From the NCBI RefSeq assembly GCF_964033635.1, contig NZ_OZ035533.1:5022001-5086000 (forward strand): 64,000 bases of DNA, written 5' to 3'. Below, one piece after another: positions 1 to 64,000 of this stretch; position 1 is the first letter of the stretch; the number at the start of each line of letters is the position of its first letter. A model generated the notes under the pieces. The model did no database searches and was not told the origin of the DNA. It worked only from the letters and a program-made list of their open reading frames with translations. This DNA comes from Chitinophaga sp. MM2321. Its GTDB lineage: Bacteria; Bacteroidota; Bacteroidia; Chitinophagales; Chitinophagaceae. Both the position numbers and the translations under genes were made by a program.

Positions 1-63
1 AGCCTCCACACCTTCATGCAAGGCAGAAAAATCTGTTCTGGGTTGAAATGTATTGGTGTCCAT
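1..63 (-). CDS. N-terminus of a probable MoxR-family AAA+ ATPase (cut by window edge)
   Basis: Reading the minus strand from an ATG at 63 gives 21 codons (MDTNTFQPRTDFSALHEGVE...) with no stop before the window edge. The start lies 3 bases after the stop of the DUF4350 gene, so it is the next gene of that operon. The residues visible do not themselves prove a family. The MoxR call is an inference from the usual Bacteroidota gene order, in which SpoIIM-like, DUF4129 and DUF4350 genes precede a MoxR ATPase and a DUF58 protein. Confidence 0.55.
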   Translation of the reverse strand, partial: MDTNTFQPRTDFSALHEGVEA

Positions 64-66
64 TTT

Positions 67-1287
67 TTATTTCGTATTTAGATAAAATAGTTGAATGCGT
101 TTGTAAAATTCCTGTAGATATTCATCACTCACATTTGCTTCCAGCTGTATGTGGTAAATCATCTGTAACAGTTCCCTGATCTCCGTTTCAGGCATGGCAG
201 CCTTTTTCGATAATGCCTCAATAAATTGTTCATTCAGCTGATTGGTATTTATGTAGAAGCGGGTACGGATATATTCCAGCAGATGTAAAATCATTTTATG
301 CGCGAGGTTGGCATTGTTATGCTGCTGGTAATACAACTGACCGATAGCATCCACAAATTCAAGAGAAGTATTGGCTAACGGAGGTCTGTCTGGAATAATT
401 CTTTGTCTTCTTTTACTTTCAAAAATGACATACAACAATAACAATCCTGCTGCCAGCCATAGCGCCCAGCGCATCGCCGGATAACGCATCAGCACCTGCC
501 ATTCACTGAAATCGCCCGATTGTGCACTATGCTGATTATTGTAGAAATCATCCCAGTACAGGTTACTGGCATCCACCGGCAGGTAAGACAACTGTGTTTC
601 GAGTGCGGCCACATTATTTTCCTGCAATAAAAAATAGTTGCTGAATGTATATGGGTTCAGTAAAATATAGATAAATCCATCGGCGTGTGAGATGCATATA
701 AAATTAGGTTTGCCTTTGTAGTTGGTGCCCAACACCCTGGTGAAAGAGCTGTCAATATGAGAAAAATAACTGCCGCTAATCATGCCTTTGTAAGAAAACG
801 CCGTGTCCACAGGCACGCCCTCATCAGTATATCGCTGCACAGCCGTAGTAGTTTTAGGTTGCAGGTTTTGTCCGTCTACCACTGTAAATTGTAATGACTT
901 TCCCAGCAACGGGTCCGGTGAATTTACGGCAAGAAACAAGGTATTTCCCCTCGCCACATAATACAGCATGGACTCAATATCTTTTTCGGTGGTAAACAAT
1001 TCATTTGCCACTACGATATAAGCATTGTCAGTATTCAACAGCTCTTTCTCTTTTGCGTATGTAGTAGCAAAAGGTTTGGTGACTACCTGTACAGATTGAG
1101 CACTGAATAGTTCCGGCAAAAGTTTAAAAGCCACATAGGCGCCACCGGCTTTTTTATCCTTGCTGGAAAAAGTAGCCTTGCTCATATCGGTAGACTGATC
1201 CTCCTTTTTACGGTTGCCGCTGAACAGGATCAGTATGACCAATAACAGGCCGATGGATGCGATGATATAAATGGTCCTGGCTTTCAC
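67..1287 (-). CDS. DUF4350 domain membrane protein
   Basis: 406 residues. A membrane segment lies near residues 4-24. A long extracytoplasmic domain of the DUF4350 type follows, then a second membrane segment near residues 270-292 that ends in a basic stretch (ESKRRQR), and about 110 cytoplasmic residues. The family has no firm biochemical role. It occurs in MoxR/DUF58 envelope clusters, where MoxR ATPases are thought to act as chaperones or remodelling factors. Its start overlaps the DUF4129 stop by 4 bases and its stop is 3 bases before the next start, so the genes are translated as one operon. Recognition is by overall pattern and context. Confidence 0.7.
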   Translation of the reverse strand: MKARTIYIIASIGLLLVILILFSGNRKKEDQSTDMSKATFSSKDKKAGGAYVAFKLLPELFSAQSVQVVTKPFATTYAKEKELLNTDNAYIVVANELFTTEKDIESMLYYVARGNTLFLAVNSPDPLLGKSLQFTVVDGQNLQPKTTTAVQRYTDEGVPVDTAFSYKGMISGSYFSHIDSSFTRVLGTNYKGKPNFICISHADGFIYILLNPYTFSNYFLLQENNVAALETQLSYLPVDASNLYWDDFYNNQHSAQSGDFSEWQVLMRYPAMRWALWLAAGLLLLYVIFESKRRQRIIPDRPPLANTSLEFVDAIGQLYYQQHNNANLAHKMILHLLEYIRTRFYINTNQLNEQFIEALSKKAAMPETEIRELLQMIYHIQLEANVSDEYLQEFYKRIQLFYLNTK

Positions 1288-1991
1288 GCAACTTTTCCTA
1301 AAAGGTTATTAAAATCCCTGAACTGCTGATTCATCTCTTTAAAATTTTCATTGCTCACTTCAAACCCGCCGTACCAGATATATTCATAGTCCAGCGTGAG
1401 GGTGGCAAATGTTTTATAGTAGGATGTATTCCGCATACTGCGCAGGTAATCGTTGTTTGTTTTTTCTCTTCCCGGTGTGATCAGTTGGCGGTTGGCCAGC
1501 TGGAACAATGTATACAGGTACCACCAACGGATAGTCTGCCGGATATCACCTTCCTGAATGGCCGTTTTTATTTTGTCTTCATACGCAGCTGCACTGTACA
1601 ATGTTTCTTCCTGTATTTCTTCCAGTCCGGCTATTAATGGGGGTTTACGAAAGATGCTCATACCGTTGTTCTTCATAAAGGCATACAACAGGTATCCCAA
1701 TCCACCCAGCAGCAGCACAACAACGATGCCACGCAAAGCGGCACCATAGCGAAACATCGCCTCCAGGAAACGTTCAAATGCGCTGTAATCCCGGGGCTTA
1801 TCTTTTTTCTCTTCCACATCAGCATATTGCAGCCGCTTATCTTTTTTCAGTTGCTCCACCATTGAGTTGGATACTGTCCGCATTTCATAAGCGGGCATTG
1901 TTGCTTCACTCGTGCTGTCATCCTGTGCAATAACACCCGATGGCAAACAAAGTAATAACAGCAGCAGCGTTCTTGTCCAATACTTTTTCAT
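1284..1991 (-). CDS. DUF4129 domain membrane protein
   Basis: 235 residues. The N-terminus is a signal peptide (a hydrophobic leucine run ending near AQD). A short extracytoplasmic linker, one membrane helix (around residues 88-106) and a C-terminal domain rich in W and Y (RWWYLYTLFQLANRQ) follow. This resembles the DUF4129 domain found at the C-termini of transglutaminase-like membrane proteins. It overlaps both neighbours by 4 bases, so translation is probably coupled. Function is unknown; the cluster suggests an envelope role together with the MoxR, DUF4350 and SpoIIM-like proteins. Confidence 0.68.
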   Translation of the reverse strand: MKKYWTRTLLLLLLCLPSGVIAQDDSTSEATMPAYEMRTVSNSMVEQLKKDKRLQYADVEEKKDKPRDYSAFERFLEAMFRYGAALRGIVVVLLLGGLGYLLYAFMKNNGMSIFRKPPLIAGLEEIQEETLYSAAAYEDKIKTAIQEGDIRQTIRWWYLYTLFQLANRQLITPGREKTNNDYLRSMRNTSYYKTFATLTLDYEYIWYGGFEVSNENFKEMNQQFRDFNNLLGKVA

Positions 1992-2989
1992 GGTTGCTGC
2001 TTTGATCGGGTAAATGGTATGATCACTTTTCCGGTGGTACTCAAACTATATCCTTTACGGTGCAGATAAATCGGGTAAAAAATAAAGTAGCCCAGTATAA
2101 ATGTCAGCGATACCAACAGGATCAGGATACTCAGTAGCAGCGGCATTTCCGTATACCTGGTTACAAAGCCTTCCAGGAAAGCAGCTACGGTTAGTATAGG
2201 CATGAGCGTTACCATGATCTTAATACCGTCTTTGGCACCTTTGCGCAGGGAGTCCAGCCTTGGGCGGGTACCGGGAAAGAGCAGGCTGTTGCCCAGCATG
2301 ATACCGGCACATCCTGCAATCACGATACTGGATATTTCCAGTGTACCATGAATCCATATGACCAATATAGATTTAATGCCCAGGCCATGTGAGAAAAAAA
2401 TATACTGAAACACGCCCAGCATCACACCGTTGCGGATCAGCAGGTATAACGTGCCTACGCCCAGGAAGATGCCGCCTACAAAACACAGGAAGGAAACCTG
2501 GATATTATTTTTTGCAATCCAAAGGAACATCAGGAGCGGGTTCCCGCCTTTGTATACCCCAAAAGGATCGTTGTTGGCAATATTTCGTTCCGTCATATTC
2601 ACATATTCATCTCCCAATACACCCCGAACAAAGGTTTCATCATGTGCAGAAGAAAAAGCACCGATGATACAAAAGAGCAGGAAAAAACATAAAGTAAACA
2701 ACAGCAACCGGTGATATTTACGGAACAGCAAGGGCAGTTCGTACCGGAAGAATAATTGAAAGCGGCCCACATCTTCTTTGCGGTGCTGGTAAATACGTTG
2801 ATAAATACCTGCTGCCAGGCCATTGATATAACGGGTAACCTTACTGAAACTGTAGAACGTTTTTGCATAAGACAAGTCATCCAATACGGACACAAATCTT
2901 TCTGCCATCTCATCGGGGTCATCTGTCGGCTCCTCCTGGTATTGCTTCCAACGGGACAAATTTTTTTTGATAAACAATGATTCTCTCAT
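1988..2989 (-). CDS. SpoIIM-like (stage II sporulation protein M family) membrane protein
   Basis: 333 residues with a cytoplasmic N-terminal third and at least five or six hydrophobic helices after residue 95. The segment FWIHGTLEIS-like (VIWIHGTLEISSIVIAG) is typical of the SpoIIM/DUF95 family. Non-sporulating Bacteroidota carry this protein beside RDD, DUF4129, DUF4350, MoxR and DUF58 genes; the sporulation name is historical. It is the first gene of the minus-strand operon and diverges from an RDD gene, so both promoters should lie between 2990 and 3110. I found no clear TAnnTTTG box for this gene. Confidence 0.75.
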   Translation of the reverse strand: MRESLFIKKNLSRWKQYQEEPTDDPDEMAERFVSVLDDLSYAKTFYSFSKVTRYINGLAAGIYQRIYQHRKEDVGRFQLFFRYELPLLFRKYHRLLLFTLCFFLLFCIIGAFSSAHDETFVRGVLGDEYVNMTERNIANNDPFGVYKGGNPLLMFLWIAKNNIQVSFLCFVGGIFLGVGTLYLLIRNGVMLGVFQYIFFSHGLGIKSILVIWIHGTLEISSIVIAGCAGIMLGNSLLFPGTRPRLDSLRKGAKDGIKIMVTLMPILTVAAFLEGFVTRYTEMPLLLSILILLVSLTFILGYFIFYPIYLHRKGYSLSTTGKVIIPFTRSKQQP

Positions 2990-3099
2990 AGTGAGTCAAT
3001 TCCCTTTTAAAATCCGGATATCTACCTACAGTAATGGGTTACTTATGGGGAAGTATCGGCAAACATACTAAAACGTCAAACAATATATAAACAAATATG

Positions 3100-3107
3100 T
3101 AAATTTG
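3100..3107 (+). promoter_or_regulatory. -7 box TAAATTTG directly before the RDD gene
   Basis: Exact match to the Bacteroidota -7 consensus TAnnTTTG. It ends only 3 bases before the ATG at 3111, which would put the start codon at or near +1. No good -33 TTTG is present 19-21 bases upstream, so the match is moderate. Confidence 0.45.
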
Positions 3108-3110
3108 AGT

Positions 3111-3854
3111 ATGAGCAATATAAAAATACCAACTTCCTTTAATATAGACCTGGAATTTGAAACAGCAGATATCATGCGCCGCTTTCTTGCCTGGCTCATT
3201 GATTTTGCTATCCGGTTATGTTATTACCTGTTGGTGTACATGGTATTAAGCTCTTTCAGGTTGGACAGCACAGAAAGTTCCATCCTGAGTATACTCGTGT
3301 TATCCTTACCACTGCTATTTTATTTCCTGGTAGCAGAAATTGCGATGGGTGGACTCACACCCGGCAAACAGGCGCTGGATCTGAAAGTGATCAGTTTATC
3401 GGGCACACGGCCTACGGTGAGCCAACACCTGATACGTTGGGTGTTTCGGCTCATAGAATCACCACTGATGGCCTGGGCATTTTTTATACCTGTGATTATC
3501 CCTGTTGTATCTATTGCACGTACCCCTTACAGCCAGCGGCTGGGCGATGTAATAGCCGGTACCATTGTGATCAGTACAAAAAGAAAGGGCAGCATAGAAG
3601 ACACCATTTTCAGGGACATGTCCAATTCAGATTATCAGCCGCAATTTCCGCAGATTACAAAATTATCTGACAGGGATATGAATAAGGTGAAAGACCTGCT
3701 GGACAGGGCGCTGAAAGCCGGTGATGATGAGCTGGCAGCCAGGGTGGCATTCCGGGTAAAAGAGGTATTACATATTGAATCTGATCTGGCCCACACCCAT
3801 TTCCTGGAAACAGTGCTGAATGATTATAACTACTATACAACAAAAGATAATTAA
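3111..3854 (+). CDS. RDD family membrane protein
   Basis: 247 residues from the ATG at 3111; a TTG two codons upstream sits inside the -7 box and is unlikely to be used. The N-terminal motif RRFLAWLIDFAIRL carries the R and D residues that name the RDD family. Several membrane helices follow, with the family motif GGLTPGKQALDLKV at about residue 82 and a C-terminal soluble tail of about 75 residues. RDD proteins are poorly understood; some are linked to ion exchange. It diverges from the SpoIIM-like operon, in which an RDD gene is a usual member. Confidence 0.8.
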   Translation: MSNIKIPTSFNIDLEFETADIMRRFLAWLIDFAIRLCYYLLVYMVLSSFRLDSTESSILSILVLSLPLLFYFLVAEIAMGGLTPGKQALDLKVISLSGTRPTVSQHLIRWVFRLIESPLMAWAFFIPVIIPVVSIARTPYSQRLGDVIAGTIVISTKRKGSIEDTIFRDMSNSDYQPQFPQITKLSDRDMNKVKDLLDRALKAGDDELAARVAFRVKEVLHIESDLAHTHFLETVLNDYNYYTTKDN

Positions 3855-3858
3855 TAAG

Positions 3859-3886
3859 AAAGACGTCTGTGGAAGACGTCTTTTTT
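3859..3886. terminator. Bidirectional terminator between the two RDD genes
   Basis: Stem AAAGACGTC (3859-3867) pairs with GACGTCTTT (3875-3883) around a 7-base loop, with T's on one side and A's on the other. It separates the convergent RDD genes that end at 3854 and 3888. Confidence 0.8.
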
Positions 3887-3887
3887 A

Positions 3888-4334
3888 TTAATTATCTTTT
3901 ATCACATAAGTGTCCGTCCATTTATCATGCAATGGCGCACTGCCAAAGCCTGTCAACGGTTCAAACGGCACCAGTCGTGTCACTCCCCGAAGCAACGCTT
4001 TGCTTACCGACATTGGCTGTTCATCATGTCGTACCACCCGTGTTTTTGTGATCATTTTACCAACGGTGCGGCCATTTACATAGCCTTCCATCAGACCATA
4101 GTAGACAACAAAAAGTACAGCAAAGAGGATTTGTAATTCAAGGGTGCCCAGTTCTTCCGTAGCATCTGACAATGTGTAAAAAGCTACTATTAAAACCAAT
4201 AGTATGCCTAGTACAACAATGTAATCAATAACAAAATTTGCAAAACGATGCCACCTGGTGGCAGGTTCAAAAGTGTGCGCTTCTTTCAGATCAGAAAGCA
4301 GATCATGGCTGTTTGTTTCATTTACTTGTTCCAT
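3888..4334 (-). CDS. Small RDD family membrane protein
   Basis: 148 residues. The motif RWHRFANFVIDYIVVLG is the RDD N-terminal signature. Three helices follow, with the second family motif GYVNGRTVGKMITKTRVV at about residues 84-101. It converges with the larger RDD protein at 3111-3854. The pair may be old paralogues, but the sequences differ widely. Function is unknown. No clear promoter box was seen upstream of 4334. Confidence 0.75.
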   Translation of the reverse strand: MEQVNETNSHDLLSDLKEAHTFEPATRWHRFANFVIDYIVVLGILLVLIVAFYTLSDATEELGTLELQILFAVLFVVYYGLMEGYVNGRTVGKMITKTRVVRHDEQPMSVSKALLRGVTRLVPFEPLTGFGSAPLHDKWTDTYVIKDN

Positions 4335-4620
4335 AAGTTGATAGGTAAATAGTTAATGATCATACGATCAGGTACAGGAAACATAAGTATTATATACAAT
4401 GTAATTAATTATAATGTAAAAATCATTCTCTCCACGAAAATTCTTCCTGATATTTATTGCCCGGTTATTGTAGCATACTTATGTCAGACAAGGATTTGAG
4501 ATAAAAAACATCACTTGTGCATAACAATTGCAACACATACATAGTTCGCAGGTTTTAAGCCCGGAAAGCGCATTCATCTTTGACTTTTAAAAAAAATATT
4601 ATGAGATTTCTTTCACAAAA
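4335..4620. other. Gene-free AT-rich stretch before the SRP RNA
   Basis: Together with the SRP promoter this gap is about 320 bases long. I see no open frame with a plausible protein and no strong hairpin. It should hold the unseen promoter of the minus-strand RDD gene. Confidence 0.5.
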
Positions 4621-4651
4621 TTTGGATTTCCAACGCATTGTGTTACCTTTG
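4621..4651 (+). promoter_or_regulatory. SRP RNA promoter (TTTG-N19-TACCTTTG)
   Basis: -33 box TTTG at 4621-4624 and an exact -7 box TACCTTTG at 4644-4651, 19 bases apart. This is the consensus spacing of the Bacteroidota primary sigma factor. The RNA 5' stem begins at 4656, which calibrates +1 at about 5 bases after the box. Confidence 0.9.
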
Positions 4652-4655
4652 CCCC

Positions 4656-4750
4656 GGCAAGTCTTATACGACCAGCTCCTACTGAACTCCCCCAGGACAG
4701 GAATGTAGCAAGGGTAGGTGGTTGAAGCGGTGCGATATAAGTAACTTGCC
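4656..4750 (+). ncRNA. ffs: Small bacterial signal recognition particle RNA (4.5S-like)
   Basis: The RNA scaffold of the signal recognition particle binds Ffh and guides membrane-protein ribosomes to FtsY. The conserved helix 8 region is plain at about 4690-4715: CCCAGGACAGGAATGTAGCA, with the GGAA-type loop and the asymmetric AGCA side that Ffh binds. The ends pair (GGCAAGT at 4656 with ACTTGCC ending at 4750), giving a rod of about 95 nucleotides. It is followed by an eight-T run and preceded by a consensus promoter. Both the length and the motif match the small SRP RNA class. Confidence 0.92.
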
Positions 4751-4760
4751 TTTTTTTTCT
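4751..4760 (+). terminator. T-tract ending the SRP RNA
   Basis: The closing stem of the SRP RNA is followed at once by a run of eight T's, so the RNA's own terminal helix can serve as an intrinsic terminator. Confidence 0.6.
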
Positions 4761-4880
4761 TTTTTAAAGTCATTAGTCGCTCGTCAATAGTCCTTTGGTT
4801 GCGATTTTCTCCACCTCTCTCACTAATGACAGTGTACTCCACAAATGATCAAATAATTCTGACAAACTAATTTTTATAGT

Positions 4881-5531
4881 ATGAAATTCTTTATCGATAC
4901 AGCTAATCTGGCACAAATACAGGAGGCTCATGATCTTGGTGTTCTGGACGGTGTTACCACCAACCCAACCCTGATGGCAAAAGAAGGTATTAAGGGAGAC
5001 GCCGCTATTCTGAAACATTACGAAGCTATCTGCGAAATTGTAGACGGTGATGTAAGTGCAGAAGTACTTTCTACCGATTTCAAGACAATTGTTGAAGAAG
5101 GAAAGAAACTCGCAGCTATTCACCCGAATATCGTAGTGAAAGTGCCGATGATCAAAGACGGCGTAAAAGCCATGAAATGGTTTACCGAAAACGGTATCAG
5201 AACCAACTGTACACTGGTATTTTCTGCAGGTCAGGCTATCCTGGCGGCTAAAGCCGGTGCTGCTTACGTATCTCCTTTCATTGGCCGTATAGACGACAGC
5301 AACTGGGATGGTGTGGAACTGATCGCACAGATTGCACAGATCTACAGCATACAGGGATTCAAAACTCAGATCCTGGCAGCATCTATCCGCAGCGCACTCC
5401 ACATTGTAAAATGTGCAGAAGTTGGTGCAGACGTATGTACCTGCCCGTTAGACTCTATTCTCGGACTGTTGAAACATCCTTTAACAGATATTGGCCTCGC
5501 CAAATTCCTGGAAGATGCAAAGAAAATGTAG
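4881..5531 (+). CDS. fsa: Fructose-6-phosphate aldolase / small transaldolase (TalC-FSA family)
   Basis: 216 residues, the size of the small transaldolase subfamily. The N-terminus MKFFIDTANL and motif DGVTTNPTL (residues 23-31) are the family signature. NIVVKVPM carries the Schiff-base lysine at about residue 87. Members act either as transaldolase (sedoheptulose-7-P plus glyceraldehyde-3-P) or as an aldolase cleaving fructose-6-P to dihydroxyacetone and glyceraldehyde-3-P. Sequence by eye does not separate the two. Its place just before glycerol kinase and a glycerol channel would suit three-carbon metabolism, but it has its own terminator, so it is not clearly co-transcribed with them. Confidence 0.88.
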   Translation: MKFFIDTANLAQIQEAHDLGVLDGVTTNPTLMAKEGIKGDAAILKHYEAICEIVDGDVSAEVLSTDFKTIVEEGKKLAAIHPNIVVKVPMIKDGVKAMKWFTENGIRTNCTLVFSAGQAILAAKAGAAYVSPFIGRIDDSNWDGVELIAQIAQIYSIQGFKTQILAASIRSALHIVKCAEVGADVCTCPLDSILGLLKHPLTDIGLAKFLEDAKKM

Positions 5532-5559
5532 TCTTTAAGATATTTTTTAGATGGTGTGT

Positions 5560-5594
5560 CCCCGGTGCAGTTATTGCGCCGGGGATTTTTTTTG
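5560..5594 (+). terminator. Intrinsic terminator after fsa
   Basis: GC-rich hairpin: CCCCGG (5560-5565) with adjoining bases pairs with the arm ending CCGGGG at 5584. A run of eight T's follows. Confidence 0.85.
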
Positions 5595-5596
5595 TA

Positions 5597-5616
5597 AATT
5601 GTTTACTTAAACAATT
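5597..5616. promoter_or_regulatory. Perfect 9+9 palindrome before glpK (candidate operator)
   Basis: AATTGTTTA, two bases, then TAAACAATT: a perfect inverted repeat ending 5 bases before the glpK start. Its position fits an operator. No regulator gene is nearby, so the partner is unknown. It might also act as an RNA hairpin at the ribosome entry site. Confidence 0.45.
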
Positions 5617-5621
5617 ACCGG

Positions 5622-7115
5622 ATGGCCAAATATATTCTTGCATTAGACCAGGGCACGACCAGTTCCCGCGCTATCATTTTTGATCACCAGGGTGGTATTA
5701 AAGCAATAGCGCAAAAGGAATTCAGGCAAATATTTCCACAACCCGGATGGGTAGAGCACGATGCCATGGAGATATGGACCTCACAAGCCAGCGTAGCGGC
5801 GGAAGTCCTGCTCAAAGCACGTGTAACCGGTGCAGATATCGCAGCCATCGGTATTACCAATCAACGCGAAACCACCATTGTATGGGATAGAAAAACCGGC
5901 AAACCCATTCACAACGCTATCGTATGGCAGGATCGCCGCACCGCCGCCTATTGCGATGCGTTGAAAAAAGAAGGCAAAGAACCCCTCGTACAAAGTAAAA
6001 CAGGACTCATCATAGATGCGTACTTCTCCGCTACCAAAGTAAAGTGGCTGCTGGACAACGTTCCGGACGCAAGAAAGAAAGCAGAGAACGGCGAACTCGC
6101 CTTTGGTACCGTAGACAGCTGGCTGACCTGGAATTTCTCCAACGGCCAGCTACATATCACCGACGTGAGTAATGCTTCCCGCACATTGTTGTATAATATC
6201 CACGATATGAAATGGGATGAGGAATTACTCGCCCTCTTTGAAATACCAGCTTCCATGCTACCGGAAGTAAAACAATCCAGCGAAGTATACGGCTATTCAG
6301 AAGCTAACCTTACCCCCTACCGTATTCCTATCGCGGGTATTGCAGGCGACCAGCAGGCAGCCCTGTTCGGACAGCTGTGCACTACACCGGGCATGATCAA
6401 GAACACTTATGGTACCGGCTGTTTTATGGTGATGAATACCGGCGAAAAGCCCATCCCTTCTAAAAACAACCTGCTCACTACAGTGGCCTGGCAGATAAAC
6501 GGTAAAACCAGCTATGCACTGGAAGGCAGCATCTTCATTGGTGGCGCTGTGGTGCAATGGCTCCGTGATGGACTAGGTATCATCCGCCATTCTGCTGATG
6601 TGGAAAAGCTGGCAGCTACTGTGCCGGATAGCGATGGCGTTTATATGGTGCCTGCCTTTGCAGGATTAGGCGCCCCTTACTGGAATCAGCATGCACGTGG
6701 CACCATGGTGGGGCTCACCCGTGGCTCCAGTGCGGCACATATTGCGCGCGCTGCGCTGGACAGCATCGCCTATCAAACCATGGATGTGCTGAAAGCCATG
6801 GAGGCTGATGCAGGCATGCCTATCAAAGAACTGCGTGTAGACGGCGGCGCTACAAAGAACAACCTGCTCATGCAATTCCAGGCCGACCTCCTACAGGTAC
6901 GTGTAGTCCGCCCCGTTATAACGGAAACGACTGTACTCGGCGCTGCTTATCTCGCCGGACTGGCAGTAGGTTATTGGGATAGCATCGAATCCATTGCAGA
7001 ACAATGGCAGGTAGATGCCACCTTCGACGCCGCTATGGAAGAGACGCAGCGCAACAAACTTTGCGGTGGCTGGAAACGCGCCATCAAAGCCGCGCAAGCC
7101 TGGACCGAAGAATAA
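5622..7115 (+). CDS. glpK: Glycerol kinase
   Basis: 497 residues, the full family length. FGGY-kinase features: [15 protein letters not shown] at the N-terminus (phosphate-1), INGKT- and GTG-type ATP-site motifs ([15 protein letters not shown] near residue 265), the [13 protein letters not shown] segment, and [13 protein letters not shown] in the C-terminal half. It phosphorylates glycerol to glycerol-3-phosphate in the cytoplasm. The channel gene follows 52 bases later on the same strand, so the two form an uptake-and-trapping pair. Starting at 5622 gives [11 protein letters not shown], the usual N-terminus. Confidence 0.96.
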
Positions 7116-7167
7116 GTGTCAAGCAAACAAATTATATTCCGTCATTCGCCATCTGTAATTCTTATTT

Positions 7168-7878
7168 ATGTCACCTTTTTTAGCCGAAATACTCGGAACT
7201 GCATTTATCATTGCACTCGGAGATGGTGTAGTCGCCAACGTTATCCTGAATAAATCCAAAGGCAACCAGGGCGGATGGATCGTTATTACCATGGGATGGG
7301 CCATGGCTGTATTTGTTGGCGTGTATTGCGCCGGACAATACAGCGGCGCCCACCTGAACCCTGCTGTCACCATAGCCCTCGCTATCAAGGGAGATTTCAG
7401 CTGGGCCCTGGTACCTTCGTATTTCGCCGCACAAATGATGGGCGCCATGCTCGGTGCATTCCTCGTCTGGATAAGCTACAAGAAACAATTTGACGCTACT
7501 GCTGACGCAGAAACCAAGCTGGCTGTATTTTGTACGATACCGGCTATACGAAATCCCTGGTATAATTTTCTGACTGAGTTTGTAGCCACCCTCGTTTTTA
7601 TTCTGGCTGTATTCTTCATCACCAAACCAGCCACCGGTATAGGGTCGCTGGATGCTTTACCCGTGGCATTTTTAGTGCTGGCTATCGGATTATCATTGGG
7701 CGGGCCTACCGGCTATGCTATCAATCCGGCCAGGGACCTGGGTCCCAGGATCATGCATGCGATACTACCTATTTCCGGGAAACGCAACAGCGACTGGGGA
7801 TATGCCTGGGTACCGATTGTAGGACCACTGGCAGGCGCAGCAGCAGCGGCTGTTATATTTAAATGCTTCCTTCAATAA
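7168..7878 (+). CDS. glpF: Glycerol uptake channel (MIP family aquaglyceroporin)
   Basis: 236 residues with six membrane helices. Both half-helix NPA boxes are present: HLNPAVT (N at residue 64) and YAINPARD (N at 186). The aspartate after the second box (NPARDLGPR) is the mark of glycerol channels as opposed to water channels. It sits downstream of glpK and probably shares its transcript, letting glycerol in for phosphorylation. Confidence 0.93.
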   Translation: MSPFLAEILGTAFIIALGDGVVANVILNKSKGNQGGWIVITMGWAMAVFVGVYCAGQYSGAHLNPAVTIALAIKGDFSWALVPSYFAAQMMGAMLGAFLVWISYKKQFDATADAETKLAVFCTIPAIRNPWYNFLTEFVATLVFILAVFFITKPATGIGSLDALPVAFLVLAIGLSLGGPTGYAINPARDLGPRIMHAILPISGKRNSDWGYAWVPIVGPLAGAAAAAVIFKCFLQ

Positions 7879-7881
7879 TTC

Positions 7882-7934
7882 TTCCGGGTTCAGGATAAGC
7901 CATCTCCGCGGAATGGCTTATCCTGAACCCGGAA
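7882..7934 (+). terminator. Perfect 22-bp hairpin after glpF
   Basis: Arms 7882-7903 and 7913-7934 are exact inverse complements around a 9-base loop. No T-run follows, so it may protect the 3' end or stop transcription weakly rather than act as a classical terminator. Confidence 0.65.
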
Positions 7935-7968
7935 ATATCAACATTTAACCTCTCATCAACATATAAAC

Positions 7969-8000
7969 TTTCATTATTTTCTGAAAGTTTTGTAACTTTG
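7969..8000 (+). promoter_or_regulatory. Promoter of the NDH-2 gene
   Basis: TTTC at 7969, 20 bases, then an exact TAACTTTG at 7993-8000. The ATG at 8111 leaves a leader of about 105 bases, in which I recognise no riboswitch. Confidence 0.65.
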
Positions 8001-8110
8001 ATAAACTTTTGACAATGGTATAGCATTTGCCGGACAGCTATGATTACAAGGTGTTAAATTATTCAGCGCGACACATCCGCATTTTGCTGTACAAATTAAA
8101 CAGATGAATT

Positions 8111-9424
8111 ATGATTCAGCCTAACATTCCGGCAACAACTCAACCGCGTGTAGTAATTGTAGGAGGCGGATTCGGTGGCATCAACCTGGCCAAACACCTC
8201 AAAAATGCACCCGTACAGGTAGTATTATTGGATAGAAATAATTATCACCTCTTTCAACCGCTGCTCTACCAGGTATCCACTGCCGGGCTGGAACCGGATA
8301 GTATCGCTTTTCCGCTGCGTGGCATTTTCAGGAAACAAAAAAATATCGTATTCCGCATGGCGGAAGTAACCGGCATCCGGACTACAGAAAACATCCTGGA
8401 AACCGGTATCGGCGAAATACCCTACGATTATCTCATATTTGCTACCGGTAGTAATACCAACTTCTTTGGCAACAAAAACATTGAGGAACACGCCATCGGC
8501 ATGAAATCACTCATTGAAGCTGTGCAAATAAGAAACTACGTCATAAAACAATTTGAAGAAAGCCTGTTGCTCCGTGATCCGGAAGAAATAAAACCCAAAC
8601 TTAATTTTGTAATGGTGGGCGGTGGTCCCACTGGTGTAGAACTGGCGGGCGCCTTTGCGGAATTACGCAAATATATCATGCCTAAAGACTACCCCGCCCT
8701 GCCACAATCACTGATGAATGTTTACCTGATTGAAGCAGGTCCCAGGTTACTCGCTTCCTTCAGTGAAAAAACATCACAGAAAACACAGGCATCCCTGCAG
8801 GAACTCGGCGTGCACGTAATGTGCAACACCGGCGTAAAAGAATACGACGGTCATACCGTCACCCTCAGCACCGGTGAAGTAATCCATAGCCAATCACTCT
8901 TGTGGTCTGCCGGCGTGAAAGGCGTGCCTGTAAACGGATTGCCACCCGACATCCTCTTACCAAACGGCCGCATTCTTGTCAATGACTTTAACCTGGTACA
9001 AGGTTACTCCAATGTATACGCCATCGGTGATATTGCACAAATGACGAATGACCAGCGTTTTCCAAAAGGATACCCGATGGTGGCGCAGGTAGCCATACAA
9101 CAGGGTAAAAACCTGGCCCAGAACATCCGTCTTTTACTGGAAAATAAACCCCTGAGAGGATTTGTCTACAAGGATCTCGGCAGCATGGCCACCATAGGAC
9201 GGAACAGGGCCGTAGCCGAATTCGCCAACATACACCTGAGCGGCTATTTCGCCTGGATCGTGTGGATGGTTGTACACCTTATGAGCCTACTCGGATTCAG
9301 AAATAAACTGGTGGTTTTCATCAACTGGTTCTACCGCTACTTTACATACGAAAGAGGTACACGTATCATCATCAAACGCGGCGCCGCCAATATTGTGAAA
9401 CTGCGGCAATCAGTAGGAGTATGA
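8111..9424 (+). CDS. ndh: Type II NADH:quinone oxidoreductase (NDH-2)
   Basis: 437 residues. The FAD-binding Rossmann motif GGGFGGINLAKHL is at the N-terminus, a second nucleotide fold VMVGGGPTGVELAGAFAEL (NADH) is near residue 170, and YAIGDIA is the late FAD contact. The C-terminal 80 residues (YFAWIVWMVVHLMSLLGF, then an aromatic-basic tail) form the membrane anchor. The enzyme passes electrons from NADH to the quinone pool without pumping protons. It is monocistronic, with its own promoter and a terminator-bearing repeat after it. Confidence 0.9.
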   Translation: MIQPNIPATTQPRVVIVGGGFGGINLAKHLKNAPVQVVLLDRNNYHLFQPLLYQVSTAGLEPDSIAFPLRGIFRKQKNIVFRMAEVTGIRTTENILETGIGEIPYDYLIFATGSNTNFFGNKNIEEHAIGMKSLIEAVQIRNYVIKQFEESLLLRDPEEIKPKLNFVMVGGGPTGVELAGAFAELRKYIMPKDYPALPQSLMNVYLIEAGPRLLASFSEKTSQKTQASLQELGVHVMCNTGVKEYDGHTVTLSTGEVIHSQSLLWSAGVKGVPVNGLPPDILLPNGRILVNDFNLVQGYSNVYAIGDIAQMTNDQRFPKGYPMVAQVAIQQGKNLAQNIRLLLENKPLRGFVYKDLGSMATIGRNRAVAEFANIHLSGYFAWIVWMVVHLMSLLGFRNKLVVFINWFYRYFTYERGTRIIIKRGAANIVKLRQSVGV

Positions 9425-9616
9425 CCAGGATTAAAGGATTTCCAGGATTTTCCCTGATGGGTGTTTTGTTGATAGATATTTGTTGTTTTTAATTTTTCAA
9501 TAGAGAAGCCCTGGTTATGACTACCAGGGCTTTTATTTTATTTTATTTTAATAATAAATGTCTATCAACAAAACACCCATCAGGGAAAATCCTGGAAATC
9601 CTTTAATCCTGGTCAT
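9421..9616. repeat. Palindromic element A: perfect 54-bp arms round a terminator
   Basis: Left arm 9421-9474 and right arm 9563-9616 are exact inverse complements over 54 bases and continue for six more with one mismatch. The outer ends carry the TGA stops of the convergent genes on each side. The ends read ACCAGGATTAAAGGATT and the inner part GATGGGTGTTTTGTT; both words recur in element B at 17.2 kb. A shorter hairpin sits in the middle. Confidence 0.9.
9506..9536. terminator. Bidirectional terminator inside element A
   Basis: AAGCCCTGG (9506-9514) pairs with CCAGGGCTT (9524-9532), followed by TTTTATTTTA. It serves the convergent ndh and DUF5103 genes. Confidence 0.8.
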
Positions 9617-10905
9617 TTGCGGTTTAATATAGAGTTCAACGTTATACTGGATACCAGCTCATCAGACCTTCCTCCCAGCGGGCGGAAATACAATAGAATG
9701 GTATAATTATTTTCTGTTTCCCAGTAATCGCCTTCTGTCAGGTCTGTATTAAATTTTGGATGCGGTAATGTTTTATCTACCAGTCCGTAGATATAATTGT
9801 AGTACCCCTGTTTCAGAAAAAGCGTGCCTTCATAAGCCCGGCTGGCGCCATTATAGGTAAGTTTGTTCGTACTGTTACATTCGTAGCTGGTCATCTCTCC
9901 AAAGATGTACATATCATAACCGGCATAAGGTTCAGGCGCTACAAAAGAAAAATGTACTGATGCATAATCGCCTTCAAAATTAGGGTTATAATCATCCAGT
10001 GTGGCGAGATAAAATTTACCATTTACATCTTTGATAAACTGGTATACTTTATCTGCCCGCTCATGATCAGGAACGGCATATACATCCGTACTGCTGCTGT
10101 GATATTCTGATCGTTGTACCCTTTCTGTCTGCAAACGAAAACTCCGCAAATCAATCCAGCGGTATTCCTTTCCTCCGGGTATCACACAATCAATTTCTGT
10201 ATTATACTTGATCACATTGCCATTAATAAACTGTGGTTTCAGATTGGTGATGGCATTGTCCCAGCGGTAGTTCTGAAGGATCACCACCTTCACCTGGTCA
10301 AAAGGGTTCTGAATGTTCAGGGCTCCCATATTAACTTCAAAATTCACTTTCTGATGTGTGCGGAATAACTTAGGGCTTACCGGCTGCTGGATATAACCAG
10401 ACAATCCTGCTTTATTCTCTACTACAAACATTCTCCGGGTAAAGGCCAGTTGCGTGGTGTCACTGTCCAGGTACACTTTCAGCAGGTAGTTACCGGATTT
10501 TACCGGATAGCTGTTAGTGCCGGGCAGCTGTACGCTATAGTGGGTATACCTTTGCAGGGCAACACTCGACAACCGGTAATCAAGGATCCTTGTTTCGGAA
10601 AACCCGCGCATATAATCAAACGGATTCACCTGCGCCTGCGTCCAGTCGGCATTACAGAGAACAAAAGAATAATAGTAGTTCTTTACATCATTATCCATGT
10701 CATCAAAAGACAACTCCAGCTTCTCACCACCACCTATCGTATACATAGGCATACTCAGCGGATCTCCCTGCTGGTTGAATTTTACTGACTTAATATTGTT
10801 GTAATAAACGTGGTCCGGAGTGATGACGTTTACCTGCGCAGCCGCACTGCCGGTAAACAGGAATGGTATCAAAACCATTATAAGAATAAATGCTGCTGTA
10901 CGCAT
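9613..10905 (-). CDS. DUF5103 domain secreted protein
   Basis: 430 residues. A signal peptide (MRTAAFILIMVLIPFLFTG, cut near AAA-QVN) precedes a beta-rich protein with many Y and F residues. It is consistent with a DUF5103 family protein, common in Bacteroidota and often annotated as type IX secretion-linked or outer-membrane associated. The role is not known. No cell-surface anchoring signal is obvious at its C-terminus. Its last codon lies against the end of palindromic element A. Confidence 0.75.
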   Translation of the reverse strand: MRTAAFILIMVLIPFLFTGSAAAQVNVITPDHVYYNNIKSVKFNQQGDPLSMPMYTIGGGEKLELSFDDMDNDVKNYYYSFVLCNADWTQAQVNPFDYMRGFSETRILDYRLSSVALQRYTHYSVQLPGTNSYPVKSGNYLLKVYLDSDTTQLAFTRRMFVVENKAGLSGYIQQPVSPKLFRTHQKVNFEVNMGALNIQNPFDQVKVVILQNYRWDNAITNLKPQFINGNVIKYNTEIDCVIPGGKEYRWIDLRSFRLQTERVQRSEYHSSSTDVYAVPDHERADKVYQFIKDVNGKFYLATLDDYNPNFEGDYASVHFSFVAPEPYAGYDMYIFGEMTSYECNSTNKLTYNGASRAYEGTLFLKQGYYNYIYGLVDKTLPHPKFNTDLTEGDYWETENNYTILLYFRPLGGRSDELVSSITLNSILNRK

Positions 10906-10938
10906 ACTGGCTATTTGATAGTATTCAAGTTACAACTA

Positions 10939-10985
10939 TTTTGAGATTTACAGATTTACGGATTTTGAGATTTACGGATTTTGAG
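10939..10985. repeat. Tandem ATTTACGGATTTTGAG words
   Basis: The 16-base unit ATTTACGGATTTTGAG occurs at 10954-10969 and again at 10970-10985, preceded by a variant (TTTTGAGATTTACAG). The same 16-mer occurs exactly at 26692-26707, and near copies occur at 30.57, 38.52 and 46.65 kb. Confidence 0.75.
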
Positions 10986-10998
10986 AGATTTGATTTGC

Positions 10999-11006
10999 TA
11001 CATTTG
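10999..11006 (+). promoter_or_regulatory. -7 box TACATTTG for the permease gene
   Basis: Exact TAnnTTTG match 69 bases before the ATG at 11075. No well-spaced -33 box; the upstream bases belong to the tandem repeat. Confidence 0.45.
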
Positions 11007-11074
11007 CTTTAGTAGTAAATCATTTTCTGAAACAACATGTTCAGATAGCTACCCAAAAAATCATACAATCAGTA

Positions 11075-12310
11075 ATGCGTTTATCTTCTTTCATTGCCAG
11101 GCGGATTGCTTTTAACAAAGCGTCTTCATTTTCAAAATTCATTATCAACATCGCGATTGCAGCTACTGCCATCAGCGTAGCGGTAATGATCCTGGCAACG
11201 GCCCTTGTAAACGGCTTTCAGCAGGTTATCCAGGAAAAGATATTCAGCTTCTGGGGGCACCTGCATATCAACCAGTACCAACCCAATGCCGGCCCGCTGA
11301 CAGAAGAAATCCCCTTTACTTCCACGCATACACTCATAGACAGTATTAAGCTGGTACCAGGTATAAAAACCATCAGCAGCTACGCCACCAAATCTGCCAT
11401 CATTAAATCTGAAAAAGAAATAGACGGCATTATTTTTAAAGGCGTGGATAAAAACTACGACTGGCCGCAGCTGCAACGGTTTATGCAGGCTGGCAGATCG
11501 CTACAATTCAATGATAGCAGTTATTCCCCCGAAATAATGATCTCGGCTTCTACCGCTAAAGATCTACAGATAAAACCAAACGATAAAGTGATCGTATACT
11601 TTATCCAGGGCGGTGGTTTACCACCACGCGCACGCAAGCTCACTGTATCAGGCATCTATAAAACCGGCATCGAAGAATATGATAAAACCTATGTGATCGG
11701 TGATCTCAACCTTGTACGTAAACTCAATGACTGGGATACAGCACAGGTAGGCGGTTATGAAATTACGCTGAATGATTACAGCACCATGAACGATGTAAGT
11801 CATACCATCGACAGCACCGCACTGTCGGACGAATTGTTTAGCCGTACCATCCGCGATATCTATCCCAATATTTTCGACTGGCTTCAATTACAGAACCAGA
11901 ATGAACTGATTATTATTGTGATCATGACAATTGTAGCCATTATCAACATGATCACGGCCATTCTCATCCTGATCCTGGAACGCACCAATATGGTAGGCAT
12001 CTTAAAAGCCCTCGGTATGCGCAACTGGCAAATGCAGAAAATATTTGTAATACAGGCAGGATACATCATACTCATGGGAATGCTCATCGGCAATTTCTTC
12101 GGACTGGGACTGGCCTTTCTTCAACAAAGCACGGGTCTGTTCAAGCTCCCGGAAGAATCTTATTATATGTCTGTAGCCGCCATCTCCATCAACTGGGTAG
12201 AGATCCTGCTGATTAATCTCGGCACTTTTACCATTTGTATCCTTGTATTGCTGATCCCTTCCCTGATCATCCGGAAAATCACACCAGTAAAGGCGATACA
12301 GTTTAAATAG
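11075..12310 (+). CDS. ABC transporter permease of the LolC/LolE (FtsX-like) family
   Basis: 411 residues in the family layout. One membrane helix lies near residues 22-45, followed by a periplasmic MacB-like core of about 210 residues. Three helices follow (INMITAILILILERTNMVGILKALGMRNWQM, then two more), ending KITPVKAIQFK. The ERTNMVGILKALG segment is the FtsX-domain signature. Such permeases work with a LolD-type ATPase to release lipoproteins from the inner membrane, or in related mechanotransmission. The ATPase is not adjacent, so the partner and exact substrate are inferred. Confidence 0.85.
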   Translation: MRLSSFIARRIAFNKASSFSKFIINIAIAATAISVAVMILATALVNGFQQVIQEKIFSFWGHLHINQYQPNAGPLTEEIPFTSTHTLIDSIKLVPGIKTISSYATKSAIIKSEKEIDGIIFKGVDKNYDWPQLQRFMQAGRSLQFNDSSYSPEIMISASTAKDLQIKPNDKVIVYFIQGGGLPPRARKLTVSGIYKTGIEEYDKTYVIGDLNLVRKLNDWDTAQVGGYEITLNDYSTMNDVSHTIDSTALSDELFSRTIRDIYPNIFDWLQLQNQNELIIIVIMTIVAIINMITAILILILERTNMVGILKALGMRNWQMQKIFVIQAGYIILMGMLIGNFFGLGLAFLQQSTGLFKLPEESYYMSVAAISINWVEILLINLGTFTICILVLLIPSLIIRKITPVKAIQFK

Positions 12311-12324
12311 TTTTATTTCATCTG

Positions 12325-13065
12325 TTAAATAAGCAGTCTCCCGCAAATGATACCTGCGGCTACGGCGGCATTGAGCGATTCTGCTCCGCCAAGGCGGGGA
12401 ATGGTGATACGGTGTGTAGCCATCGCCGTTACTTCTGGCGTCAGCCCACGGCCTTCATTACCGATAAGGATAATACCTTCTTTGATAACCGGGTAGTCCG
12501 CAATATTGTTCCCATGCAGTGTAGCAGCAAAAGAAGGAAGGCTGGTTTGCCGTAATAAGTCCTGTATATCGTGTTCGGCTATACGTACTCTGGCAATACT
12601 ACCCATAGTGGCTTGTATGGTTTTAGGATTATATACATCCACACAGTCCGGTGAACAAATGATCTGTGGAATACCAAACCAATCGGCGATACGAATAAGT
12701 GTTCCCATGTTACCGGGGTCCTGTATGGCTTCCAGCGCCAGGGCAACGGTACCGGCAGCTGGCAGCTGATCAGCGGCTACCGGCATATCCAGTAAAGCCA
12801 TGGCATTGTGAGGGGTTGTAAGCGCAGATAGTTGTTTCAATACAGCAGCATCTACTTCTATTACTGCATCTGCCGGCAGATGCGCGAATAGCGCCGCATG
12901 CAGCTCCAACCAATCTTTTGATGCAAACACCGCTTTCACCGGCATGCCCGCCTGTAGCAGCTCCTGCACTATCTTATCGCCTTCTGCTATATACTGGCTG
13001 GATTTTTGACGGTTTTTTTTGTGCTGTAATGATTGAATATATTTAATTTGCGCCTTTGACAACAT
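12325..13065 (-). CDS. TrmH/SpoU family RNA 2'-O-methyltransferase
   Basis: 246 residues. The N-terminal substrate-binding part (SKAQIKYIQSLQHKKNRQ) resembles RlmB-like enzymes. The SPOUT motifs are complete: NMGTLIRIADWFG (motif 1), LIGNEGRGLTPEV (motif 2) and IPRLGGAESLNAAVAAGII (motif 3, with the trefoil-knot SAM site). It methylates a ribose in rRNA or tRNA; the target cannot be read from sequence. It diverges from tamL. Its -7 box ends 5 bases before the ATG, with no room for a leader. Confidence 0.88.
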   Translation of the reverse strand: MLSKAQIKYIQSLQHKKNRQKSSQYIAEGDKIVQELLQAGMPVKAVFASKDWLELHAALFAHLPADAVIEVDAAVLKQLSALTTPHNAMALLDMPVAADQLPAAGTVALALEAIQDPGNMGTLIRIADWFGIPQIICSPDCVDVYNPKTIQATMGSIARVRIAEHDIQDLLRQTSLPSFAATLHGNNIADYPVIKEGIILIGNEGRGLTPEVTAMATHRITIPRLGGAESLNAAVAAGIICGRLLI

Positions 13066-13070
13066 GGGAC

Positions 13071-13102
13071 CAAACCTACACGATTTCTTTTAATCAGCCA
13101 AG
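13071..13102 (-). promoter_or_regulatory. Promoter of the TrmH-family gene (TTG-N20-TAGGTTTG)
   Basis: On the minus strand: TTG (plus-strand 13099-13101), 20 bases, then an exact -7 box TAGGTTTG (13078 down to 13071). The ATG begins at 13065, 5 bases after the box, so +1 should fall on or beside the start codon. Confidence 0.7.
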
Positions 13103-13167
13103 AAGAGGCATGGTAACCAGTCAGGACAGAATTACCTTTAAAAATATTAATAACGCTTTTGCCCGTG

Positions 13168-15603
13168 ATGCAGCTGCCACCCGAATCAAGGATTTTCCTG
13201 CTGAAATATTTGCTGCTATTGGCTGTACTGCTGGCTTTGGGCGCTTGCTCCAATACTAAGTACCTGCAAAAAGATCAGTCGTTATATGTGAGTAGTAAGG
13301 TAGATGTGAATGGAGATATCCTCAATTCCGAGAAACAGGATCTCCGTAGTTCGCTCTCCTCTAAGTCATTGATGACACAACAACCCAACAAAAAATTGCT
13401 GAACAGCCGCATTAAGGTATGGCTGTACAATCAAAAATATAATGAGAAAAAATCCAACTGGTTCTGGAATATCGTGCTATCTAAAAGAAATCTGGAAGAA
13501 CCGGTAGTCTATGACTCTCTCAAAACAAAAGAGTCTGTCTCCCGGATGACCAGTTATCTCCATAACCAGGGCTTCTTTTATGCTTCCGTAGCCTATGCGG
13601 AAAAAATGAAACGCCATAAAACCAGTGTTACCTACGCCGTAACAACCGGTAAGAACTTTGTACTGGACAAAATCACCTACGATGTACCGGATACCGCTAT
13701 CCTGGCCATTGTACACGCTAATGAAAGGTTATCACTGATTAAAAAAGGTGTGGCATTTAAATCTGCTACCCTGTCTTCCGAAAGAGAAAGGCTCACAAGG
13801 ATCATCAAAGATGCCGGTTATTACAAGTTTAACCGTGATGCCATAGAGTTTACGGTTGATACACTTAACAAGGCATTGTTCCGTAATACCCTCAATCCGT
13901 TTGAAGGGTTTGTAAATATTTTTAATGAGAACAAAGGCCGGGAAAAACCCACGATGGATGTGGAAGTACGTATCAAAAACCCGGAGGACGTGGGTGACTC
14001 CACCTGGCAGCAGTATCATATCAGCAAAATATATGCATACCCCGACTTCCCCATTAACGGCAATCCTTCAGACAGTAGCCTGAAGGAAGATCTCCGGAAA
14101 TATGTGACCATCCGCTCCCATCAGGATATACTGAAGCCAAAAATAATGTCGAAGTCCATCCTGCTCAGACCGGGAGAACCTTATTCCTTGCAGCAATACA
14201 ATAATACCGTTAACAAGCTGTATGACCTGGGTATCTGGCAGTTTGTAACACTCCAGTACAAAGAAAACAAGGATACCGCCAATGCACTGGATGCTTACCT
14301 TTTTCTTACGCCCCGCCGCAAACAGGAGCTGGGCGTAAACTTTGAGGTGAGTAACAGTTCCGACTATACGCTGGGATCGGGGGTAAGTCTTAACTACCGG
14401 CATATCAACCTGAATAAAAGCGGCACACAGCTGGGTATGAGCCTGAATACAGGCATAGAACTACTCCGCACCCAACAGGGTCCATGGGTATTACAATCCA
14501 GGGAATTTGGCGGAGAAGTAAGTCTCACGTGGCCACGCTTTGCACTGCCCTTCAATATAAAGCAGGCAAACCGCTCCAACGTAAAAACCAGGTTATCACT
14601 AGGCGCTAACTTCCTGTCACGTATTGAGAAGTTTGACATCTCCAGTATCAATCTTTCCTACGGGTATGACTGGAATGAAACCAGTTATAAACGCTGGATA
14701 GTACGCCCTTTCACGCTAAACTACGTGGGCGTTACACTTAACCAGCTATTCAAGGATTCTACTGTAGACAAGAATCCCTATCTGAAACGCAGCTTTGAAC
14801 CCGCGCTGATAGGTGGAGAAAATATTTCTTTCATCTACAGTAATAATGATCTGCTGCATCAGCGCCATTACAGTTATTTCAGGGTAAACCTGGAAGAGTC
14901 AGGTCTGTGGCTGAATGGCATCAACAGCCTGGTAAGTGCCGCCTCCGGGAGAAAGAACAACCTGGAAACGCTGACGAATGTAAATATTTCAAATTTTGTG
15001 AAGTTGGAAGCAGATTACCGCCACTTCTGGAAACTGGGTGTTCATGGCGCCCTCGCAACAAGAGTATATGCCGGTGTGGGCATTCCTTACAGCACTTCAC
15101 AGGTACTCCCTTATATCAGGCAGTTCACTGCCGGTGGTCCTAACAGTATCCGTGCATGGCGTTTACGCACACTGGGGCCCGGCTCTTTTAAAGATTCCTC
15201 CTCTACGGCACAGATCTTCCCGGATCAGACAGGTGATATGAAACTGGAAGGCAACGTGGAATACCGCTTCGACCTGCTACGCATGTTTGGTGGTACCATC
15301 AACCTCAAAGGCGCCACCTTCCTGGATATGGGCAATATCTGGATGATCAAGAAAGATCCGGACAGACCCGGTTCCGACTTCCAGTTTAATCAACTCTACC
15401 GCGACCTTGCTATGGGCACCGGTGTAGGTGTGCGGCTGGACTTCTCTTTCTTCCTCATCCGGCTGGATTGGGGTATACCATTGAAGGTACCTTACTTCAC
15501 CGGTAATAAAAACGGCTGGTATGTAGGTGAATGGGATCTGAAAGATGGTGAGTGGCGCAAAAACAATATTATCTGGAATATTGCTATTGGTTATCCGTTT
15601 TAG
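13168..15603 (+). CDS. tamL: TamL: lipoprotein Omp85-family outer membrane assembly protein
   Basis: 811 residues from the ATG at 13168 (an in-frame GTG at 13165 and TTG at 13159 are alternatives). The signal ends in the lipobox LGAC with Cys at residue 27, so it is a lipoprotein, unlike BamA. POTRA-type repeats fill the first half. The Omp85 barrel follows from about residue 400, with the RGGPNSIRAWRLR-like segment (TAGGPNSIRAWRLRTLGPG) that marks the family's L6 loop. It is the Bacteroidota counterpart of TamA. TamB is not next to it. It diverges from the TrmH-family gene and overlaps truB by 20 bases tail to tail. Confidence 0.85.
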   Translation: MQLPPESRIFLLKYLLLLAVLLALGACSNTKYLQKDQSLYVSSKVDVNGDILNSEKQDLRSSLSSKSLMTQQPNKKLLNSRIKVWLYNQKYNEKKSNWFWNIVLSKRNLEEPVVYDSLKTKESVSRMTSYLHNQGFFYASVAYAEKMKRHKTSVTYAVTTGKNFVLDKITYDVPDTAILAIVHANERLSLIKKGVAFKSATLSSERERLTRIIKDAGYYKFNRDAIEFTVDTLNKALFRNTLNPFEGFVNIFNENKGREKPTMDVEVRIKNPEDVGDSTWQQYHISKIYAYPDFPINGNPSDSSLKEDLRKYVTIRSHQDILKPKIMSKSILLRPGEPYSLQQYNNTVNKLYDLGIWQFVTLQYKENKDTANALDAYLFLTPRRKQELGVNFEVSNSSDYTLGSGVSLNYRHINLNKSGTQLGMSLNTGIELLRTQQGPWVLQSREFGGEVSLTWPRFALPFNIKQANRSNVKTRLSLGANFLSRIEKFDISSINLSYGYDWNETSYKRWIVRPFTLNYVGVTLNQLFKDSTVDKNPYLKRSFEPALIGGENISFIYSNNDLLHQRHYSYFRVNLEESGLWLNGINSLVSAASGRKNNLETLTNVNISNFVKLEADYRHFWKLGVHGALATRVYAGVGIPYSTSQVLPYIRQFTAGGPNSIRAWRLRTLGPGSFKDSSSTAQIFPDQTGDMKLEGNVEYRFDLLRMFGGTINLKGATFLDMGNIWMIKKDPDRPGSDFQFNQLYRDLAMGTGVGVRLDFSFFLIRLDWGIPLKVPYFTGNKNGWYVGEWDLKDGEWRKNNIIWNIAIGYPF

Positions 15604-16279
15604 GAACGGTGTTGGCTGCAATGAAATCCTCCATGCTGGTGGCATCTTCCAGTTTGAAGGAGCCTATCCTGGTTCTGCAAAGACTGCTCAGATAAGCGCC
15701 GCAACCTAAAGCAGCACCATAATCATTTGCTAAAGAACGTATATACGTACCCGTACTGCATACTACCCTGAAATGTACTACAGGCAGTTCGGTTTTAGTG
15801 ATCTCAAATTCAGTGATTGTAATCCTGCGCGGCTCTACTTTTACGTCCACTCCTTTTCTGGCGAGCAGGTAAATAGGCTTCCCGTTCTGTTTGATAGCGG
15901 AATGAATAGGCGGCAACTGCATAATTTCCCCGGTAAAAGGTGCGGTGGCAGCCAGTAACGCAGCTTCATCGATACCGGTGATCTCTTTGAAATTTTCCGG
16001 TTCAGACTCTTTATCAAACGTAGGCGTGGTAGCACCTAATGTAAAAGTGCCCGTATATTCTTTTTCCTGCGCCTGGTATTCATTTATTTTTTTTGTCATT
16101 TTACCGGTGCAGCAGATGAGCAAACCGGTAGCCAATGGGTCCAGCGTGCCGGCATGTCCTATTTTCGCTTTGGTAACATTTCTTATCTTACGTACTACAT
16201 CAAAGGAGGTCCACGTTAAAGGTTTATCAATCAGTATCACAGCTCCTTCCAGGTAATTAACATTTTCGTTTGTTTGCAT
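15584..16279 (-). CDS. truB: tRNA pseudouridine-55 synthase
   Basis: 231 residues. KIGHAGTLDPLATGLLI holds the catalytic aspartate (residue 47), IDKPLTWTSFDVV is the family N-terminus, and STGTYIRSLANDYG lies in the C-terminal part. It makes pseudouridine 55 in the T-loop of tRNAs. It lacks a long C-terminal PUA domain, as in short TruB forms. The -7 box TATCTTTG ends 4 bases before the ATG. Its 3' end overlaps tamL by 20 bases on opposite strands. Confidence 0.93.
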   Translation of the reverse strand: MQTNENVNYLEGAVILIDKPLTWTSFDVVRKIRNVTKAKIGHAGTLDPLATGLLICCTGKMTKKINEYQAQEKEYTGTFTLGATTPTFDKESEPENFKEITGIDEAALLAATAPFTGEIMQLPPIHSAIKQNGKPIYLLARKGVDVKVEPRRITITEFEITKTELPVVHFRVVCSTGTYIRSLANDYGAALGCGAYLSSLCRTRIGSFKLEDATSMEDFIAANTVPKTDNQ

Positions 16280-16283
16280 GGCG

Positions 16284-16291
16284 CAAAGATA
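16284..16291 (-). promoter_or_regulatory. -7 box TATCTTTG directly before truB
   Basis: Exact TAnnTTTG on the minus strand, separated from the ATG at 16279 by 4 bases. No TTTG at -33 was found, so it may be a weak or activator-aided promoter. Confidence 0.5.
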
Positions 16292-16436
16292 ACAGATAGC
16301 TGTTAGTTTTAACCACTTGCTTTACCTGGAAAGCAATACTGAAAGTGAATGGGCTTCTTTAATCATCTGTAATAAAAAAATAATCTAATGACTAAAAGCT
16401 AAAGGCTTTTCCCTAAATTCACGCAATTTTCAAACC

Positions 16437-17240
16437 ATGTCGCTAGAACATCATAAAGACGCAACGCTACGTTACCAACAGCAGGTAGACAATTCACGCA
16501 ACTACGTACTGCCTTTTATACAGCTGGAGTTTCCTTCCCTGGCAGGACTTCGGGTAATGGAGGTAGGCTGCGGAGAAGGTGGTGTGCTTGCACCGCTGCT
16601 GGAAATGGGCTGCAATTGCGTAGGTGTAGACCTTGCACCAGCCCGTATTGAGCTCGCAAAAAGTTTCCTGGAAAAATATACCGCGGCCGGCCAGTTAAAA
16701 CTGATCGCCCAAAACATCTATGACGTTGATTTCCTGGGAGAGTTCCGCAACTCTTTTGATGTAATCATTCTCAAAGATGCTATTGAACATATTCCTGATC
16801 AGGAAAAAATTATTGGTCACCTGAAACAGTTACTCAGTCCACGCGGACAGGTATACTTCGGTTTTCCGCCCTGGTACATGCCTCATGGCGGCCACCAGCA
16901 GATTTGTGAAAATAAGTTCCTGAGTATGGTGCCCTATGTTCACCTGCTACCCAAACCTTTATACAATGGGGTGTTGCGCCTCTTCGGAGAACAACAGGAT
17001 ACTATCCAGGACCTGATGGAGGTAAAGTCTACCGGCATCTCTATCGAACGCTTCGAAAGAATTGTAAAACGCCAGCACTATAAGATCACACAACGCCGGT
17101 TTTATCTGATCAATCCTATCTACAAATACAAGTTCGGTGTAAATGCCCGCGAACAATGGAAACCCATTGCGGCCATCCCTTTTGTACGGAACTTTGTAAC
17201 CACCTGCATGTATTACATGATCAAACCGGACCAGGATTAA
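16437..17240 (+). CDS. Class I SAM-dependent methyltransferase
   Basis: 267 residues. Motif I VMEVGCGEGGVLAPLLEMG, the acidic VGVDLAP of motif II and DVIILKDAIEHIPDQ of motif IV make a Methyltransf_11/23-type fold. The C-terminal half (YFGFPPWYMPHGGHQQ and a basic end) is unlike the ubiquinone or small-molecule classes I know, so the substrate is not assigned. The last codons (GAC CAG GAT TAA) lie in palindromic element B, so the repeat supplies the C-terminus QD and the stop. Confidence 0.75.
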   Translation: MSLEHHKDATLRYQQQVDNSRNYVLPFIQLEFPSLAGLRVMEVGCGEGGVLAPLLEMGCNCVGVDLAPARIELAKSFLEKYTAAGQLKLIAQNIYDVDFLGEFRNSFDVIILKDAIEHIPDQEKIIGHLKQLLSPRGQVYFGFPPWYMPHGGHQQICENKFLSMVPYVHLLPKPLYNGVLRLFGEQQDTIQDLMEVKSTGISIERFERIVKRQHYKITQRRFYLINPIYKYKFGVNAREQWKPIAAIPFVRNFVTTCMYYMIKPDQD

Positions 17241-17377
17241 AAGATTATAAGATTAAACAGGATGGGTGTTTTGTTATTTGAAAATTAAAAACAATAAAAT
17301 ACTTATCCTATTAATAAAAATTAATAAAAACAACAAAACACCCATCCTGTTTAATCTTATAATCCTTTAATCCTGGT
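17230..17377. repeat. Palindromic element B: 46-bp arms, one mismatch
   Basis: Left arm 17230-17275 and right arm 17332-17377 are inverse complements over 46 bases with one mismatch; the inner 56 bases are very AT-rich. It shares ACCAGGATTAAAGGATT and GATGGGTGTTTTGTT with element A. Both convergent genes (methyltransferase and aroE) end inside its arms with CAG GAT TAA. Confidence 0.9.
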
Positions 17378-18101
17378 TCCAGAGTTCCCACGATGCTTCC
17401 GCTTGCAGGATCAGCATTTCATGCCCGTTTTTGATTACAGCGCCTTGTGCAGCGCCGCGTTGCAGGAATAATGTTTCCGGCGGGTTATACACCAGATCAT
17501 ATAGCAGGTGACGGGAAGTAATATATTGATAAGGGATTTCCGGGAGTGTATCAATATGTGGATACATACCCAGCGGTGTAGTATTGATAATGAGTGTATG
17601 TGCTTCCATGGCTGCCTGGTCCAGTGAGCTGTAAGATAAAGCCTCATTGGTAGCCTGACGGCTGATGATGGTATAGGCAATCCCCATTTCCTGCAAAGCA
17701 TATATCACTGCCTTGGCGGCGCCACCGGTACCCAGTACCAGTGCCCGGTTATGATGCGGTTGCAGCAAGGGTTGCAACGAATTTCTAAACCCTATCACAT
17801 CGGTATTGTAGCCGGTCTTTTTCCCATCTTTAAAACGAATGCAGTTCACAGCGCCTATCTGTGCCGCCGCTTTACTCAGGTCATCGAGATGAGGGATAAC
17901 CACCTGTTTATAGGGGATCGTAACATTTAATCCATTCAGCTCTGGCTGTTGTTGCAATAAGGTGGGGAAATCGGCGATACCGGGGAGGGGAAAATTCTCA
18001 TACAGGCATCCTGTTATGTTTTCCTTTTCAAATTTTTGTGCAAAAAAACCTTTGGAAAAGGAGTGGCTGAGCGGATAACCGATGAGGCCATAAATTTTCA
18101 T
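17367..18101 (-). CDS. aroE: Shikimate dehydrogenase
   Basis: 244 residues, on the short side for AroE. GYPLSHSFSKGFF binds shikimate, NVTIPYKQ holds the catalytic lysine (residue 65), LGTGGAAKAVIYALQ is the NADP Rossmann turn, and NTTPLGM follows. It reduces 3-dehydroshikimate in aromatic amino acid synthesis. The reading frame ends WNQD and stop inside the right arm of palindromic element B, so the final residues come from the repeat. It lies downstream of the phosphosulfolactate synthase gene with repeat G between them. Confidence 0.93.
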   Translation of the reverse strand: MKIYGLIGYPLSHSFSKGFFAQKFEKENITGCLYENFPLPGIADFPTLLQQQPELNGLNVTIPYKQVVIPHLDDLSKAAAQIGAVNCIRFKDGKKTGYNTDVIGFRNSLQPLLQPHHNRALVLGTGGAAKAVIYALQEMGIAYTIISRQATNEALSYSSLDQAAMEAHTLIINTTPLGMYPHIDTLPEIPYQYITSRHLLYDLVYNPPETLFLQRGAAQGAVIKNGHEMLILQAEASWELWNQD

Positions 18102-18124
18102 GAAGCCATGATTTAATTTGGATA

Positions 18125-18209
18125 TTTTTTTATTTTTTTATTTAGTTATTTGAAATGCAGCGAAGATGACCGGCCGCAATTCAAATAATTAAATAAAAAA
18201 ATAAAAAAA
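18125..18209. repeat. Palindromic element G
   Basis: Arms 18125-18154 and 18180-18209 match over 30 bases with one mismatch. The inner segment AAATGCAGCGAAGAT (18153-18167) and the preceding TTTAGTTATTT are shared with element F at 30.6 kb. Confidence 0.85.
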
Positions 18210-18222
18210 TTCCTACCTAGAA

Positions 18223-18987
18223 TTATTCTTTGTCCAGAAACAAATGAAAGGAGTCTCCTCTCAAGCCGACACGCATGGCTTCGAGGGAAATAACTTCATT
18301 TGGTGCGAGGTTGCCGAGGTTGGCGTTACAACCAACCAGCTCCAGGAAGTAGAGTTGTTGTGCTTTCTGTGGAGCTTCCCAGATGATTTTTTCAGCGGGG
18401 ATCTGTGTCAGGATTTCCTGAACCAGTCCTTCGCGTACTTCACCACTACCGCGATAGATTCCTACGTTACCGCTTTCACGGGCTTCCGCAATGACATAGG
18501 TAGCGCCGGCAGATAGTTCTGTACTCATTAATTCGATCCATTTATAGGGAGGAATAATGTGCTCAGCATCTTTGGAACCTACTTCACTGAGTACCAGTCC
18601 TATTTTTGCCAGCTTCTCAATATAGCCGCATTTTTCCGCATGGGGGATGATGATAGAACCATCAGAAACCTCCATGTATGTGATCCCGTAATCCTGTACG
18701 AGCTTTACATATTCATCGAACTGATTGCGGATGAGGAATGCTTCAAATAAGGTACCACCAAAATAAACAGGGATGTTGGCTGATTGGTAGAGTTCTATCT
18801 TTTCACGCAGGTTGGGCGTGACAAAGGCAGTACCAAAGCCCAGTTTCAGGATGTCTACGTGCGGGCCCGACGCTGATAAAAAATTTCTTGCTTCTTCCAA
18901 ACTAAGCCCCTTATCCATTACCATGGTTAGCCCATGATTGCGGGGTTTCTTTGTCCTTTCCGGGATCTGTGTCAGATTAAAATTCAT
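18223..18987 (-). CDS. Phosphosulfolactate synthase homologue (ComA family)
   Basis: 254 residues from MNFNLTQIPERT; 14 extra codons upstream read poorly. Family features: TMVMDKGLSLEE, DILKLGFGTA, YFGGTLFEAF, YMEVSDGSI, ARESGNVGIY and GLRGDSFHLF in TIM-barrel order. ComA adds sulfite to phosphoenolpyruvate, the first step of coenzyme M synthesis in archaea. Bacteroidota do not make coenzyme M, so sulfolactate could instead lead to cysteate and sulfonolipids (inference). Some bacterial homologues have other roles. A -7 box lies at 19121-19128, giving a leader of about 130 bases. Confidence 0.85.
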   Translation of the reverse strand: MNFNLTQIPERTKKPRNHGLTMVMDKGLSLEEARNFLSASGPHVDILKLGFGTAFVTPNLREKIELYQSANIPVYFGGTLFEAFLIRNQFDEYVKLVQDYGITYMEVSDGSIIIPHAEKCGYIEKLAKIGLVLSEVGSKDAEHIIPPYKWIELMSTELSAGATYVIAEARESGNVGIYRGSGEVREGLVQEILTQIPAEKIIWEAPQKAQQLYFLELVGCNANLGNLAPNEVISLEAMRVGLRGDSFHLFLDKE

Positions 18988-19120
18988 TTGAAATATTTTT
19001 ATCTTCTTATTGGTCAGTAAAACACACACTAGTTTTCGCCAGGCAATTCGGGTAGCTTAGTAGCAATTTTAGTAACCGGGAATACGATTGGCTTTCGTTC
19101 ATGACAATTAAAAGCCGGCG

Positions 19121-19128
19121 CAAAAATA
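19121..19128 (-). promoter_or_regulatory. Possible -7 box TATTTTTG upstream of the ComA-family gene
   Basis: Exact TAnnTTTG on the minus strand but in AT-rich sequence and without a -33 box, so it may be chance. Confidence 0.3.
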
Positions 19129-19164
19129 AGAAGTATACTTCATTTTAAAAGTAATTAACATTGG

Positions 19165-20586
19165 TTAACGTTTGCGACGGTATTGTGCAATGAGGTCTAC
19201 AACACTTACATGCTGTAATATAGCGGGATCCAGCTCCACAAGTTTTTTTAGAATCTTGGGTGCTTGTTGCAGGGCGGTCTCCAGGTGAAGCAGCCCTTCC
19301 TTGGTTTTTCCCATGGCAATCAGGATAGCGGCACGGAAGTAAATAAATACCGGCTTGCGGCCGGCTTTTTCCTCTGCTGTGGCTAGTTGTACGAGTGCTT
19401 CCTCCAGGAAACCGGATACATATAATCCTTTAATCAGCTCCTGCCAGGGTTGGGCACTCTTAGGCCGGATCCGTACTGCATTCATAAAATGCACCAGCGC
19501 ATCCTTGTCCTTGCCCAGCTCCAGGTAGCATTCGCCCAGGCTCATATTGTATTCGGCGCTCTGTTTGTTGATTTTCAGTGCGTTCAGTAATGATTTGGCG
19601 CCGTTTTCCCAGTTTTCCTCCATCATATAAGCCACGGCGATCTTATAGTACAGCTTATCATCGTTAGGACTCAGGTGAGAAGCCTTCCGGTAATAATAAC
19701 GGGCCTGGGTATATTTACGCTGCCGCTCATAACAGTGGCCGATGGCCTCATAGATCACGTCTTCCGGTTTGGCTATTTCCAGGTGTTTCTGCAGCACCTC
19801 TATGGCATCTGCATACTTACGGAGACGGATATAGGCATCGCCCATATTGCGATAGGCATAGTCAAATTTCTCGTCAATGGCTACGGCATACTGATAGGCG
19901 TCGATAGCCTTTTCATACAGTTTAAGCCCCTGATAGGCCGTGCCCAGGTTGAACCAGGCCAGGTGATTATAGGGATGCTCATCAATGATATAGGTATGTA
20001 AACGGATACTTTCCTCGTTACGACCGGTAAATTCCGTCCAGAAGCAGATCTTGTGTAAGGCCTCCTCGCTGGTAGGGTCAAATTCCAGGGCCATTTTAAG
20101 GCAATCAAACACTTTTTCAAATTCTTCCCAGTCGTCATACACATCTGCCAGTTCCAGCAGCAATTCCGTCCTGTCTTCGCCGGTAAACTGGTTTATCTGC
20201 TCATTCAGCACGTCAGCGGCCTTCTGGTGCTGATTCAGCGCCAGGTACACATCTGTTTGCAGGATATAAAGATTGATATCGTTCCGGTCCAGAACCGCCG
20301 CTTTTTCCAGTAAATTCAGGGCTTCCCTGTATTTTTTGGTCTCTATCAGTAAATTGGCCTTTTTAAGTAAGAGGGAGGAAGAGTAAGGGAATTGCTCAAT
20401 GGCTATTTCAGCAGCCTGTAATGCGATCGGCATTTCGTCCTGCTCGTCATAATAGTCTATGATCTGCTCAAATGAATCCTCGTCCAGAAAAGAATGAGAC
20501 TTACCCGCCCTGAGATTTTCAAACTGCTGCAACAAGTCTCTCAGATCATCAAAATCCTCGTTTAAAAATGAAAAGTCTTTACTCAT
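19165..20586 (-). CDS. Tetratricopeptide repeat protein
   Basis: 473 residues made almost wholly of 34-residue TPR units from about residue 55 on. The repeat signature is clear at HLAWFNLGTAYQGLKLYEKAIDAYQ and YAYRNMGDAYIRLRKYADAIEVL. The N-terminal 50 residues are acidic, and there is no signal peptide, so it is cytoplasmic. TPR proteins are binding scaffolds and the partner is unknown. It diverges from the small protein at 20740. The gene is AT-moderate like its neighbours. Confidence 0.85.
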   Translation of the reverse strand: MSKDFSFLNEDFDDLRDLLQQFENLRAGKSHSFLDEDSFEQIIDYYDEQDEMPIALQAAEIAIEQFPYSSSLLLKKANLLIETKKYREALNLLEKAAVLDRNDINLYILQTDVYLALNQHQKAADVLNEQINQFTGEDRTELLLELADVYDDWEEFEKVFDCLKMALEFDPTSEEALHKICFWTEFTGRNEESIRLHTYIIDEHPYNHLAWFNLGTAYQGLKLYEKAIDAYQYAVAIDEKFDYAYRNMGDAYIRLRKYADAIEVLQKHLEIAKPEDVIYEAIGHCYERQRKYTQARYYYRKASHLSPNDDKLYYKIAVAYMMEENWENGAKSLLNALKINKQSAEYNMSLGECYLELGKDKDALVHFMNAVRIRPKSAQPWQELIKGLYVSGFLEEALVQLATAEEKAGRKPVFIYFRAAILIAMGKTKEGLLHLETALQQAPKILKKLVELDPAILQHVSVVDLIAQYRRKR

Positions 20587-20721
20587 TATTGTAAATATAA
20601 GATTTTTATCTCTCCCCCAAAAAAGGCACTTCCGGAACCATTTATAAATTTTTTAACATTTTCTTAAGTTTTAGTCGTAAATTGCGTTAAGAATTTGTTA
20701 TAGAATACATCAGAAAGTTTG

Positions 20722-20729
20722 TATATTTG
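20722..20729 (+). promoter_or_regulatory. -7 box TATATTTG before the 20740 gene
   Basis: Exact consensus match 10 bases before the ATG, giving a leader of about six bases. The nearest TTTG is 24 bases upstream, longer than ideal. Confidence 0.45.
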
Positions 20730-20739
20730 TAATACTACA

Positions 20740-21135
20740 ATGAAAAAGAGAATTAACATACCACGCATCTTTTCATTGTCTTGCTTATTGGCGGGCGCTT
20801 TGGCGTTATTTGCTATAAAAGTGCAGGCGAACACTAACATCTTGCCCACCGATAACGAAAAAGACAAGGCTAAAAAGACAGACAACACCCATTTTGTGTT
20901 GAATACTGCTATGCCCAAAACTAATCTGAGCCTGGATGCAGGGTACCGGTACGCCGGTAGTCTTACCTCAAATTTTAAGTTTACCAATACCAATACGATA
21001 AACTTCAAATCGGTACTGACCTACACGAAAGGTAATGTTACCTACGTAGTACCTTACACCGTTCAGATGCCGCAACAACCCGGCAACATGAACTTTCAGA
21101 AGCTCCAGATCATTCTGCCGCTTAAGAAAGGCTGA
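20740..21135 (+). CDS. Small secreted or membrane-anchored protein, unknown
   Basis: 131 residues from the ATG at 20740 (a TTG at 20719 overlaps the promoter). Residues 2-30 form a basic start and hydrophobic stretch (FSLSCLLAGALALFA) ending KVQANT, a plausible signal peptide. The rest is small and polar with a beta-like C-terminal half (YRYAGSLTSNFKFTNTNTIN; NVTYVVPYTVQMP). I do not recognise a family. A strong terminator follows, so it is expressed alone. It diverges from the TPR gene. Confidence 0.65.
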   Translation: MKKRINIPRIFSLSCLLAGALALFAIKVQANTNILPTDNEKDKAKKTDNTHFVLNTAMPKTNLSLDAGYRYAGSLTSNFKFTNTNTINFKSVLTYTKGNVTYVVPYTVQMPQQPGNMNFQKLQIILPLKKG

Positions 21136-21162
21136 CATTGACGTTTCTTCAAGTACAATATG

Positions 21163-21204
21163 GGCCGGTCAAAAAGTTTAACGACTTTTTGACCGGCCTT
21201 TCTT
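21163..21204 (+). terminator. Terminator after the small secreted protein
   Basis: GGCCGGTCAAAAAGT (21163-21177) pairs exactly with ACTTTTTGACCGGCC (21184-21198), followed by TTTCTT. Confidence 0.8.
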
Positions 21205-21264
21205 ATGCTGTTTTTTATTTTAGGGAGATAAATAGATAGATTTAACACCCTCGATAAACCCCGT

Positions 21265-21468
21265 CTACAGGTCTGCTTCTTCCAATGTAAAGAGCTCGTC
21301 AACCCTGGTTTGAAACACATGCGCCAGTTTCAACGCCAACAAAGTAGAAGGAATAAATTTTCCTGATTCAATAGCATTGATCGTTTGTCTGGATACTTTT
21401 ATTTTTTCTGCCAACCCCGCCTGTGTCATATCTCTTTTGGCCCGCTCTATTTTAATGGAATTTTTCAT
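21265..21468 (-). CDS. Small XRE-family (Cro/CI-like) transcription regulator
   Basis: 67 residues, essentially one helix-turn-helix: KIERAKRDMTQAGLAEKIKVSRQTINAIESGKFIPSTLLALKLA. Such short regulators typically pair with a small membrane protein and control their own operon. Here the upstream partner gene overlaps by 4 bases. The DNA site is probably the paired repeats at 21831-21875. Its C-terminus (VDELFTLEE) is the usual end of this group. Confidence 0.88.
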   Translation of the reverse strand: MKNSIKIERAKRDMTQAGLAEKIKVSRQTINAIESGKFIPSTLLALKLAHVFQTRVDELFTLEEADL

Positions 21469-21821
21469 GCCCGCTCATTAAATCCGGTAAAGAAAGTCCT
21501 GGTATAAAAGATGATGATAGCCAGTACCAGCACGAACATAATGAAGTAAGGGGTGTGCTGTAAATCAAAGCCTGTCACTTCTTTGTTGTGCAGATAGGCG
21601 AGCAACAATTCCAACAGGTATCCCACCGCAAAACTGACCATTAAGGCTTCCGTACGCAGCTTGCCTGCTCTTTCATCTTCCACTTTTTCTTTGGAAAAGA
21701 AAAGAAGAAATAATCCTGTCATTATCAGCAATTCAGATCCCGGCTGCATATGATTTATCATAAAAACAGGAATGCCGGCAACAATAAAACCCAGGGCAAA
21801 ATATTTGGTTCGGGTAAGCAT
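21465..21821 (-). CDS. Small membrane protein co-transcribed with the XRE regulator
   Basis: 118 residues with four hydrophobic segments (near residues 5-22, 30-42, 62-78 and 95-110) and a central charged loop SKEKVEDERAGKLRTEAL. The arrangement (charged DER/K loop, small multi-helix protein next to a 67-residue XRE regulator) matches a widespread two-gene unit of the DUF2178-like kind. The function is unknown, and that family call is tentative. It is first in a two-gene operon with translational overlap. Confidence 0.65.
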   Translation of the reverse strand: MLTRTKYFALGFIVAGIPVFMINHMQPGSELLIMTGLFLLFFSKEKVEDERAGKLRTEALMVSFAVGYLLELLLAYLHNKEVTGFDLQHTPYFIMFVLVLAIIIFYTRTFFTGFNERA

Positions 21822-21830
21822 AAAGAATAA

Positions 21831-21875
21831 TTATGTAAAGTAAACTTGACTAAAAGTAAACTTTATTTTACATAA
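21831..21875. promoter_or_regulatory. Candidate operator of the XRE operon
   Basis: TTATGTAAA (21831-21839) and TTTACATAA (21867-21875) are exact inverse complements. Inside them the 11-mer AAAGTAAACTT occurs twice (21837-21847 and 21853-21863), 16 bases apart. The block lies 10 bases upstream of the operon's first start codon. Confidence 0.55.
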
Positions 21876-21933
21876 AAATATATTTATCGCTCAAAAAATC
21901 AGGGGAAAATCTTTTATATCCACAATCCGGTGG

Positions 21934-22581
21934 TTACATATTTTTCAGTTCTTCCTGGCTCACTACTTTATAGCCGGTTTTCGGTACATCAAAATAAGAA
22001 GCCGGGATTGGGAATAACTCTACTTTAGTAGCTATAACACGGGTTCTGGAGCCGGTTTTGGTGAGAATTTCAAATTCCAGCGGAATACCTTTCAGGTTTA
22101 CAAAACGACGGTTATACTGTTTATTTTCCGGGATCAGGTCAGTGGCATAATATACTTCAAAGGTCTTTCCGTCGGGCATGGTGCCTATTGACTTCCTACA
22201 GGTGTAACCCGCTATCTGCTTGGTTTCCGCCTGATCTTTGAACTGGATATTTTCATATTGTTTGAGATCCTTTTCATATTGGTCTTTCCCGGCGCGGATC
22301 AGGTATTTGGTGCCATGCTGGTCAATCAGTGTGGTCATAGTAGCGTCCTTGCTATTGATCAGATAAGTATAGCGGACGATATTGAAATTCATATCTATTC
22401 TGCTTTGTTGTCCGCGCATATACTGGGTAAAAGTACTCCCCTCCAGCATGGCGTCCATTTGCAGTTGTTCCGGTGGCAGCTCCATTTTATAAATGATCTT
22501 GGCATCCGAAACAATGCGCTGTGCCTGTATAAAACCGGCAAAACACAAGAGAAAAAAAGTTAAAAACAACCGATATAACAT
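21934..22581 (-). CDS. GLPGLI/DUF4412-like secreted protein
   Basis: 215 residues. A signal peptide (MLYRLFLTFFLLCFAGFIQA, cut before QR) precedes one beta-rich domain. The ending of the domain reads KQIAGYTCRKSIGTMPDGKTFEVYYATDLIP, then GIPLEFEI, the pattern seen in GLPGLI and DUF4412 proteins that follow IAGY(K/T)C. Export to the periplasm or outer membrane is likely; the role is unknown. It is probably monocistronic. Confidence 0.65.
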   Translation of the reverse strand: MLYRLFLTFFLLCFAGFIQAQRIVSDAKIIYKMELPPEQLQMDAMLEGSTFTQYMRGQQSRIDMNFNIVRYTYLINSKDATMTTLIDQHGTKYLIRAGKDQYEKDLKQYENIQFKDQAETKQIAGYTCRKSIGTMPDGKTFEVYYATDLIPENKQYNRRFVNLKGIPLEFEILTKTGSRTRVIATKVELFPIPASYFDVPKTGYKVVSQEELKNM

Positions 22582-22630
22582 ATAGTGATGTATTGGTTAG
22601 TGGTTGATTAGTAAATGGTTAAAAAACTAA

Positions 22631-23410
22631 CTACCATACAAGCTTTTCTTTACTTAAAAAGGCGGCTATTCCGCGTTTACAGTCTTCATGACCACGGGTA
22701 AGGGCATTCAATTCTGCGGCATGCTTCAGTCCATTTTCAAGTGGTAAGTCCAACACTGTGCCAATCAATTTTTTGGTCACTGTCAGTGAGTGGGCAGAGG
22801 CATCATTACATAGGCTGGCAGCCACTTTTGCCACTTGTGTATTAATTTCCGCTGCGGGTATTACCGCCGTGATCAGGCCATCCTGTGCAGCCTTTTCTGC
22901 TGTTACCAACCTGCCGGTGAGCAACAGTTCCCGGGCACGGCCCTCCCCTATTTTGCGAACCAGGAATATCGCTACCAGCGCAGGTACAAAGCCTATTTTC
23001 ACTTCTGTATACCCCAGCATAGCTTCCGGTACCACATAGCTCAGATCACAGAGTGTTACCAGCCCGCAGCCGCCTGCTACCGCATGGCCTTCCACCTGAG
23101 CGATTACAATCTTATCAAGTTCATGGATCTGCCGGAATAATTGCATGAGTTGCTGCGAATCTGCGAGGTTTTCATCATAGGTGTTTTGCTGAAGCTGTTG
23201 CAGGTATTCGAGATCAGCGCCGGCGCAAAAAGCATCTCCGTTTCCCTTCAATACAATCACTTTCACGGCATCATCTGCGGCAGCTGCTGTAAAAGCCTGT
23301 TGCAGTTCGGCTACCAGTAACCCGTTCAGGGCATTGCGTTTTTCAGGTCGGTTCAGGATAATGGTGGCAACCCGGTCAGCAACAGTATATAGCAAAAAGG
23401 AAAATACCAT
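22631..23410 (-). CDS. Enoyl-CoA hydratase/isomerase family protein
   Basis: 259 residues, the crotonase size. NRPEKRNALNG, DAFCAGADLEYLQ (first oxyanion-hole half) and VEGHAVAGGCGLVTLCDLSY (second half) are in order, then PEAMLGYTEVKIGFVPA where catalytic acids usually sit. It likely acts on an acyl-CoA in fatty acid or leucine breakdown. The methylglutaconyl-CoA hydratase group is a fair guess, but the substrate cannot be fixed. No acyl-CoA gene is adjacent. Confidence 0.85.
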   Translation of the reverse strand: MVFSFLLYTVADRVATIILNRPEKRNALNGLLVAELQQAFTAAAADDAVKVIVLKGNGDAFCAGADLEYLQQLQQNTYDENLADSQQLMQLFRQIHELDKIVIAQVEGHAVAGGCGLVTLCDLSYVVPEAMLGYTEVKIGFVPALVAIFLVRKIGEGRARELLLTGRLVTAEKAAQDGLITAVIPAAEINTQVAKVAASLCNDASAHSLTVTKKLIGTVLDLPLENGLKHAAELNALTRGHEDCKRGIAAFLSKEKLVW

Positions 23411-23457
23411 AAGATCAGGAATTACAAATTACAAATCAGACCAGGATTTGGCTGATG

Positions 23458-23541
23458 AATAAAATTAACGGGATGAGGGAAGATGGAAACGAAAAAAAAT
23501 ATTTATCCGCTTCTGTCTTCGCTCATCCCGTTAATTTTATT
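23458..23541. repeat. Palindromic element D
   Basis: Perfect 20-bp arms 23458-23477 and 23522-23541. The loop contains TTATCCGCTT (23503-23512), a core found also in elements C (36488) and E (46703). Just outside lies ACCAGGATT, the end word of elements A and B. It separates the enoyl-CoA hydratase and pafA genes. Confidence 0.85.
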
Positions 23542-23602
23542 AATCGGTTTAATCAGTCCGGTTTGTATTTTTTTCTATGGTAATCTAAGAAAAAAAACAG
23601 AC

Positions 23603-25273
23603 TTACTTTGTAATCTCTCCAATCGCCTGTCCTACATTACCGCTGGGCATCTGTATATGCAATAAAGCGGCCAGTGTAGGCGAAATATCTGTCATGCCAA
23701 TAGTACGGTTGGTTTTACCCGGTTGTATGCCCCAGCCCATCCATACCAGCGGAATATGTGCATCGTAAGGATACCAGGTGCCATGGGTGGTACCTGTTTT
23801 CCCGCCATCCATATAACCGGAGGCGAGTACCAGCTGAATATCTCCACTTCTTTTGGCATTGTAACCATTGACCATCATAGAACGCATGGGTTCTGGCAGT
23901 GTGGTGGTCAGCACGTCTCTGTTAGGGAATGCATTCACTACAGCAGGTAATTTCAATAATTCTGTGATGATATACTGCTGTATTTCAGGTTCGTTTTTAC
24001 CAGCATCCGTAATCGCATCATGATTGAGCCAGAACTGGTAGTTATCCGTGGCCTTGATAGCATTTTTCACACCGAATTTAGTGCTCACTTTTTCGTTCAT
24101 CGCCTGCATCGCCCTGTAAGAGCTGAAAGTACCGCCAGGCAATTTATTTTCTTCCATAAAGCCTGATACATGCGCTACACCGTGATCGGCAGTGATAAAG
24201 AACAGGTACTGGCCTTTACCTACTTTAGCATCCAGGTATTGAAAAAGAGTGGCCAGGTCGTGATCCAGGCGCAGATAGGTATCTTCTGCTTCAACGGAGT
24301 TGGGACCAAACTGGTGGCCTACGTAGTCGGTAGAAGAAAGGCTGATTGCCAGGAAATCTGTTACACTTCCCTGACCCAGGTTATACGCTTCCATTGCTTT
24401 TTTGGCAAATTCCAGTGTCATGGTGTTACCAAAGGGAGAAGCAGCAATTGTACCATTGGCAATTTTGCTCAGGTCATGCGGAAAAGACGAGCCGGAAGCG
24501 CCTTTGTAGCTGCCTTCATAAGGTTTTTCATCTGCTGTGCTGAGGGTGTAACTGGCAACCGGGTAAAGTGTTGTCCAGGGTTTACTCAGGTATTGCTGTG
24601 GCCATTTCTGGCTGTTGTATTCCTGTGCCCATGCCGGCAGTTCATTCATGTAATAAGTGCTGGTTACCCAGTTACCGGTACCGCCATCATACCAGAAAGC
24701 CGCGTTGGCACTATGTCCGGCGGGGAGGATAGCGCCGCGGTCTTTAATAGCCACGCCCACTACTTTACTCTGGAAATTATTGGATAACCGCAATTCATCA
24801 CCGATGGTAGTTACGTACATATTGCGCGGGCTCATTTTGCCGGCGGCGGAAGTGCTGCCCAGTGTTGATACGGTGCTGTCTTCTGTACAGTAGATGCTGC
24901 GGCCGGCCTCATTACTATACCAGGTGTTGCCGATAATACCATGAACAGCAGGTACAGAGCCGGTATACACGCAGGTATGACCACAGGCGGTGATGGTAGG
25001 AGAATAGTTGATCAATGTATTTTCACATGAAAACCCTTCCTGCAACAATCTTTTAAATCCTCCTGTTGTATATCTGTTGCCATAGCGATACAGGTAATCC
25101 CAACGCATCTGATCTACTACAACGCCTACAACCAATTTAGGTCTGGCAGGTTTTTTGGCAGTTTTAGATGCAGCATGGTGATTAAAGGGTTTCGGAGAGG
25201 TTGCTTTCTGCGCCCATACAGCCGGCGCTATGGCCAGGAGGACGATTAATACAAGATTTGTCCGTTTCATCAC
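23603..25273 (-). CDS. pafA: PafA-type alkaline phosphatase
   Basis: 556 residues with an N-terminal signal peptide ending near WAQ. It aligns by eye along its whole length with PafA of Elizabethkingia: VVDQMRWDYLYRY (metal-binding Asp54), PTITACGHT with nucleophile Thr95, VGVAIKDRGAILPAGH with the active-site Lys and Arg, SSTDYVGHQFGPNS, TADHGVAH and GTTHGTWYPYDAHIP. PafA is a periplasmic zinc phosphomonoesterase of Bacteroidota that works at low phosphate or constitutively. No pho-box-like site was recognised. Confidence 0.92.
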   Translation of the reverse strand: MMKRTNLVLIVLLAIAPAVWAQKATSPKPFNHHAASKTAKKPARPKLVVGVVVDQMRWDYLYRYGNRYTTGGFKRLLQEGFSCENTLINYSPTITACGHTCVYTGSVPAVHGIIGNTWYSNEAGRSIYCTEDSTVSTLGSTSAAGKMSPRNMYVTTIGDELRLSNNFQSKVVGVAIKDRGAILPAGHSANAAFWYDGGTGNWVTSTYYMNELPAWAQEYNSQKWPQQYLSKPWTTLYPVASYTLSTADEKPYEGSYKGASGSSFPHDLSKIANGTIAASPFGNTMTLEFAKKAMEAYNLGQGSVTDFLAISLSSTDYVGHQFGPNSVEAEDTYLRLDHDLATLFQYLDAKVGKGQYLFFITADHGVAHVSGFMEENKLPGGTFSSYRAMQAMNEKVSTKFGVKNAIKATDNYQFWLNHDAITDAGKNEPEIQQYIITELLKLPAVVNAFPNRDVLTTTLPEPMRSMMVNGYNAKRSGDIQLVLASGYMDGGKTGTTHGTWYPYDAHIPLVWMGWGIQPGKTNRTIGMTDISPTLAALLHIQMPSGNVGQAIGEITK

Positions 25274-25353
25274 GTTGTTAATAATTTAAAAGGTATGAGC
25301 AAATCCCTGATACAGGGTGATATTCATATATGTAATTTTCAAAAGACGAGGGG

Positions 25354-25361
25354 CAAATGTA
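25354..25361 (-). promoter_or_regulatory. -7 box TACATTTG for pafA
   Basis: Exact TAnnTTTG on the minus strand, about 80 bases before the pafA ATG. It is divergent from the oxoamine-synthase promoter 30 bases away. Confidence 0.5.
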
Positions 25362-25367
25362 AACCAA

Positions 25368-25398
25368 GTTTACAAAAAGTAATATTTTAATACCTTTG
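25368..25398 (+). promoter_or_regulatory. Promoter of the oxoamine synthase gene
   Basis: TTTA at 25368-25371, 19 bases, exact TACCTTTG at 25391-25398. Leader of about 42 bases to the ATG at 25445. Confidence 0.65.
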
Positions 25399-25444
25399 TG
25401 TCCGTTTTTATTGGAAGCAATTAACCATTACATAATAATAGCGT

Positions 25445-26686
25445 ATGGATATTTTCGAGAAACTGCTGAAACACATGGGCCCCATCGGGGAGCATTCAGA
25501 CAGAGCCCATGGCTATTTCGCATTCCCTAAACTGGAAGGAGAAATAGGTCCCCGCATGAATTTCCGGGGCAAAGAAAAAATTGTCTGGAGCCTTAACAAC
25601 TACCTGGGGTTGGCCAACCACCCCGAAGTTCGTTCCACGGACGCTAAAGCTGCAGCCGATTTTGGCCTCGCCTCCCCTATGGGCGCCCGCATGATGAGCG
25701 GCAACACCAATTACCATGAGCAACTGGAAAATGAACTTTCCGACTACATGGGTAAAGAAGATACTTCCTTGCTTAACTACGGCTACCAGGGCATCATGAG
25801 TGCTATTGATGCTGTTTGCGGCCGCAGGGATGTAATTGTTTATGATGCAGAATGCCACGCCAGCATCCTCGATGGCCTGCGCCTGCACCCCGGCAAACGT
25901 TATGTGTTCAAGCATAACGACATGGAAGATTTTGAAAAACAAATGAAACGTGCAACTGAACTGGCCAAAACCCAGGGTGGTGGTATCCTTGTTGTAACAG
26001 AAGGTGTTTTCGGTATGGCCGGTGATCAGGGCAAACTGAAAGAAATCGCTGCTTTCAAGGATAAGTATGAATTCCGCCTGTTGGTAGATGATGCACACGG
26101 TTTTGGTACAATGGGTAAAACCGGCGCCGGTACTGGTGAAGAACAGGGTGTACAGGACAAAATCGATCTTTTGTTCAACACTTTCGCCAAGTCAGGTGCT
26201 TCCATCGGTGCTTTTATCAGCGGCGACAAAGCCATTATTAACTTCCTGCGCTACAACATGCGCTCACAGATCTTTGCCAAATCCATTCCTTTACCTATCG
26301 TCATCGGCCACCTGAAACGGGTACAGCTGATGCGCCAGCATCCGGAAATGAAAGCAAAACTGTGGGAGAATGTAACGAAACTGCAAAACGGTCTGAAATC
26401 CCGTGGCTTCAATATCGGCAGAACCAATTCCCCGGTTACACCGATCTACCTCCAGGGTGATATTCCTGAAGCAACCGCTATGTGCCTGGATCTGCGTGAG
26501 AACTATAACATTTTCTGCTCCATCGTGGTATACCCGGTTATTCCAAAAGGACAGATCATCTATCGCCTCATCCCTACTGCATCTCACTCCGATGAGGATA
26601 TTGAGCTGACATTACAGGCTTTCAGTGAAACCAAAGCTAAACTCGACGAAAAAGTTTACGAGGTAGCGGAAATTCCGATGGTGTAA
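25445..26686 (+). CDS. Alpha-oxoamine synthase (serine palmitoyltransferase or cysteate acyltransferase type)
   Basis: 413 residues, PLP-dependent. SLNNYLGLANHPEV, the PLP-stacking His138 (AECHASILDG), LLVDDAHGFGTMG (Asp215, His218) and the Schiff-base Lys249 (NTFAKSGASIGAF) fit the family. Members join an acyl-CoA or acyl-ACP to an amino acid. In Bacteroidota two close enzymes exist: serine palmitoyltransferase for sphingolipids, and cysteate fatty acyltransferase for capnine sulfonolipids. I cannot tell them apart by eye. The N-terminus (DIFEKLLKHMGPIGEHSDRA) matches the long Bacteroidota form. It has its own promoter and terminator. Confidence 0.85.
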   Translation: MDIFEKLLKHMGPIGEHSDRAHGYFAFPKLEGEIGPRMNFRGKEKIVWSLNNYLGLANHPEVRSTDAKAAADFGLASPMGARMMSGNTNYHEQLENELSDYMGKEDTSLLNYGYQGIMSAIDAVCGRRDVIVYDAECHASILDGLRLHPGKRYVFKHNDMEDFEKQMKRATELAKTQGGGILVVTEGVFGMAGDQGKLKEIAAFKDKYEFRLLVDDAHGFGTMGKTGAGTGEEQGVQDKIDLLFNTFAKSGASIGAFISGDKAIINFLRYNMRSQIFAKSIPLPIVIGHLKRVQLMRQHPEMKAKLWENVTKLQNGLKSRGFNIGRTNSPVTPIYLQGDIPEATAMCLDLRENYNIFCSIVVYPVIPKGQIIYRLIPTASHSDEDIELTLQAFSETKAKLDEKVYEVAEIPMV

Positions 26687-26691
26687 AAAAT

Positions 26692-26707
26692 ATTTACGGA
26701 TTTTGAG
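26692..26707. repeat. Copy of the 16-mer ATTTACGGATTTTGAG (element L)
   Basis: Identical to the tandem units at 10954-10985. With CTCAAAATC about 100 bases later it flanks the terminator of the upstream gene. Confidence 0.7.
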
Positions 26708-26732
26708 ATTTAACGGATAAATAGCTACATCA

Positions 26733-26779
26733 GATAATAAAAAAGCCTTCCTGTAGAACAGGAAGGCTTTTTTATTATC
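26733..26779 (+). terminator. Terminator after the oxoamine synthase
   Basis: Perfect stem of about 22 bp (arms 26733-26754 and 26758-26779) round a 3-base loop; GCCTTCCTG pairs with CAGGAAGGC and T's follow. Confidence 0.85.
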
Positions 26780-26814
26780 AATGTTTTATAATTCTATTAT
26801 CTCAAAATCAAAAA

Positions 26815-27010
26815 ATTCCAAAATACAAAAAGGGCCGAGTCGTGCTCAGCCCTTTACTACAAGTTGTTCTTTCACTAGGTGTAAATTCACTAAATTTTCA
26901 TGAGGACATGGTAGAATAAATGGTTTTCATAGAATCTAAAATAACTAATTGATTCCAAGTATCTTATATAGATGGTTTATCGTAAATCTGCGAACGTTTG
27001 CATTTGATTC
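26815..27010 (-). ncRNA. Candidate minus-strand small RNA
   Basis: On the minus strand an exact -7 box TATTTTTG lies at 27022-27015, and about 190 bases later comes a terminator hairpin (GGGCTGAG, CACGA, CTCGGCCC, then TTTTTG; 26850-26825). No minus-strand gene follows; the next gene converges from the plus strand. A 10-codon frame (MKTIYSTMSS) sits inside, but nothing shows that it is translated. The -33 box is poor. Confidence 0.35.
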
Positions 27011-27187
27011 TTTCCAAAAATATGTCACATTTTCCAGGAAAATATAACACGAACGTTGTATTTTGTTAATGACTCGTTAAAATCTCCCACTGCTACAATA
27101 AATCACCGGAACGTCAGATAAGCGTCTTTTTTTGCTATCCGATGAATATTTTTCCCGATTGCGTAAATGCATACAGTTGTGCTATGG

Positions 27188-27195
27188 TACCTTTG
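27188..27195 (+). promoter_or_regulatory. -7 box TACCTTTG for the PepSY/TonB operon
   Basis: Exact TAnnTTTG. It lies inside the long upstream extension of the reading frame, so the real start must be downstream (TTG at 27340). The leader is about 140 bases; I recognise no riboswitch, and no clear Fur site was seen. Confidence 0.5.
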
Positions 27196-27339
27196 CCGCG
27201 ATTACAGCAACCTGCCCTGCGAAAATCCTGCACACGGAATTTTGTTGAAACAGGAAATGAGGGTATCGCACATTGGCGCCCAACTGCTCTCCTGGCTTTA
27301 TCTGCATATGGGTCGCTATTAAGGAAAAACAAGACAAGG

Positions 27340-28416
27340 TTGAAACTAAACTGGCGTAAACAATTCTTCCGGATCCACCGGATCACTGGTCTCATAGCAG
27401 GAGCTATACTGCTGCTGTTAAGCATCAGCGGCTCCATACTGGTTTTCAGTGATGAAATAGATCATGCGCTGGAAGCTAACGCCTACCATGTTACGCCCGG
27501 CACACAAAAACAGCCACTCGCACAACTATTGCTGCATGCAAAGCAATCGCTCCCCGGGAAAACCCCTTATCTTTTTTTTGTAAGGCTCCCCCAGGCACCG
27601 GACGAAAGTGCTATTATCCGGGCAGAATATGCAGCAGATTATAAAGTGTACCTGTTTATGAACCCTTACACCGGTCAGGTTGTCCATCAACACGCAAACA
27701 AAGGCTATTTTACAGGCTTTGTCCTCTACCTGCACTTCACCCTGCTCAGTGGTAAAACAGGCGTTAAAATCATGCTTATAACCGGAATACTGCTATTCCT
27801 GTCCGTCCTCACCGGCATATGGGTGTACCGCGGCGCTATCGGGAAAGTACTCACCTTCCGGGTAAAACTGGAATGGGGCAACCGGACACGCCGCTGGCGT
27901 AACCTCCACCGCATCATCGGTGTATGGGCCCTGCTCTTCAATGCACTCATCGCTTTTACCGGCATTATGCTGCAACTGAAAGTACTGGACGCCCGTAAAA
28001 CCACTCCCAAAGAATATGTGGAAGTACCCGTAAAAGTGGATTACGACCAACTGCTGGCCAAAGCCGAAGCACAGATCCCGGGTTTCAGGGTGATGGGCAT
28101 CCGCCCACCCAAAAAAGCAGGCGATCCCATACGCTTCCTGGGACATGCCCACGAAGCCGCCATCTGGGGCACCTACTCATCATCCGTAAACTTTGACGCC
28201 GGTACCGGCCTGGTGAAAAAAACTGTCAATTTCAGCCAGGCTGCATTCGGAGATAAATTTGCCGCCTGTATAGCGCCCCTGCATTTCGGCAACTACGGCG
28301 GCATTGCCCTCAAAATCCTTTATTCACTGCTGGCACTGACACCCGGCATTTTATCTGTCTCCGGTTTCCTGATTTGGTACCGGCGGAAATTTATTATTAA
28401 AACACATCAGTTCTGA
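27340..28416 (+). CDS. PepSY-associated membrane protein (iron-uptake linked)
   Basis: 358 residues if it starts at TTG 27340 (LKLNWRKQFFRIHRITGLI). The frame runs on upstream to 27142, but that part contains the promoter and has no family match. Four membrane helices are visible: near the N-terminus (ITGLIAGAILLLLSISGSILVF), at 27.7 kb, near HRIIGVWALLFNALIAFTG and at the C-terminus. The paired R/H residues (WRNLHRIIG) are typical of PepSY_TM proteins, thought to act as membrane reductases of ferric siderophores. It lies 2 bases before a siderophore-type TonB receptor, which supports the role. Confidence 0.8.
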   Translation: MKLNWRKQFFRIHRITGLIAGAILLLLSISGSILVFSDEIDHALEANAYHVTPGTQKQPLAQLLLHAKQSLPGKTPYLFFVRLPQAPDESAIIRAEYAADYKVYLFMNPYTGQVVHQHANKGYFTGFVLYLHFTLLSGKTGVKIMLITGILLFLSVLTGIWVYRGAIGKVLTFRVKLEWGNRTRRWRNLHRIIGVWALLFNALIAFTGIMLQLKVLDARKTTPKEYVEVPVKVDYDQLLAKAEAQIPGFRVMGIRPPKKAGDPIRFLGHAHEAAIWGTYSSSVNFDAGTGLVKKTVNFSQAAFGDKFAACIAPLHFGNYGGIALKILYSLLALTPGILSVSGFLIWYRRKFIIKTHQF

Positions 28417-28418
28417 AT

Positions 28419-30569
28419 ATGAAGAAGTTTTTAGTTTTTGGCTTTGTGGCAATGATAACTACCTTACAGGTAGCTGCACAAAAAACAACTGGAATACCCC
28501 CGGATACCACGCCCGTAGCGGTTCCGCCGTCTTCGCAGGTAGGTTTGGGTGAGGTGGTGGTAACCGCCAGCCGGAATAAAGAAACAGTGGGTACCGTACC
28601 GTCCTCCATCACGATCATCACCGGTAAACAACTACGCGAACAAAGCGCCATCACCACCGATATCAATCAGCTCCTGAGCATGAATGTACCGGGGCTTACA
28701 CTAGGCACCAATACTTCCACCAACAAAGGACAAACCCTACGTGGCCGCGGTATGCTCATCATGATAGATGGTATTCCGCAATCTACCCCCCTGCGTAACG
28801 GCGACAAAGACATTCGTAGTATAGACGTTTCCGTTATAGAAAGAGTGGAAGTGATTAAAGGCGCTACGGCTATCTACGGCAATGGTGCCGATGGTGGCAT
28901 TGTGAATTTCATCACCCGGAAAGCCAATACAGACAAGCATTTCAGTGGCACCACTGATGTAAGCACCGCCGGATCTCTCAGCAGTCTTAAAAACAGTATG
29001 GGTGGCCGCATCTCCCAGACTTTCAGTGGTAAAATCAACAGGTTTGATTACGTGGTAAGCGGTATGTATGAGCAAACAGGGGTAAACAAAGATGCCAAAG
29101 GTGAGGTGATAGGCCCTTTTCAATCGCTCAGCGAAAATGAAAATGTCAATGCCTTTGCCAAACTGGGCTACGATATCAACAGTAATAACCGCGTGGAACT
29201 GATGTACAACTACTACCGTTCCATGCAAAACAGCAGCTACGTAGACTCCGGCGGTAAATTCGGCTATAGCCCGATTGTAGGGATTCTTGGTACCAGTGCC
29301 GGCGACAAACAGGGTACTCCCTATAACCACAACGCCAACCTGAACTATACCAGTAAAAACATCTTCAAAAATACATCGCTGAGTGTAAACCTTTATTACC
29401 AGGACTTCTACACCGTTTTTGAATATTCCGACTTCTATTCGCCTCCCGGTAATTCCGCTATTGTTTCAAAGAAAATGGGCGCCAGGGTGAATTTTAATAC
29501 CGGGTTCAATTTCAGCCCCAATGTAAATGGCGACGTAACCTGGGGTGTGGACATCCTGAACGACAAAACTTCCCAGCCACTTACTGATGGCAGAGGCTTT
29601 GTACCGGAGATGAACATGAAAAACCTGGCTCCTTATGCCCAGCTGAAAACGTACCTGTTCCGCGACTTCCTCGTAAAGGCCGGTGTGCGCTACGAAAATA
29701 TCAACCTGGACATTCCTGACTTTACTACGATCCGCTACGGCAATACGCCCCAGGCTTATCCCGGTGGTGTGTTTGTAAAAGGAGGACGCCTCCCTTATGA
29801 AGCACTGGTATTTAATGCCGGTTTGCGGTATACAAAATATGCTGCATTCAATCCGTTTGTAAGCTATTCACAAAGCTTCTCCCTGTATGATCTGGGCCGC
29901 ACGCTGCGCCTGGCAAAGGATAATGGCGGCGGCGCCACTGTAAATACGATAGAAACAAAACCGATCATTACCAATAATTATGAAGCCGGCTTTAACAGTA
30001 ATATAGGGCACTTCAATGCTTCCGGGTCCTACTTTGTGAGTACTTCCAAACTGGGTACCAGCCTGGTAGATGTAGGCGGCGTAGCGGTGCCGGAAAGAGC
30101 ACCCGAACGTGTACAGGGCTTTGAAATAGTGGCCGGTTACCAGTTTCTGCCTAACCTGTCTGCCAATACTTCCTGGTCGCATGTAGAAGGTCAAAAGGAT
30201 GTAAACGGGGTGCATACCTATCTGCCTACTACCCGCATCTCGCCTGATAAAGTAACCGTAAATGTAAACTACTCCCCTCTCAAACAATGGGACCTGGGCG
30301 TGTATTACATCTATTCCGGTATCCGCCAGCGTTTTGATGCAGATGCAAAAGGAAATTTCGCCCTGGGACAGGGACCTGTGGGAGATTTCTTCCTGGTTAA
30401 TCTCTATACTTCGTATCGTTTCAATAAGTCTACCAGCCTGCGCCTCGGTGTGGATAACCTGCTGAATGCAGATTACTATCCGGTCATGTCCCAGGCTAAA
30501 GTGCGTAACGATTCCTACTACAAAGGCAGCGGAGCTAGGTTCAATCTGGGCCTGACTACTAATTTTTAG
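28419..30569 (+). CDS. TonB-dependent siderophore-type receptor
   Basis: 716 residues. Signal peptide to about residue 20, TonB-box-like region, plug domain from VVVTASRNKETVGTVPSSI (about residue 47) with TLRGRGMLIMIDGIP and the box VIERVEVIKGATAIYGNGADGGIVNF, then a beta barrel ending LGLTTNF with a terminal phenylalanine. There is no carboxypeptidase-like N-domain, so it is not a SusC protein. It imports a ferric siderophore or similar iron complex; the ligand is not known. It overlaps in operon with the PepSY membrane protein, which may reduce the imported iron. Confidence 0.9.
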   Translation: MKKFLVFGFVAMITTLQVAAQKTTGIPPDTTPVAVPPSSQVGLGEVVVTASRNKETVGTVPSSITIITGKQLREQSAITTDINQLLSMNVPGLTLGTNTSTNKGQTLRGRGMLIMIDGIPQSTPLRNGDKDIRSIDVSVIERVEVIKGATAIYGNGADGGIVNFITRKANTDKHFSGTTDVSTAGSLSSLKNSMGGRISQTFSGKINRFDYVVSGMYEQTGVNKDAKGEVIGPFQSLSENENVNAFAKLGYDINSNNRVELMYNYYRSMQNSSYVDSGGKFGYSPIVGILGTSAGDKQGTPYNHNANLNYTSKNIFKNTSLSVNLYYQDFYTVFEYSDFYSPPGNSAIVSKKMGARVNFNTGFNFSPNVNGDVTWGVDILNDKTSQPLTDGRGFVPEMNMKNLAPYAQLKTYLFRDFLVKAGVRYENINLDIPDFTTIRYGNTPQAYPGGVFVKGGRLPYEALVFNAGLRYTKYAAFNPFVSYSQSFSLYDLGRTLRLAKDNGGGATVNTIETKPIITNNYEAGFNSNIGHFNASGSYFVSTSKLGTSLVDVGGVAVPERAPERVQGFEIVAGYQFLPNLSANTSWSHVEGQKDVNGVHTYLPTTRISPDKVTVNVNYSPLKQWDLGVYYIYSGIRQRFDADAKGNFALGQGPVGDFFLVNLYTSYRFNKSTSLRLGVDNLLNADYYPVMSQAKVRNDSYYKGSGARFNLGLTTNF

Positions 30570-30602
30570 ATTTACGAATTTTTTGATTTAGTTATTTAGG
30601 TA

Positions 30603-30658
30603 TTTAAAAAAAATGCAGCGAAGATTACCATATGGCGATCTTCGCTGCATTTTTTAAA
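30603..30658. repeat. Palindromic element F with terminator-like core
   Basis: Arms 30603-30625 and 30638-30658: TTTAAAAAAAATGCAGCGAA... pairs with TTCGCTGCATTTTTTAAA. Outer words ATTTACGAATTTTTTGATTTAG and CTAAATTCGTAAAT extend the palindrome. AAATGCAGCGAAGAT (30611-30625) is shared with element G. It separates convergent TonB receptor and purL and can end both. Confidence 0.85.
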
Positions 30659-30689
30659 TAACTAAATTCGTAAATAACTAAATCGTAAA

Positions 30690-32915
30690 TTATTTCTTCA
30701 GGTGTTCTTCTATCGAAGTATCGTAGATTTTTTTCCAGTCATTTACTTTACCCCAGTCTTCGCCGTTCACTTTCACATGATCGCCTGTAACGATACCTAT
30801 TTTTTCGTAGCGTACGGAAACATCGGAAGCATCTACCAGGCTATGCATGATGGATTCGAACTTCTCTTTGTTTGCCGGACTAACGGTGATCACTACACGA
30901 CTCTGGCTTTCACCAAACAGGTAAGCATCTTTACGGAATTTATTATTTAGTTGCAGTTCAAAGCCCAGACCTTTAGGCATGGCACTTTCCAGCAGTGTGA
31001 TAAATAATCCGCCTTCGCTGATATCGTGGGCTGACTGGATCAGTCCTGCTTTGTTCAGTTTAGTGATAGCCTGTTGTAATTGCTGTTCTTCTTCGAGGTT
31101 GAAGTGTGGAGCAGGGCTGAATTCTATACCAATGATCTTGTGCAGGTATTCGGAGCTGCTGATATCATTGCGGCTGCGGCCTACCAGGTATACCAGGTTG
31201 CCGGCTTCTTTGAAATCCAGTGTGATGCGCTGATCCATGCTATCCAGTATACCAACCATTCCAATGGTGGGAGTAGGATAAACCGGACCGTCGGGAGACT
31301 GGTTATAGAAACTCACGTTACCACCGGTAACGGGCGTATTAAATTTACGGCAGGCTTCACCCATACCTTGTACAGCGTGTACAAACTGGTAGTATACTTC
31401 CGGATCGTAAGGGTTACCAAAGTTGAGGCAGTTGGTGATTGCTACTGGTTCGCCACCGGAACATACAATGTTACGCGCAGCTTCTGCTACAGCAATCTGT
31501 CCGCCTTTGTGAGGATCGGCATATACATAGCGGCTGTTACAGTCGGTGGTCATTGCCAGTGCTTTCTTCGTACCTTTTACGAGTACGATACAAGCGTCGC
31601 TTGGTGCGTTGGTGCTGGCATTGGCAGTACCTACCATGCTGTCGTACTGGTTGTAGACCCAGCGTTTGGAAGCGATGTTTGGTAAAGCCACCATTCTTTC
31701 CGCAACAAAACGCGGGTTATCCGTATCCGTGATATTCTGAATATCGAAGGCTTTTATTTTCTGGAAGTAGGTGGGTTCGGTGTAAGCGCGGTGATATTGT
31801 GGAGCGCCACCGCCGAGTACCATGCTTTCAGCAGGAACATCTGCTTCCAGCTCTCCATTCATATAGAATTTGAGGTTGGTATCTTTTGTTACTTCACCGA
31901 TCTGCACACAGTGCAGGTCCCATTTATCAAAGATGGCGAGGATTTCTTTTTCCTGACCTTTCTTTACAACGATGAGCATACGCTCCTGGCTTTCGCTCAG
32001 CAGCATTTCCCATGCTTTCATGTTTTCCTGGCGGGTGGGTACTTTCTCCAGCCAGATATTCATACCATGTTCGCCTTTGGCGCTCATTTCGGCAGTAGAG
32101 CAGGTGATACCGGCAGCGCCCATATCCTGCATACCAACGATAGCGTTGGTTTTGATAATTTCAAGACAGGCTTCCAGCAGTTTCTTTTCCTGGAAAGGAT
32201 CTCCTACCTGAACGGAAGGCAAATCTTCCACGCTGTCTTCTGTGATGTTGGCAGAAGCGAAAGAAGCGCCGCCGATGCCATCTTTACCGGTAGCAGAACC
32301 AACGATAAAAACAGGATTACCTTCACCATAAGAAGTGGCGGAAACGGTTTGTCCTACTTTTACGATACCTACGCTCATGGCATTTACCAGGGGGTTGGTA
32401 CCGTAGCAGTCTTCGAAGTATACTTCACCACCTACAGTAGGTACGCCAAAGCAGTTACCATAATGACCGATGCCATGTACGATACCTTTTACCAGGTGTT
32501 GTGTTTTTTTATCGTTGATATTTCCGAAGCGCAGTGAGTTCAGTGCTGCGATAGGGCGGGCGCCCATCGTAAAGATATCGCGGTGAATACCACCTACGCC
32601 GGTTGCTGCGCCCTGGAAGGGCTCAATAGCAGAGGGGTGGTTATGAGATTCTATTTTAAATACAACCGCATAGCCATCACCTATATCTACCAGACCGGCA
32701 TTTTCTTCTCCGGCTTTTACAAGCAGGCGGTCGCCTTCGCGGGGTAATGATTTCAGCCACACGATAGAGTTTTTGTAAGAGCAGTGCTCACTCCACATAA
32801 CGGAGTACATACTCAATTCGGTAAAGTTGGGGTTGCGGCCCAGGATGGAAGTTATTCGTTCAAACTCGTCAGCAGTAAGTCCCAGCTGTTCAGCAATTTC
32901 TACGGTGGTTTGCAT
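30690..32915 (-). CDS. purL: Phosphoribosylformylglycinamidine synthase, large catalytic subunit
   Basis: 741 residues, the size of the small-type PurL that needs PurQ and Pur[21 protein letters not shown] and [22 protein letters not shown] are the N-terminal synthase signature; VGGEVYFED and the second half ([22 protein letters not shown]) are typical. It converts FGAR and ammonia to FGAM in de novo purine synthesis. PurQ and PurS are not in the window. A -7 box lies at 32956-32963. Confidence 0.94.
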
Positions 32916-32955
32916 GTATTTAAGTATAAAAAAACGAGTAATTAAAAAGAAGATG

Positions 32956-32963
32956 CAAACCTA
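32956..32963 (-). promoter_or_regulatory. -7 box TAGGTTTG for purL
   Basis: Exact TAnnTTTG on the minus strand, giving a leader of about 35 bases to the ATG at 32915. No purine riboswitch could be made out in so short a leader. Confidence 0.55.
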
Positions 32964-33154
32964 CATGTTTTTCCTGCAAATGCCAAGAGGTAAGCGATTA
33001 ACAGCCTGTGGGGCGTTTTTACCTTTTTAATCATATTATTAAATTTTAAATTCATCAGTTTTGATGCTTGACAGATCCATTTTTTATTAAAATCACAAAA
33101 AATAGTCGTTTTTAAACCCCTAAACGTAATTTTTCAATTAAAACGAACAATTTA

Positions 33155-33186
33155 TTTGCATTTATAGCGAGGTATGCGTTCTTTTG
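33155..33186 (+). promoter_or_regulatory. Promoter of glnN
   Basis: TTTG at 33155-33158, 20 bases, TTCTTTTG at 33179-33186 (7 of 8 matches to TAnnTTTG). +1 would be near 33191, leaving an ATG at 33204 and the annotated one at 33227. Confidence 0.55.
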
Positions 33187-33226
33187 TATAAAATATTTAC
33201 AGCATGCAATCGTTACGTTTCAAAGC

Positions 33227-35392
33227 ATGGAAGGATTAGCTGGCGTAGACTCTACACTCACCGAACACAATGGTAAAATTACCGATGTCTTTGGCAGCAA
33301 CGTTTTTGCCGGAAAAGTTGTTCGGGAATATTTGAGCGATGAGGCCTTTAAAAGCCTGATGAACTCTGTTAAAAATGGCACCAAGCTGGAACGTAAAATG
33401 TCGGAGCAGATTGCTTCAGGCATGAAAGCATGGGCAATGAAAAAAGGTGTAACTCATTATACACACTGGTTTCAGCCATTAACCGGTACCACTGCTGAAA
33501 AGCATGATTCATTTTTCACCTTGAAAAGTGATGGTACTGCCCTGGAAACTTTTGACGGCGACGCCCTGGTACAACAGGAGCCGGATGCTTCCAGCTTCCC
33601 TAACGGTGGACTGAGAGCTACCTTCGAAGCCCGTGGCTACACCGCCTGGGATCCTTCTTCCCCGGCCTTCATCCTGGAGCAGGGTTATGGTAAAACACTC
33701 TGCATTCCTACCATCTTCGTTTCCTACACCGGCGAATCGCTCGATTACAAGGCTCCTTTGCTGAAAGCACTGGCTGCCATGGATAAAGCGGCAGTAGATG
33801 TATGTAACTACTTCGACAAAAATGTAACAAAAGTAACCGGTACCCTGGGTTGGGAACAAGAATACTTCCTGGTAGACGAAACAATGGCGAACGCCCGTCC
33901 TGATCTGATCATGACCGGCCGTACTGTTGTTGGTCACGCTCCTTCCAAAGGTCAGCAGCTGGAAGATCATTACTTCGGTGCTATCCCTGAGCGTGCATAC
34001 GCTTACATGCGCGATTTCGAAGAAGAAGCCTACAAACTGGGTATTCCTTTAAGAACACGCCATAATGAAGTAGCACCTTCCCAGTTCGAGTGTGCTCCTA
34101 TATTTGAAGAAGTGAACATCGCAGTAGATCACAACTCCCTGCTGATGGATCTGATGAATAAAGTGGCCAAACGCCACAAACTGAAAGTGTTACTGCACGA
34201 GAAACCTTTTGCAGGCATCAACGGTTCCGGTAAACACAACAACTGGAGCATGTCCACCGATACCGGTGTAAACCTGCTGGCTCCCGGTAAAACACCGAAG
34301 ACCAACCTGATGTTCCTTACTTTCTTTGTAAACACCATCAAAGCGGTTCATGATTATGCTGACCTGATGAGAGCTGCTATTGCTTCTCCCAGCAATGATT
34401 TCCGTCTTGGTGCCAATGAAGCGCCTCCTGCTATCATCTCCGTATTCTCAGGTAAATACCTGTACGAAGTTTTACAGGAAGTGAAAACCCGTGTTAACAA
34501 CAAGTTCGACGAACAGGACGAAGCAATCCTGAAACTGGATCTGCACCGTCATATTCCGGAGCTGATGCTGGATAATACCGACCGTAACCGTACTTCTCCT
34601 TTTGCTTTCACCGGCAACAAGTTTGAGTTCCGCGCTGTTGGTTCTTCTGCAAACTGCGCTTCCGCCATGACCGTACTGAACACTATCGTGGCTAAAACAC
34701 TGACCGACTTTAAGGTAGAAGTAGATAGCCTGATCGAAAAAGGTGAGAAAAAAGAGATTGCTATTATGCAAACTCTTCGGAAATATATTGTAGATTCGGA
34801 AAAGGTATTGTTCGAAGGCGATGGCTACAGTGAAGAGTGGGAAAAAGAAGCCGAAAGAAGAGGTTTACAGAATATCAAAACTACGCCGAAGGCGCTTGAT
34901 GCAATGATCACGCCGAAAGCTACCGCTCTGTATACCGAAACCGGCGTTTACACAGATAAAGAATTACACGCCCGTCACGAAATACTGCTGGAAGATTATG
35001 TGAAGAAAGTGCAGATTGAAGCCCGTGTAATCGGCGACCTTGCTACCAATAATATTCTGCCGTCAGCAATCAGTTATCTCAATGAACTGATCGTTAACAT
35101 CCGCGGTCTGAAAGAAATTGGCTTAGGAGAAGGTTCCGTAAAAGCACAAAAACAAATTGCTGAAAAAATAGCTGAACATATTAACGTTATCAGTGAAAAT
35201 GTACAGGCAATGATCGAAGCACGTAAAGTAGCAAACAAGCTTACTGACCACCGTCAGAAAGCAATTGACTACTGCGAAAAGATCAAACCATACTTTGATG
35301 TGATCCGTTACCACTCCGATAAACTGGAGTTCCTGGTGGATGACAAGAAGTGGTCACTGCCTAAGTACAGAGAACTGCTTTTCTTGCGATAA
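33227..35392 (+). CDS. glnN: Glutamine synthetase type III
   Basis: 721 residues, type III length. HYTHWFQPLTGTTAEKHDSF, EPDASSFPNGGLRATFEARGYTAWDPSSPAF, LGWEQEYFLVDE, NGSGKHNNWSMSTD (ATP/glutamate site), RLGANEAPPAI and DRNRTSPFAFTGNKFEFRAVGS are the conserved blocks. It makes glutamine from glutamate and ammonia in the cytoplasm. Oddity: the usual family start (LRFKAL-like) is present just upstream as MQSLRFKA from the ATG at 33204, but in another frame, one base out. Translation of the intact frame would begin at 33227 and miss about eight residues. Confidence 0.93.
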   Translation: MEGLAGVDSTLTEHNGKITDVFGSNVFAGKVVREYLSDEAFKSLMNSVKNGTKLERKMSEQIASGMKAWAMKKGVTHYTHWFQPLTGTTAEKHDSFFTLKSDGTALETFDGDALVQQEPDASSFPNGGLRATFEARGYTAWDPSSPAFILEQGYGKTLCIPTIFVSYTGESLDYKAPLLKALAAMDKAAVDVCNYFDKNVTKVTGTLGWEQEYFLVDETMANARPDLIMTGRTVVGHAPSKGQQLEDHYFGAIPERAYAYMRDFEEEAYKLGIPLRTRHNEVAPSQFECAPIFEEVNIAVDHNSLLMDLMNKVAKRHKLKVLLHEKPFAGINGSGKHNNWSMSTDTGVNLLAPGKTPKTNLMFLTFFVNTIKAVHDYADLMRAAIASPSNDFRLGANEAPPAIISVFSGKYLYEVLQEVKTRVNNKFDEQDEAILKLDLHRHIPELMLDNTDRNRTSPFAFTGNKFEFRAVGSSANCASAMTVLNTIVAKTLTDFKVEVDSLIEKGEKKEIAIMQTLRKYIVDSEKVLFEGDGYSEEWEKEAERRGLQNIKTTPKALDAMITPKATALYTETGVYTDKELHARHEILLEDYVKKVQIEARVIGDLATNNILPSAISYLNELIVNIRGLKEIGLGEGSVKAQKQIAEKIAEHINVISENVQAMIEARKVANKLTDHRQKAIDYCEKIKPYFDVIRYHSDKLEFLVDDKKWSLPKYRELLFLR

Positions 35393-35420
35393 AACCGTAA
35401 GATTGTTTTGGTGTATGATT

Positions 35421-35450
35421 AGCCCCGGATTTTCATCCGGGGCTTTATTA
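35421..35450 (+). terminator. Terminator after glnN
   Basis: AGCCCCGGAT (35421-35430) pairs with ATCCGGGGCT (35435-35444) round a 4-base loop, then TTATTATTTT. Confidence 0.85.
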
Positions 35451-35593
35451 TTTTAAATATTATCCGTAAATTCGCTACCCGCTAACCGACTACCCCAGCT
35501 ACTATCCCAGTATCTCTTCGTTTTCATTTTTATCAGCCTGTAACCGGCATACTCCTGCTCTGCTTTCGTTTTCACCCAAAAAAACAAGTAGCC

Positions 35594-36424
35594 ATGAAAA
35601 GAAACCAATTCCGTACAATGAGCAGCCTTTTGGCAGCAGCCCTCCTCTCCCTCAGTTCCTGTATTAAACCCGGCCCCATCATCATTCCACCGGCAGCGCA
35701 CCTCGCAAGAATTACACAATTGAAAGGCGATTCTTACTACTGGTCAGATTCTATAGCCGTCAATTACAACACAAAAGGGTACCCCGTAAGCCTTGTCCCC
35801 TCCGTTATCGCCACGGGCACTCCACAAACGTTACTGATGTACGACAAACAAAACAGGCTGATAGCAAACATCGGTGCTTACCGCATCGAAGAGCTGGGAT
35901 TTGAAATGGCATACAAATACCTCTATGATGATCATAAAAACAGGATCACCAGGGATACCTGCTATGTTTTTGGTCGTTACAGCAGTACCAGTACGCCGAT
36001 TATACAAATCGGACAGGCCATCAGATCTACCAGCTATACTTATGACGATAAGAACAGGATCATTAAAACAGTAGAAAAATCGCTGGAGAGAGGTTATGGG
36101 GTCGTGATCACAAAAACCTATTCTTATAATGCAGCCGGTAATGCCTGGAAGATTCATACAACATGGGAATATCCTACAGACACTACCTACAACGCTTCTT
36201 CAGACCTCTATCCGCAATATGACGATAAGGTCAACTTTCACAATCTGCACGCGATATGGCAATTTCTCGACAAGGATTATAGCATCAATAATGCTTTTAA
36301 CGCTACCAGCTACGACCTGTACGGCCTGCCTACAGCATTTGATACCAATTCAGACAAAGATTTCATGAATACGCTGGGCTTCCCGCTTCTTCATACAGAA
36401 ATCAAATACAAATACCTGCCGTAA
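35594..36424 (+). CDS. Lipoprotein of unknown function, YD-repeat-like
   Basis: 276 residues. A signal peptide ends in a lipobox (LSLSSC), making a lipoprotein. The rest is rich in aromatic and Asn/Asp residues, with repeats of the form YDDKNRIIKTVEK, YLYDDHKNRITRDTCY and YDKQNRLIANI. These resemble the RHS/YD and DUF4595-type beta-meander repeats of Bacteroidota surface proteins. It is not a known enzyme. It is monocistronic between a glnN terminator and element C. Confidence 0.6.
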   Translation: MKRNQFRTMSSLLAAALLSLSSCIKPGPIIIPPAAHLARITQLKGDSYYWSDSIAVNYNTKGYPVSLVPSVIATGTPQTLLMYDKQNRLIANIGAYRIEELGFEMAYKYLYDDHKNRITRDTCYVFGRYSSTSTPIIQIGQAIRSTSYTYDDKNRIIKTVEKSLERGYGVVITKTYSYNAAGNAWKIHTTWEYPTDTTYNASSDLYPQYDDKVNFHNLHAIWQFLDKDYSINNAFNATSYDLYGLPTAFDTNSDKDFMNTLGFPLLHTEIKYKYLP

Positions 36425-36442
36425 AAAAACTACAAACAGGTG

Positions 36443-36546
36443 TTAAAATGATTAGCCTGATAAACGAAGACCCGAAACGAATAAAATTTATCCGCTTCCA
36501 ATCTCCGCCTATCAGGCCAATCATTTAAATAAATCAGTTTAATCCT
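36443..36546. repeat. Palindromic element C
   Basis: Arms near 36443-36462 and 36510-36529 share AAATGATTrGCCTGATA with one mismatch. The loop contains TTATCCGCTT (36488-36497), the core shared with elements D and E. The right end carries AATCCTGGTC, the end word of elements A and B, five bases from the accC stop. Confidence 0.75.
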
Positions 36547-36551
36547 GGTCC

Positions 36552-37889
36552 TTATACGAGCTTAAACGTTTCTGTAAACTTGGTGGTAAAGTTGCCTTTA
36601 CGGAAGTTTTCATCACGCATCAGCTGCTGATGGAAAGGAATGGTTGTTTTCACGCCTTCGATCACAAATTCGCTCAGTGCGCGTTCCATTGTATTGATCG
36701 CTTCTTCGCGGGTTTGCGCCATGGTAATGATTTTTGCTACCATAGAATCATAGAAAGGAGGAATAACGTAACCCGCATAGATATGTGAATCTACCCGTAC
36801 ACCATGCCCACCAGGAATATGTAATACCGTGATTTTACCCGGGGAAGGACGGAAGTCGTTGTAAGGATCTTCCGCATTGATACGACACTCGATGGCATGC
36901 ATCTGTGGCGTATAATTTTTTCCGGAGATAGGGATACCCGCAGCAATCTTGATTTGTTCCTTTACGAGGTCAAAGTTGATCACTTCTTCTGTTACGCCGT
37001 GTTCCACCTGGATACGGGTATTCATTTCCATGAAATAGAAGTTGCGGTGTTTGTCAACCAGGAATTCAATGGTACCTACACTTTCGTAGTTGATGGCGCT
37101 GGCAGCTTTGATGGCAGCTTCTCCCATTTTTTCCCGCAGTTCATGTGTCATGAACGGAGAAGGAGATTCTTCTACCAGTTTCTGGTGACGACGCTGGATA
37201 GAACAGTCTCTTTCGCTCAGGTGGCAAACTTTGCCATATTGATCACCAGCAACCTGGATTTCAATGTGACGGGGTTCTTCCACAAATTTCTCCATGTAGA
37301 TCCCATCATTACTGAAAGAGGCGCGGGCTTCATTTTTAGCCATGTTGTAAGCGTTTTCCAGCTCACTTTCTTCCCATACCACACGCATACCTTTACCGCC
37401 ACCACCGGCAGTAGCTTTGATGATTACCGGAAGACCCATGCCTCTGGCAATGGCTTTTGCTTCTTCCACGCTTTGCAGCAGCCCTTCCGAACCTGGAATT
37501 ACAGGTACGCCGGCCGCAATCATTGTTTCTTTAGCTGTCATCTTATCGCCCATTCTGCGGATCATTTCCGGAGTGGGTCCGATGAATTTAATGCCGTGTT
37601 CACCACAGATCTCTGCAAAACGCGCATTCTCGGCCAGGAAGCCGTATCCAGGGTGGATAGCGTCTGCATTGGTGATTTCAGCAGCAGCCATCAGGTGAGG
37701 GATGTTGAGGTAAGATTCGCTGCTTTGCGGTTTGCCTATACATACCGCCTCATCTGCAAACTTTACATGCAAGCTGTCTTTGTCCGCAGTAGAATAAACT
37801 GCTACCGTTTTGATACCCATTTCCTTACAGGTACGGATAATCCGAAGGGCGATTTCGCCACGGTTGGCAATTAATATTTTTTTAAACAT
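36552..37889 (-). CDS. accC: Acetyl-CoA carboxylase biotin carboxylase subunit
   Basis: 445 residues. [20 protein letters not shown] at the N-terminus, the ATP-grasp loop [24 protein letters not shown] with the catalytic arginine region, and the C-terminal [17 protein letters not shown]. It carboxylates biotin on BCCP with bicarbonate and ATP, the first half of malonyl-CoA formation. It follows accB on the same strand with a 120-base gap holding element H, so the usual accB-accC pair is kept but spaced. Confidence 0.95.
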
Positions 37890-37933
37890 TGTTTTCCTTA
37901 TAAGTTAATAATAGCCAATTAGCTGTTAGCAGT

Positions 37934-38001
37934 TAACTTTTAGCAGTTAGCCTTTAACCCGACAATCCTGTCAGAGGCTAAAGGCTAACTGCTAAAAGTT
38001 A
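37934..38001. repeat. Palindromic element H between accB and accC
   Basis: Perfect 23-bp arms: 37934-37956 (TAACTTTTAGCAGTTAGCC...) and 37979-38001. A small inner stem GACA/TGTC lies between them. Being inside an operon, it will fold in the mRNA. Confidence 0.85.
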
Positions 38002-38011
38002 CATGCTATTA

Positions 38012-38482
38012 TTACGGTTCAACTAAAAACAAAGGTTGATCATATTCTACCGGAGATGCATCATCTACAAGTACTTTAACGATTTTGCCACTCACTTCGC
38101 TTTCTATTTCGTTGAACAGCTTCATCGCTTCAATGATACATACAACTTTACCTGAAGTTACTTCATCACCTACATTGACAAAGGCGGCTTTGTCCGGACC
38201 GGCACTACGGTAAAATGTACCGATCATCGGAGATTTAATCGTAATCAGGTTGTCGGCTTTTGGAGCAGGTGCTGCGGCGGCGGCCGCGGCTACAGGTGCT
38301 GCAACAGGCGCTGCCGCTACCGCTTGTACCGGTGCAACGGCCGCTGGGAGGGTGATTACCTGTTGTACTTCGTTATCTTTCTGCTTTATTGTAATCTTAA
38401 ACTTGTCCTGTTCAATGCTCAGTTCACTGATATTTGACTTGTTGATCATTTTTACCAGTTCCTGAATCTGTTTAAAGTCCAT
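38012..38482 (-). CDS. accB: Biotin carboxyl carrier protein of acetyl-CoA carboxylase
   Basis: 156 residues from [13 protein letters not shown], the usual start; the longer frame upstream runs into element I. A short N-terminal helix region, an Ala/Pro-rich linker (residues 47-75) and the biotinyl domain with EAMKLFNE follow, biotin going on Lys121. It carries carboxybiotin between AccC and the carboxyltransferase. The efp, accB and accC genes lie on the same strand, each separated by palindromic repeats. Confidence 0.94.
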
Positions 38483-38523
38483 GTAGACAGTTTTTGGTTT
38501 AGAAATTATAGGAAATATGTGTT

Positions 38524-38602
38524 GATTTACGATTTTGTGATTTTGGAATTTTGAGGCTTGCATTTCAAGTCTCAAAATTCCAAAATCACAAAATCGTAAA
38601 TC
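38524..38602. repeat. Palindromic element I between efp and accB
   Basis: Arms 38524-38555 and 38571-38602 are exact inverse complements over 32 bases; the loop itself begins CTTG and ends CAAG. Words GATTTACGATTTTG and GGAATTTTGAG relate it to the ATTTACGGATTTTGAG family. Confidence 0.9.
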
Positions 38603-38611
38603 TTTATATGG

Positions 38612-39178
38612 TTATGCTTTTACTCTCTCAATATATTCTCCGTTCTTGGTATTTACCCTGATCAGTTCTCCTTCGTCTACAAACAGCGGCACCATAACAG
38701 TAGCGCCGGTTTCAACGGTAGCGGGTTTCAGGGTACGGGTAGCCGTATCACCTTTTACGCCTGGTTCGGAGTAAGTAACCAGCATTACAATTTTATCGGG
38801 CAGTTCAACCGCCATGTACTGATCAGTTTCCGTATTAATCTGCACACTCACTTCCTGGCCTTCTTTCAGGAATTGTGGCGCGTCAATGGTATTTTCGGGC
38901 ATCGCTATCTGCTCGAAAGTTTCATTGTCCATGAAGTTATAGCCGGTATCATCCTTGTACAGATACTGAAAAGGTTTCTTCTCAATACGAACAGGGTAGA
39001 TAGTGTCACCTGAGTTCCAGGTGTGTTCTATGGAACGGCTATTGTCAACGCCTTTCAATTTAGCCCAAACTTTTGCTGCGGCCCGGGCGGTTTTGTTCTG
39101 ACCAAACTCTACAACAGAATACAAGCTGTTTTCCAGCTTGATAATTAATCCTGTTCTTATATCTGCGGTGGTAGCCAT
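38612..39178 (-). CDS. efp: Elongation factor P
   Basis: 188 residues in three beta domains ending GEYIERVKA, with TEPGVKGDTATRTLKPAT, the domain III signature. It frees ribosomes stalled on polyproline. The usual tip of the first domain (PGKG with a modified lysine) is here replaced by NKTARAAAK, placing Arg32 at the tip by my alignment. It is upstream of accB-accC on the same strand. A -7 box for it lies at 39220-39227. Confidence 0.92.
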   Translation of the reverse strand: MATTADIRTGLIIKLENSLYSVVEFGQNKTARAAAKVWAKLKGVDNSRSIEHTWNSGDTIYPVRIEKKPFQYLYKDDTGYNFMDNETFEQIAMPENTIDAPQFLKEGQEVSVQINTETDQYMAVELPDKIVMLVTYSEPGVKGDTATRTLKPATVETGATVMVPLFVDEGELIRVNTKNGEYIERVKA

Positions 39179-39219
39179 AAATAGGTTACTGATTTTAAGT
39201 TAAAAATTTATACGGATTG

Positions 39220-39227
39220 CAAAAGTA
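39220..39227 (-). promoter_or_regulatory. -7 box TACTTTTG for efp
   Basis: Exact TAnnTTTG on the minus strand, about 40 bases before the ATG at 39178. No well-placed -33 box. Confidence 0.45.
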
Positions 39228-39367
39228 GAAATTTTTGCATATGAACGAGCAACTAATTCCCAAAATTAGGCAGAATAGTCTCTTTTCGGTCCAATTTTCG
39301 TCTTTTTTCTCCAATAAATGACATTAAAGGGGTAAATTGAAGCTCAAATCAAGAAACTTTTACAAGT

Positions 39368-39868
39368 ATGCGTCACGTGTTTTTCGTTATTTTATGCTGT
39401 TTGCCCGCGCTCCTGAAGGCTCAAACTACTTCCACCCCTTCAAAAGCTCCTTATCTGCAGTATCCGATTATTCCGGCTTTTCCGCTCACTTTAGTAGATG
39501 GTCATACCATCAACAAAAATGATCTCCGTAAAAACGAAAAAACAATGGTGTTTGTATTTAGCGTGGATTGTGACCATTGCAAACATCTCACAGAAGAAGT
39601 TTTAAAAAATATAGACAAGTTTAAGAAGACACAAATACTGATGGTAACACCGTTTAAGGTAGACCAGATGAAAGAATATTATGATCATTATAACATTAAG
39701 AACTATCCAAATGTTATTATGGCCAGCGAACCTACCCGGCAGATCATGTATTTCTATGACCTGCATTACTTCCCCGGATTATATATTTATAATAAGAAAC
39801 AGCAGTTCGTAAAGGGTTTTGAAGGTACCGTGAAACTGGATTCACTCCTGCATTACACGAACCTGTAA
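39368..39868 (+). CDS. Secreted thioredoxin-fold protein (CDHC active site)
   Basis: 166 residues. A signal peptide (MRHVFFVILCCLPALLKAQ) is followed by a TlpA/AhpC-like fold: FPLTLVDGHTINKNDLR, the redox motif FSVDCDHCKHLTEE (Cys68, Cys71) and the cis-proline-like FPGLYIYNKKQQ. It probably acts as a periplasmic or envelope disulfide reductase; the partner is unknown. It is alone between efp and mdh. Confidence 0.75.
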   Translation: MRHVFFVILCCLPALLKAQTTSTPSKAPYLQYPIIPAFPLTLVDGHTINKNDLRKNEKTMVFVFSVDCDHCKHLTEEVLKNIDKFKKTQILMVTPFKVDQMKEYYDHYNIKNYPNVIMASEPTRQIMYFYDLHYFPGLYIYNKKQQFVKGFEGTVKLDSLLHYTNL

Positions 39869-39918
39869 GGCCCTGTTAAATTGTATCTGCGCGGGCTTTT
39901 AATCTGATTCTGAATCAT

Positions 39919-39926
39919 TACATTTG
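39919..39926 (+). promoter_or_regulatory. -7 box TACATTTG for mdh
   Basis: Exact TAnnTTTG, 40 bases before the mdh ATG at 39967. Confidence 0.5.
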
Positions 39927-39966
39927 TTTATCACAATCATTCTTCACTTTTAAAGCTATAGATAAA

Positions 39967-40908
39967 ATGAAAGTTACAGTAGTAGGAGCTGGAAATGTGG
40001 GCGCAACCTGTGCCAATGTGCTGGCCCACAAAGATTTTCTGCAAGAGGTGGTTTTATTGGATATTAAAGAAGGAACAGCTGAAGGAAAAGCACTGGATAC
40101 ATGGCAACAGGCGCCCATCGATTATTACAGCACCAGGATTACGGGTGTTACCAACGATTATGCAAAGACTGCCAACAGTGATGTGGTCGTGATCACTTCG
40201 GGACTTCCCCGCAAACCAGGCATGAGCAGGGATGACCTGATTTCCACGAATGCCAATATCGTTAAATCAGTTACTGAAAATATTACGAAACACTCACCGG
40301 ATGCGATCATTATTATTGTAAGCAACCCGTTGGACGTAATGACTTACTGCGCTTATCTCAACGCCAACAAAGACAGCAGTAAAGTATTTGGTATGGCCGG
40401 TATCCTGGATACTGCCCGCTACCGCGCTTTCCTGGCAGAAGAAATTGGCTGCTCCCCTAAAGATATCCAGGCTATCCTCATGGGCGGTCATGGCGATACC
40501 ATGGTGCCATTGCCCCGCTATACCACAGTAGGCGGTATCCCTGTTACAGAGCTGGTAGCTGCCGATAAACTGGAAGCTATTATTCAGCGTACGAAAGTAG
40601 GTGGTGGAGAAATCGTGAACCTGCTGGGCACTTCCGCCTGGTATGCTCCCGGTGCTGCTGCTGCCCAGATGGTAGAAGCCATCGTGAAAAATGAAAAACG
40701 CATTTTCCCTGTATGTGCATGGCTGAGCGGCCAGTACGGGCTGAAAGATATTTACCTGGGTGTACCCGTGGTACTTGGCAAAAATGGTATTGAGAAAATC
40801 ATCGAACTGCAACTCAATGCAGCAGAAAAAGAATTACTGGATACTTCCGCCAAACATGTGAAAGAAGTGATGGAAGTATTAGACAAAATGCAGTCTACTA
40901 CCGCATAA
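39967..40908 (+). CDS. mdh: Malate dehydrogenase
   Basis: 313 residues, the lactate-dehydrogenase-like MDH type. VVGAGNVGATCANVLAHKD (NAD site), GLPRKPGMSRDDLISTNANIV with substrate arginines, VSNPLDVMTY and GGHGDTMVPLPRY with the catalytic histidine. It links malate and oxaloacetate in the citric acid cycle. It is monocistronic with a strong terminator. Confidence 0.95.
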   Translation: MKVTVVGAGNVGATCANVLAHKDFLQEVVLLDIKEGTAEGKALDTWQQAPIDYYSTRITGVTNDYAKTANSDVVVITSGLPRKPGMSRDDLISTNANIVKSVTENITKHSPDAIIIIVSNPLDVMTYCAYLNANKDSSKVFGMAGILDTARYRAFLAEEIGCSPKDIQAILMGGHGDTMVPLPRYTTVGGIPVTELVAADKLEAIIQRTKVGGGEIVNLLGTSAWYAPGAAAAQMVEAIVKNEKRIFPVCAWLSGQYGLKDIYLGVPVVLGKNGIEKIIELQLNAAEKELLDTSAKHVKEVMEVLDKMQSTTA

Positions 40909-40926
40909 CGGCTAACAATATATTAT

Positions 40927-40977
40927 TTGGGCTGATCAAAAAGAGATACCCTTTTTTTGATCAGCCCAATTTTTTTG
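40927..40977 (+). terminator. Terminator after mdh
   Basis: TTGGGCTGATCAAAAA (from 40927) pairs with TTTTTGATCAGCCCAA (to 40969), then a seven-T run. Confidence 0.85.
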
Positions 40978-41017
40978 ATTCTTTTCTACGGGAAAAATAC
41001 CACTCCTACAACACCCT

Positions 41018-41031
41018 CTAATGTTAATTAG
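41018..41031. promoter_or_regulatory. CTAAT-GTTA-ATTAG palindrome before the MarR gene (candidate operator)
   Basis: Five-base arms of an inverted repeat 16 bases upstream of the -7 box TAATTTTG (41047-41054) of the marR-type gene. The placement fits autoregulation, but the arms are short. Confidence 0.35.
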
Positions 41032-41046
41032 TGTTAAAAAGATTCG

Positions 41047-41054
41047 TAATTTTG
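41047..41054 (+). promoter_or_regulatory. -7 box TAATTTTG for the MarR-family gene
   Basis: Exact TAnnTTTG without a -33 TTTG; leader about 75 bases. Confidence 0.4.
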
Positions 41055-41134
41055 AACGATATACGAAGCCTGTAAAGTGGTATAAATGAAACACTTCTAA
41101 TACAACTGACACTATTTAGTTTAACTCTGAACGT

Positions 41135-41593
41135 ATGTCAAATCTGGAAAAACTGATCACACAGAAAAATTTCGAGAACGAATACCAGCGGGGGCTTGTA
41201 AGCCTCATCTTTGTAGGGAACTGGATTACATCCCGCCACCAGCAATTCTTTAAACGATATGAGATCACCATGCAGCAATTCAACATATTGCGCATTCTCC
41301 GTGGCCAACACCCCAAAGCAGCCAGCATCAATGTGCTGAAAGAAAGGATGCTGGACAAAATGAGCGATGTATCCAGGCTGGTGGAAAGACTACGTAAGTC
41401 TGAACTGATAGAGCGCAAAAGCTGCGAAATGGACCGGCGCGCTGTAGACGTTAGAATAACCACCAAAGGGCTGGACCTGCTCAGATCTATTGATGAAGAG
41501 CTGGGCCAGCTCGATGATTCTTTCAAATCCTTAAATGAAAAGGAAGTTAGCCAACTGAATAAACTGCTGGATAAAATGCTGGAAAATTATTAA
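41135..41593 (+). CDS. MarR-family transcriptional regulator
   Basis: 152 residues. The winged helix-turn-helix reads QQFNILRILRGQHPKAASINVLKERMLDKMSDVSRLVERLRKSELIER, then the wing RRAVDVRITTKGLDLLRSID. Such proteins usually repress efflux or catabolic genes and are released by aromatic ligands. It converges with the MFS transporter gene, which ends 1 base away, so the transporter is a plausible but unproven target. Confidence 0.88.
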   Translation: MSNLEKLITQKNFENEYQRGLVSLIFVGNWITSRHQQFFKRYEITMQQFNILRILRGQHPKAASINVLKERMLDKMSDVSRLVERLRKSELIERKSCEMDRRAVDVRITTKGLDLLRSIDEELGQLDDSFKSLNEKEVSQLNKLLDKMLENY

Positions 41594-42829
41594 CTATACT
41601 TCTTCCAGGTAGTTAAGATCTTTTCCGAATGTTTCCTCAATCTTCCAGGCAGTTATCAATGCCACACCTATGCATATCGCCGCCACAATAGCCCCGCTTT
41701 GCAGGAACGTAAAATATGTTTGCAGCTGAATAAACAGAATAGAAATCAAAGGCAGCATTCCCCTGGCGAAGTTTGGTACAGTGGTAGCCACTGTTGCACG
41801 CAGATTGGTACCAAAACTTTCTGCCGCAATGGTTACAAAGATGGCCCAGAAGCCAACACTAAAGCCCAACAGGAAACATACGACATAAAATACCCACATG
41901 TCTGCGCCGTACATATTCAGGTATACGGTTACCATCACTGCAGTTAGTACCAGGAAGAGCAGCATCACCTTACGCCTGCTTTTCCACAACTGGCTGATCA
42001 GTCCGGAAGCAAAGTCACCCAATACCAATCCCGCATAACAGAAAGCAATGGCATCCCCCGGATTCACATTGCCTTTTACATGCATTTCTGCAGCAAATTT
42101 ATTGGAAAAAGCCACCAGTATACCTACTACAAACCAGGTAGGAGTACCCAGCAGCATGCATTTCAGGTATTTAAGAAATCGTTCGCGGCTGGTAAACAAG
42201 GCCAGAAAACTTCCCCTCGTTGCGGCAGAAGCACGTACTTCATTGAAGAGATGCGATTCCATTACGCTCACACGCAGGACCAGCAAACACAGACCCAGCC
42301 CACCGCCTATAAAATAACAGATGCGCCAGTCGCCTACCAGTTTGGCAATCAGATTGGCCGCTACTGCCCCCGAAACCCCCACGGTAGCCACTATCATAGT
42401 GCCATAACCGCGCTTCTCCTTGGGCAATATTTCGGATACCAGGGTAATACCGGCACCCAGCTCCCCTGCCAGCCCGAAGCCTGCAACAAAGCGCCACAGT
42501 AGGTATCCGTTGATACCCTGTACAAAACCATTGGCAATATTAGCGATGGAATAAATAAGGATGGAGCCGAATAATACACTTAAGCGCCCTTTTTTGTCGC
42601 CTACTATTCCCCAGAAAATACCGCCTATCAACAACCCCACCATCTGAACATTAATAAGCAGCATGCCGGCGCCGGCGTCAATTTCGCTTTGCGGTAAGCC
42701 CAGCTCCCTTAAACTGGGTACCCTTACAATTGTAAAAAGAAGAAGATCATAGATGTCTACAAAATAGCCCAGCGATGCTACAATCACCGCTATGTTGAAA
42801 ATAGATACGGAGCCCTTGTCGTTTTTCAT
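41594..42829 (-). CDS. Major facilitator superfamily transporter (metabolite:H+ symporter type)
   Basis: 411 residues from MKNDKGSVS; a longer frame would start inside the terminator. Twelve membrane helices. The loop 2-3 signature is visible as GGIFWGIVGDKKGRLSVL. A proline-free LAGELGAGITLVSEILPKEKRGYG loop matches the sugar/metabolite porter group that includes sialate and shikimate carriers. The substrate is not determined. It is on the minus strand after the DedA terminator and converges with a MarR gene. Confidence 0.85.
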   Translation of the reverse strand: MKNDKGSVSIFNIAVIVASLGYFVDIYDLLLFTIVRVPSLRELGLPQSEIDAGAGMLLINVQMVGLLIGGIFWGIVGDKKGRLSVLFGSILIYSIANIANGFVQGINGYLLWRFVAGFGLAGELGAGITLVSEILPKEKRGYGTMIVATVGVSGAVAANLIAKLVGDWRICYFIGGGLGLCLLVLRVSVMESHLFNEVRASAATRGSFLALFTSRERFLKYLKCMLLGTPTWFVVGILVAFSNKFAAEMHVKGNVNPGDAIAFCYAGLVLGDFASGLISQLWKSRRKVMLLFLVLTAVMVTVYLNMYGADMWVFYVVCFLLGFSVGFWAIFVTIAAESFGTNLRATVATTVPNFARGMLPLISILFIQLQTYFTFLQSGAIVAAICIGVALITAWKIEETFGKDLNYLEEV

Positions 42830-42856
42830 GTACGTTGGTTGATAAATAACGTGGAA

Positions 42857-42900
42857 ATTAATAAAAAAAAAGAGCCACATGGGCTCTTTTTTTTATTAAT
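42857..42900. terminator. Terminator between dedA and the MFS gene
   Basis: AAAAAGAGCC (to 42876) pairs with GGGCTCTTTTT round CACAT, flanked by A- and T-runs. It overlaps the dedA stop codon and shows that the MFS frame starting at 42880 is too long. Confidence 0.85.
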
Positions 42901-43595
42901 TATAAAGTGGAATCAGTCGCTTTCGGTAATTCTGATTGCGGATGGTCATGATCGTTATGACGCTGTTTCGCTTTTCCGAATACCAGCTTTAATATAACAG
43001 GCAAAGTAGTGATCAGTACAATGATCAGGATAATCAACTCCAGATGATCTTTCAGGTTCGGGAATAACTTATCAAGGTAATGACCTGCCAGCATCATGGA
43101 AAATACCCATGAAAAAGATCCGATAACATTATACAACATGAACTTCTTTCTGTCCATCTGCACAATACCGGCCACGATGGGTGCAAAAGTGCGGATGATA
43201 GGCAGGAAACGGGCGAAGAAAATAGCACCCCCACCATACTTCACAAAAAAATCGTGCGCCTGATGCAAATGTTTTTGTTTAAAGAAAAAAGTGTCTTTCT
43301 TCTTAAACATAATCGGGCCTGATTTCTGGCCAAACCAAAAACCAACCATATTCCCGAGCACACCCGCAATAGCAATAAGTATCATGATCACAACAAAAGG
43401 CAGATCAAAAAAACTACTACAGAGATCTTCACTATAGATACCTGCTATAAAAAGCAGCGAATCTCCGGGAAGGAAAAAACCAATAAACAAACCGGTTTCC
43501 GCAAACACAATTGCTAACAATAAATACAAGCCCCCATGTTCAATAATCCATGACGGGTTAATGAGGTGCTTAAAAAACTCTAAAATCTGGTCCAT
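42900..43595 (-). CDS. DedA family membrane protein
   Basis: 231 residues, about five or six helices. VFAETGLFIGFFLPGDSLLFIAGIYS and FFARFLPIIRTFAPIVAGIVQMDRKKF are the DedA signatures with the essential acidic and arginine residues. Members are linked to undecaprenyl-phosphate or phosphatidylethanolamine flipping and to membrane-potential balance. The specific lipid here is unknown. A leader region 43596-43644 precedes it with no box I recognise. Confidence 0.9.
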   Translation of the reverse strand: MDQILEFFKHLINPSWIIEHGGLYLLLAIVFAETGLFIGFFLPGDSLLFIAGIYSEDLCSSFFDLPFVVIMILIAIAGVLGNMVGFWFGQKSGPIMFKKKDTFFFKQKHLHQAHDFFVKYGGGAIFFARFLPIIRTFAPIVAGIVQMDRKKFMLYNVIGSFSWVFSMMLAGHYLDKLFPNLKDHLELIILIIVLITTLPVILKLVFGKAKQRHNDHDHPQSELPKATDSTL

Positions 43596-43644
43596 GCTTT
43601 TGCTTTATCTTTCTTTCAGAATCGGTAAAATAATAATTATTCTG

Positions 43645-44934
43645 TTATGACTTTGTTAAGTCATATGCGGATGCATTATCTGGTCCAAGCTTGTTCTCCC
43701 ATTTGGAAACAACGGCAGTAGCCATGGCATTGCCTATTACATTGGTAGCCGAACGTCCCATATCCAGCAGATGATCCACACCCAATAGCAGGATCAGGCC
43801 CGCTTCGGGAATATGGAACATGGCCAGGGTACCGGCAATTACCACCAGGGAGGCGCGGGGCACACCTGCTATCCCTTTACTGGTGATCATGAGTACCAGC
43901 AACATCGTGATCTGCTGATCGATGGTCAGGTGCATACCATAAGCCTGTGCTATAAAGAGGCTGGCAAAGGTCATATACATCATAGAACCATCCAGGTTAA
44001 AAGAGTAACCCAGGGGCAATACAAAACTTACAATGCGGTTATCGCAGCCAAATTTCTCCAACTCTTCCATTGTACGTGGGTAGGCGGCCTCACTGCTGGC
44101 AGTACCAAAAGCCAGCAACAGCGGATCCTTGATCCGTCCCAGGAGCCCGAAGACACGTTTTCCCAGGATCACCCAACCTACCAGGGCCAGTACGGTCCAT
44201 AAACTGAACAGCCCTATATAAAACTGCACGATGAATTTCCCATAGGTTATTAATACCCCCGGGCCTTTCATCGCAATGATGGCAGCCATTGCACCGAATA
44301 CAGCAAAAGGCGCGAAGTTCATCACAAAGCCTGTCACCTTCAGCATGATGTACGCAACGCTATCCATCAGTTTCACTACCGGCGCAGCTTTCTCGCCAAT
44401 AGCAGCAGCCGCTACCCCAAAGAAGAGCGCAAATATCACGATCTGCAGGATCTCGTTCTTTGCCATGGCATCAATCACACTGTCCGGTACCACATGGTGG
44501 AAAAAGCCCTTCAACGTCATATCCGCTTTGGCAATGCCGGAAGTAGCATGCGTATCCGGCAGCGGCAGGTTCAGGGATAACCCCGGCTTCATGATATTCA
44601 CCAACACCAGGCCCAGAAACAATGATACAAATGTTGCACTGATAAACCACAGCATCGTTTTCCCGCCAATACGGCCTACCGCCTTTAAATCGCCCATTTT
44701 AGCCACACCTACTACCAGTGTGGAAAACACCAGCGGAGCGATAATCATCTTCACCATGCGCAGGAAAATATCTGTAAGAATAGAGATTCTGTCAGCGAAG
44801 ATCTGCGGCGTGTCATTTTGAGCAGTAGCACCGGTGTGTCCACCATATACATAGTATACAGCATAACCAGCGCCTATTCCTACCACCATGGCAATAAATA
44901 TAAACAGTGTCAGCAGATTCGATGATTTCTTCAT
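43645..44934 (-). CDS. Dicarboxylate/amino acid:cation symporter (DAACS family)
   Basis: 429 residues. Helical hairpin 1 carries FGTASSEAAYPRTMEELEKFG, then VLPLGYSFNLDGSMMYMTFASLFIAQ, hairpin 2 MITSKGIAGVPRASLVVIAGTL, and DMGRSATNVIGN with the substrate-binding Asp and Arg. It takes up glutamate, aspartate or C4 dicarboxylates with sodium or protons. The choice is not readable here. A -7 box is at 44991-44998. Confidence 0.92.
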   Translation of the reverse strand: MKKSSNLLTLFIFIAMVVGIGAGYAVYYVYGGHTGATAQNDTPQIFADRISILTDIFLRMVKMIIAPLVFSTLVVGVAKMGDLKAVGRIGGKTMLWFISATFVSLFLGLVLVNIMKPGLSLNLPLPDTHATSGIAKADMTLKGFFHHVVPDSVIDAMAKNEILQIVIFALFFGVAAAAIGEKAAPVVKLMDSVAYIMLKVTGFVMNFAPFAVFGAMAAIIAMKGPGVLITYGKFIVQFYIGLFSLWTVLALVGWVILGKRVFGLLGRIKDPLLLAFGTASSEAAYPRTMEELEKFGCDNRIVSFVLPLGYSFNLDGSMMYMTFASLFIAQAYGMHLTIDQQITMLLVLMITSKGIAGVPRASLVVIAGTLAMFHIPEAGLILLLGVDHLLDMGRSATNVIGNAMATAVVSKWENKLGPDNASAYDLTKS

Positions 44935-44990
44935 GCAGTGGCAGAATTTTGCTTCTTTTAATAAATTTGTGTTGTATCCAAAAAATTTCC

Positions 44991-44998
44991 CAAAAATA
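44991..44998 (-). promoter_or_regulatory. -7 box TATTTTTG for the DAACS symporter
   Basis: Exact consensus on the minus strand in an AT-rich gap, 56 bases from the ATG. Weak -33. Confidence 0.35.
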
Positions 44999-45064
44999 AG
45001 GTTCTACCGGTACAATTGAGCGTGGACAAGCAAAATAAAAGTATCCATTTTTGATTTTAGATAT

Positions 45065-45072
45065 TATATTTG
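45065..45072 (+). promoter_or_regulatory. -7 box TATATTTG for the amino acid permease
   Basis: Exact TAnnTTTG. With the start set at 45136 the leader is about 59 bases; a start at 45070 would fall on the box itself. Another exact box lies at 44962-44969. Confidence 0.4.
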
Positions 45073-45135
45073 ACCATCAACATTCTCAACAACAAGCTAA
45101 ACTACCTTAAAACATCAACCACAATACGACTGCGT

Positions 45136-46638
45136 ATGAGCAAACTTTTTGCTAAAAAACAACTGTCTGTTTTACTGGCCGAAGCATCAGAATCAGAAAA
45201 GGGTCTTAAAAGGACGCTGGGTGCAGGATCGCTTATTGCCCTCGGTATTGGCGCCATCATCGGCGCGGGCCTTTTCGTAAGAACAGCTGCTGCTGCGGGT
45301 CAACACGCCGGCCCTGCTGTGACCATATCTTTTATCATAGCCGCCATAGGTTGCGCCCTCGCAGGGTTATGCTATGCCGAATTTGCATCCATGATTCCTA
45401 TTGCCGGTAGCGCCTATACGTATTCTTATGCTACCCTGGGAGAATTCATCGCCTGGATCATTGGTTGGGATCTGGTACTGGAATATGCCCTGGGAGCCGC
45501 TACGGTGGCTATCGGGTGGTCACAATATCTCAATAAACTGCTTACAAATGTTTTTCATGTCACCATACCCTATCAATGGTGCCACAGCCCATTCGAAACA
45601 TCTGATGCCGGTGTACAAGGTATCATGAATATACCTTCCCTCTTTATCTTACTGGCGCTCACGATGTTACTCGTCAGGGGAACACAGGGATCCGCCATGG
45701 TGAATAATATCATTGTAATTACCAAAGTGGCCATCGTTATCCTGTTTATTTTCCTGGGATGGCATTTTATCAATCCTGCTCACCACACGCCATTTACGAT
45801 CCCGGCTGATGCTGGTACCGTTAAAATGCACAACGGGCAGATAGTAGACTACTCCAATTTCTGGAACCACGGCTGGCCGGGTGTTTTGCGAGGGGCCGGG
45901 GTGGTGTTCTTTGCCTTCATTGGCTTCGATGCTGTTTCTACCGCTGCGCAGGAAACAAAGAATCCTAAAAAGAACATGCCTATAGGTATCCTCGTATCGC
46001 TGGTTATCTGTACTGTATTATATATTCTCTTCTCATATGTACTTACCGGCATCGCGCCTTTCCAGGATTTCCTGAAAGCAGGTGGTGAAGCATCTGTTGC
46101 ATATGCTATTGATACTTACATGCCGGGCTACCAGTGGTTGTCTACTTTCATTACAGTAGCTATCCTGGCTGGGTTCTCTTCTGTTATCCTGGTAATGTTA
46201 CTGGGTCAGACAAGGGTATTTTACTCTATGAGTAACGATGGACTGGTTCCTGCTATATTCTCCAAACTACATCCTAAATACCGTACGCCTTACCGCTCAC
46301 AGTGGATGTTCTTTGCGTTTGTATCGCTGTTTGCCGCATTTGTTCCTGATAACGTGGTAGGCGATATGACCAGTATCGGTACTTTGTTTGCCTTTGTGCT
46401 GGTATGTATAGGTGTGGTGGTGATGCGTAAAAGCAATCCGGAACTACCCCGTTCATTTAAAACACCGTTTGTGCCGTTTATTCCGATCCTGGGCGCAGGC
46501 TTCTGCCTGATGATGATTATCAGCCTCGGCCTGGAAAACTGGGCCAGGTTATTTGTATGGCTGGGATTAGGACTTATTATTTACTTCGGCTATAGTGTGA
46601 AGCATAGTAAGGCCCGTAAAATGTTGGATAAAGAATAA
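45136..46638 (+). CDS. APC-family amino acid permease (cationic amino acid transporter type)
   Basis: 500 residues from MSKLFAKKQLSVLLAE; 22 codons upstream overlap the promoter. Family features: LGAGSLIALGIGAIIGAGLFV in helix 1 (the GIGAIIGAGLFV unwound segment), FVFFAFIGFDAVSTAAQETKNPKKN in helix 6, and about 12-14 helices in all. It is like the CAT/YfnA permeases, which import basic or other amino acids by proton or exchange coupling; substrate unassigned. Confidence 0.88.
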   Translation: MSKLFAKKQLSVLLAEASESEKGLKRTLGAGSLIALGIGAIIGAGLFVRTAAAAGQHAGPAVTISFIIAAIGCALAGLCYAEFASMIPIAGSAYTYSYATLGEFIAWIIGWDLVLEYALGAATVAIGWSQYLNKLLTNVFHVTIPYQWCHSPFETSDAGVQGIMNIPSLFILLALTMLLVRGTQGSAMVNNIIVITKVAIVILFIFLGWHFINPAHHTPFTIPADAGTVKMHNGQIVDYSNFWNHGWPGVLRGAGVVFFAFIGFDAVSTAAQETKNPKKNMPIGILVSLVICTVLYILFSYVLTGIAPFQDFLKAGGEASVAYAIDTYMPGYQWLSTFITVAILAGFSSVILVMLLGQTRVFYSMSNDGLVPAIFSKLHPKYRTPYRSQWMFFAFVSLFAAFVPDNVVGDMTSIGTLFAFVLVCIGVVVMRKSNPELPRSFKTPFVPFIPILGAGFCLMMIISLGLENWARLFVWLGLGLIIYFGYSVKHSKARKMLDKE

Positions 46639-46650
46639 ATATTTAGAAAT

Positions 46651-46745
46651 TTACGGATTTAGCGACTTATAACTATACGGAGAACAAAAGCGGACATCTA
46701 TCTTATCCGCTTTTGTTCTCCGTTTTTAGTTAAATTCTAAAATTC
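46651..46745. repeat. Palindromic element E with a terminator stem
   Basis: Perfect 16-bp stem GGAGAACAAAAGCGGA (46679-46694) with TCCGCTTTTGTTCTCC (46706-46721). The 3' arm contains TTATCCGCTT (46703-46712), shared with C and D. An ATTTACGGATTT word starts the element. It ends the permease transcript. Confidence 0.85.
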
Positions 46746-46769
46746 GGAAACCTTAAATTCGGAAATCCT

Positions 46770-46777
46770 TATTTTTG
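46770..46777 (+). promoter_or_regulatory. -7 box TATTTTTG for yebC
   Basis: Exact TAnnTTTG, about 42 bases before the ATG at 46819. Confidence 0.5.
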
Positions 46778-46818
46778 CAATCTGTTTTAAAGTAACCAAT
46801 AATTATATATCACTCAAA

Positions 46819-47529
46819 ATGGGAAGAATATTTGAAGTAAGAAAGTCAACCATGTTTGCCCGCTGGGACAAAATGGCGAAAGCATTTTCCAGGATAGGAA
46901 AAGAAATTGCCATAGCCGTTAAAGTAGCCGGTCCTGAACCGGATAATAATCCTTCCCTTCGTCGCTGCATCCTCAATGCCAAGAGCGTAAACATGCCTAA
47001 AGACCGCGTAGACGCGGCTATTAAGCGTGCCATGGGTAAAGACAAGACTGATTACGAAGAAGTTGTTTATGAAGGTTATGCTCCCCATGGTGTGGCCATC
47101 ATGATTGATACAGCTACCGACAACACCACCCGTACCGTTGCCAACCTGCGCATGCATTTTACAAAAGGTGGCGGAAGCCTGGGCAACAGCGGTTCCGTTG
47201 GATTTCTGTTTAACCGTGTAGGAGAATTTAAAATAAAAAATGCAGGCCAGAACCTGGAAGAACTGGAACTGGAACTGATAGACTTTGGCCTGGAAGAAAT
47301 AGGGGAAGACACAGAAGGTCATATCATTATCCGTGCAGCCTTCACTGAATTTGGTAACATGGCGAAAGCCCTCGAAGATAAAGGACTGGAAGTGATCAGC
47401 TCAGAACTGAAACGTATCCCCACCACTACAGTAGAGTTAAATGAAGAAGAAGCCAAAGAAGTACTGGAACTGGTAGACAGGCTGGAACAGGATGAAGATG
47501 TACAGCAGGTTTTCTACAATCTGAAATAA
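46819..47529 (+). CDS. yebC: YebC/PmpR family regulator
   Basis: 236 residues, the family length. [85 protein letters not shown] are the family blocks. YebC proteins bind DNA or help ribosomes at polyproline stretches; in this lineage the role is unsettled. It may matter that efp, also a polyproline factor, lies 8 kb away. Confidence 0.92.
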
Positions 47530-47558
47530 TTACAGCATCGCATATACATATAAAGGTA

Positions 47559-47588
47559 ACGTCCCGGTAACTCACCGGGACGTTTTTC
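47559..47588 (+). terminator. Terminator after yebC
   Basis: ACGTCCCGGT (47559-47568) pairs with ACCGGGACGT (47574-47583), then TTTTTC. Confidence 0.85.
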
Positions 47589-47615
47589 ATGGGATGATGG
47601 TCAAAGAAAAAAAGT

Positions 47616-48338
47616 TTATGCTTTGGCAATGACATGTGCGCGATCCAGTTCGTTGATCACCAGCATCAGTCCTCTGCCGTGGAAGGTTTCAATTTTAACA
47701 AGGGGGTCCATCGCTATACGCTTACGCAACCGGCTCAGGTATACATCCATCACACGCTGCGCCATGTGGCCATCCACCCCCCATATACTCGTCAGAATGT
47801 GTTCCCGCGTCATTCTTTTATTCGAATTTTCGCAGAGATAACGCAGCAGTTCCGCCTCTTTGGGAGATATAGTGATACACTTCCCGGTCAACTTCTCTTT
47901 CAACTGCAATTGTGTATAATCAAAAACAAGATTTCCGATAGTGAAAACGATCCGTTTCTCGCTGCGTAACAGGCGGCTCCGCTTAATATAAACGATGGCC
48001 CGGCTAATCAGTTCATCTGTATTGAAAGGTTTCACCAGGTAATCATCGGCGCCCACATCAAAGCCCGCCAGTTTGTCGCGCTCCATATAACGGGACGACG
48101 TGAAAACAATAGGTATGTTCAGATCCCTGGTACGGATATCAGCCGCCAGGGCAAAACCATCTTTACGCGGCATCACCACATCCAGGATGCAGAGATCGAA
48201 AATCGTTTGCTGGAATTTTTCCCAACCATCCTGGCCATCCAAAGCATGTATTACATCAAAGTTGGCCCGTTCCAGTTGTCTTTTCAATACCTTGGCAAAG
48301 AACTCGTCATCCTCCACCAAAAGAATACGTGATTTCAT
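47616..48338 (-). CDS. OmpR-family response regulator (orphan)
   Basis: 240 residues from MKSRILLVEDDEFF; a longer frame lacks support. The receiver domain has Asp10/Asp11, phospho-acceptor Asp53 (CILDVVMPRKDG) and Lys in YLVKPFN. The C-terminal winged helix carries SKRMTREHILTSIWG and the DVYLSRLRKRIAMDPLVKIETFHGRG wing. It resembles RprY-like regulators of Bacteroidota. No histidine kinase gene is adjacent, so its partner is elsewhere. Confidence 0.9.
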   Translation of the reverse strand: MKSRILLVEDDEFFAKVLKRQLERANFDVIHALDGQDGWEKFQQTIFDLCILDVVMPRKDGFALAADIRTRDLNIPIVFTSSRYMERDKLAGFDVGADDYLVKPFNTDELISRAIVYIKRSRLLRSEKRIVFTIGNLVFDYTQLQLKEKLTGKCITISPKEAELLRYLCENSNKRMTREHILTSIWGVDGHMAQRVMDVYLSRLRKRIAMDPLVKIETFHGRGLMLVINELDRAHVIAKA

Positions 48339-48607
48339 ATAGCGGTTGATTTTGAATACCAGAGATGTTGTTTTGGTTGAACCTTCATATAGCAATGAGG
48401 GTATTCTATACGTTTATTCGTATAATCAAAAATAAAACAAAACAGCTTCTCTTTCTGTTCAAAATAAAAAAAATCTGTTCATTTTATTCAATGCAGATTT
48501 GCCGATAAAAACATACACGTAATCCCATTATCTGAAATGATTAATGCATGATAACTAATCAGTTACTATCATCTCGCCAAAATTTCTTACAATTAAATGA
48601 TATTATT

Positions 48608-49570
48608 TTATTGGCGGATGATATTATTTTGAGTCTTTCCCTCCAAAAATGACCTTACATTCTCCACAGTAGTATGCATTAACCTGCCTCTCGCTGCCTG
48701 TGTAGCCCAGGCGATATGCGGTGTAATAATCGTTCCGGGAGCACTGATCAGCGGATTATCAGCAGCCGGCGGCTCTGTAGAAAGTACGTCCAGCGCGGCA
48801 CCGGCTATAACCCCTTCTTTCAACGCTGCCGCCAGATCCGCTTCCTGGATCAACGGCCCCCTGCTGGTATTCACCAGGAAAGCAGTTTTCTTCATCGTAT
48901 GCAACAAGGCTGTATTCACAAATTCCTTATTCTCCTGGTTCAATGGACAATGCAACGACACTACATCCGACTCCCGGAAACAGGTAGCCAGGTCCACAAA
49001 AGTCACCCCTTCCATCTTGTCCCGGTCGGGATGACGATGATGCGCCACCACCTTCATTCCAAAGGCCAGCCCTATGCGAGCAACCGCCTGGCCGATCTGT
49101 CCAAGCCCCACGATCCCCAGCGTTTTTCCTTCCAGTTCTACCAATGGTGTCTTCCAGTAACTGAAATCAATACTGCTGCTCCACTCCCCTGCACGTACAC
49201 TACCGGCATGCAAACCGGTATGATGACATAATTCCAGGATCAGCGCAAACGTAAGCTGGGCCACAGAAGCAGTGCTGTAAGCCGGCACATTGGTCACCGG
49301 TATCTTCCTCGCTTTTGCCGCTGCGATATCCACAATATTATACCCCGTAGCCATCACCCCTATATACGCCAGTTCCGGCAGTTGCTGAATAGTAGCGCCG
49401 CTGATAACTGATTTATTAGTCAGCAGGATATGCGCATCTTTTGCACGTGCTGCCACATCTTTCTCCTGGGTACGATCATAAACCTTCACATTACCCAACG
49501 CTTCCAACGGGCCCCAGTCAAGATCTCCGGGATTCAGCGTATAACCATCCAGTACAACTATATTTTTCAT
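48608..49570 (-). CDS. D-2-hydroxyacid dehydrogenase (glycerate dehydrogenase-like)
   Basis: 320 residues from MKNIVVLDGYTLNPGDLDW; a longer frame begins in the upstream terminator. GLGQIGQAVARIGLAFGMKVVAHH is the NAD site; VSLHCPLN, NTSRGPLIQEADLAAAL (catalytic Arg), LDVLSTEPP (Glu) and ITPHIAWAT (His) complete the active site. The N-terminus resembles hydroxypyruvate/glycerate dehydrogenases. It reduces a 2-keto acid; the exact substrate is open. Confidence 0.88.
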   Translation of the reverse strand: MKNIVVLDGYTLNPGDLDWGPLEALGNVKVYDRTQEKDVAARAKDAHILLTNKSVISGATIQQLPELAYIGVMATGYNIVDIAAAKARKIPVTNVPAYSTASVAQLTFALILELCHHTGLHAGSVRAGEWSSSIDFSYWKTPLVELEGKTLGIVGLGQIGQAVARIGLAFGMKVVAHHRHPDRDKMEGVTFVDLATCFRESDVVSLHCPLNQENKEFVNTALLHTMKKTAFLVNTSRGPLIQEADLAAALKEGVIAGAALDVLSTEPPAADNPLISAPGTIITPHIAWATQAARGRLMHTTVENVRSFLEGKTQNNIIRQ

Positions 49571-49625
49571 CTGCCTGTGTTTAGTGTATAAAAATATTGA
49601 AATGACGCGCATAAAATACGGCAAA

Positions 49626-49667
49626 AAAAGAAGAAGCCACCCATAAGATCAGGTGGCTTCTTCTTTT
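49626..49667 (-). terminator. Terminator after the E1 gene
   Basis: Perfect 16-bp stem, arms 49626-49641 and 49652-49667 (GAAGAAGCCACC with GGTGGCTTCTTC), loop 10 bases. On the minus strand it follows the E1 stop at 49690 and is followed by a T-run. Confidence 0.85.
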
Positions 49668-49689
49668 ATTTTTTTAGGGAGATGTAATG

Positions 49690-52092
49690 CTATTCTTCCA
49701 TCATTTCCATTACTATCTTCACCACTTCTTCTGTATTTGGTTTGGAGAAATAATCTCCGTCAGAACCATAAGCAGGGCGATGCGCCTGTGCACTCAGCGT
49801 ACGTGGTGCCACATCCAGCCAGCGGTAGCCGCCCTGGTGTTCCATCACCTGCTGAAACATATAAGCTGTTCCGCCACCCGGTACATCTTCATCTACAAAG
49901 AGAATACGATTGGTTTTTTTAAGAGAGGTAAGAATACTGTGATGAATATCAAAAGGTAATAACGTTTGTACATCTATCAGTTCGCAGGAAACACCCAGTT
50001 CTTCCAGCGTAACGATGGCTTCTTCCAGTATACGCGTCATAGAGCCATAGGTCACCAGGGTGATATCTGTTCCTTCCCACAATATTTCCGGAATACCCAA
50101 TGGTACGGTGAATGTTTCCAGGTTAGCCGGCAACTGCTCTTTTAAACGATAACCGTTTAAAGATTCTATCATCAGCGCCGGTTCATTGGCATACAGGAGG
50201 GTATTATACATACCGGCTGCCTGTACCATATTGCGCGGCACACATATGTGCAATCCACGCAGGGAATTGATGATCATGCCCATCGGGGAACCGCTGTGCC
50301 AGATGCCTTCCAGCCTGTGCCCGCGTGTACGTACAATGAGGGGGCAATGCTGAATCCCTTTGGTACGGTACTGCAACGAGGCTACATCATCGCTGAGCGG
50401 TTGCAAACCATAGAGCAGGTAATCCAGGTACTGGATTTCCGCAATAGGGCGCAGGCCACGCAAAGCCATTCCAACGCCTTGTCCTATAATGGTCAGCTCA
50501 CGTATACCGGTGTCGGTTATACGTTGTGTACCATGTTTTTGCTGTAACCCGGCAAAGCCCTGGTTTACATCTCCTATTTTACCTACATCTTCACCAAAAG
50601 CAAAAACTTTCGGGTTATTGGTAAACAGCTGATCAAAATATTTATTCAGTATTTCATATCCGTTTAGGGTAATGGGCTTTTCCCCGTATGTAGCCGGTAT
50701 TACCGGTACATTGAGGGCAGCGTTTACGCCGGTGGCATGCAGGTATGAATTATAATTTTCTTTTCCTTTTTCCAGGTATTGGCTATAGTAATGCTGCAAA
50801 GCCTGCATGGCTGGTTCTGCATTCAGGTGCCGGTGTTTGACAAGTATGGTGGCAGCAGCTTTCAGCATATCCCTGCGCTGTGGTTCACGGTTGGCTTTCA
50901 GTTCACGGATAAACTTGTTGATCATTCCTGCATCAGCACCGTCAATGGCAGCAATAGATGTTGCCAGGGAACTGAATACCTGTACATCGGCTTTTATGGG
51001 CGCGATGTATTTTTCCCAGGCCGATTTACGGGCATTCTGTGCAAACGCTTTGGCCGCAACTTCCAGTGCAGCAAGGGTTTCTTCGTCACACAAAGCGTTT
51101 TCGATAATCCAGGACCTCATTTTGAGGTTGCAGTCAAATTCCCTTTCCCATGATAACCGCTCCTTACTTTTGTAACGCTCGTGGGAACCACTGGTAGAAT
51201 GACCCTGCGGCTGTGTGATCTCTTCTACATGAAACAGGGCAGGAACATGGGTTTGCCGTATTTTACGGATAGCTCCTTCAAATACTTCGCACATGCCGGC
51301 ATAATCCCAGCCTTTTACATTGTATATATCAAAACCGTTGGAGCCTTCTGTTTTACGGAAGCCCTCCAGTGCAACGCTGATAGAGTTTTTAGTAGTCTGG
51401 TATTTCCGTGGAACAGAGATACCATATCCATCATCCCATACAAATACGGCCAATGGCACCTGTAATACACCGGCAGCATTCATGGTTTCCCAGAAATGAC
51501 CTTCCGACGTAGAGGCGTCACCGATAGTAGCAAAACATATTTCATTGCCGTTGTCAGACAGTCCTTCGAACTGTTTCAACGTTTCTACTTCACGAAATAA
51601 TTTGGATGCATAGGCCAATCCCAGTGAACGGGGCATCTGACTGGCTGTGGGCGCCATATCAGCTGCGGAGTTCTTCATCTCTTTGAGGTTCAGCCAGTTT
51701 CCGTCTTTATCCAGGTTAGGCGTAGCATAATGAGAATTCATCTGACGGCCACCGGAAAACGGGTCATGGTTCAGATCAGGATCGGCATATAACTGGGAAA
51801 AAAATTGTTCAGGAGTGGCTATACCAGTGGCAAAAGCAACAGTCTGGTCGCGGTAATAACCGGAGCGAAAGTCGCCAGGCTTGAAATATTTGGACATTGC
51901 TACCTGCGCCACTTCCTTACCATCTCCAAAAATGCCAAATTTCGCCTTACCCGTCAGCACTTCCTTTCGGGCCAGCAGACTAACTTCCCTGCTTTCGCAA
52001 GCCAACCTGTAGTCATTTAGCACTTCCTTGCGGAACTCTTCGAATGACAACCGGCTTTCTATATTCATAGATAGTTCGTTATTTTCTATCAT
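49690..52092 (-). CDS. Fused alpha-beta E1 subunit of a branched-chain (2-oxoacid) dehydrogenase complex
   Basis: 800 residues, an E1 alpha (about 1-400) fused to an E1 beta (about 460-800). The alpha half has the thiamine pyrophosphate motif GDASTSEGHFWETMNAAGV and the FVWDDGYGIS loop. The beta half has FGEDVGKIGDVNQGFAGLQQKHG, DTGIREL, QYLDYLLYGLQP and LIVRTRGHRLEGIWHSG. Fused E1 is the common form in Bacteroidota. Substrate is most likely 2-oxoisovalerate-type acids or pyruvate. E2 and E3 genes are not nearby. Confidence 0.9.
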   Translation of the reverse strand: MIENNELSMNIESRLSFEEFRKEVLNDYRLACESREVSLLARKEVLTGKAKFGIFGDGKEVAQVAMSKYFKPGDFRSGYYRDQTVAFATGIATPEQFFSQLYADPDLNHDPFSGGRQMNSHYATPNLDKDGNWLNLKEMKNSAADMAPTASQMPRSLGLAYASKLFREVETLKQFEGLSDNGNEICFATIGDASTSEGHFWETMNAAGVLQVPLAVFVWDDGYGISVPRKYQTTKNSISVALEGFRKTEGSNGFDIYNVKGWDYAGMCEVFEGAIRKIRQTHVPALFHVEEITQPQGHSTSGSHERYKSKERLSWEREFDCNLKMRSWIIENALCDEETLAALEVAAKAFAQNARKSAWEKYIAPIKADVQVFSSLATSIAAIDGADAGMINKFIRELKANREPQRRDMLKAAATILVKHRHLNAEPAMQALQHYYSQYLEKGKENYNSYLHATGVNAALNVPVIPATYGEKPITLNGYEILNKYFDQLFTNNPKVFAFGEDVGKIGDVNQGFAGLQQKHGTQRITDTGIRELTIIGQGVGMALRGLRPIAEIQYLDYLLYGLQPLSDDVASLQYRTKGIQHCPLIVRTRGHRLEGIWHSGSPMGMIINSLRGLHICVPRNMVQAAGMYNTLLYANEPALMIESLNGYRLKEQLPANLETFTVPLGIPEILWEGTDITLVTYGSMTRILEEAIVTLEELGVSCELIDVQTLLPFDIHHSILTSLKKTNRILFVDEDVPGGGTAYMFQQVMEHQGGYRWLDVAPRTLSAQAHRPAYGSDGDYFSKPNTEEVVKIVMEMMEE

Positions 52093-52109
52093 GCCTCTTG
52101 GTTAAAATA

Positions 52110-52117
52110 CAAAAGTA
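52110..52117 (-). promoter_or_regulatory. -7 box TACTTTTG for the E1 gene
   Basis: Exact TAnnTTTG on the minus strand, 17 bases before the ATG. Confidence 0.45.
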
Positions 52118-52225
52118 AGGTTAATTATACAGTTGAAAAATGCCTGCTAATCTTCCATTTAAAATAATCTGATTTTTTTTAATAAGATTTTAATAAATTG
52201 TAAGGTAACTATTACTTTTTGGCCG

Positions 52226-52233
52226 TAAATTTG
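52226..52233 (+). promoter_or_regulatory. -7 box TAAATTTG for the DUF1573 gene
   Basis: Exact consensus 55 bases before the ATG at 52289. No -33 of correct spacing was seen. Confidence 0.45.
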
Positions 52234-52288
52234 TTTCTGGCATGAAAGATATTCATATTTTTTAACCAAGTCGCTCTAAAACCATCAT

Positions 52289-52678
52289 ATGAAAATGAAA
52301 AAATTTATCTTATCCCTATTTGCGAGCATGCTGATAACGACAGCATTATGGGCTCAAACTAATCCGGCTGATTCCAAAGTGAAATTCACTAAAGAGACGA
52401 TTGATTTCGGTAAAACAAAATTAAACAAACCAGTTGCCGTAGATTTTGAATTCACGAACATTTCCAAAGAGCCTATTTTGATTGAAGCTGCCCGCGCAAG
52501 CTGCGGTTGCACTACACCAAAATGGACACAGGAACCGGTACTGCCTGGTAAAAAAGGCAAGATCAGCGCAAGCTACAGTGCCAATGGCACAGGTCAGCAA
52601 AACAAAACCATCTGGGTTAAATTCAGAGGTGTTGATCAGGATAAAGAACTGCACCTGACCGGTACAGTAGACAATTGA
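52289..52678 (+). CDS. DUF1573 domain secreted protein
   Basis: 129 residues. A signal peptide (MKMKKFILSLFASMLITTALWAQ) is followed by a single DUF1573/ASPM-SPD-2-like Ig fold: IDFGKTKLNKPVAVDFEFTNIS, EAARASCGCTTPKW (the CGC motif of this family) and the typical KGKISASYSANGTGQQNKTIWV. These small exported Ig-like proteins are frequent in Bacteroidota; the function is unknown. A clean terminator follows. Confidence 0.85.
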   Translation: MKMKKFILSLFASMLITTALWAQTNPADSKVKFTKETIDFGKTKLNKPVAVDFEFTNISKEPILIEAARASCGCTTPKWTQEPVLPGKKGKISASYSANGTGQQNKTIWVKFRGVDQDKELHLTGTVDN

Positions 52679-52702
52679 GTATATACAACAGTATTATATT
52701 TA

Positions 52703-52734
52703 AAACCTTACAGCAGATGCTGTAAGGTTTTTTT
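52703..52734 (+). terminator. Terminator after the DUF1573 gene
   Basis: AAAACCTTACAGCA pairs with TGCTGTAAGGTTTT round GA, then T's. The following -33 box TTTG at 52732 lies in its T-run. Confidence 0.8.
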
Positions 52735-52763
52735 GTTGCAAGCCCTGTCCCCCCCTATCTTTG
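52732..52763 (+). promoter_or_regulatory. Promoter of the aminotransferase gene (TTTG-N20-TATCTTTG)
   Basis: TTTG 52732-52735, 20 bases, exact TATCTTTG 52756-52763. Leader of about 20 bases to the ATG at 52789. Confidence 0.75.
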
Positions 52764-52788
52764 CAGGGCAAAGAATTAAAACATTTTT

Positions 52789-53988
52789 ATGCCTACCATT
52801 AGTCAGAGAGGCGAGCAAATGCCGCCTTCTCCTATCAGAAAGCTTGTTCCTTATGCTGAGGCAGCAAAGAAAAGAGGTGTGAATGTGTATCACCTGAACA
52901 TCGGGCAACCCGACATTGAAACACCAAAACAGGTATTGGATGCCGTGCGGCATTCCGATTTCAAGATCCTGGAATACAGCCACAGTGCGGGTAATGAGAG
53001 CTACCGCCGCAAACTGGTTACCTATTACGAGCGGTTTAATATCGCGATAAACTATCAGCAGATTATTGTAACAACCGGTGGCTCCGAAGCCATCATTTTC
53101 GCTTTCATGGCTTGCCTGGATCCGGGAGATGAAATCATTGTACCCGAACCTTTTTATGCAAACTATAATGGCTTTGCCGCAGAGGCAGACGTAAAGATCA
53201 CAACCATCACTTCCAATATTGAAACCGGCTTTGCATTGCCGGCTATGGCCGATTTTGAAAAAGCCATCACGCCACATACCAGGGCTATCCTGATCTGCAA
53301 CCCGAATAATCCTACCGGTTATTTATATAGCCAGGAAGAAATGGAGGTGCTGAGACAGTTGTGTCTGAAATATAATCTCTTTCTTTTCTCTGATGAGGCT
53401 TACCGTGAATTTTGTTATACCGGCCAGCATTTATCAGCTATGAACCTGGAAGGGCTGGAAGAAAATGTGATCCTGATCGATACTATTTCCAAACGTTATA
53501 GTGCCTGTGGCGGACGTATAGGCGCGCTGGTCACTAAAAACCAGTCGGTACTGGATTCGGTGATGAAGTTTGCGCAGGCCCGCCTGAGCCCTCCCTCCTT
53601 TGCACAGATTGCCGGTGAAGCCGCAGTGGACCTGCCAGCTGACTATTTCGACGTGATCAAGGCTGAATATATGAGCCGCCGCGATACCCTGGTAGAAAGG
53701 CTGAATGCCATTCCGGGTGTGTATTGCCCCAATCCGGGTGGTGCCTTCTATGCGATGGCACGTTTACCCATTGATGATACCGATAAGTTCTGTCAGTGGA
53801 TCCTGGAGTCCTTCTCTTATGAGCAGCAAACAGTGATGATGGCGCCTGCTACCGGTTTTTATGCTACGCCGGGATTAGGCAAGGATGAAGTAAGGCTGGC
53901 TTATGTATTGAATAAGGAGGACATTCGTCATGCAATGGTCTGTCTCCAAAAAGCACTGGAAGTATATCCGGGCCGTACCAACAAATAA
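52789..53988 (+). CDS. Class I PLP-dependent aminotransferase (aspartate aminotransferase-like)
   Basis: 399 residues. HLNIGQPDIETPKQVLDAV, LICNPNNPTGYLYSQ, LFSDEAYREFCYTG, the PLP lysine in DTISKRYSACGGRIGA, and NPGGAFYAMARLP near the C-terminus are the fold-type I aspartate-transaminase markers. It likely transfers amino groups between aspartate, aromatic or other amino acids and 2-oxoglutarate. The true substrate is open. It is alone, with its own promoter, before a long gene-free region. Confidence 0.85.
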   Translation: MPTISQRGEQMPPSPIRKLVPYAEAAKKRGVNVYHLNIGQPDIETPKQVLDAVRHSDFKILEYSHSAGNESYRRKLVTYYERFNIAINYQQIIVTTGGSEAIIFAFMACLDPGDEIIVPEPFYANYNGFAAEADVKITTITSNIETGFALPAMADFEKAITPHTRAILICNPNNPTGYLYSQEEMEVLRQLCLKYNLFLFSDEAYREFCYTGQHLSAMNLEGLEENVILIDTISKRYSACGGRIGALVTKNQSVLDSVMKFAQARLSPPSFAQIAGEAAVDLPADYFDVIKAEYMSRRDTLVERLNAIPGVYCPNPGGAFYAMARLPIDDTDKFCQWILESFSYEQQTVMMAPATGFYATPGLGKDEVRLAYVLNKEDIRHAMVCLQKALEVYPGRTNK

Positions 53989-54100
53989 TTTTCGGGTAAA
54001 ACGGGTATTTAAAAGAAAATAGAAAAGAAGATCAAATATATTACATATAAATATATGTGTGTTTTTTTTCAGCAAAATGCAATTATTTAACACTTACCTC

Positions 54101-54132
54101 TTGTTTTTATCGTGTTTTATTTTGTACATTTG
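54101..54132 (+). promoter_or_regulatory. Promoter-like sequence in the gene-free region
   Basis: TTG 54101-54103, 21 bases, exact TACATTTG 54125-54132. No protein gene follows; it could transcribe the downstream RNA elements. Confidence 0.45.
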
Positions 54133-54322
54133 ATCTATAATTACGAATAAACAGAAAATAACTACAAAACAAAAATATTTACATATACGATGAGCTACAA
54201 AATCTAAACTTGTTTAAGAAAAATTTAACCTGGAGAATTTCAGGAAGCGATTTTTTGGTGCGACCTTTGACTTGTTATTACAACGGATGATTTATCAGTC
54301 ATCTGTCAAAATCAAAGATTAA

Positions 54323-54336
54323 CTAAAACGTTTTAG
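54323..54336. promoter_or_regulatory. Perfect 14-base palindrome CTAAAACGTTTTAG
   Basis: It sits 11 bases before the -7 box TATTTTTG (54347-54354), over the expected -33 region, as an operator would. It may regulate the RNA element that follows. Confidence 0.4.
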
Positions 54337-54346
54337 CAAAATATCG

Positions 54347-54354
54347 TATTTTTG
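54347..54354 (+). promoter_or_regulatory. -7 box TATTTTTG before RNA element 1
   Basis: Exact TAnnTTTG, 8 bases before the conserved segment of RNA element 1. The -33 region is occupied by the palindrome rather than TTTG. Confidence 0.4.
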
Positions 54355-54357
54355 TAT

Positions 54358-54420
54358 CAGTTTTTCATAACGTGGAATTTATAAAGGCAAACGGCTCTGA
54401 TCACAGAGCCGTATTTTTTT
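54358..54420 (+). ncRNA. Candidate structured RNA, copy 1, with terminator
   Basis: TTTTCATAACGTGGAATTT (54362-54380), ten bases, then a hairpin ACGGCTCTG/CAGAGCCGT (54391-54412) and a run of eight T's. It looks like a short RNA of about 60 nucleotides or a bidirectional terminator. The first 19 bases recur exactly in copy 2. Confidence 0.45.
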
Positions 54421-54588
54421 ATCTTTATTCCCCGTTTTCTTCCTAAAACCGGCAGAATACTATCGCCTCCACCGGTAATCGAAAATATTCAGCACCTGAA
54501 TTCACATTAACACACCTTTTTTTTATAATATTGTTATGTAATAAAACGGCGGATACGCTATTGCCTTATTGCATAGCCATTTCGTTTG

Positions 54589-54640
54589 TTTTCATAACGT
54601 GGAATTTTAAAATACAACGGTCCCGATTCCTCGGGACCGT
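54589..54640. ncRNA. Candidate structured RNA, copy 2
   Basis: Same TTTTCATAACGTGGAATTT (54589-54607), nine bases, then a hairpin ACGGTCCCG/CGGGACCGT (54617-54640). The stem differs from copy 1 but stays paired. No T-run follows on the plus strand; read on the minus strand it follows carA and could end that transcript. Confidence 0.4.
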
Positions 54641-54669
54641 CCTGGTTCAATTCCTTATGTAAACAATGA

Positions 54670-55782
54670 TTATTGCTTGTTCGCTCTGATCATCTCAAAA
54701 AAATCATCAAATAAATAGCGGGAGTCAAACGGGCCTGGTGTGCTTTCCGGATGATATTGTACGGAAAAAGCCGGTTTGTTTTTAATACGGATCCCTTCTA
54801 CCGAATTATCATTCAGGTTGATGTGGGTAATTTCCACATTTTCACTGGCGGCAACTGCTGCAGGATCTACTGCGAAACCATGGTTCTGGGTAGTGATTTC
54901 ACACAAACCAGTTTTCAGGTTCTTTACCGGATGGTTCAACCCGCGGTGACCATGGTGCATTTTATAAGTAGGGATACCGTGGGCCAGCGCCAGCAACTGA
55001 TGTCCGAGGCAGATACCAAACATGGGCCTTTCTGCTGCGAGGATCTGCTTTACGGTTTCCACGGCATATGTCAGCGGAGCCGGATCACCGGGACCATTGG
55101 ATATAAAGTAGGCATGCGGCTTAAACGCTTCGCAGGTTTCAAACTTGGTATCTGTAGGAAACACCTGGAGGTATGCGCCTTTATCAGACAAACACTTCAG
55201 CATATTTCTTTTTACGCCATTATCCAGTACGGCTATACGAATATCCGCATTGGGATCTCCAATGTTGTACGCTTCCTTGGTGCTTACTTCCTGACATAAA
55301 GCCAGACCTTCCATGGAAGGGACTTTCGCCAGTTCTGCTTTCAGCTTTTCCACATCAAGTGTTTCAGAAGAAATGATGCAGTTCATCGCTCCTTTACTAC
55401 GGATGTGGGAAACCAGTGCACGGGTATCAACGTCATAAATGGCTACCAGGTTATTGTCAGTGAGGAACTTTTCCAGCGACTCATCAGCCATATGCCTGGA
55501 ATAGTTATACGAGATGTTTTTCGCAATCAGACCACTGATTTTAACGCTGCTACTTTCCACGTCGTCCTTCTTGGTGCCATAGTTACCGATGTAGCAGTTG
55601 TTCATGATAAGCACCTGTCCTTTGTAAGAAGGGTCAGTAAACACTTCCTGGTAACCCGTCATACCGGTATTGAAAGCTAATTCACCGGCAGCAGTGCCAA
55701 TTTTCCCAAAAGCTTTTCCCTGAAAAACCGTACCGTCGTCTAGCAACAGTATGGCAGGCTGGATGGTTCTTGTCTGAGGCAT
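54670..55782 (-). CDS. carA: Carbamoyl-phosphate synthase small (glutaminase) subunit
   Basis: 370 residues. The class I glutamine amidotransferase domain has FGICLGHQLLALAHG (nucleophile Cys), GHRGLNHPV, and YHPESTPGPFDSRYLFDDF (His, Glu). The N-terminal half carries GMTGYQEVFTDPSYKGQ. It supplies ammonia from glutamine to CarB for carbamoyl phosphate, used for pyrimidines and arginine. carB is not adjacent. The leader has promoter, hairpin and T-run in attenuator order. In several Bacteroidota carA follows the ribosomal operon, as here. Confidence 0.94.
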   Translation of the reverse strand: MPQTRTIQPAILLLDDGTVFQGKAFGKIGTAAGELAFNTGMTGYQEVFTDPSYKGQVLIMNNCYIGNYGTKKDDVESSSVKISGLIAKNISYNYSRHMADESLEKFLTDNNLVAIYDVDTRALVSHIRSKGAMNCIISSETLDVEKLKAELAKVPSMEGLALCQEVSTKEAYNIGDPNADIRIAVLDNGVKRNMLKCLSDKGAYLQVFPTDTKFETCEAFKPHAYFISNGPGDPAPLTYAVETVKQILAAERPMFGICLGHQLLALAHGIPTYKMHHGHRGLNHPVKNLKTGLCEITTQNHGFAVDPAAVAASENVEITHINLNDNSVEGIRIKNKPAFSVQYHPESTPGPFDSRYLFDDFFEMIRANKQ

Positions 55783-55811
55783 TTGTGGTATCTGTTCTTG
55801 TTTTATATTTT

Positions 55812-55850
55812 AAAAAAAACCTTCAAGGGGTGTATTAGGCCCTGAAGGTT
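55812..55850 (-). promoter_or_regulatory. Terminator hairpin in the carA leader (attenuator candidate)
   Basis: On the minus strand: AACCTTCAGGG pairs with CCCCTTGAAGGTT (one bulge), followed by eight T's, about 30 bases before the carA ATG. With the -7 box at 55867-55874 it lies inside the carA leader. It may equally end the upstream Zn-ribbon transcript. Confidence 0.6.
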
Positions 55851-55866
55851 CGGATAAAAAACCGTG

Positions 55867-55874
55867 CAAAGTTA
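55867..55874 (-). promoter_or_regulatory. -7 box TAACTTTG for carA
   Basis: Exact TAnnTTTG on the minus strand. +1 would be near 55862, before the terminator hairpin. The -33 region lacks a clear TTTG. Confidence 0.5.
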
Positions 55875-55922
55875 TGAAATGCAACAGTTAATTGCAGAAT
55901 TTTTTTCTCAGTAAGCAGATAT

Positions 55923-56750
55923 TTACCTGATTTTTATAGATTTCAGTACCCGCTGCGCTACCTGCCGGCCTACGGGGTCGTCGTTCCTATAATTAATATG
56001 GACCAGCCAGCGGCTGTTTCCCCTGACCATCACCAGGTTGCAGAAAGCCAGTCTGATAGCGCCTTTATACAGATAGCTCCCATCTTCCAGTATGCCGGGC
56101 ATACCAGATATCAGCACCCGTACCGATTTGCAACGCATATCGGTTATTTGTCCGCCTGCCTGTAAAGCATAATGTGATTCTTCTACCGCACCTTCCAGTC
56201 CATTGGCCACATTATTCCAGTAGCTGAACATATTTACGGCAATCTGGATACCATCGCCATCCTGGTTCCGGTAGCTCTTCGCGTATTCAATGGTTTTAGC
56301 CCCTTCTGTGCCCAGTGGCTGGTCGTGTACCCACAGCTTCACCGGCGTACTTATCTCCAGCGCCTGCCGGCCTATAGTGGCCGTCTGCCAGTTACTATAC
56401 AAACTTGACTTCGGTACTTTGGCATACAGCAGGGTAAAGACGGCCCTTTTACCAAATAAGGTTCCTGCCGTTACCATCAATGCAAACACCAGTGAAAAAA
56501 AGAGGATCACTTTTCCCCGGTTGCCCGGCTGGAATTGTTTTTTCATCCAGGCGGCAGTTCTGCCGGGTTTTTCTTTTTTTATGAAGATGCCTACCGCTTG
56601 ACGGTATTCGGGGTAGGAGCCCAGGGGATAACGTTTACGCCATTCCGCAAAATTATTCGGCAGTTTCCTGCCGCAGGCATCACAAAAAGTAAGGTATTCC
56701 GATTTTAATGCGTTGGCATGACCACAGCTTTCGCACGGCAGGTATTTCAT
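55923..56750 (-). CDS. Zinc-ribbon membrane protein of unknown function
   Basis: 275 residues. A zinc ribbon CESCGHAN...CDACGRK (residues 6-27) is followed by a basic region, one membrane helix near residues 82-102 (VILFFSLVFALMVTAGTLFG) and a C-terminal domain of about 170 residues. The ribbon faces the cytoplasm if the single helix is the anchor. I do not recognise the C-terminal domain. It lies between carA and the end of the rplQ operon, with its own start. Confidence 0.7.
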   Translation of the reverse strand: MKYLPCESCGHANALKSEYLTFCDACGRKLPNNFAEWRKRYPLGSYPEYRQAVGIFIKKEKPGRTAAWMKKQFQPGNRGKVILFFSLVFALMVTAGTLFGKRAVFTLLYAKVPKSSLYSNWQTATIGRQALEISTPVKLWVHDQPLGTEGAKTIEYAKSYRNQDGDGIQIAVNMFSYWNNVANGLEGAVEESHYALQAGGQITDMRCKSVRVLISGMPGILEDGSYLYKGAIRLAFCNLVMVRGNSRWLVHINYRNDDPVGRQVAQRVLKSIKIR

Positions 56751-56825
56751 AGGAGGTTCATTAAAAGTTTCTCCGAAAGGATCCGGTAATAATATTACGA
56801 AATTTATGCATTTATTTTGGCATAA

Positions 56826-56860
56826 AAAAAGGACAAAGCGGGGCTTTGTCCTTTTTCATA
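56826..56860 (-). terminator. Terminator of the ribosomal protein operon
   Basis: AAAAAGGACAAAGC (56826-56839) pairs with GCTTTGTCCTTTTT (56843-56856) after the rplQ stop at 56874. Confidence 0.85.
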
Positions 56861-56873
56861 TCGTACTATAAGA

Positions 56874-57371
56874 TTACTCAGCTGGTTTTTCTTCAGTTGC
56901 AGTAGTATCTGCAGCTGTAGCTTCTGTTGCTTCGTCAGTAGCTTTCTTTTTTGCACCACCGGCACGACGGGTTTTCTTAGCAGCTGCTTTTTCAGTGCTT
57001 ACACCGTAGATTTCGTTGAAATCAACCAGTTCAATCATGGCTACTTCTGCGTTATCCCCATGACGTTTACCCAGCTTAATGATGCGGGTATAACCACCGG
57101 GACGGGTAGCTATTTTTTCACTGATGGTACCGAACAATTCTTTGATAGCTTCTTTATCCTGCAGATAGCTGAACACGATTCTGCGGTTGTGGGTAGAATC
57201 GTTTTTTCCTCTTGTCAGCAATGGTTCAACATAAACGCGCAGTGCTTTTGCTTTTGCGAGTGTAGTGTTGATACGTTTGTGGCTGATCAATTCGCAAGCC
57301 AGATTGGACATCAGGGCTTTACGGTGGGAAGCTGTTCTGCTTAATTTGTTTAATTTATTTCCGTGACGCAT
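56874..57371 (-). CDS. rplQ: 50S ribosomal protein L17
   Basis: 165 residues: the L17 core ([29 protein letters not shown] to [25 protein letters not shown]) plus a C-terminal Lys/Ala/Glu-rich tail of about 45 residues, typical of Bacteroidota L17. It is a large-subunit protein and the last gene of the alpha operon. The gap to rpoA is unusually long (197 bases) and contains palindromic element J. Confidence 0.96.
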
Positions 57372-57459
57372 GACATTTTTTGTTTTACCCCTTACACCGT
57401 GTCAGGAATTGTAAGGTACATTGTTAAAGTGGGTGACTATACGGTCATTTTGGGATTTC

Positions 57460-57551
57460 CGAATTTTTTGATTTTTTGATTTCGGGGTTTTGTTTCAAAA
57501 GAAAATCTCTTACTAAAACAAAATCTCAAAATTCCAAAATCAAAAAATTCG
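57460..57551. repeat. Palindromic element J between rplQ and rpoA
   Basis: CGAATTTTTTGATTTT (57460-57475) pairs exactly with AAAATCAAAAAATTCG (57536-57551), with a further partial match GTTTTGTTT/AAACAAAAT inside. Same word type as elements E and I. It lies within the operon mRNA. Confidence 0.75.
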
Positions 57552-57568
57552 AAAATTCGAAAATGATT

Positions 57569-58564
57569 TTATTCTTCTTCGAGTTTCAGTTTAGACAGAT
57601 CCATACCGAAGTGCAGACCTCTTTCGCCTAATACCTGTTCAATTTCGCTCAGGGATTTCTGTCCGAAGTTTCTGAACTTCATCAGTTCTTCCTGTTCGTA
57701 TTGTACCAGTTCGCTCAGTGAATTGATCTTAGCTGCTTTCAGACAGTTGAAAGCACGTACGCTCAGATCGAGATCTTCGAGTGGTGTTTTCAGGATCTTA
57801 CGCAGTTGCAGTGTTTGTTCATCTACCACGTCTTCTTTTTCCGTGTCCTTGGTATCAAAGCTGATGTTTTCATCAGTAATGATCATCAGGTGCTGGATCA
57901 GGATGCGGGAAGCTTGTTTTACTGCTTCTTCCGGGTGGATAGTACCGTCTGTGATCAACTCCATAATGAGTTTCTCATAATCCGTTTTTTGTTCCACACG
58001 GGTATTTTCTATGCTGTACTTTACGTTCTTGATAGGTGTAAAGATAGAGTCGATAGCGATGTAGCCGAATACTGCATCCTTGGGTTTGTTTTCCTCAGCT
58101 GGAACATAACCGCGGCCTTTGCCGATGGTCAGTTCGATATCCAGCTTGGCAGAAGGATCCAGGGTACAGATTAACAGCTCAGGATTCATAATCTGGAAAG
58201 CACTGGTGGCTTTTTCGATCATGTCAGCGCGAAATTCTGTTTTGCCCTTAATCGACAGCGTGATCTTTTCGTTCGTTACATCACTCTCAGAGATTTTTTT
58301 GAAACGAACCTGTTTCAGGCTCAGAATAATCTCTGTAACGTCTTCAGTAACACCTTTCAGTGTAGCGAACTCGTGATCTGCTCCTTCAATCTTAATACCC
58401 ACAATGGCATAGCCCTCCAAAGAAGACAACAGTACGCGACGTAACGCATTACCGATAGTCACAGCATAACCTGGTTCTAATGGACGGAATTCGAATTGAG
58501 CTTCAAAGTCGGTAGACTTCTGCAATACGATCTTATCAGGTTTCTGGAAATTTAAAATTGCCAT
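57569..58564 (-). CDS. rpoA: DNA-directed RNA polymerase alpha subunit
   Basis: 331 residues: N-terminal dimer domain (PLEPGYAVTIGNALRRVLLSSLEGYAIVGIKIEG) and C-terminal domain (PLEDLDLSVRAFNCLKAAKINSLSELVQY) with the helix-hairpin-helix that binds UP elements and activators. It assembles RNA polymerase. It follows rpsD in the usual alpha operon order. Confidence 0.97.
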   Translation of the reverse strand: MAILNFQKPDKIVLQKSTDFEAQFEFRPLEPGYAVTIGNALRRVLLSSLEGYAIVGIKIEGADHEFATLKGVTEDVTEIILSLKQVRFKKISESDVTNEKITLSIKGKTEFRADMIEKATSAFQIMNPELLICTLDPSAKLDIELTIGKGRGYVPAEENKPKDAVFGYIAIDSIFTPIKNVKYSIENTRVEQKTDYEKLIMELITDGTIHPEEAVKQASRILIQHLMIITDENISFDTKDTEKEDVVDEQTLQLRKILKTPLEDLDLSVRAFNCLKAAKINSLSELVQYEQEELMKFRNFGQKSLSEIEQVLGERGLHFGMDLSKLKLEEE

Positions 58565-58597
58565 TGATATGATAGATTTATTAGTTTAAATATGAAG

Positions 58598-58625
58598 TTA
58601 GTCCATGGCCGGAGCCATGGACTAA
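58598..58625 (-). promoter_or_regulatory. 12-bp hairpin between rpsD and rpoA
   Basis: Perfect stem TTAGTCCATGGC (58598-58609) with GCCATGGACTAA (58614-58625), tetraloop CGGA, no T-run. It may set relative expression, protect an mRNA end or be an RNase III site. Confidence 0.5.
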
Positions 58626-58631
58626 TATTTA

Positions 58632-59237
58632 TTACTTAGAGTACAATTCCACGATCAGTTGTTCCTTGATGTTTTCAGGAACGCTCTCTCTCTCAGGGTA
58701 AGCAATGAATATACCCTTCATTTCTTTTTCGTTCCAGTCCAACCAGCTAAACTTAGGGTTTTTTCCACGAATAACGCTGGTTAATGCGGTATTGTTTGCT
58801 GTTTTGTTCTTCAGACTAACAACATCACCTGGTTTCAGTTGGTAAGAAGGGGTATTAACCACTATACCGTTAACGGTAACGTGTTTATGAGATACCAGCT
58901 GACGGGCAGCAGGACGGCTTGGAGCGATACCGAGACGGAACACGGTGTTGTCCAGACGGGCTTCCAGCAGTTTAATCAATACCTCACCGGCAACACCTTT
59001 TCTACGGGTAGCTTCGTCAAACAGATTACGGAACTGACGTTCCATCAGACCATAGGTATACTTTGCTTTCTGTTTTTCTCTCAGCTGCAGCGCGTATTCG
59101 CCTAATTGCTTGCGTTTACGGTTAGCGCCGTGCATACCCGGAGGGTTGCTGTTCTTGCTTAAATATTTACCATTACCTAAAATGGGTTCGCCAAAAATTC
59201 TGCAAATTTTGGTCTTTGGGCCTGTGTACCTTGCCAT
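58632..59237 (-). CDS. rpsD: 30S ribosomal protein S4
   Basis: 201 residues from MARYTGPKTKICRIFGEPI, the S4 start; 24 extra codons upstream lack conservation. The S4 domain RLDNTVFRLGIAPSRPAARQLVSHKHVTVNG is clear. S4 starts 30S assembly on 16S rRNA and in many bacteria represses its own operon. A near-perfect hairpin at 59338-59373 lies in the gap to rpsK. Confidence 0.96.
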   Translation of the reverse strand: MARYTGPKTKICRIFGEPILGNGKYLSKNSNPPGMHGANRKRKQLGEYALQLREKQKAKYTYGLMERQFRNLFDEATRRKGVAGEVLIKLLEARLDNTVFRLGIAPSRPAARQLVSHKHVTVNGIVVNTPSYQLKPGDVVSLKNKTANNTALTSVIRGKNPKFSWLDWNEKEMKGIFIAYPERESVPENIKEQLIVELYSK

Positions 59238-59337
59238 GATTGAATATACTTTAGATTTTTTAGTTAATGATGTATGCTCTTCAAAAAATCTGAAAACCTG
59301 ATCATACACCCAATTTATAAATAATAAATTACAAAGT

Positions 59338-59373
59338 CCAGATACCTGACTTCATAAGAAATCCGGTATCTGG
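59338..59373 (-). repeat. Hairpin in the rpsK-rpsD gap
   Basis: CCAGATACC (59338-59346) pairs with GGTATCTGG (59365-59373), and the pairing extends with few mismatches on both sides. The gap is about 155 bases to the S4 start. Confidence 0.6.
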
Positions 59374-59392
59374 AGTCTGATAGTTTATATTC

Positions 59393-59794
59393 CTATACTC
59401 TTCTTTTCTTAGGAGGACGGCAACCGTTATGCGGTAAAGGCGTAACGTCTTTAATCATGCTCACTTCGATACCGGAGTTGGCGATAGCACGGATAGCACT
59501 TTCGCGACCAGCTCCCGGGCCTTTTACAAATACATCTGCTCTTTTCAGACCAGCGTCCATAGCAACTTTCGCAGCATCCTGTGCAGCCAGCTGAGCTGCA
59601 TATGGCGTGTTCTTTTTAGAACCTCTGAAGCCCATTTTACCAGCAGAAGACCAGGAAATAACCTGACCATGCTTGTTGGTGATGCTTACGATGATATTGT
59701 TAAAGCTAGCAGAGATATGTACGTCTCCGTAGTTATCTACTTTTACTACCCTCTTTTTATTAGCAGCAGTTTTTGTATTATTTGCTTTTGCCAT
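59393..59794 (-). CDS. rpsK: 30S ribosomal protein S11
   Basis: 133 residues. [43 protein letters not shown] and the end [18 protein letters not shown] are the S11 signature. It is a small-subunit platform protein. The gap to rpsM is 113 bases and contains an inverted repeat. Confidence 0.97.
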
Positions 59795-59826
59795 AATTAT
59801 TTAAATTCCAAATATGAAATTCCAGC

Positions 59827-59885
59827 TCCCAAATTGTAATCGAACGATCTCCGTCCTTAAAACTCCGCTAATCCGGAATTTGGGA
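59827..59885. repeat. Inverted repeat in the rpsM-rpsK gap (element K)
   Basis: TCCCAAATT (59827-59835) pairs with AATTTGGGA (59877-59885), among AAATTCC and GGAATTTGGG words of the same style as elements I and J. Confidence 0.55.
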
Positions 59886-59907
59886 TTTCAACCTGGGATT
59901 TTATTTA

Positions 59908-60288
59908 CTATTTCTTAGTTGCTTTTTTCTTACCAGCCACTGTCTTACGTTTACCTTTACGGGTACGGCTGTTAGTACGTGTACGCTGACCTCTTACCGG
60001 CAAGCCTTTCCTGTGGCGCAGACCGCGGTAGCAGGCAATATCCAGCAAACGCTTGATATTCATCTGTACTTCAGAACGCAGTTGACCCTCTACCTTAAAC
60101 TCACCTGTAATAACATTACGGATGGCAGCTTGATCATCGTCATTCCAATCTTTCACCTTTTTATTGAAATCAATTTCCGCCTTGTTAAGGATATATTGGG
60201 CGGTAGAACGGCCTATACCAAAGATATAGGTGAGGCCAATTTCTCCTCTTTTATTTTTAGGAAGATCTATACCGGCTATACGTGCCAT
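59908..60288 (-). CDS. rpsM: 30S ribosomal protein S13
   Basis: 126 residues. [30 protein letters not shown] and the C-terminal [18 protein letters not shown] are the S13 signature. It sits at the small-subunit head contacting the large subunit. Confidence 0.97.
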
Positions 60289-60348
60289 ATTTCTATTTTA
60301 GATTTTATGATTCTGATTAAAAAATCAAATTCCGTTTAGGGGAACCGA

Positions 60349-60465
60349 TTAACCCTGACGTTGTTTAAAACGAGGATTCTTTTTGTTGATAACCAACAAA
60401 ACACCTTTTCTACGAACTATTTTACAATCCGCACTTCTTTTTTTGATTGCAGCTCTTACCTTCAT
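60349..60465 (-). CDS. rpmJ: 50S ribosomal protein L36
   Basis: 38 residues on the minus strand: it begins [20 protein letters not shown] and ends NPRFKQRQG. It has the L36 KxR..C..C-like zinc ribbon layout, though with a single C in this form ([11 protein letters not shown]), suggesting the zinc-free type. It lies in the infA-rpmJ-rpsM order. Its small size makes it easy to miss. Confidence 0.93.
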
Positions 60466-60537
60466 GATTATTATTTTATAAAAAGGTTATGTTATTTTTA
60501 ACTTATACGTCCAATCTTCACTTATTCCCCGCCGCAC

Positions 60538-60756
60538 TTATTTGTATCTGAAAATTATACGGCCTCTTGACAAATCGTATGGGCTCATCTCCACTCCCAC
60601 CTTATCTCCTGGCAGAATGCGGATATAGTGCATTCTCATTTTTCCAGAAATGGTGGCCAGGATTTCATGCCCATTTTCCAATTTTACACGGAACATAGCG
60701 TTCGACAAGGCTTCTAATATTATTCCATCCTGTTTAATGAGTGCCTGTTTTGCCAT
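60538..60756 (-). CDS. infA: Translation initiation factor IF-1
   Basis: 72 residues, the full S1-like OB fold: [64 protein letters not shown]-1 blocks the A site during initiation. A -7 box TATCTTTG at 60774-60781, about 17 bases upstream, gives it an internal promoter. Confidence 0.97.
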
Positions 60757-60773
60757 AAAAATTTTTAGGACTG

Positions 60774-60781
60774 CAAAGATA
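60774..60781 (-). promoter_or_regulatory. Internal promoter before infA
   Basis: Exact TATCTTTG on the minus strand, 17 bases before the infA ATG, in a 150-base gap after map. It could add transcription of infA-rpmJ-rpsM and the alpha genes. Confidence 0.5.
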
Positions 60782-60906
60782 GCATTTATCTTTTGAAATA
60801 GAAAAATTTACCTTTATTATTATTATAATTGTCGGTTTTCCTGCCAAAATCCGGCATTTTTCCTGCTAAAAGCCCCTGTTATTTCCGACAAATACACTGG
60901 CAACTG

Positions 60907-61707
60907 CTAGTAATTTGCGTTCAGTTCAGGGTTGTTTTTTTCTTCTTTTTCGATCTCTGTATAAGAAGATAATACGTCCGCTTTACTTTTTCCAACGGCC
61001 ACGGTATGTTCGAAATGAACAGACGGGCTGTTGTCGCGGGTAACTACGGTCCAGCCATCTTCCAGGTATTCCACGTCTTTTGAACGGAGATTGATCATGG
61101 GTTCAATGGCTATTACCAGGCCTTCCTTGATTACAGGACCGCTTCCGCGTTTACCGTAGTTAGGAACCTGCGGATCTTCGTGCAGGTGCCGGCCGAGCCC
61201 ATGGCCCACCAGTTCCCTTACCACGCCGTATCCACGCTCTTTCTCTGTATATTCCTGTACTGCGTAAGAGATGTCACCGATCCGGTTACCGATGATCGCC
61301 TTCTCAATACCTTTGTAGAGCGATGCTTTGGTAGCACTCATGAGACGGAGTACATTTTCCGCCACATTGCCAATCGCAAAAGTATAGGCGCTATCTGCAT
61401 GATAACCATTCATATACACACCTACATCCACTGTTACAATATCACCGTCTTTCAGCACATATTTATTCGGAATGCCATGCACTACTGCTTCATTGACAGA
61501 GATACAGCAGGCGTTTGGAAATCCTTTATAGTTTTTAAAAGAGGGTACTGCCCCATTCTCCACTATAAACTTGTCTGCTACTGCATCTACATCGAGCGTG
61601 CTCATTCCCGGTTTCAGCGTTCTGGCTACTTCTGCCAGGGCTGCACTCAGGAGCAGCGCACTTTTGCGCACCAGTTCTATTTCTTCCTTCGTCTTATAAT
61701 GAATCAT
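60907..61707 (-). CDS. map: Methionine aminopeptidase type I
   Basis: 266 residues from MIHYKTKEEIELVRKSA; the longer frame upstream is not conserved. DIVTVDVGVYMNGYHADSAYTF provides metal-binding aspartates, LVGHGLGRHLHEDP the histidine and glutamate region, and GLVIAIEPMI another glutamate. It removes N-terminal methionine. It stands between secY and infA, the Bacteroidota arrangement. Confidence 0.95.
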   Translation of the reverse strand: MIHYKTKEEIELVRKSALLLSAALAEVARTLKPGMSTLDVDAVADKFIVENGAVPSFKNYKGFPNACCISVNEAVVHGIPNKYVLKDGDIVTVDVGVYMNGYHADSAYTFAIGNVAENVLRLMSATKASLYKGIEKAIIGNRIGDISYAVQEYTEKERGYGVVRELVGHGLGRHLHEDPQVPNYGKRGSGPVIKEGLVIAIEPMINLRSKDVEYLEDGWTVVTRDNSPSVHFEHTVAVGKSKADVLSSYTEIEKEEKNNPELNANY

Positions 61708-61794
61708 AACAATCCTTCTGTAGCCTTGGCACTTAGCAGACAGGTCTTCGCTAAAAGCCGGCTGCCGGGGGTCAATAGCTTTATTCAAAATAAT

Positions 61795-61828
61795 ATAGCC
61801 ACTAAAGCATAAAAGCTTCTGTGGCTAT
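61795..61828 (-). repeat. Hairpin between secY and map
   Basis: ATAGCCAC (61795-61802) pairs with GTGGCTAT (61821-61828), followed on the minus strand by TATTATTTTG. It may partly end or process the secY transcript. Confidence 0.5.
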
Positions 61829-61863
61829 TTTATTGCGGTTACACGCCGGGGCGTACAATCATT

Positions 61864-63207
61864 TTATACATTAGCCGGAGCTGATCTGCCTTTGATACGT
61901 CCAGTGCTCATCAGACCATCGTAATGGCGCATCAGCAGCTGGCTTTCTATTTGTTGTAAAGTATCCAGGATAACGCCCACCATGATCAACAGGGAAGTAC
62001 CACCGAAGAAGGTAGCAAAGTTACTATTGATCCTGAATGCAGCTGCTACACCGGGCATAATACCTGCTATAGCCAGGAAAAATGCACCAGGCAGGGTTAT
62101 ACGGTCCATTACTGCACCGATGTAATCGGCGGTAGATTTACCGGGTTTAACACCGGGAATGAACCCGTTATTACGTTTCATTTCATCCGCCATCTGGGTA
62201 GGATTGAAGATCAACGCAGTATAAAAGTAGGTGAATACAACTACCAGTATGGCATAAATCAGGTTATACCAGGCATTTGTATGATCACTGAAGATACGTA
62301 TGAAGCCGGACGCACTTTCAGAAGAAGTAGCGAAGCCTATTAAAGTAGCCGGAATGAACATAATAGCCTGGGCAAAGATGATCGGCATTACACCTGCCGC
62401 ATTCACCTTGAGGGGAATGAACTGGCGTACACCACCATATTGTTTATTGCCTACAATACGTTTGGCGTAGTTGACCGGTATTTTCCGGGTACCCTGCACC
62501 AGCAGGATAAGCCCCACCGTAATAATAATAAAGATGGCAATTTCCAGCAGGAAGAGGATCGGTCCACCCGCGTCACCTGCAACCTTGGTATAGAATTCTG
62601 CAATTAACGCTTCTGGTAAGCGGGCAAGGATTCCCATCATGATGATGATGGAAGTACCATTACCGATACCTTTATCTGTAATCTTTTCACCAAGCCACAT
62701 TACAAACAGGGTACCTGCAGTAAGTACAACAGTGGTAGAAAGCCAGAAGAAGAAGACGCCGTATTCAGGGATAATAGCGCCACCGGATTGATTACGCAGA
62801 TATGCCACGTAAGCACTTGCCTGGAAGCCAGTTACCACTACCGTGAGGATACGTGTAAACTGATTGATCTTTTTGCGGCCGCTCTCTCCTTCCTTCTGTA
62901 GTTTCTGGAAGTGAGGCACTGCTATCGTTAATAACTGGATAGCAATGGATGCGGAGATGTAGGGCATGATACCCAACGCAAAGATAGAGGCCCTTGAAAA
63001 CGATCCACCGGCAAACATGTTAAACAGCCCCAGGATTCCCTGATTGGAATTCTTTTCAAAGTCAGTGAGGGCGTTTGCATCAATACCAGGCAAAGCTATA
63101 TAGGATCCTATACGGTAGATGAGGACCAGGAGCAGGGTGGTTAAGATGCGATTACGCAAATCCTCAATACTCCAGATATTCTTAATCGTTTCGATAAATT
63201 TCTTCAC
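61864..63207 (-). CDS. secY: Protein translocase subunit SecY
   Basis: 447 residues, ten helices. ALPGIDANAL near the N-terminus, SASIAIQLLTIAVPHFQKLQKEGESGRKKI and KRNNGFIPGVKPGKSTADYI carry SecY signatures. It is the channel for Sec export and membrane insertion with SecE and SecG. It lies after rplO in the spc operon. Confidence 0.97.
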   Translation of the reverse strand: MKKFIETIKNIWSIEDLRNRILTTLLLVLIYRIGSYIALPGIDANALTDFEKNSNQGILGLFNMFAGGSFSRASIFALGIMPYISASIAIQLLTIAVPHFQKLQKEGESGRKKINQFTRILTVVVTGFQASAYVAYLRNQSGGAIIPEYGVFFFWLSTTVVLTAGTLFVMWLGEKITDKGIGNGTSIIIMMGILARLPEALIAEFYTKVAGDAGGPILFLLEIAIFIIITVGLILLVQGTRKIPVNYAKRIVGNKQYGGVRQFIPLKVNAAGVMPIIFAQAIMFIPATLIGFATSSESASGFIRIFSDHTNAWYNLIYAILVVVFTYFYTALIFNPTQMADEMKRNNGFIPGVKPGKSTADYIGAVMDRITLPGAFFLAIAGIMPGVAAAFRINSNFATFFGGTSLLIMVGVILDTLQQIESQLLMRHYDGLMSTGRIKGRSAPANV

Positions 63208-63285
63208 AGGAAGATAAAGGTTTTATAGCGCTATTAAATATGAAAAGACGCACTACTCCGTAGGCGTCTCCTCAGTCGTAAAGTC

Positions 63286-63732
63286 TTATACCAGTTCTAC
63301 TGATCCACCTGCTGTTTCGATGGCCTGTTTAGCTTTCTCACTGATCGCGTTCACTTTGACAGAGACCTTGGTTTTCAGTTCGCCATTAGCCAGAATCTTA
63401 ACTTTGGCAGTTCTGTTAACCAAACCGTTCATAAACAGGTTTTCCATGTTGAAATCCTGGAGACCGTATTTTTCAACTAAGTGATCCAGTTGGCCCAGGT
63501 TGAAGATAGTGTATTCTTCCCGGTTATTATTTTTGAAGCCGCGTTTAGGCATACGGCGTTGGATTGGCATCTGGCCGCCTTCGAAACCTCTTTTGCTGGA
63601 ATAACCGGCACGTGACTGACCACCTTTGTTACCTTTGGTAGCAGTACCACCTTTACCGGAGGCTTCACCACGTCCGAGACGTTTCACTTTATGTACAGCG
63701 CCTTTTGCAGGCTTTAATGAATGCAGATTCAT
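63286..63732 (-). CDS. rplO: 50S ribosomal protein L15
   Basis: 148 residues. The glycine- and lysine-rich N-terminus (RLGRGEASGKGGTATKGNKGGQSRAGYSSKRGFEGGQMPIQRRMPKRGF) and globular C-terminal part are L15. It is a late-assembling large-subunit protein. An internal promoter lies upstream. Confidence 0.97.
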   Translation of the reverse strand: MNLHSLKPAKGAVHKVKRLGRGEASGKGGTATKGNKGGQSRAGYSSKRGFEGGQMPIQRRMPKRGFKNNNREEYTIFNLGQLDHLVEKYGLQDFNMENLFMNGLVNRTAKVKILANGELKTKVSVKVNAISEKAKQAIETAGGSVELV

Positions 63733-63802
63733 GATTAATTGTTTTTACTTACGCGGAAATTAACCGCTCGCTTTAAATAAAAGTGTGTGTGATGTAAAGT
63801 TA

Positions 63803-63833
63803 CAAATGTAAAAGTAAGATTATCACAGGACAA
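63803..63833 (-). promoter_or_regulatory. Internal promoter before rplO-secY (TTG-N20-TACATTTG)
   Basis: On the minus strand TTG (63833-63831), 20 bases, exact TACATTTG (63810-63803). It lies in a 125-base gap between rpmD and rplO, so it could drive rplO-secY-map. Confidence 0.6.
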
Positions 63834-63857
63834 TCCCACAGCAGTGTTACTTATTTA

Positions 63858-64000
63858 CTAAGCGTTAACTGTTTCTACTTTTACCAGGTGATCTACTTTA
63901 CGAACCATTCCCAGGATCTGAGGAGTTGCTTCTACTTCAACAGTAGCGTGCATTTTAGTCAGGCCCAGTGCTTTCAAGGTCAGTTTCTGCCTTTCGGAAC
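63858..64000 (-). CDS. rpmD: 50S ribosomal protein L30 (C-terminal part, cut by window edge)
   Basis: 47 codons before the stop at 63858-63860: they open [20 protein letters not shown], then [21 protein letters not shown]. The ALGLTK and [14 protein letters not shown] elements are the L30 signature. The start is outside the window. It is upstream of rplO on the same strand, as in the spc operon. Confidence 0.93.

What the first reader, a model, noticed from the sequence alone, without database searches (positions are those of the whole stretch)
9421..9616. Perfect 54-bp inverted repeat touching the stop codons of both convergent genes
Arms 9421-9474 and 9563-9616 are exact inverse complements over 54 bases with a terminator hairpin nested between them. 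This is far more than a terminator needs. Perfection over 54 bases suggests recent origin, copying by gene conversion, or selection. The two stop codons (TGA at 9422-9424; TCA at 9613-9615 read in reverse) lie within the arms. Its words recur at 17.2 kb. It could be a mobile palindromic element that inserts at gene ends.
Basis: partly seen in the sequence, partly recalled or inferred. Interest (0 to 1): 0.7.

Follow-up and report, generated by a model that had tools for sequence, protein, structure and literature searches.

The report
Mobile hairpins inserted at gene ends
The perfect inverted repeat is one copy of a family of mobile DNA hairpins that sit directly after the stop codons of bacterial genes, and some relatives of these hairpins carry a gene for a poorly understood nuclease-like protein that is probably their helper.

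Summary
In detail: the 54-bp arms are exact and hold both stops. It is not unique. The genome (a Chitinophaga) has 165 arms of this family in 71 pairs, plus a second hairpin family. Arms begin at stop codons: 115 of 163 arms lie by a same-strand gene end, 53 of them with the stop ending from 1 nt inside the arm to 2 nt before it. Loci differ in sequence, yet the two arms of a locus agree: 30 of 71 pairs are perfect over 36 nt, at most 4 under random pairing. Orthologous convergent gaps in other Chitinophaga are empty, hold a plain terminator, or hold a different hairpin. The genome's only GxxExxY gene (PF13366, PD-(D/E)XK superfamily) lies between two such arms. Two arm-word patterns match 845 times in 19 genomes with that gene, 40 times in 41 without (shared ancestry uncorrected). 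The second family resembles the flanks of 23S-intervening-sequence-protein genes (PF05635). Best reading: gene-less copies of a hairpin element whose coding copies carry GxxExxY. Mobility is shown by comparison only; helper role and mechanism are inferred.

The parts
9421..9487 (+). left arm of the hairpin (family A); 9421-9474 exact; outer end (A)TGACCAGGATTAA carries the stop codon of the left gene
9550..9616 (-). right arm, inverse complement of the left arm; 9563-9616 exact; carries the stop codon of the right gene
9499..9539 (.). terminator-like stem nested in the loop
8111..9424 (+). left convergent gene, NDH-2-like oxidoreductase (PF07992, PF22366)
9613..10905 (-). right convergent gene, type 9 secretion plug protein (PF17116)
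17230..17377 (.). second family-A hairpin, between convergent genes; both stop codons (TAA of CCAGGATTAA) inside the arms
18124..18210 (.). family-B (period-8 ATTT word) hairpin, 12 nt from the 3' end of the - strand gene called at 18223-18987
38524..38602 (.). family-B-like hairpin, 9 nt from the 3' end of the - strand gene at 38612-39178
57445..57566 (.). family-B-like inverted repeat (51-nt arms, 82%), 2 nt from the 3' end of the - strand gene at 57569-58564
30562..30689 (.). family-B-like words with a weak inverted repeat (arms 30580-30606 / 30663-30689, 85%) between convergent genes

Best explanation
The repeat is a gene-less copy of a selfish hairpin element. Anatomy: two arms of about 50 bp (67 here) made of 7-9 bp words (CCAGGATT, nnnGGATT, nnGGATTT, then GGATGGGTGTTTTGTTG) around a short or terminator-bearing loop. 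Coding copies carry a GxxExxY gene (predicted PD-(D/E)XK nuclease) between the same kind of arms. Step 1 (shown by comparison): the element spreads to many gene 3' ends, and its outer end lands at or directly behind a stop codon. Its outer words hold stops in three frames (about 1, 11 and 20 nt inside). At the window locus both proteins end at the same residue as in sister species (read by eye). Step 2 (inferred): GxxExxY recognises the arms as a hairpin in single-stranded DNA, cuts, and places the hairpin into DNA exposed just behind translated sequence or at an existing hairpin; no target duplication is made. Step 3 (result shown, cause inferred): the arms of many loci stay or become identical to each other while drifting away from other loci, most simply by template switching or repair inside the hairpin. 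Step 4 (inferred): at gene ends, above all convergent ones, the insertion is nearly neutral and survives.
For: Family: 165 arms and 71 pairs in this genome. Survey of 1.66 Mb (65 stretches chosen around family-A hits, 15 others, and the window): 113 inverted repeats, 0 inside genes, 63 convergent / 45 codirectional / 5 divergent against gap base rates 210 / 903 / 194. Family A to 3'-facing gene ends: median -1 nt (78 of 80 within 25 nt), against 65.5 nt to 5'-facing ends (n = 26); 27 of 29 convergent ones within 25 nt of both stops. Arms: 115 of 163 lie by a same-strand gene end; 53 of those at -1..+2, with TGA, TAG and TAA; 21 more use the TAA at -11. Concerted arms: 30 of 71 perfect over 36 nt; random pairing mean 0.43, max 4; 71 distinct left arms; own partner strictly best in 43 of 71. 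Empty and differently filled orthologous gaps. A 98%-identical copy 45 kb away in C. vietnamensis. GxxExxY between A arms in this genome and between arms of related words in C. vietnamensis and C. niastensis. Hairpins at two orthologous sites match the helper flanks of their own genome: sum 247 against permuted mean 117, max 188, 0 of 5000; 7 of 11 rank first of 30. Two word patterns against GxxExxY presence in 60 genomes: 845 matches in 19 with it, 40 in 41 without.
Against: No transposition has been watched, and no strain pair with and without one insertion was available; the nearest relatives are about 80% identical in DNA here. Four of 11 site hairpins did not match their own genome's helper best (ranks 4, 5, 6 and 21 of 30). 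Helper-bearing genomes are partly one clade, so the word association is not phylogenetically independent; these words also go with PF05635 presence (692 against 193). Only 11 of 19 Chitinophaga and 7 of 30 wider Bacteroidota GxxExxY loci have a spanning inverted match scoring above 20; this genome's own locus scores 20.0 and its two arms are imperfect. 24 of 71 pairs have arms with more than 5 equal or better rivals elsewhere. In three related species' orthologous hairpin I count 2 changes matched in both arms but 3 on one side only. No structure of GxxExxY was obtained. Convergent insertions flush with both stops are hard to get by one insertion into a 50-100 bp gap that already held a terminator.
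Confidence: 0.66

Rival explanations
1. The hairpins are host-made double terminators or 3' end guards, selected because a long stem directly behind the stop stops transcription from both sides or shields the mRNA from exonucleases; they are not mobile.
For: Position directly behind stops and preference for convergent pairs; arms kept complementary in many loci; some loops hold a terminator-like stem (10 of 45 larger loops).
Against: One sequence family in 71 pairs here, but more than one match of the exact array pattern in only 3 of 79 congeners; orthologous gaps exist with a plain terminator or only 2 bp; a 98%-identical copy 45 kb away on the same contig, and 89% copies on another contig, in C. 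vietnamensis; coding copies with GxxExxY.
Confidence: 0.15
2. Mobile hairpins, but moved by another enzyme (for example a REP-associated tyrosine transposase or a reverse transcriptase); GxxExxY and the four-helix-bundle gene are passengers caught in loops.
For: Two unrelated proteins occupy the same place; family-B words go with GxxExxY (226 against 4) as well as with PF05635 (218 against 12), so helper assignment is not clean; G036 has 22 CGCAAAG word matches and no GxxExxY.
Against: Word type follows the helper flanks of the same genome, and word numbers follow helper presence. Presence of a tyrosine transposase was not tested.
Confidence: 0.17
3. Arms look perfect only because every insertion is young; no arm-to-arm correction or selection is needed.
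For: Copies in C. vietnamensis are similar outside the variable word positions (read by eye); in the one orthologous hairpin compared, 3 of 5 changes are on one side only.
Against: All 71 left arms differ, with median between-locus identity 0.76 among the 30 perfect pairs, so many separate young sources would be needed; 2 of 5 changes in the orthologous hairpin are matched.
Confidence: 0.12

Closest known systems
23S rRNA intervening sequences (IVS) with the S23 / PF05635 open reading frame
   Same: Hairpin with long complementary ends, optional small ORF inside, tandem heptameric repeats upstream of the ORF, scattered distribution, called selfish; an IVS replaced the small loop of a 23S helix (PMC4990558: abstract and passages seen, Discussion read). 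Many PF05635 genes in Chitinophaga lie between inverted word arms.
   Different: Sits at mRNA gene ends, not in 23S rRNA; family A is tied to GxxExxY, not S23; dozens of gene-less copies per genome; excision by RNase III not tested.
REP / REPIN elements with RAYT transposases
   Same: Palindromic, mostly downstream of genes and between convergent or codirectional ORFs, with a helper gene flanked by the repeats (PMC3733652, abstract read).
   Different: Arms of about 50 bp against 20-40 bp units; no GTAG/CGTC tag at the arm ends; helper candidate is a predicted PD-(D/E)XK protein; locus-specific arms; outer end at the stop codon.
Bacterial MITEs, e.g. BrickBuilt of Porphyromonas gingivalis
   Same: Intergenic, non-coding, tandem short units with inverted ends in a Bacteroidota genome (PMC4596501, abstract read).
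   Different: BrickBuilt has 23-nt units and lies 49-591 nt from genes; here the arms touch the stop codon, and no target duplication was found (0 of 7).
Template-switch repair of hairpin stems
   Same: Known way to create and keep perfect stems (PMC8794818, abstract read).
   Different: A mutational process, not an element; proposed here only for upkeep of the arms.

Membership tests
MITE | terminal inverted repeats shared with a coding element in the genome | tested here: met
   family-A arms (imperfect) flank the only GxxExxY gene
MITE | autonomous partner encodes a transposase | tested here: inconclusive
   partner is GxxExxY / PDDEXK_3; no transposase function is known to me
MITE | target-site duplication | tested here: not met
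   0 of 7 C. vietnamensis copies with both ends recognised
REP/REPIN | 20-40 bp palindrome with GTAG or CGTC tag | tested here: not met
   arm model 50 positions, outer end ACCAGG; definition from PMC3733652 abstract
REP/REPIN | RAYT gene in the genome flanked by the repeats | not tested
   no search for a tyrosine transposase was made
23S rRNA IVS | located in 23S rRNA helix 9, 25 or 45 | tested here: not met
   the surveyed family-A and -B copies lie beside protein genes; 23S genes were not scanned
23S rRNA IVS | S23 (PF05635) ORF between complementary arms | tested here: inconclusive
   13 of 28 PF05635 loci in Chitinophaga score > 20 for a spanning inverted match, control genes 1 of 251 (2 of 30 loci dropped as too short); own genome has only a broken remnant, below the Pfam cut-off, between family-B words
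23S rRNA IVS | excision by RNase III | not testable with these tools
   -
intrinsic terminator | short G+C-rich stem followed by a T run | tested here: not met
   the arms are long and A+T-rich; a separate terminator-like stem lies in the loop

The most novel reading that the evidence does not exclude
GxxExxY proteins and the S23 four-helix-bundle proteins are two interchangeable helpers of one class of mobile hairpins that target translation stop codons in mRNA genes and helix loops in 23S rRNA. The 23S intervening sequences are then the rRNA-lodged minority of that class. Transposition would pass through a folded single strand that is copied or repaired back to perfection, so each insertion is born with identical arms.
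Probability: 0.35. Interest if true: 0.9.

Novelty: new variant of a known kind. Interest (0 to 1): 0.74.

Why it matters
GxxExxY is a large protein family (8000 relatives scored in one capped search), with a match in 101 of 198 sampled genomes of this phylum. It is named only by a motif; two papers in the held library contain the name, and the one I opened mentions it in passing. A link to a mobile hairpin gives it a testable role. The same link offers a route to the origin of 23S rRNA intervening sequences, which PMC4990558 calls unclear after more than 25 years. The hairpins also offer many natural replicates for studying how inverted repeats keep their arms identical, and they supply stop codons and 3' UTRs to many genes.

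Tried and rejected
Chance or artefact: rejected (shuffles; 70 further pairs). Ordinary terminator: only the loop stem fits. Rfam: at gathering threshold the only hit in the window is the small SRP RNA. A wrapped ancestral terminator (arms added around an old terminator): fits the window copy, but only 10 of 45 larger loops hold a stem and 26 of 71 loops are under 40 nt, so not general. The mismatched-flank control was uninformative because words and orthologous flanks are shared between loci; control genes of this genome were used instead, also for other genera, whose base composition differs. PDB sequence search with GxxExxY gave nothing significant (best E 0.92). Comparing hairpin presence at the two orthologous sites between helper-free and helper-bearing genomes was considered, but too few helper-free genomes were among the fetched loci.

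Rows dropped or set by hand: one search printed 12 of its 59 loci in the wrong orientation, and these were not read there. In one search, 5 of 30 loci lacked one flank. In one search the hairpin threshold kept 12 hairpins from 52 listed loci (imperfect ones seen were missed), and one (G019, no helper) was dropped. In one search three weak partial PF13366 loci and two short PF05635 loci were left out. In one search one pair (4706916) was re-paired by hand with the arm at 4707022. In one search, 2 of 165 arms were dropped (match began past model position 3). In one search the weak PF13366 match in G055 was not counted as helper-bearing and the broken PF05635 remnant of G000 was; its binomial line on convergent enrichment used 111 instead of 113 and is not relied on.

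Full report
WHAT IS THERE. The window belongs to a single-contig genome of 6.78 Mb (window at 5,022,001-5,086,000) whose named relatives are Chitinophaga. Between an NDH-2-like gene and a type 9 secretion plug gene lies an inverted repeat with exact 54-nt arms that continues to 67 nt at 96%. Both TGA stops are inside the arms, and a terminator-like stem lies in the loop. As RNA it folds at -134 kcal/mol against a shuffle mean of -41.

IT IS A FAMILY. The element's DNA finds many more copies in the genome, and two word patterns give 113 and 89 matches against 1 and 0 for the reversed patterns. I fetched 65 stretches of 20 kb around such hits and 15 others. A profile of the arm finds 165 arms, of which 71 pairs lie head to head within 450 nt. 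A scan for any inverted repeat in the same 1.66 Mb finds 113, none inside genes and none in shuffled sequence. Sorted by words, 53 are family A (this finding), 48 are family B (period-8 words GATTTnnn, often ending in AATGCAGCGGAGAT) and 12 are others. In the 15 other stretches and the window, 4 of 31 convergent, 3 of 209 codirectional and 0 of 32 divergent gaps hold one. Genes were called with my own hexamer caller.

WHERE IT SITS. 63 of the 113 lie between convergent genes, 45 between codirectional and 5 between divergent ones, while all gaps split 210 / 903 / 194. The outer end of family A is at the stop codon: median distance -1 nt to 3'-facing gene ends (78 of 80 within 25 nt), but 65.5 nt to 5'-facing ends; 27 of 29 convergent copies lie within 25 nt of both stops. 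Of 163 arms, 115 lie by a same-strand gene end. 53 of these have the stop ending from 1 nt inside the arm to 2 nt before it (27 at -1, 26 at 0 to +2), 21 stop at the TAA 11 nt inside, and 11 at 19-21 nt inside. No target duplication was found in 7 copies with both ends.

ARMS EVOLVE TOGETHER. The 71 pairs were formed by position, not by similarity (one hand correction). 30 are perfect over the first 36 nt, against a mean of 0.43 and a maximum of 4 under random pairing. All 71 left arms differ, and perfect-pair loci are only 0.76 identical to each other (median). 24 pairs have more than five better or equal rivals elsewhere, so the rule is not universal. In three related species an orthologous hairpin shows 2 changes matched in both arms, 3 changes on one side only, and in one species loss of the inner part of both arms. 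This small comparison does not decide between correction and drift. Template switching is a published way to keep stems perfect (PMC8794818, abstract).

OTHER SPECIES, SAME SITES (read by eye). At the NDH-2/plug gap, sister species show a plain terminator (for example C. polysaccharea, C. arvensicola, C. dinghuensis), a lone arm (C. hostae), or hairpins of unrelated words (C. niastensis, C. solisilvae, C. vietnamensis, C. terrae, C. oryziterrae). At a second convergent site (orthologues of L266; 25 of 30 loci with both flanks) gaps are 2 bp in four genomes, short and sometimes terminator-like, or hairpins of at least four word types. The exact family-A array pattern has more than one match in 3 of 79 genomes: G000 (53), G038 (62) and G027 = C. 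niastensis (8); 12 others have one each.

THE CODING RELATIVES. This genome has one GxxExxY gene (TIGR04256, PF13366), and it lies between two family-A arms at 6,298,899 and 6,299,517; these two arms are imperfect copies of each other (score 20.0 against a shuffle maximum of 16). Its alignment keeps G29, E32, Y35, D71, E81 and K83 invariant in 47 sequences, as expected of the named superfamily. Spanning inverted matches above a score of 20 are found at 11 of 19 Chitinophaga GxxExxY loci, 13 of 28 PF05635 loci, 7 of 30 GxxExxY loci across the phylum, and 1 of 251 control genes; 23 of the 30 exceed the controls' 95% point of 12.5 (the last number counted from its list). A PF05635 remnant with a stop, below the family cut-off, lies between family-B words in this genome. 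Hairpins at the two orthologous sites resemble the helper flanks of their own genome more than chance: 11 hairpins, sum 247, permuted mean 117, maximum 188, 0 of 5000; four of the 11 do not rank first. Over 60 genomes, CGCAAAG and CAGGATT word arrays number 845 in the 19 with GxxExxY and 40 in the 41 without; with PF05635 the split is 692 to 193 (counts). Family-B words go with PF05635 (218 against 12) but also with GxxExxY (226 against 4, counts), so that assignment is weaker. Shared ancestry of the helper-bearing species is not corrected for.

NESTING. In C. vietnamensis, family-B words lie inside family-A arms, symmetrically on both sides (L265, L268). In C. niastensis, several modules are strung one after another in an arm (L275) (read by eye). 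New hairpins thus seem able to enter the tip of older ones. PMC4990558 says of 23S intervening sequences that they replaced small loops of helices.

HOW IT MOST LIKELY WORKS. Shown: a family of hairpins at stop codons, abundant in a few species, with coding relatives and, in many loci, matching arms. Inferred: GxxExxY is the mobility nuclease acting on the folded arm; insertion goes into DNA exposed behind translated sequence or at a hairpin; survival is highest between convergent genes. Survival alone explains the closeness to the stop codon poorly: uniform insertion into gaps would put 11% of 3' distances at 0-2 nt with a median of 33, while 26 of 115 arms (23%) lie there and 27 more have the stop ending 1 nt inside.

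COMPARISON. It works like REP/RAYT pairs and like 23S intervening sequences, but fails their defining features that I could test (tag and unit size; place in 23S rRNA). MITE is the loosest fit: shared inverted ends are met, target duplication is not, and a transposase is not evident. I found no account of GxxExxY as a mobile-hairpin gene: the library search for the name gave two papers, of which I opened one and saw a single passing mention, and seven topical searches showed none in their listings, which for searches were the top part of longer lists.

Noticed in passing
window 37927-38008: A hairpin of TAGCAGTTAACTTTTAGCAGTTAGCC words, 3 nt from the 3' end of the - strand gene at 38012; these words resemble the arms around a PF05635 gene in G036 (L191), so a third family may be present.
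   Followed up: partly
window 4648-4755: Small SRP RNA (Rfam RF04183, 99 bits).
   Followed up: no
G000:C1 2,654,072-3,694,513: No paired family-A copy was listed in about 1 Mb of the chromosome, only weak single matches at 3,018,411, 3,382,760 and 3,470,964 (lists are capped); possibly a replication-related gap.
   Followed up: no
L302, L300, L303 (second orthologous site): In G074 the orthologous hairpin has lost the inner part of both arms and now looks like a small terminator; such hairpins may decay into, or give rise to, ordinary terminators.
   Followed up: partly
L275 4287-4606 (C. niastensis): Strings of hairpin modules of two word types (GTCTGAAC-CAGGATT.. and GTCTGAAC-TGTGATT..) joined by linkers like GCGGAGATCTTAGCGG.
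   Followed up: partly
L150 (C. qingshengii): The NDH-2/plug gap holds extra sequence, apparently an open frame, instead of a hairpin (about 630 bp between the two matches in G011).
   Followed up: no
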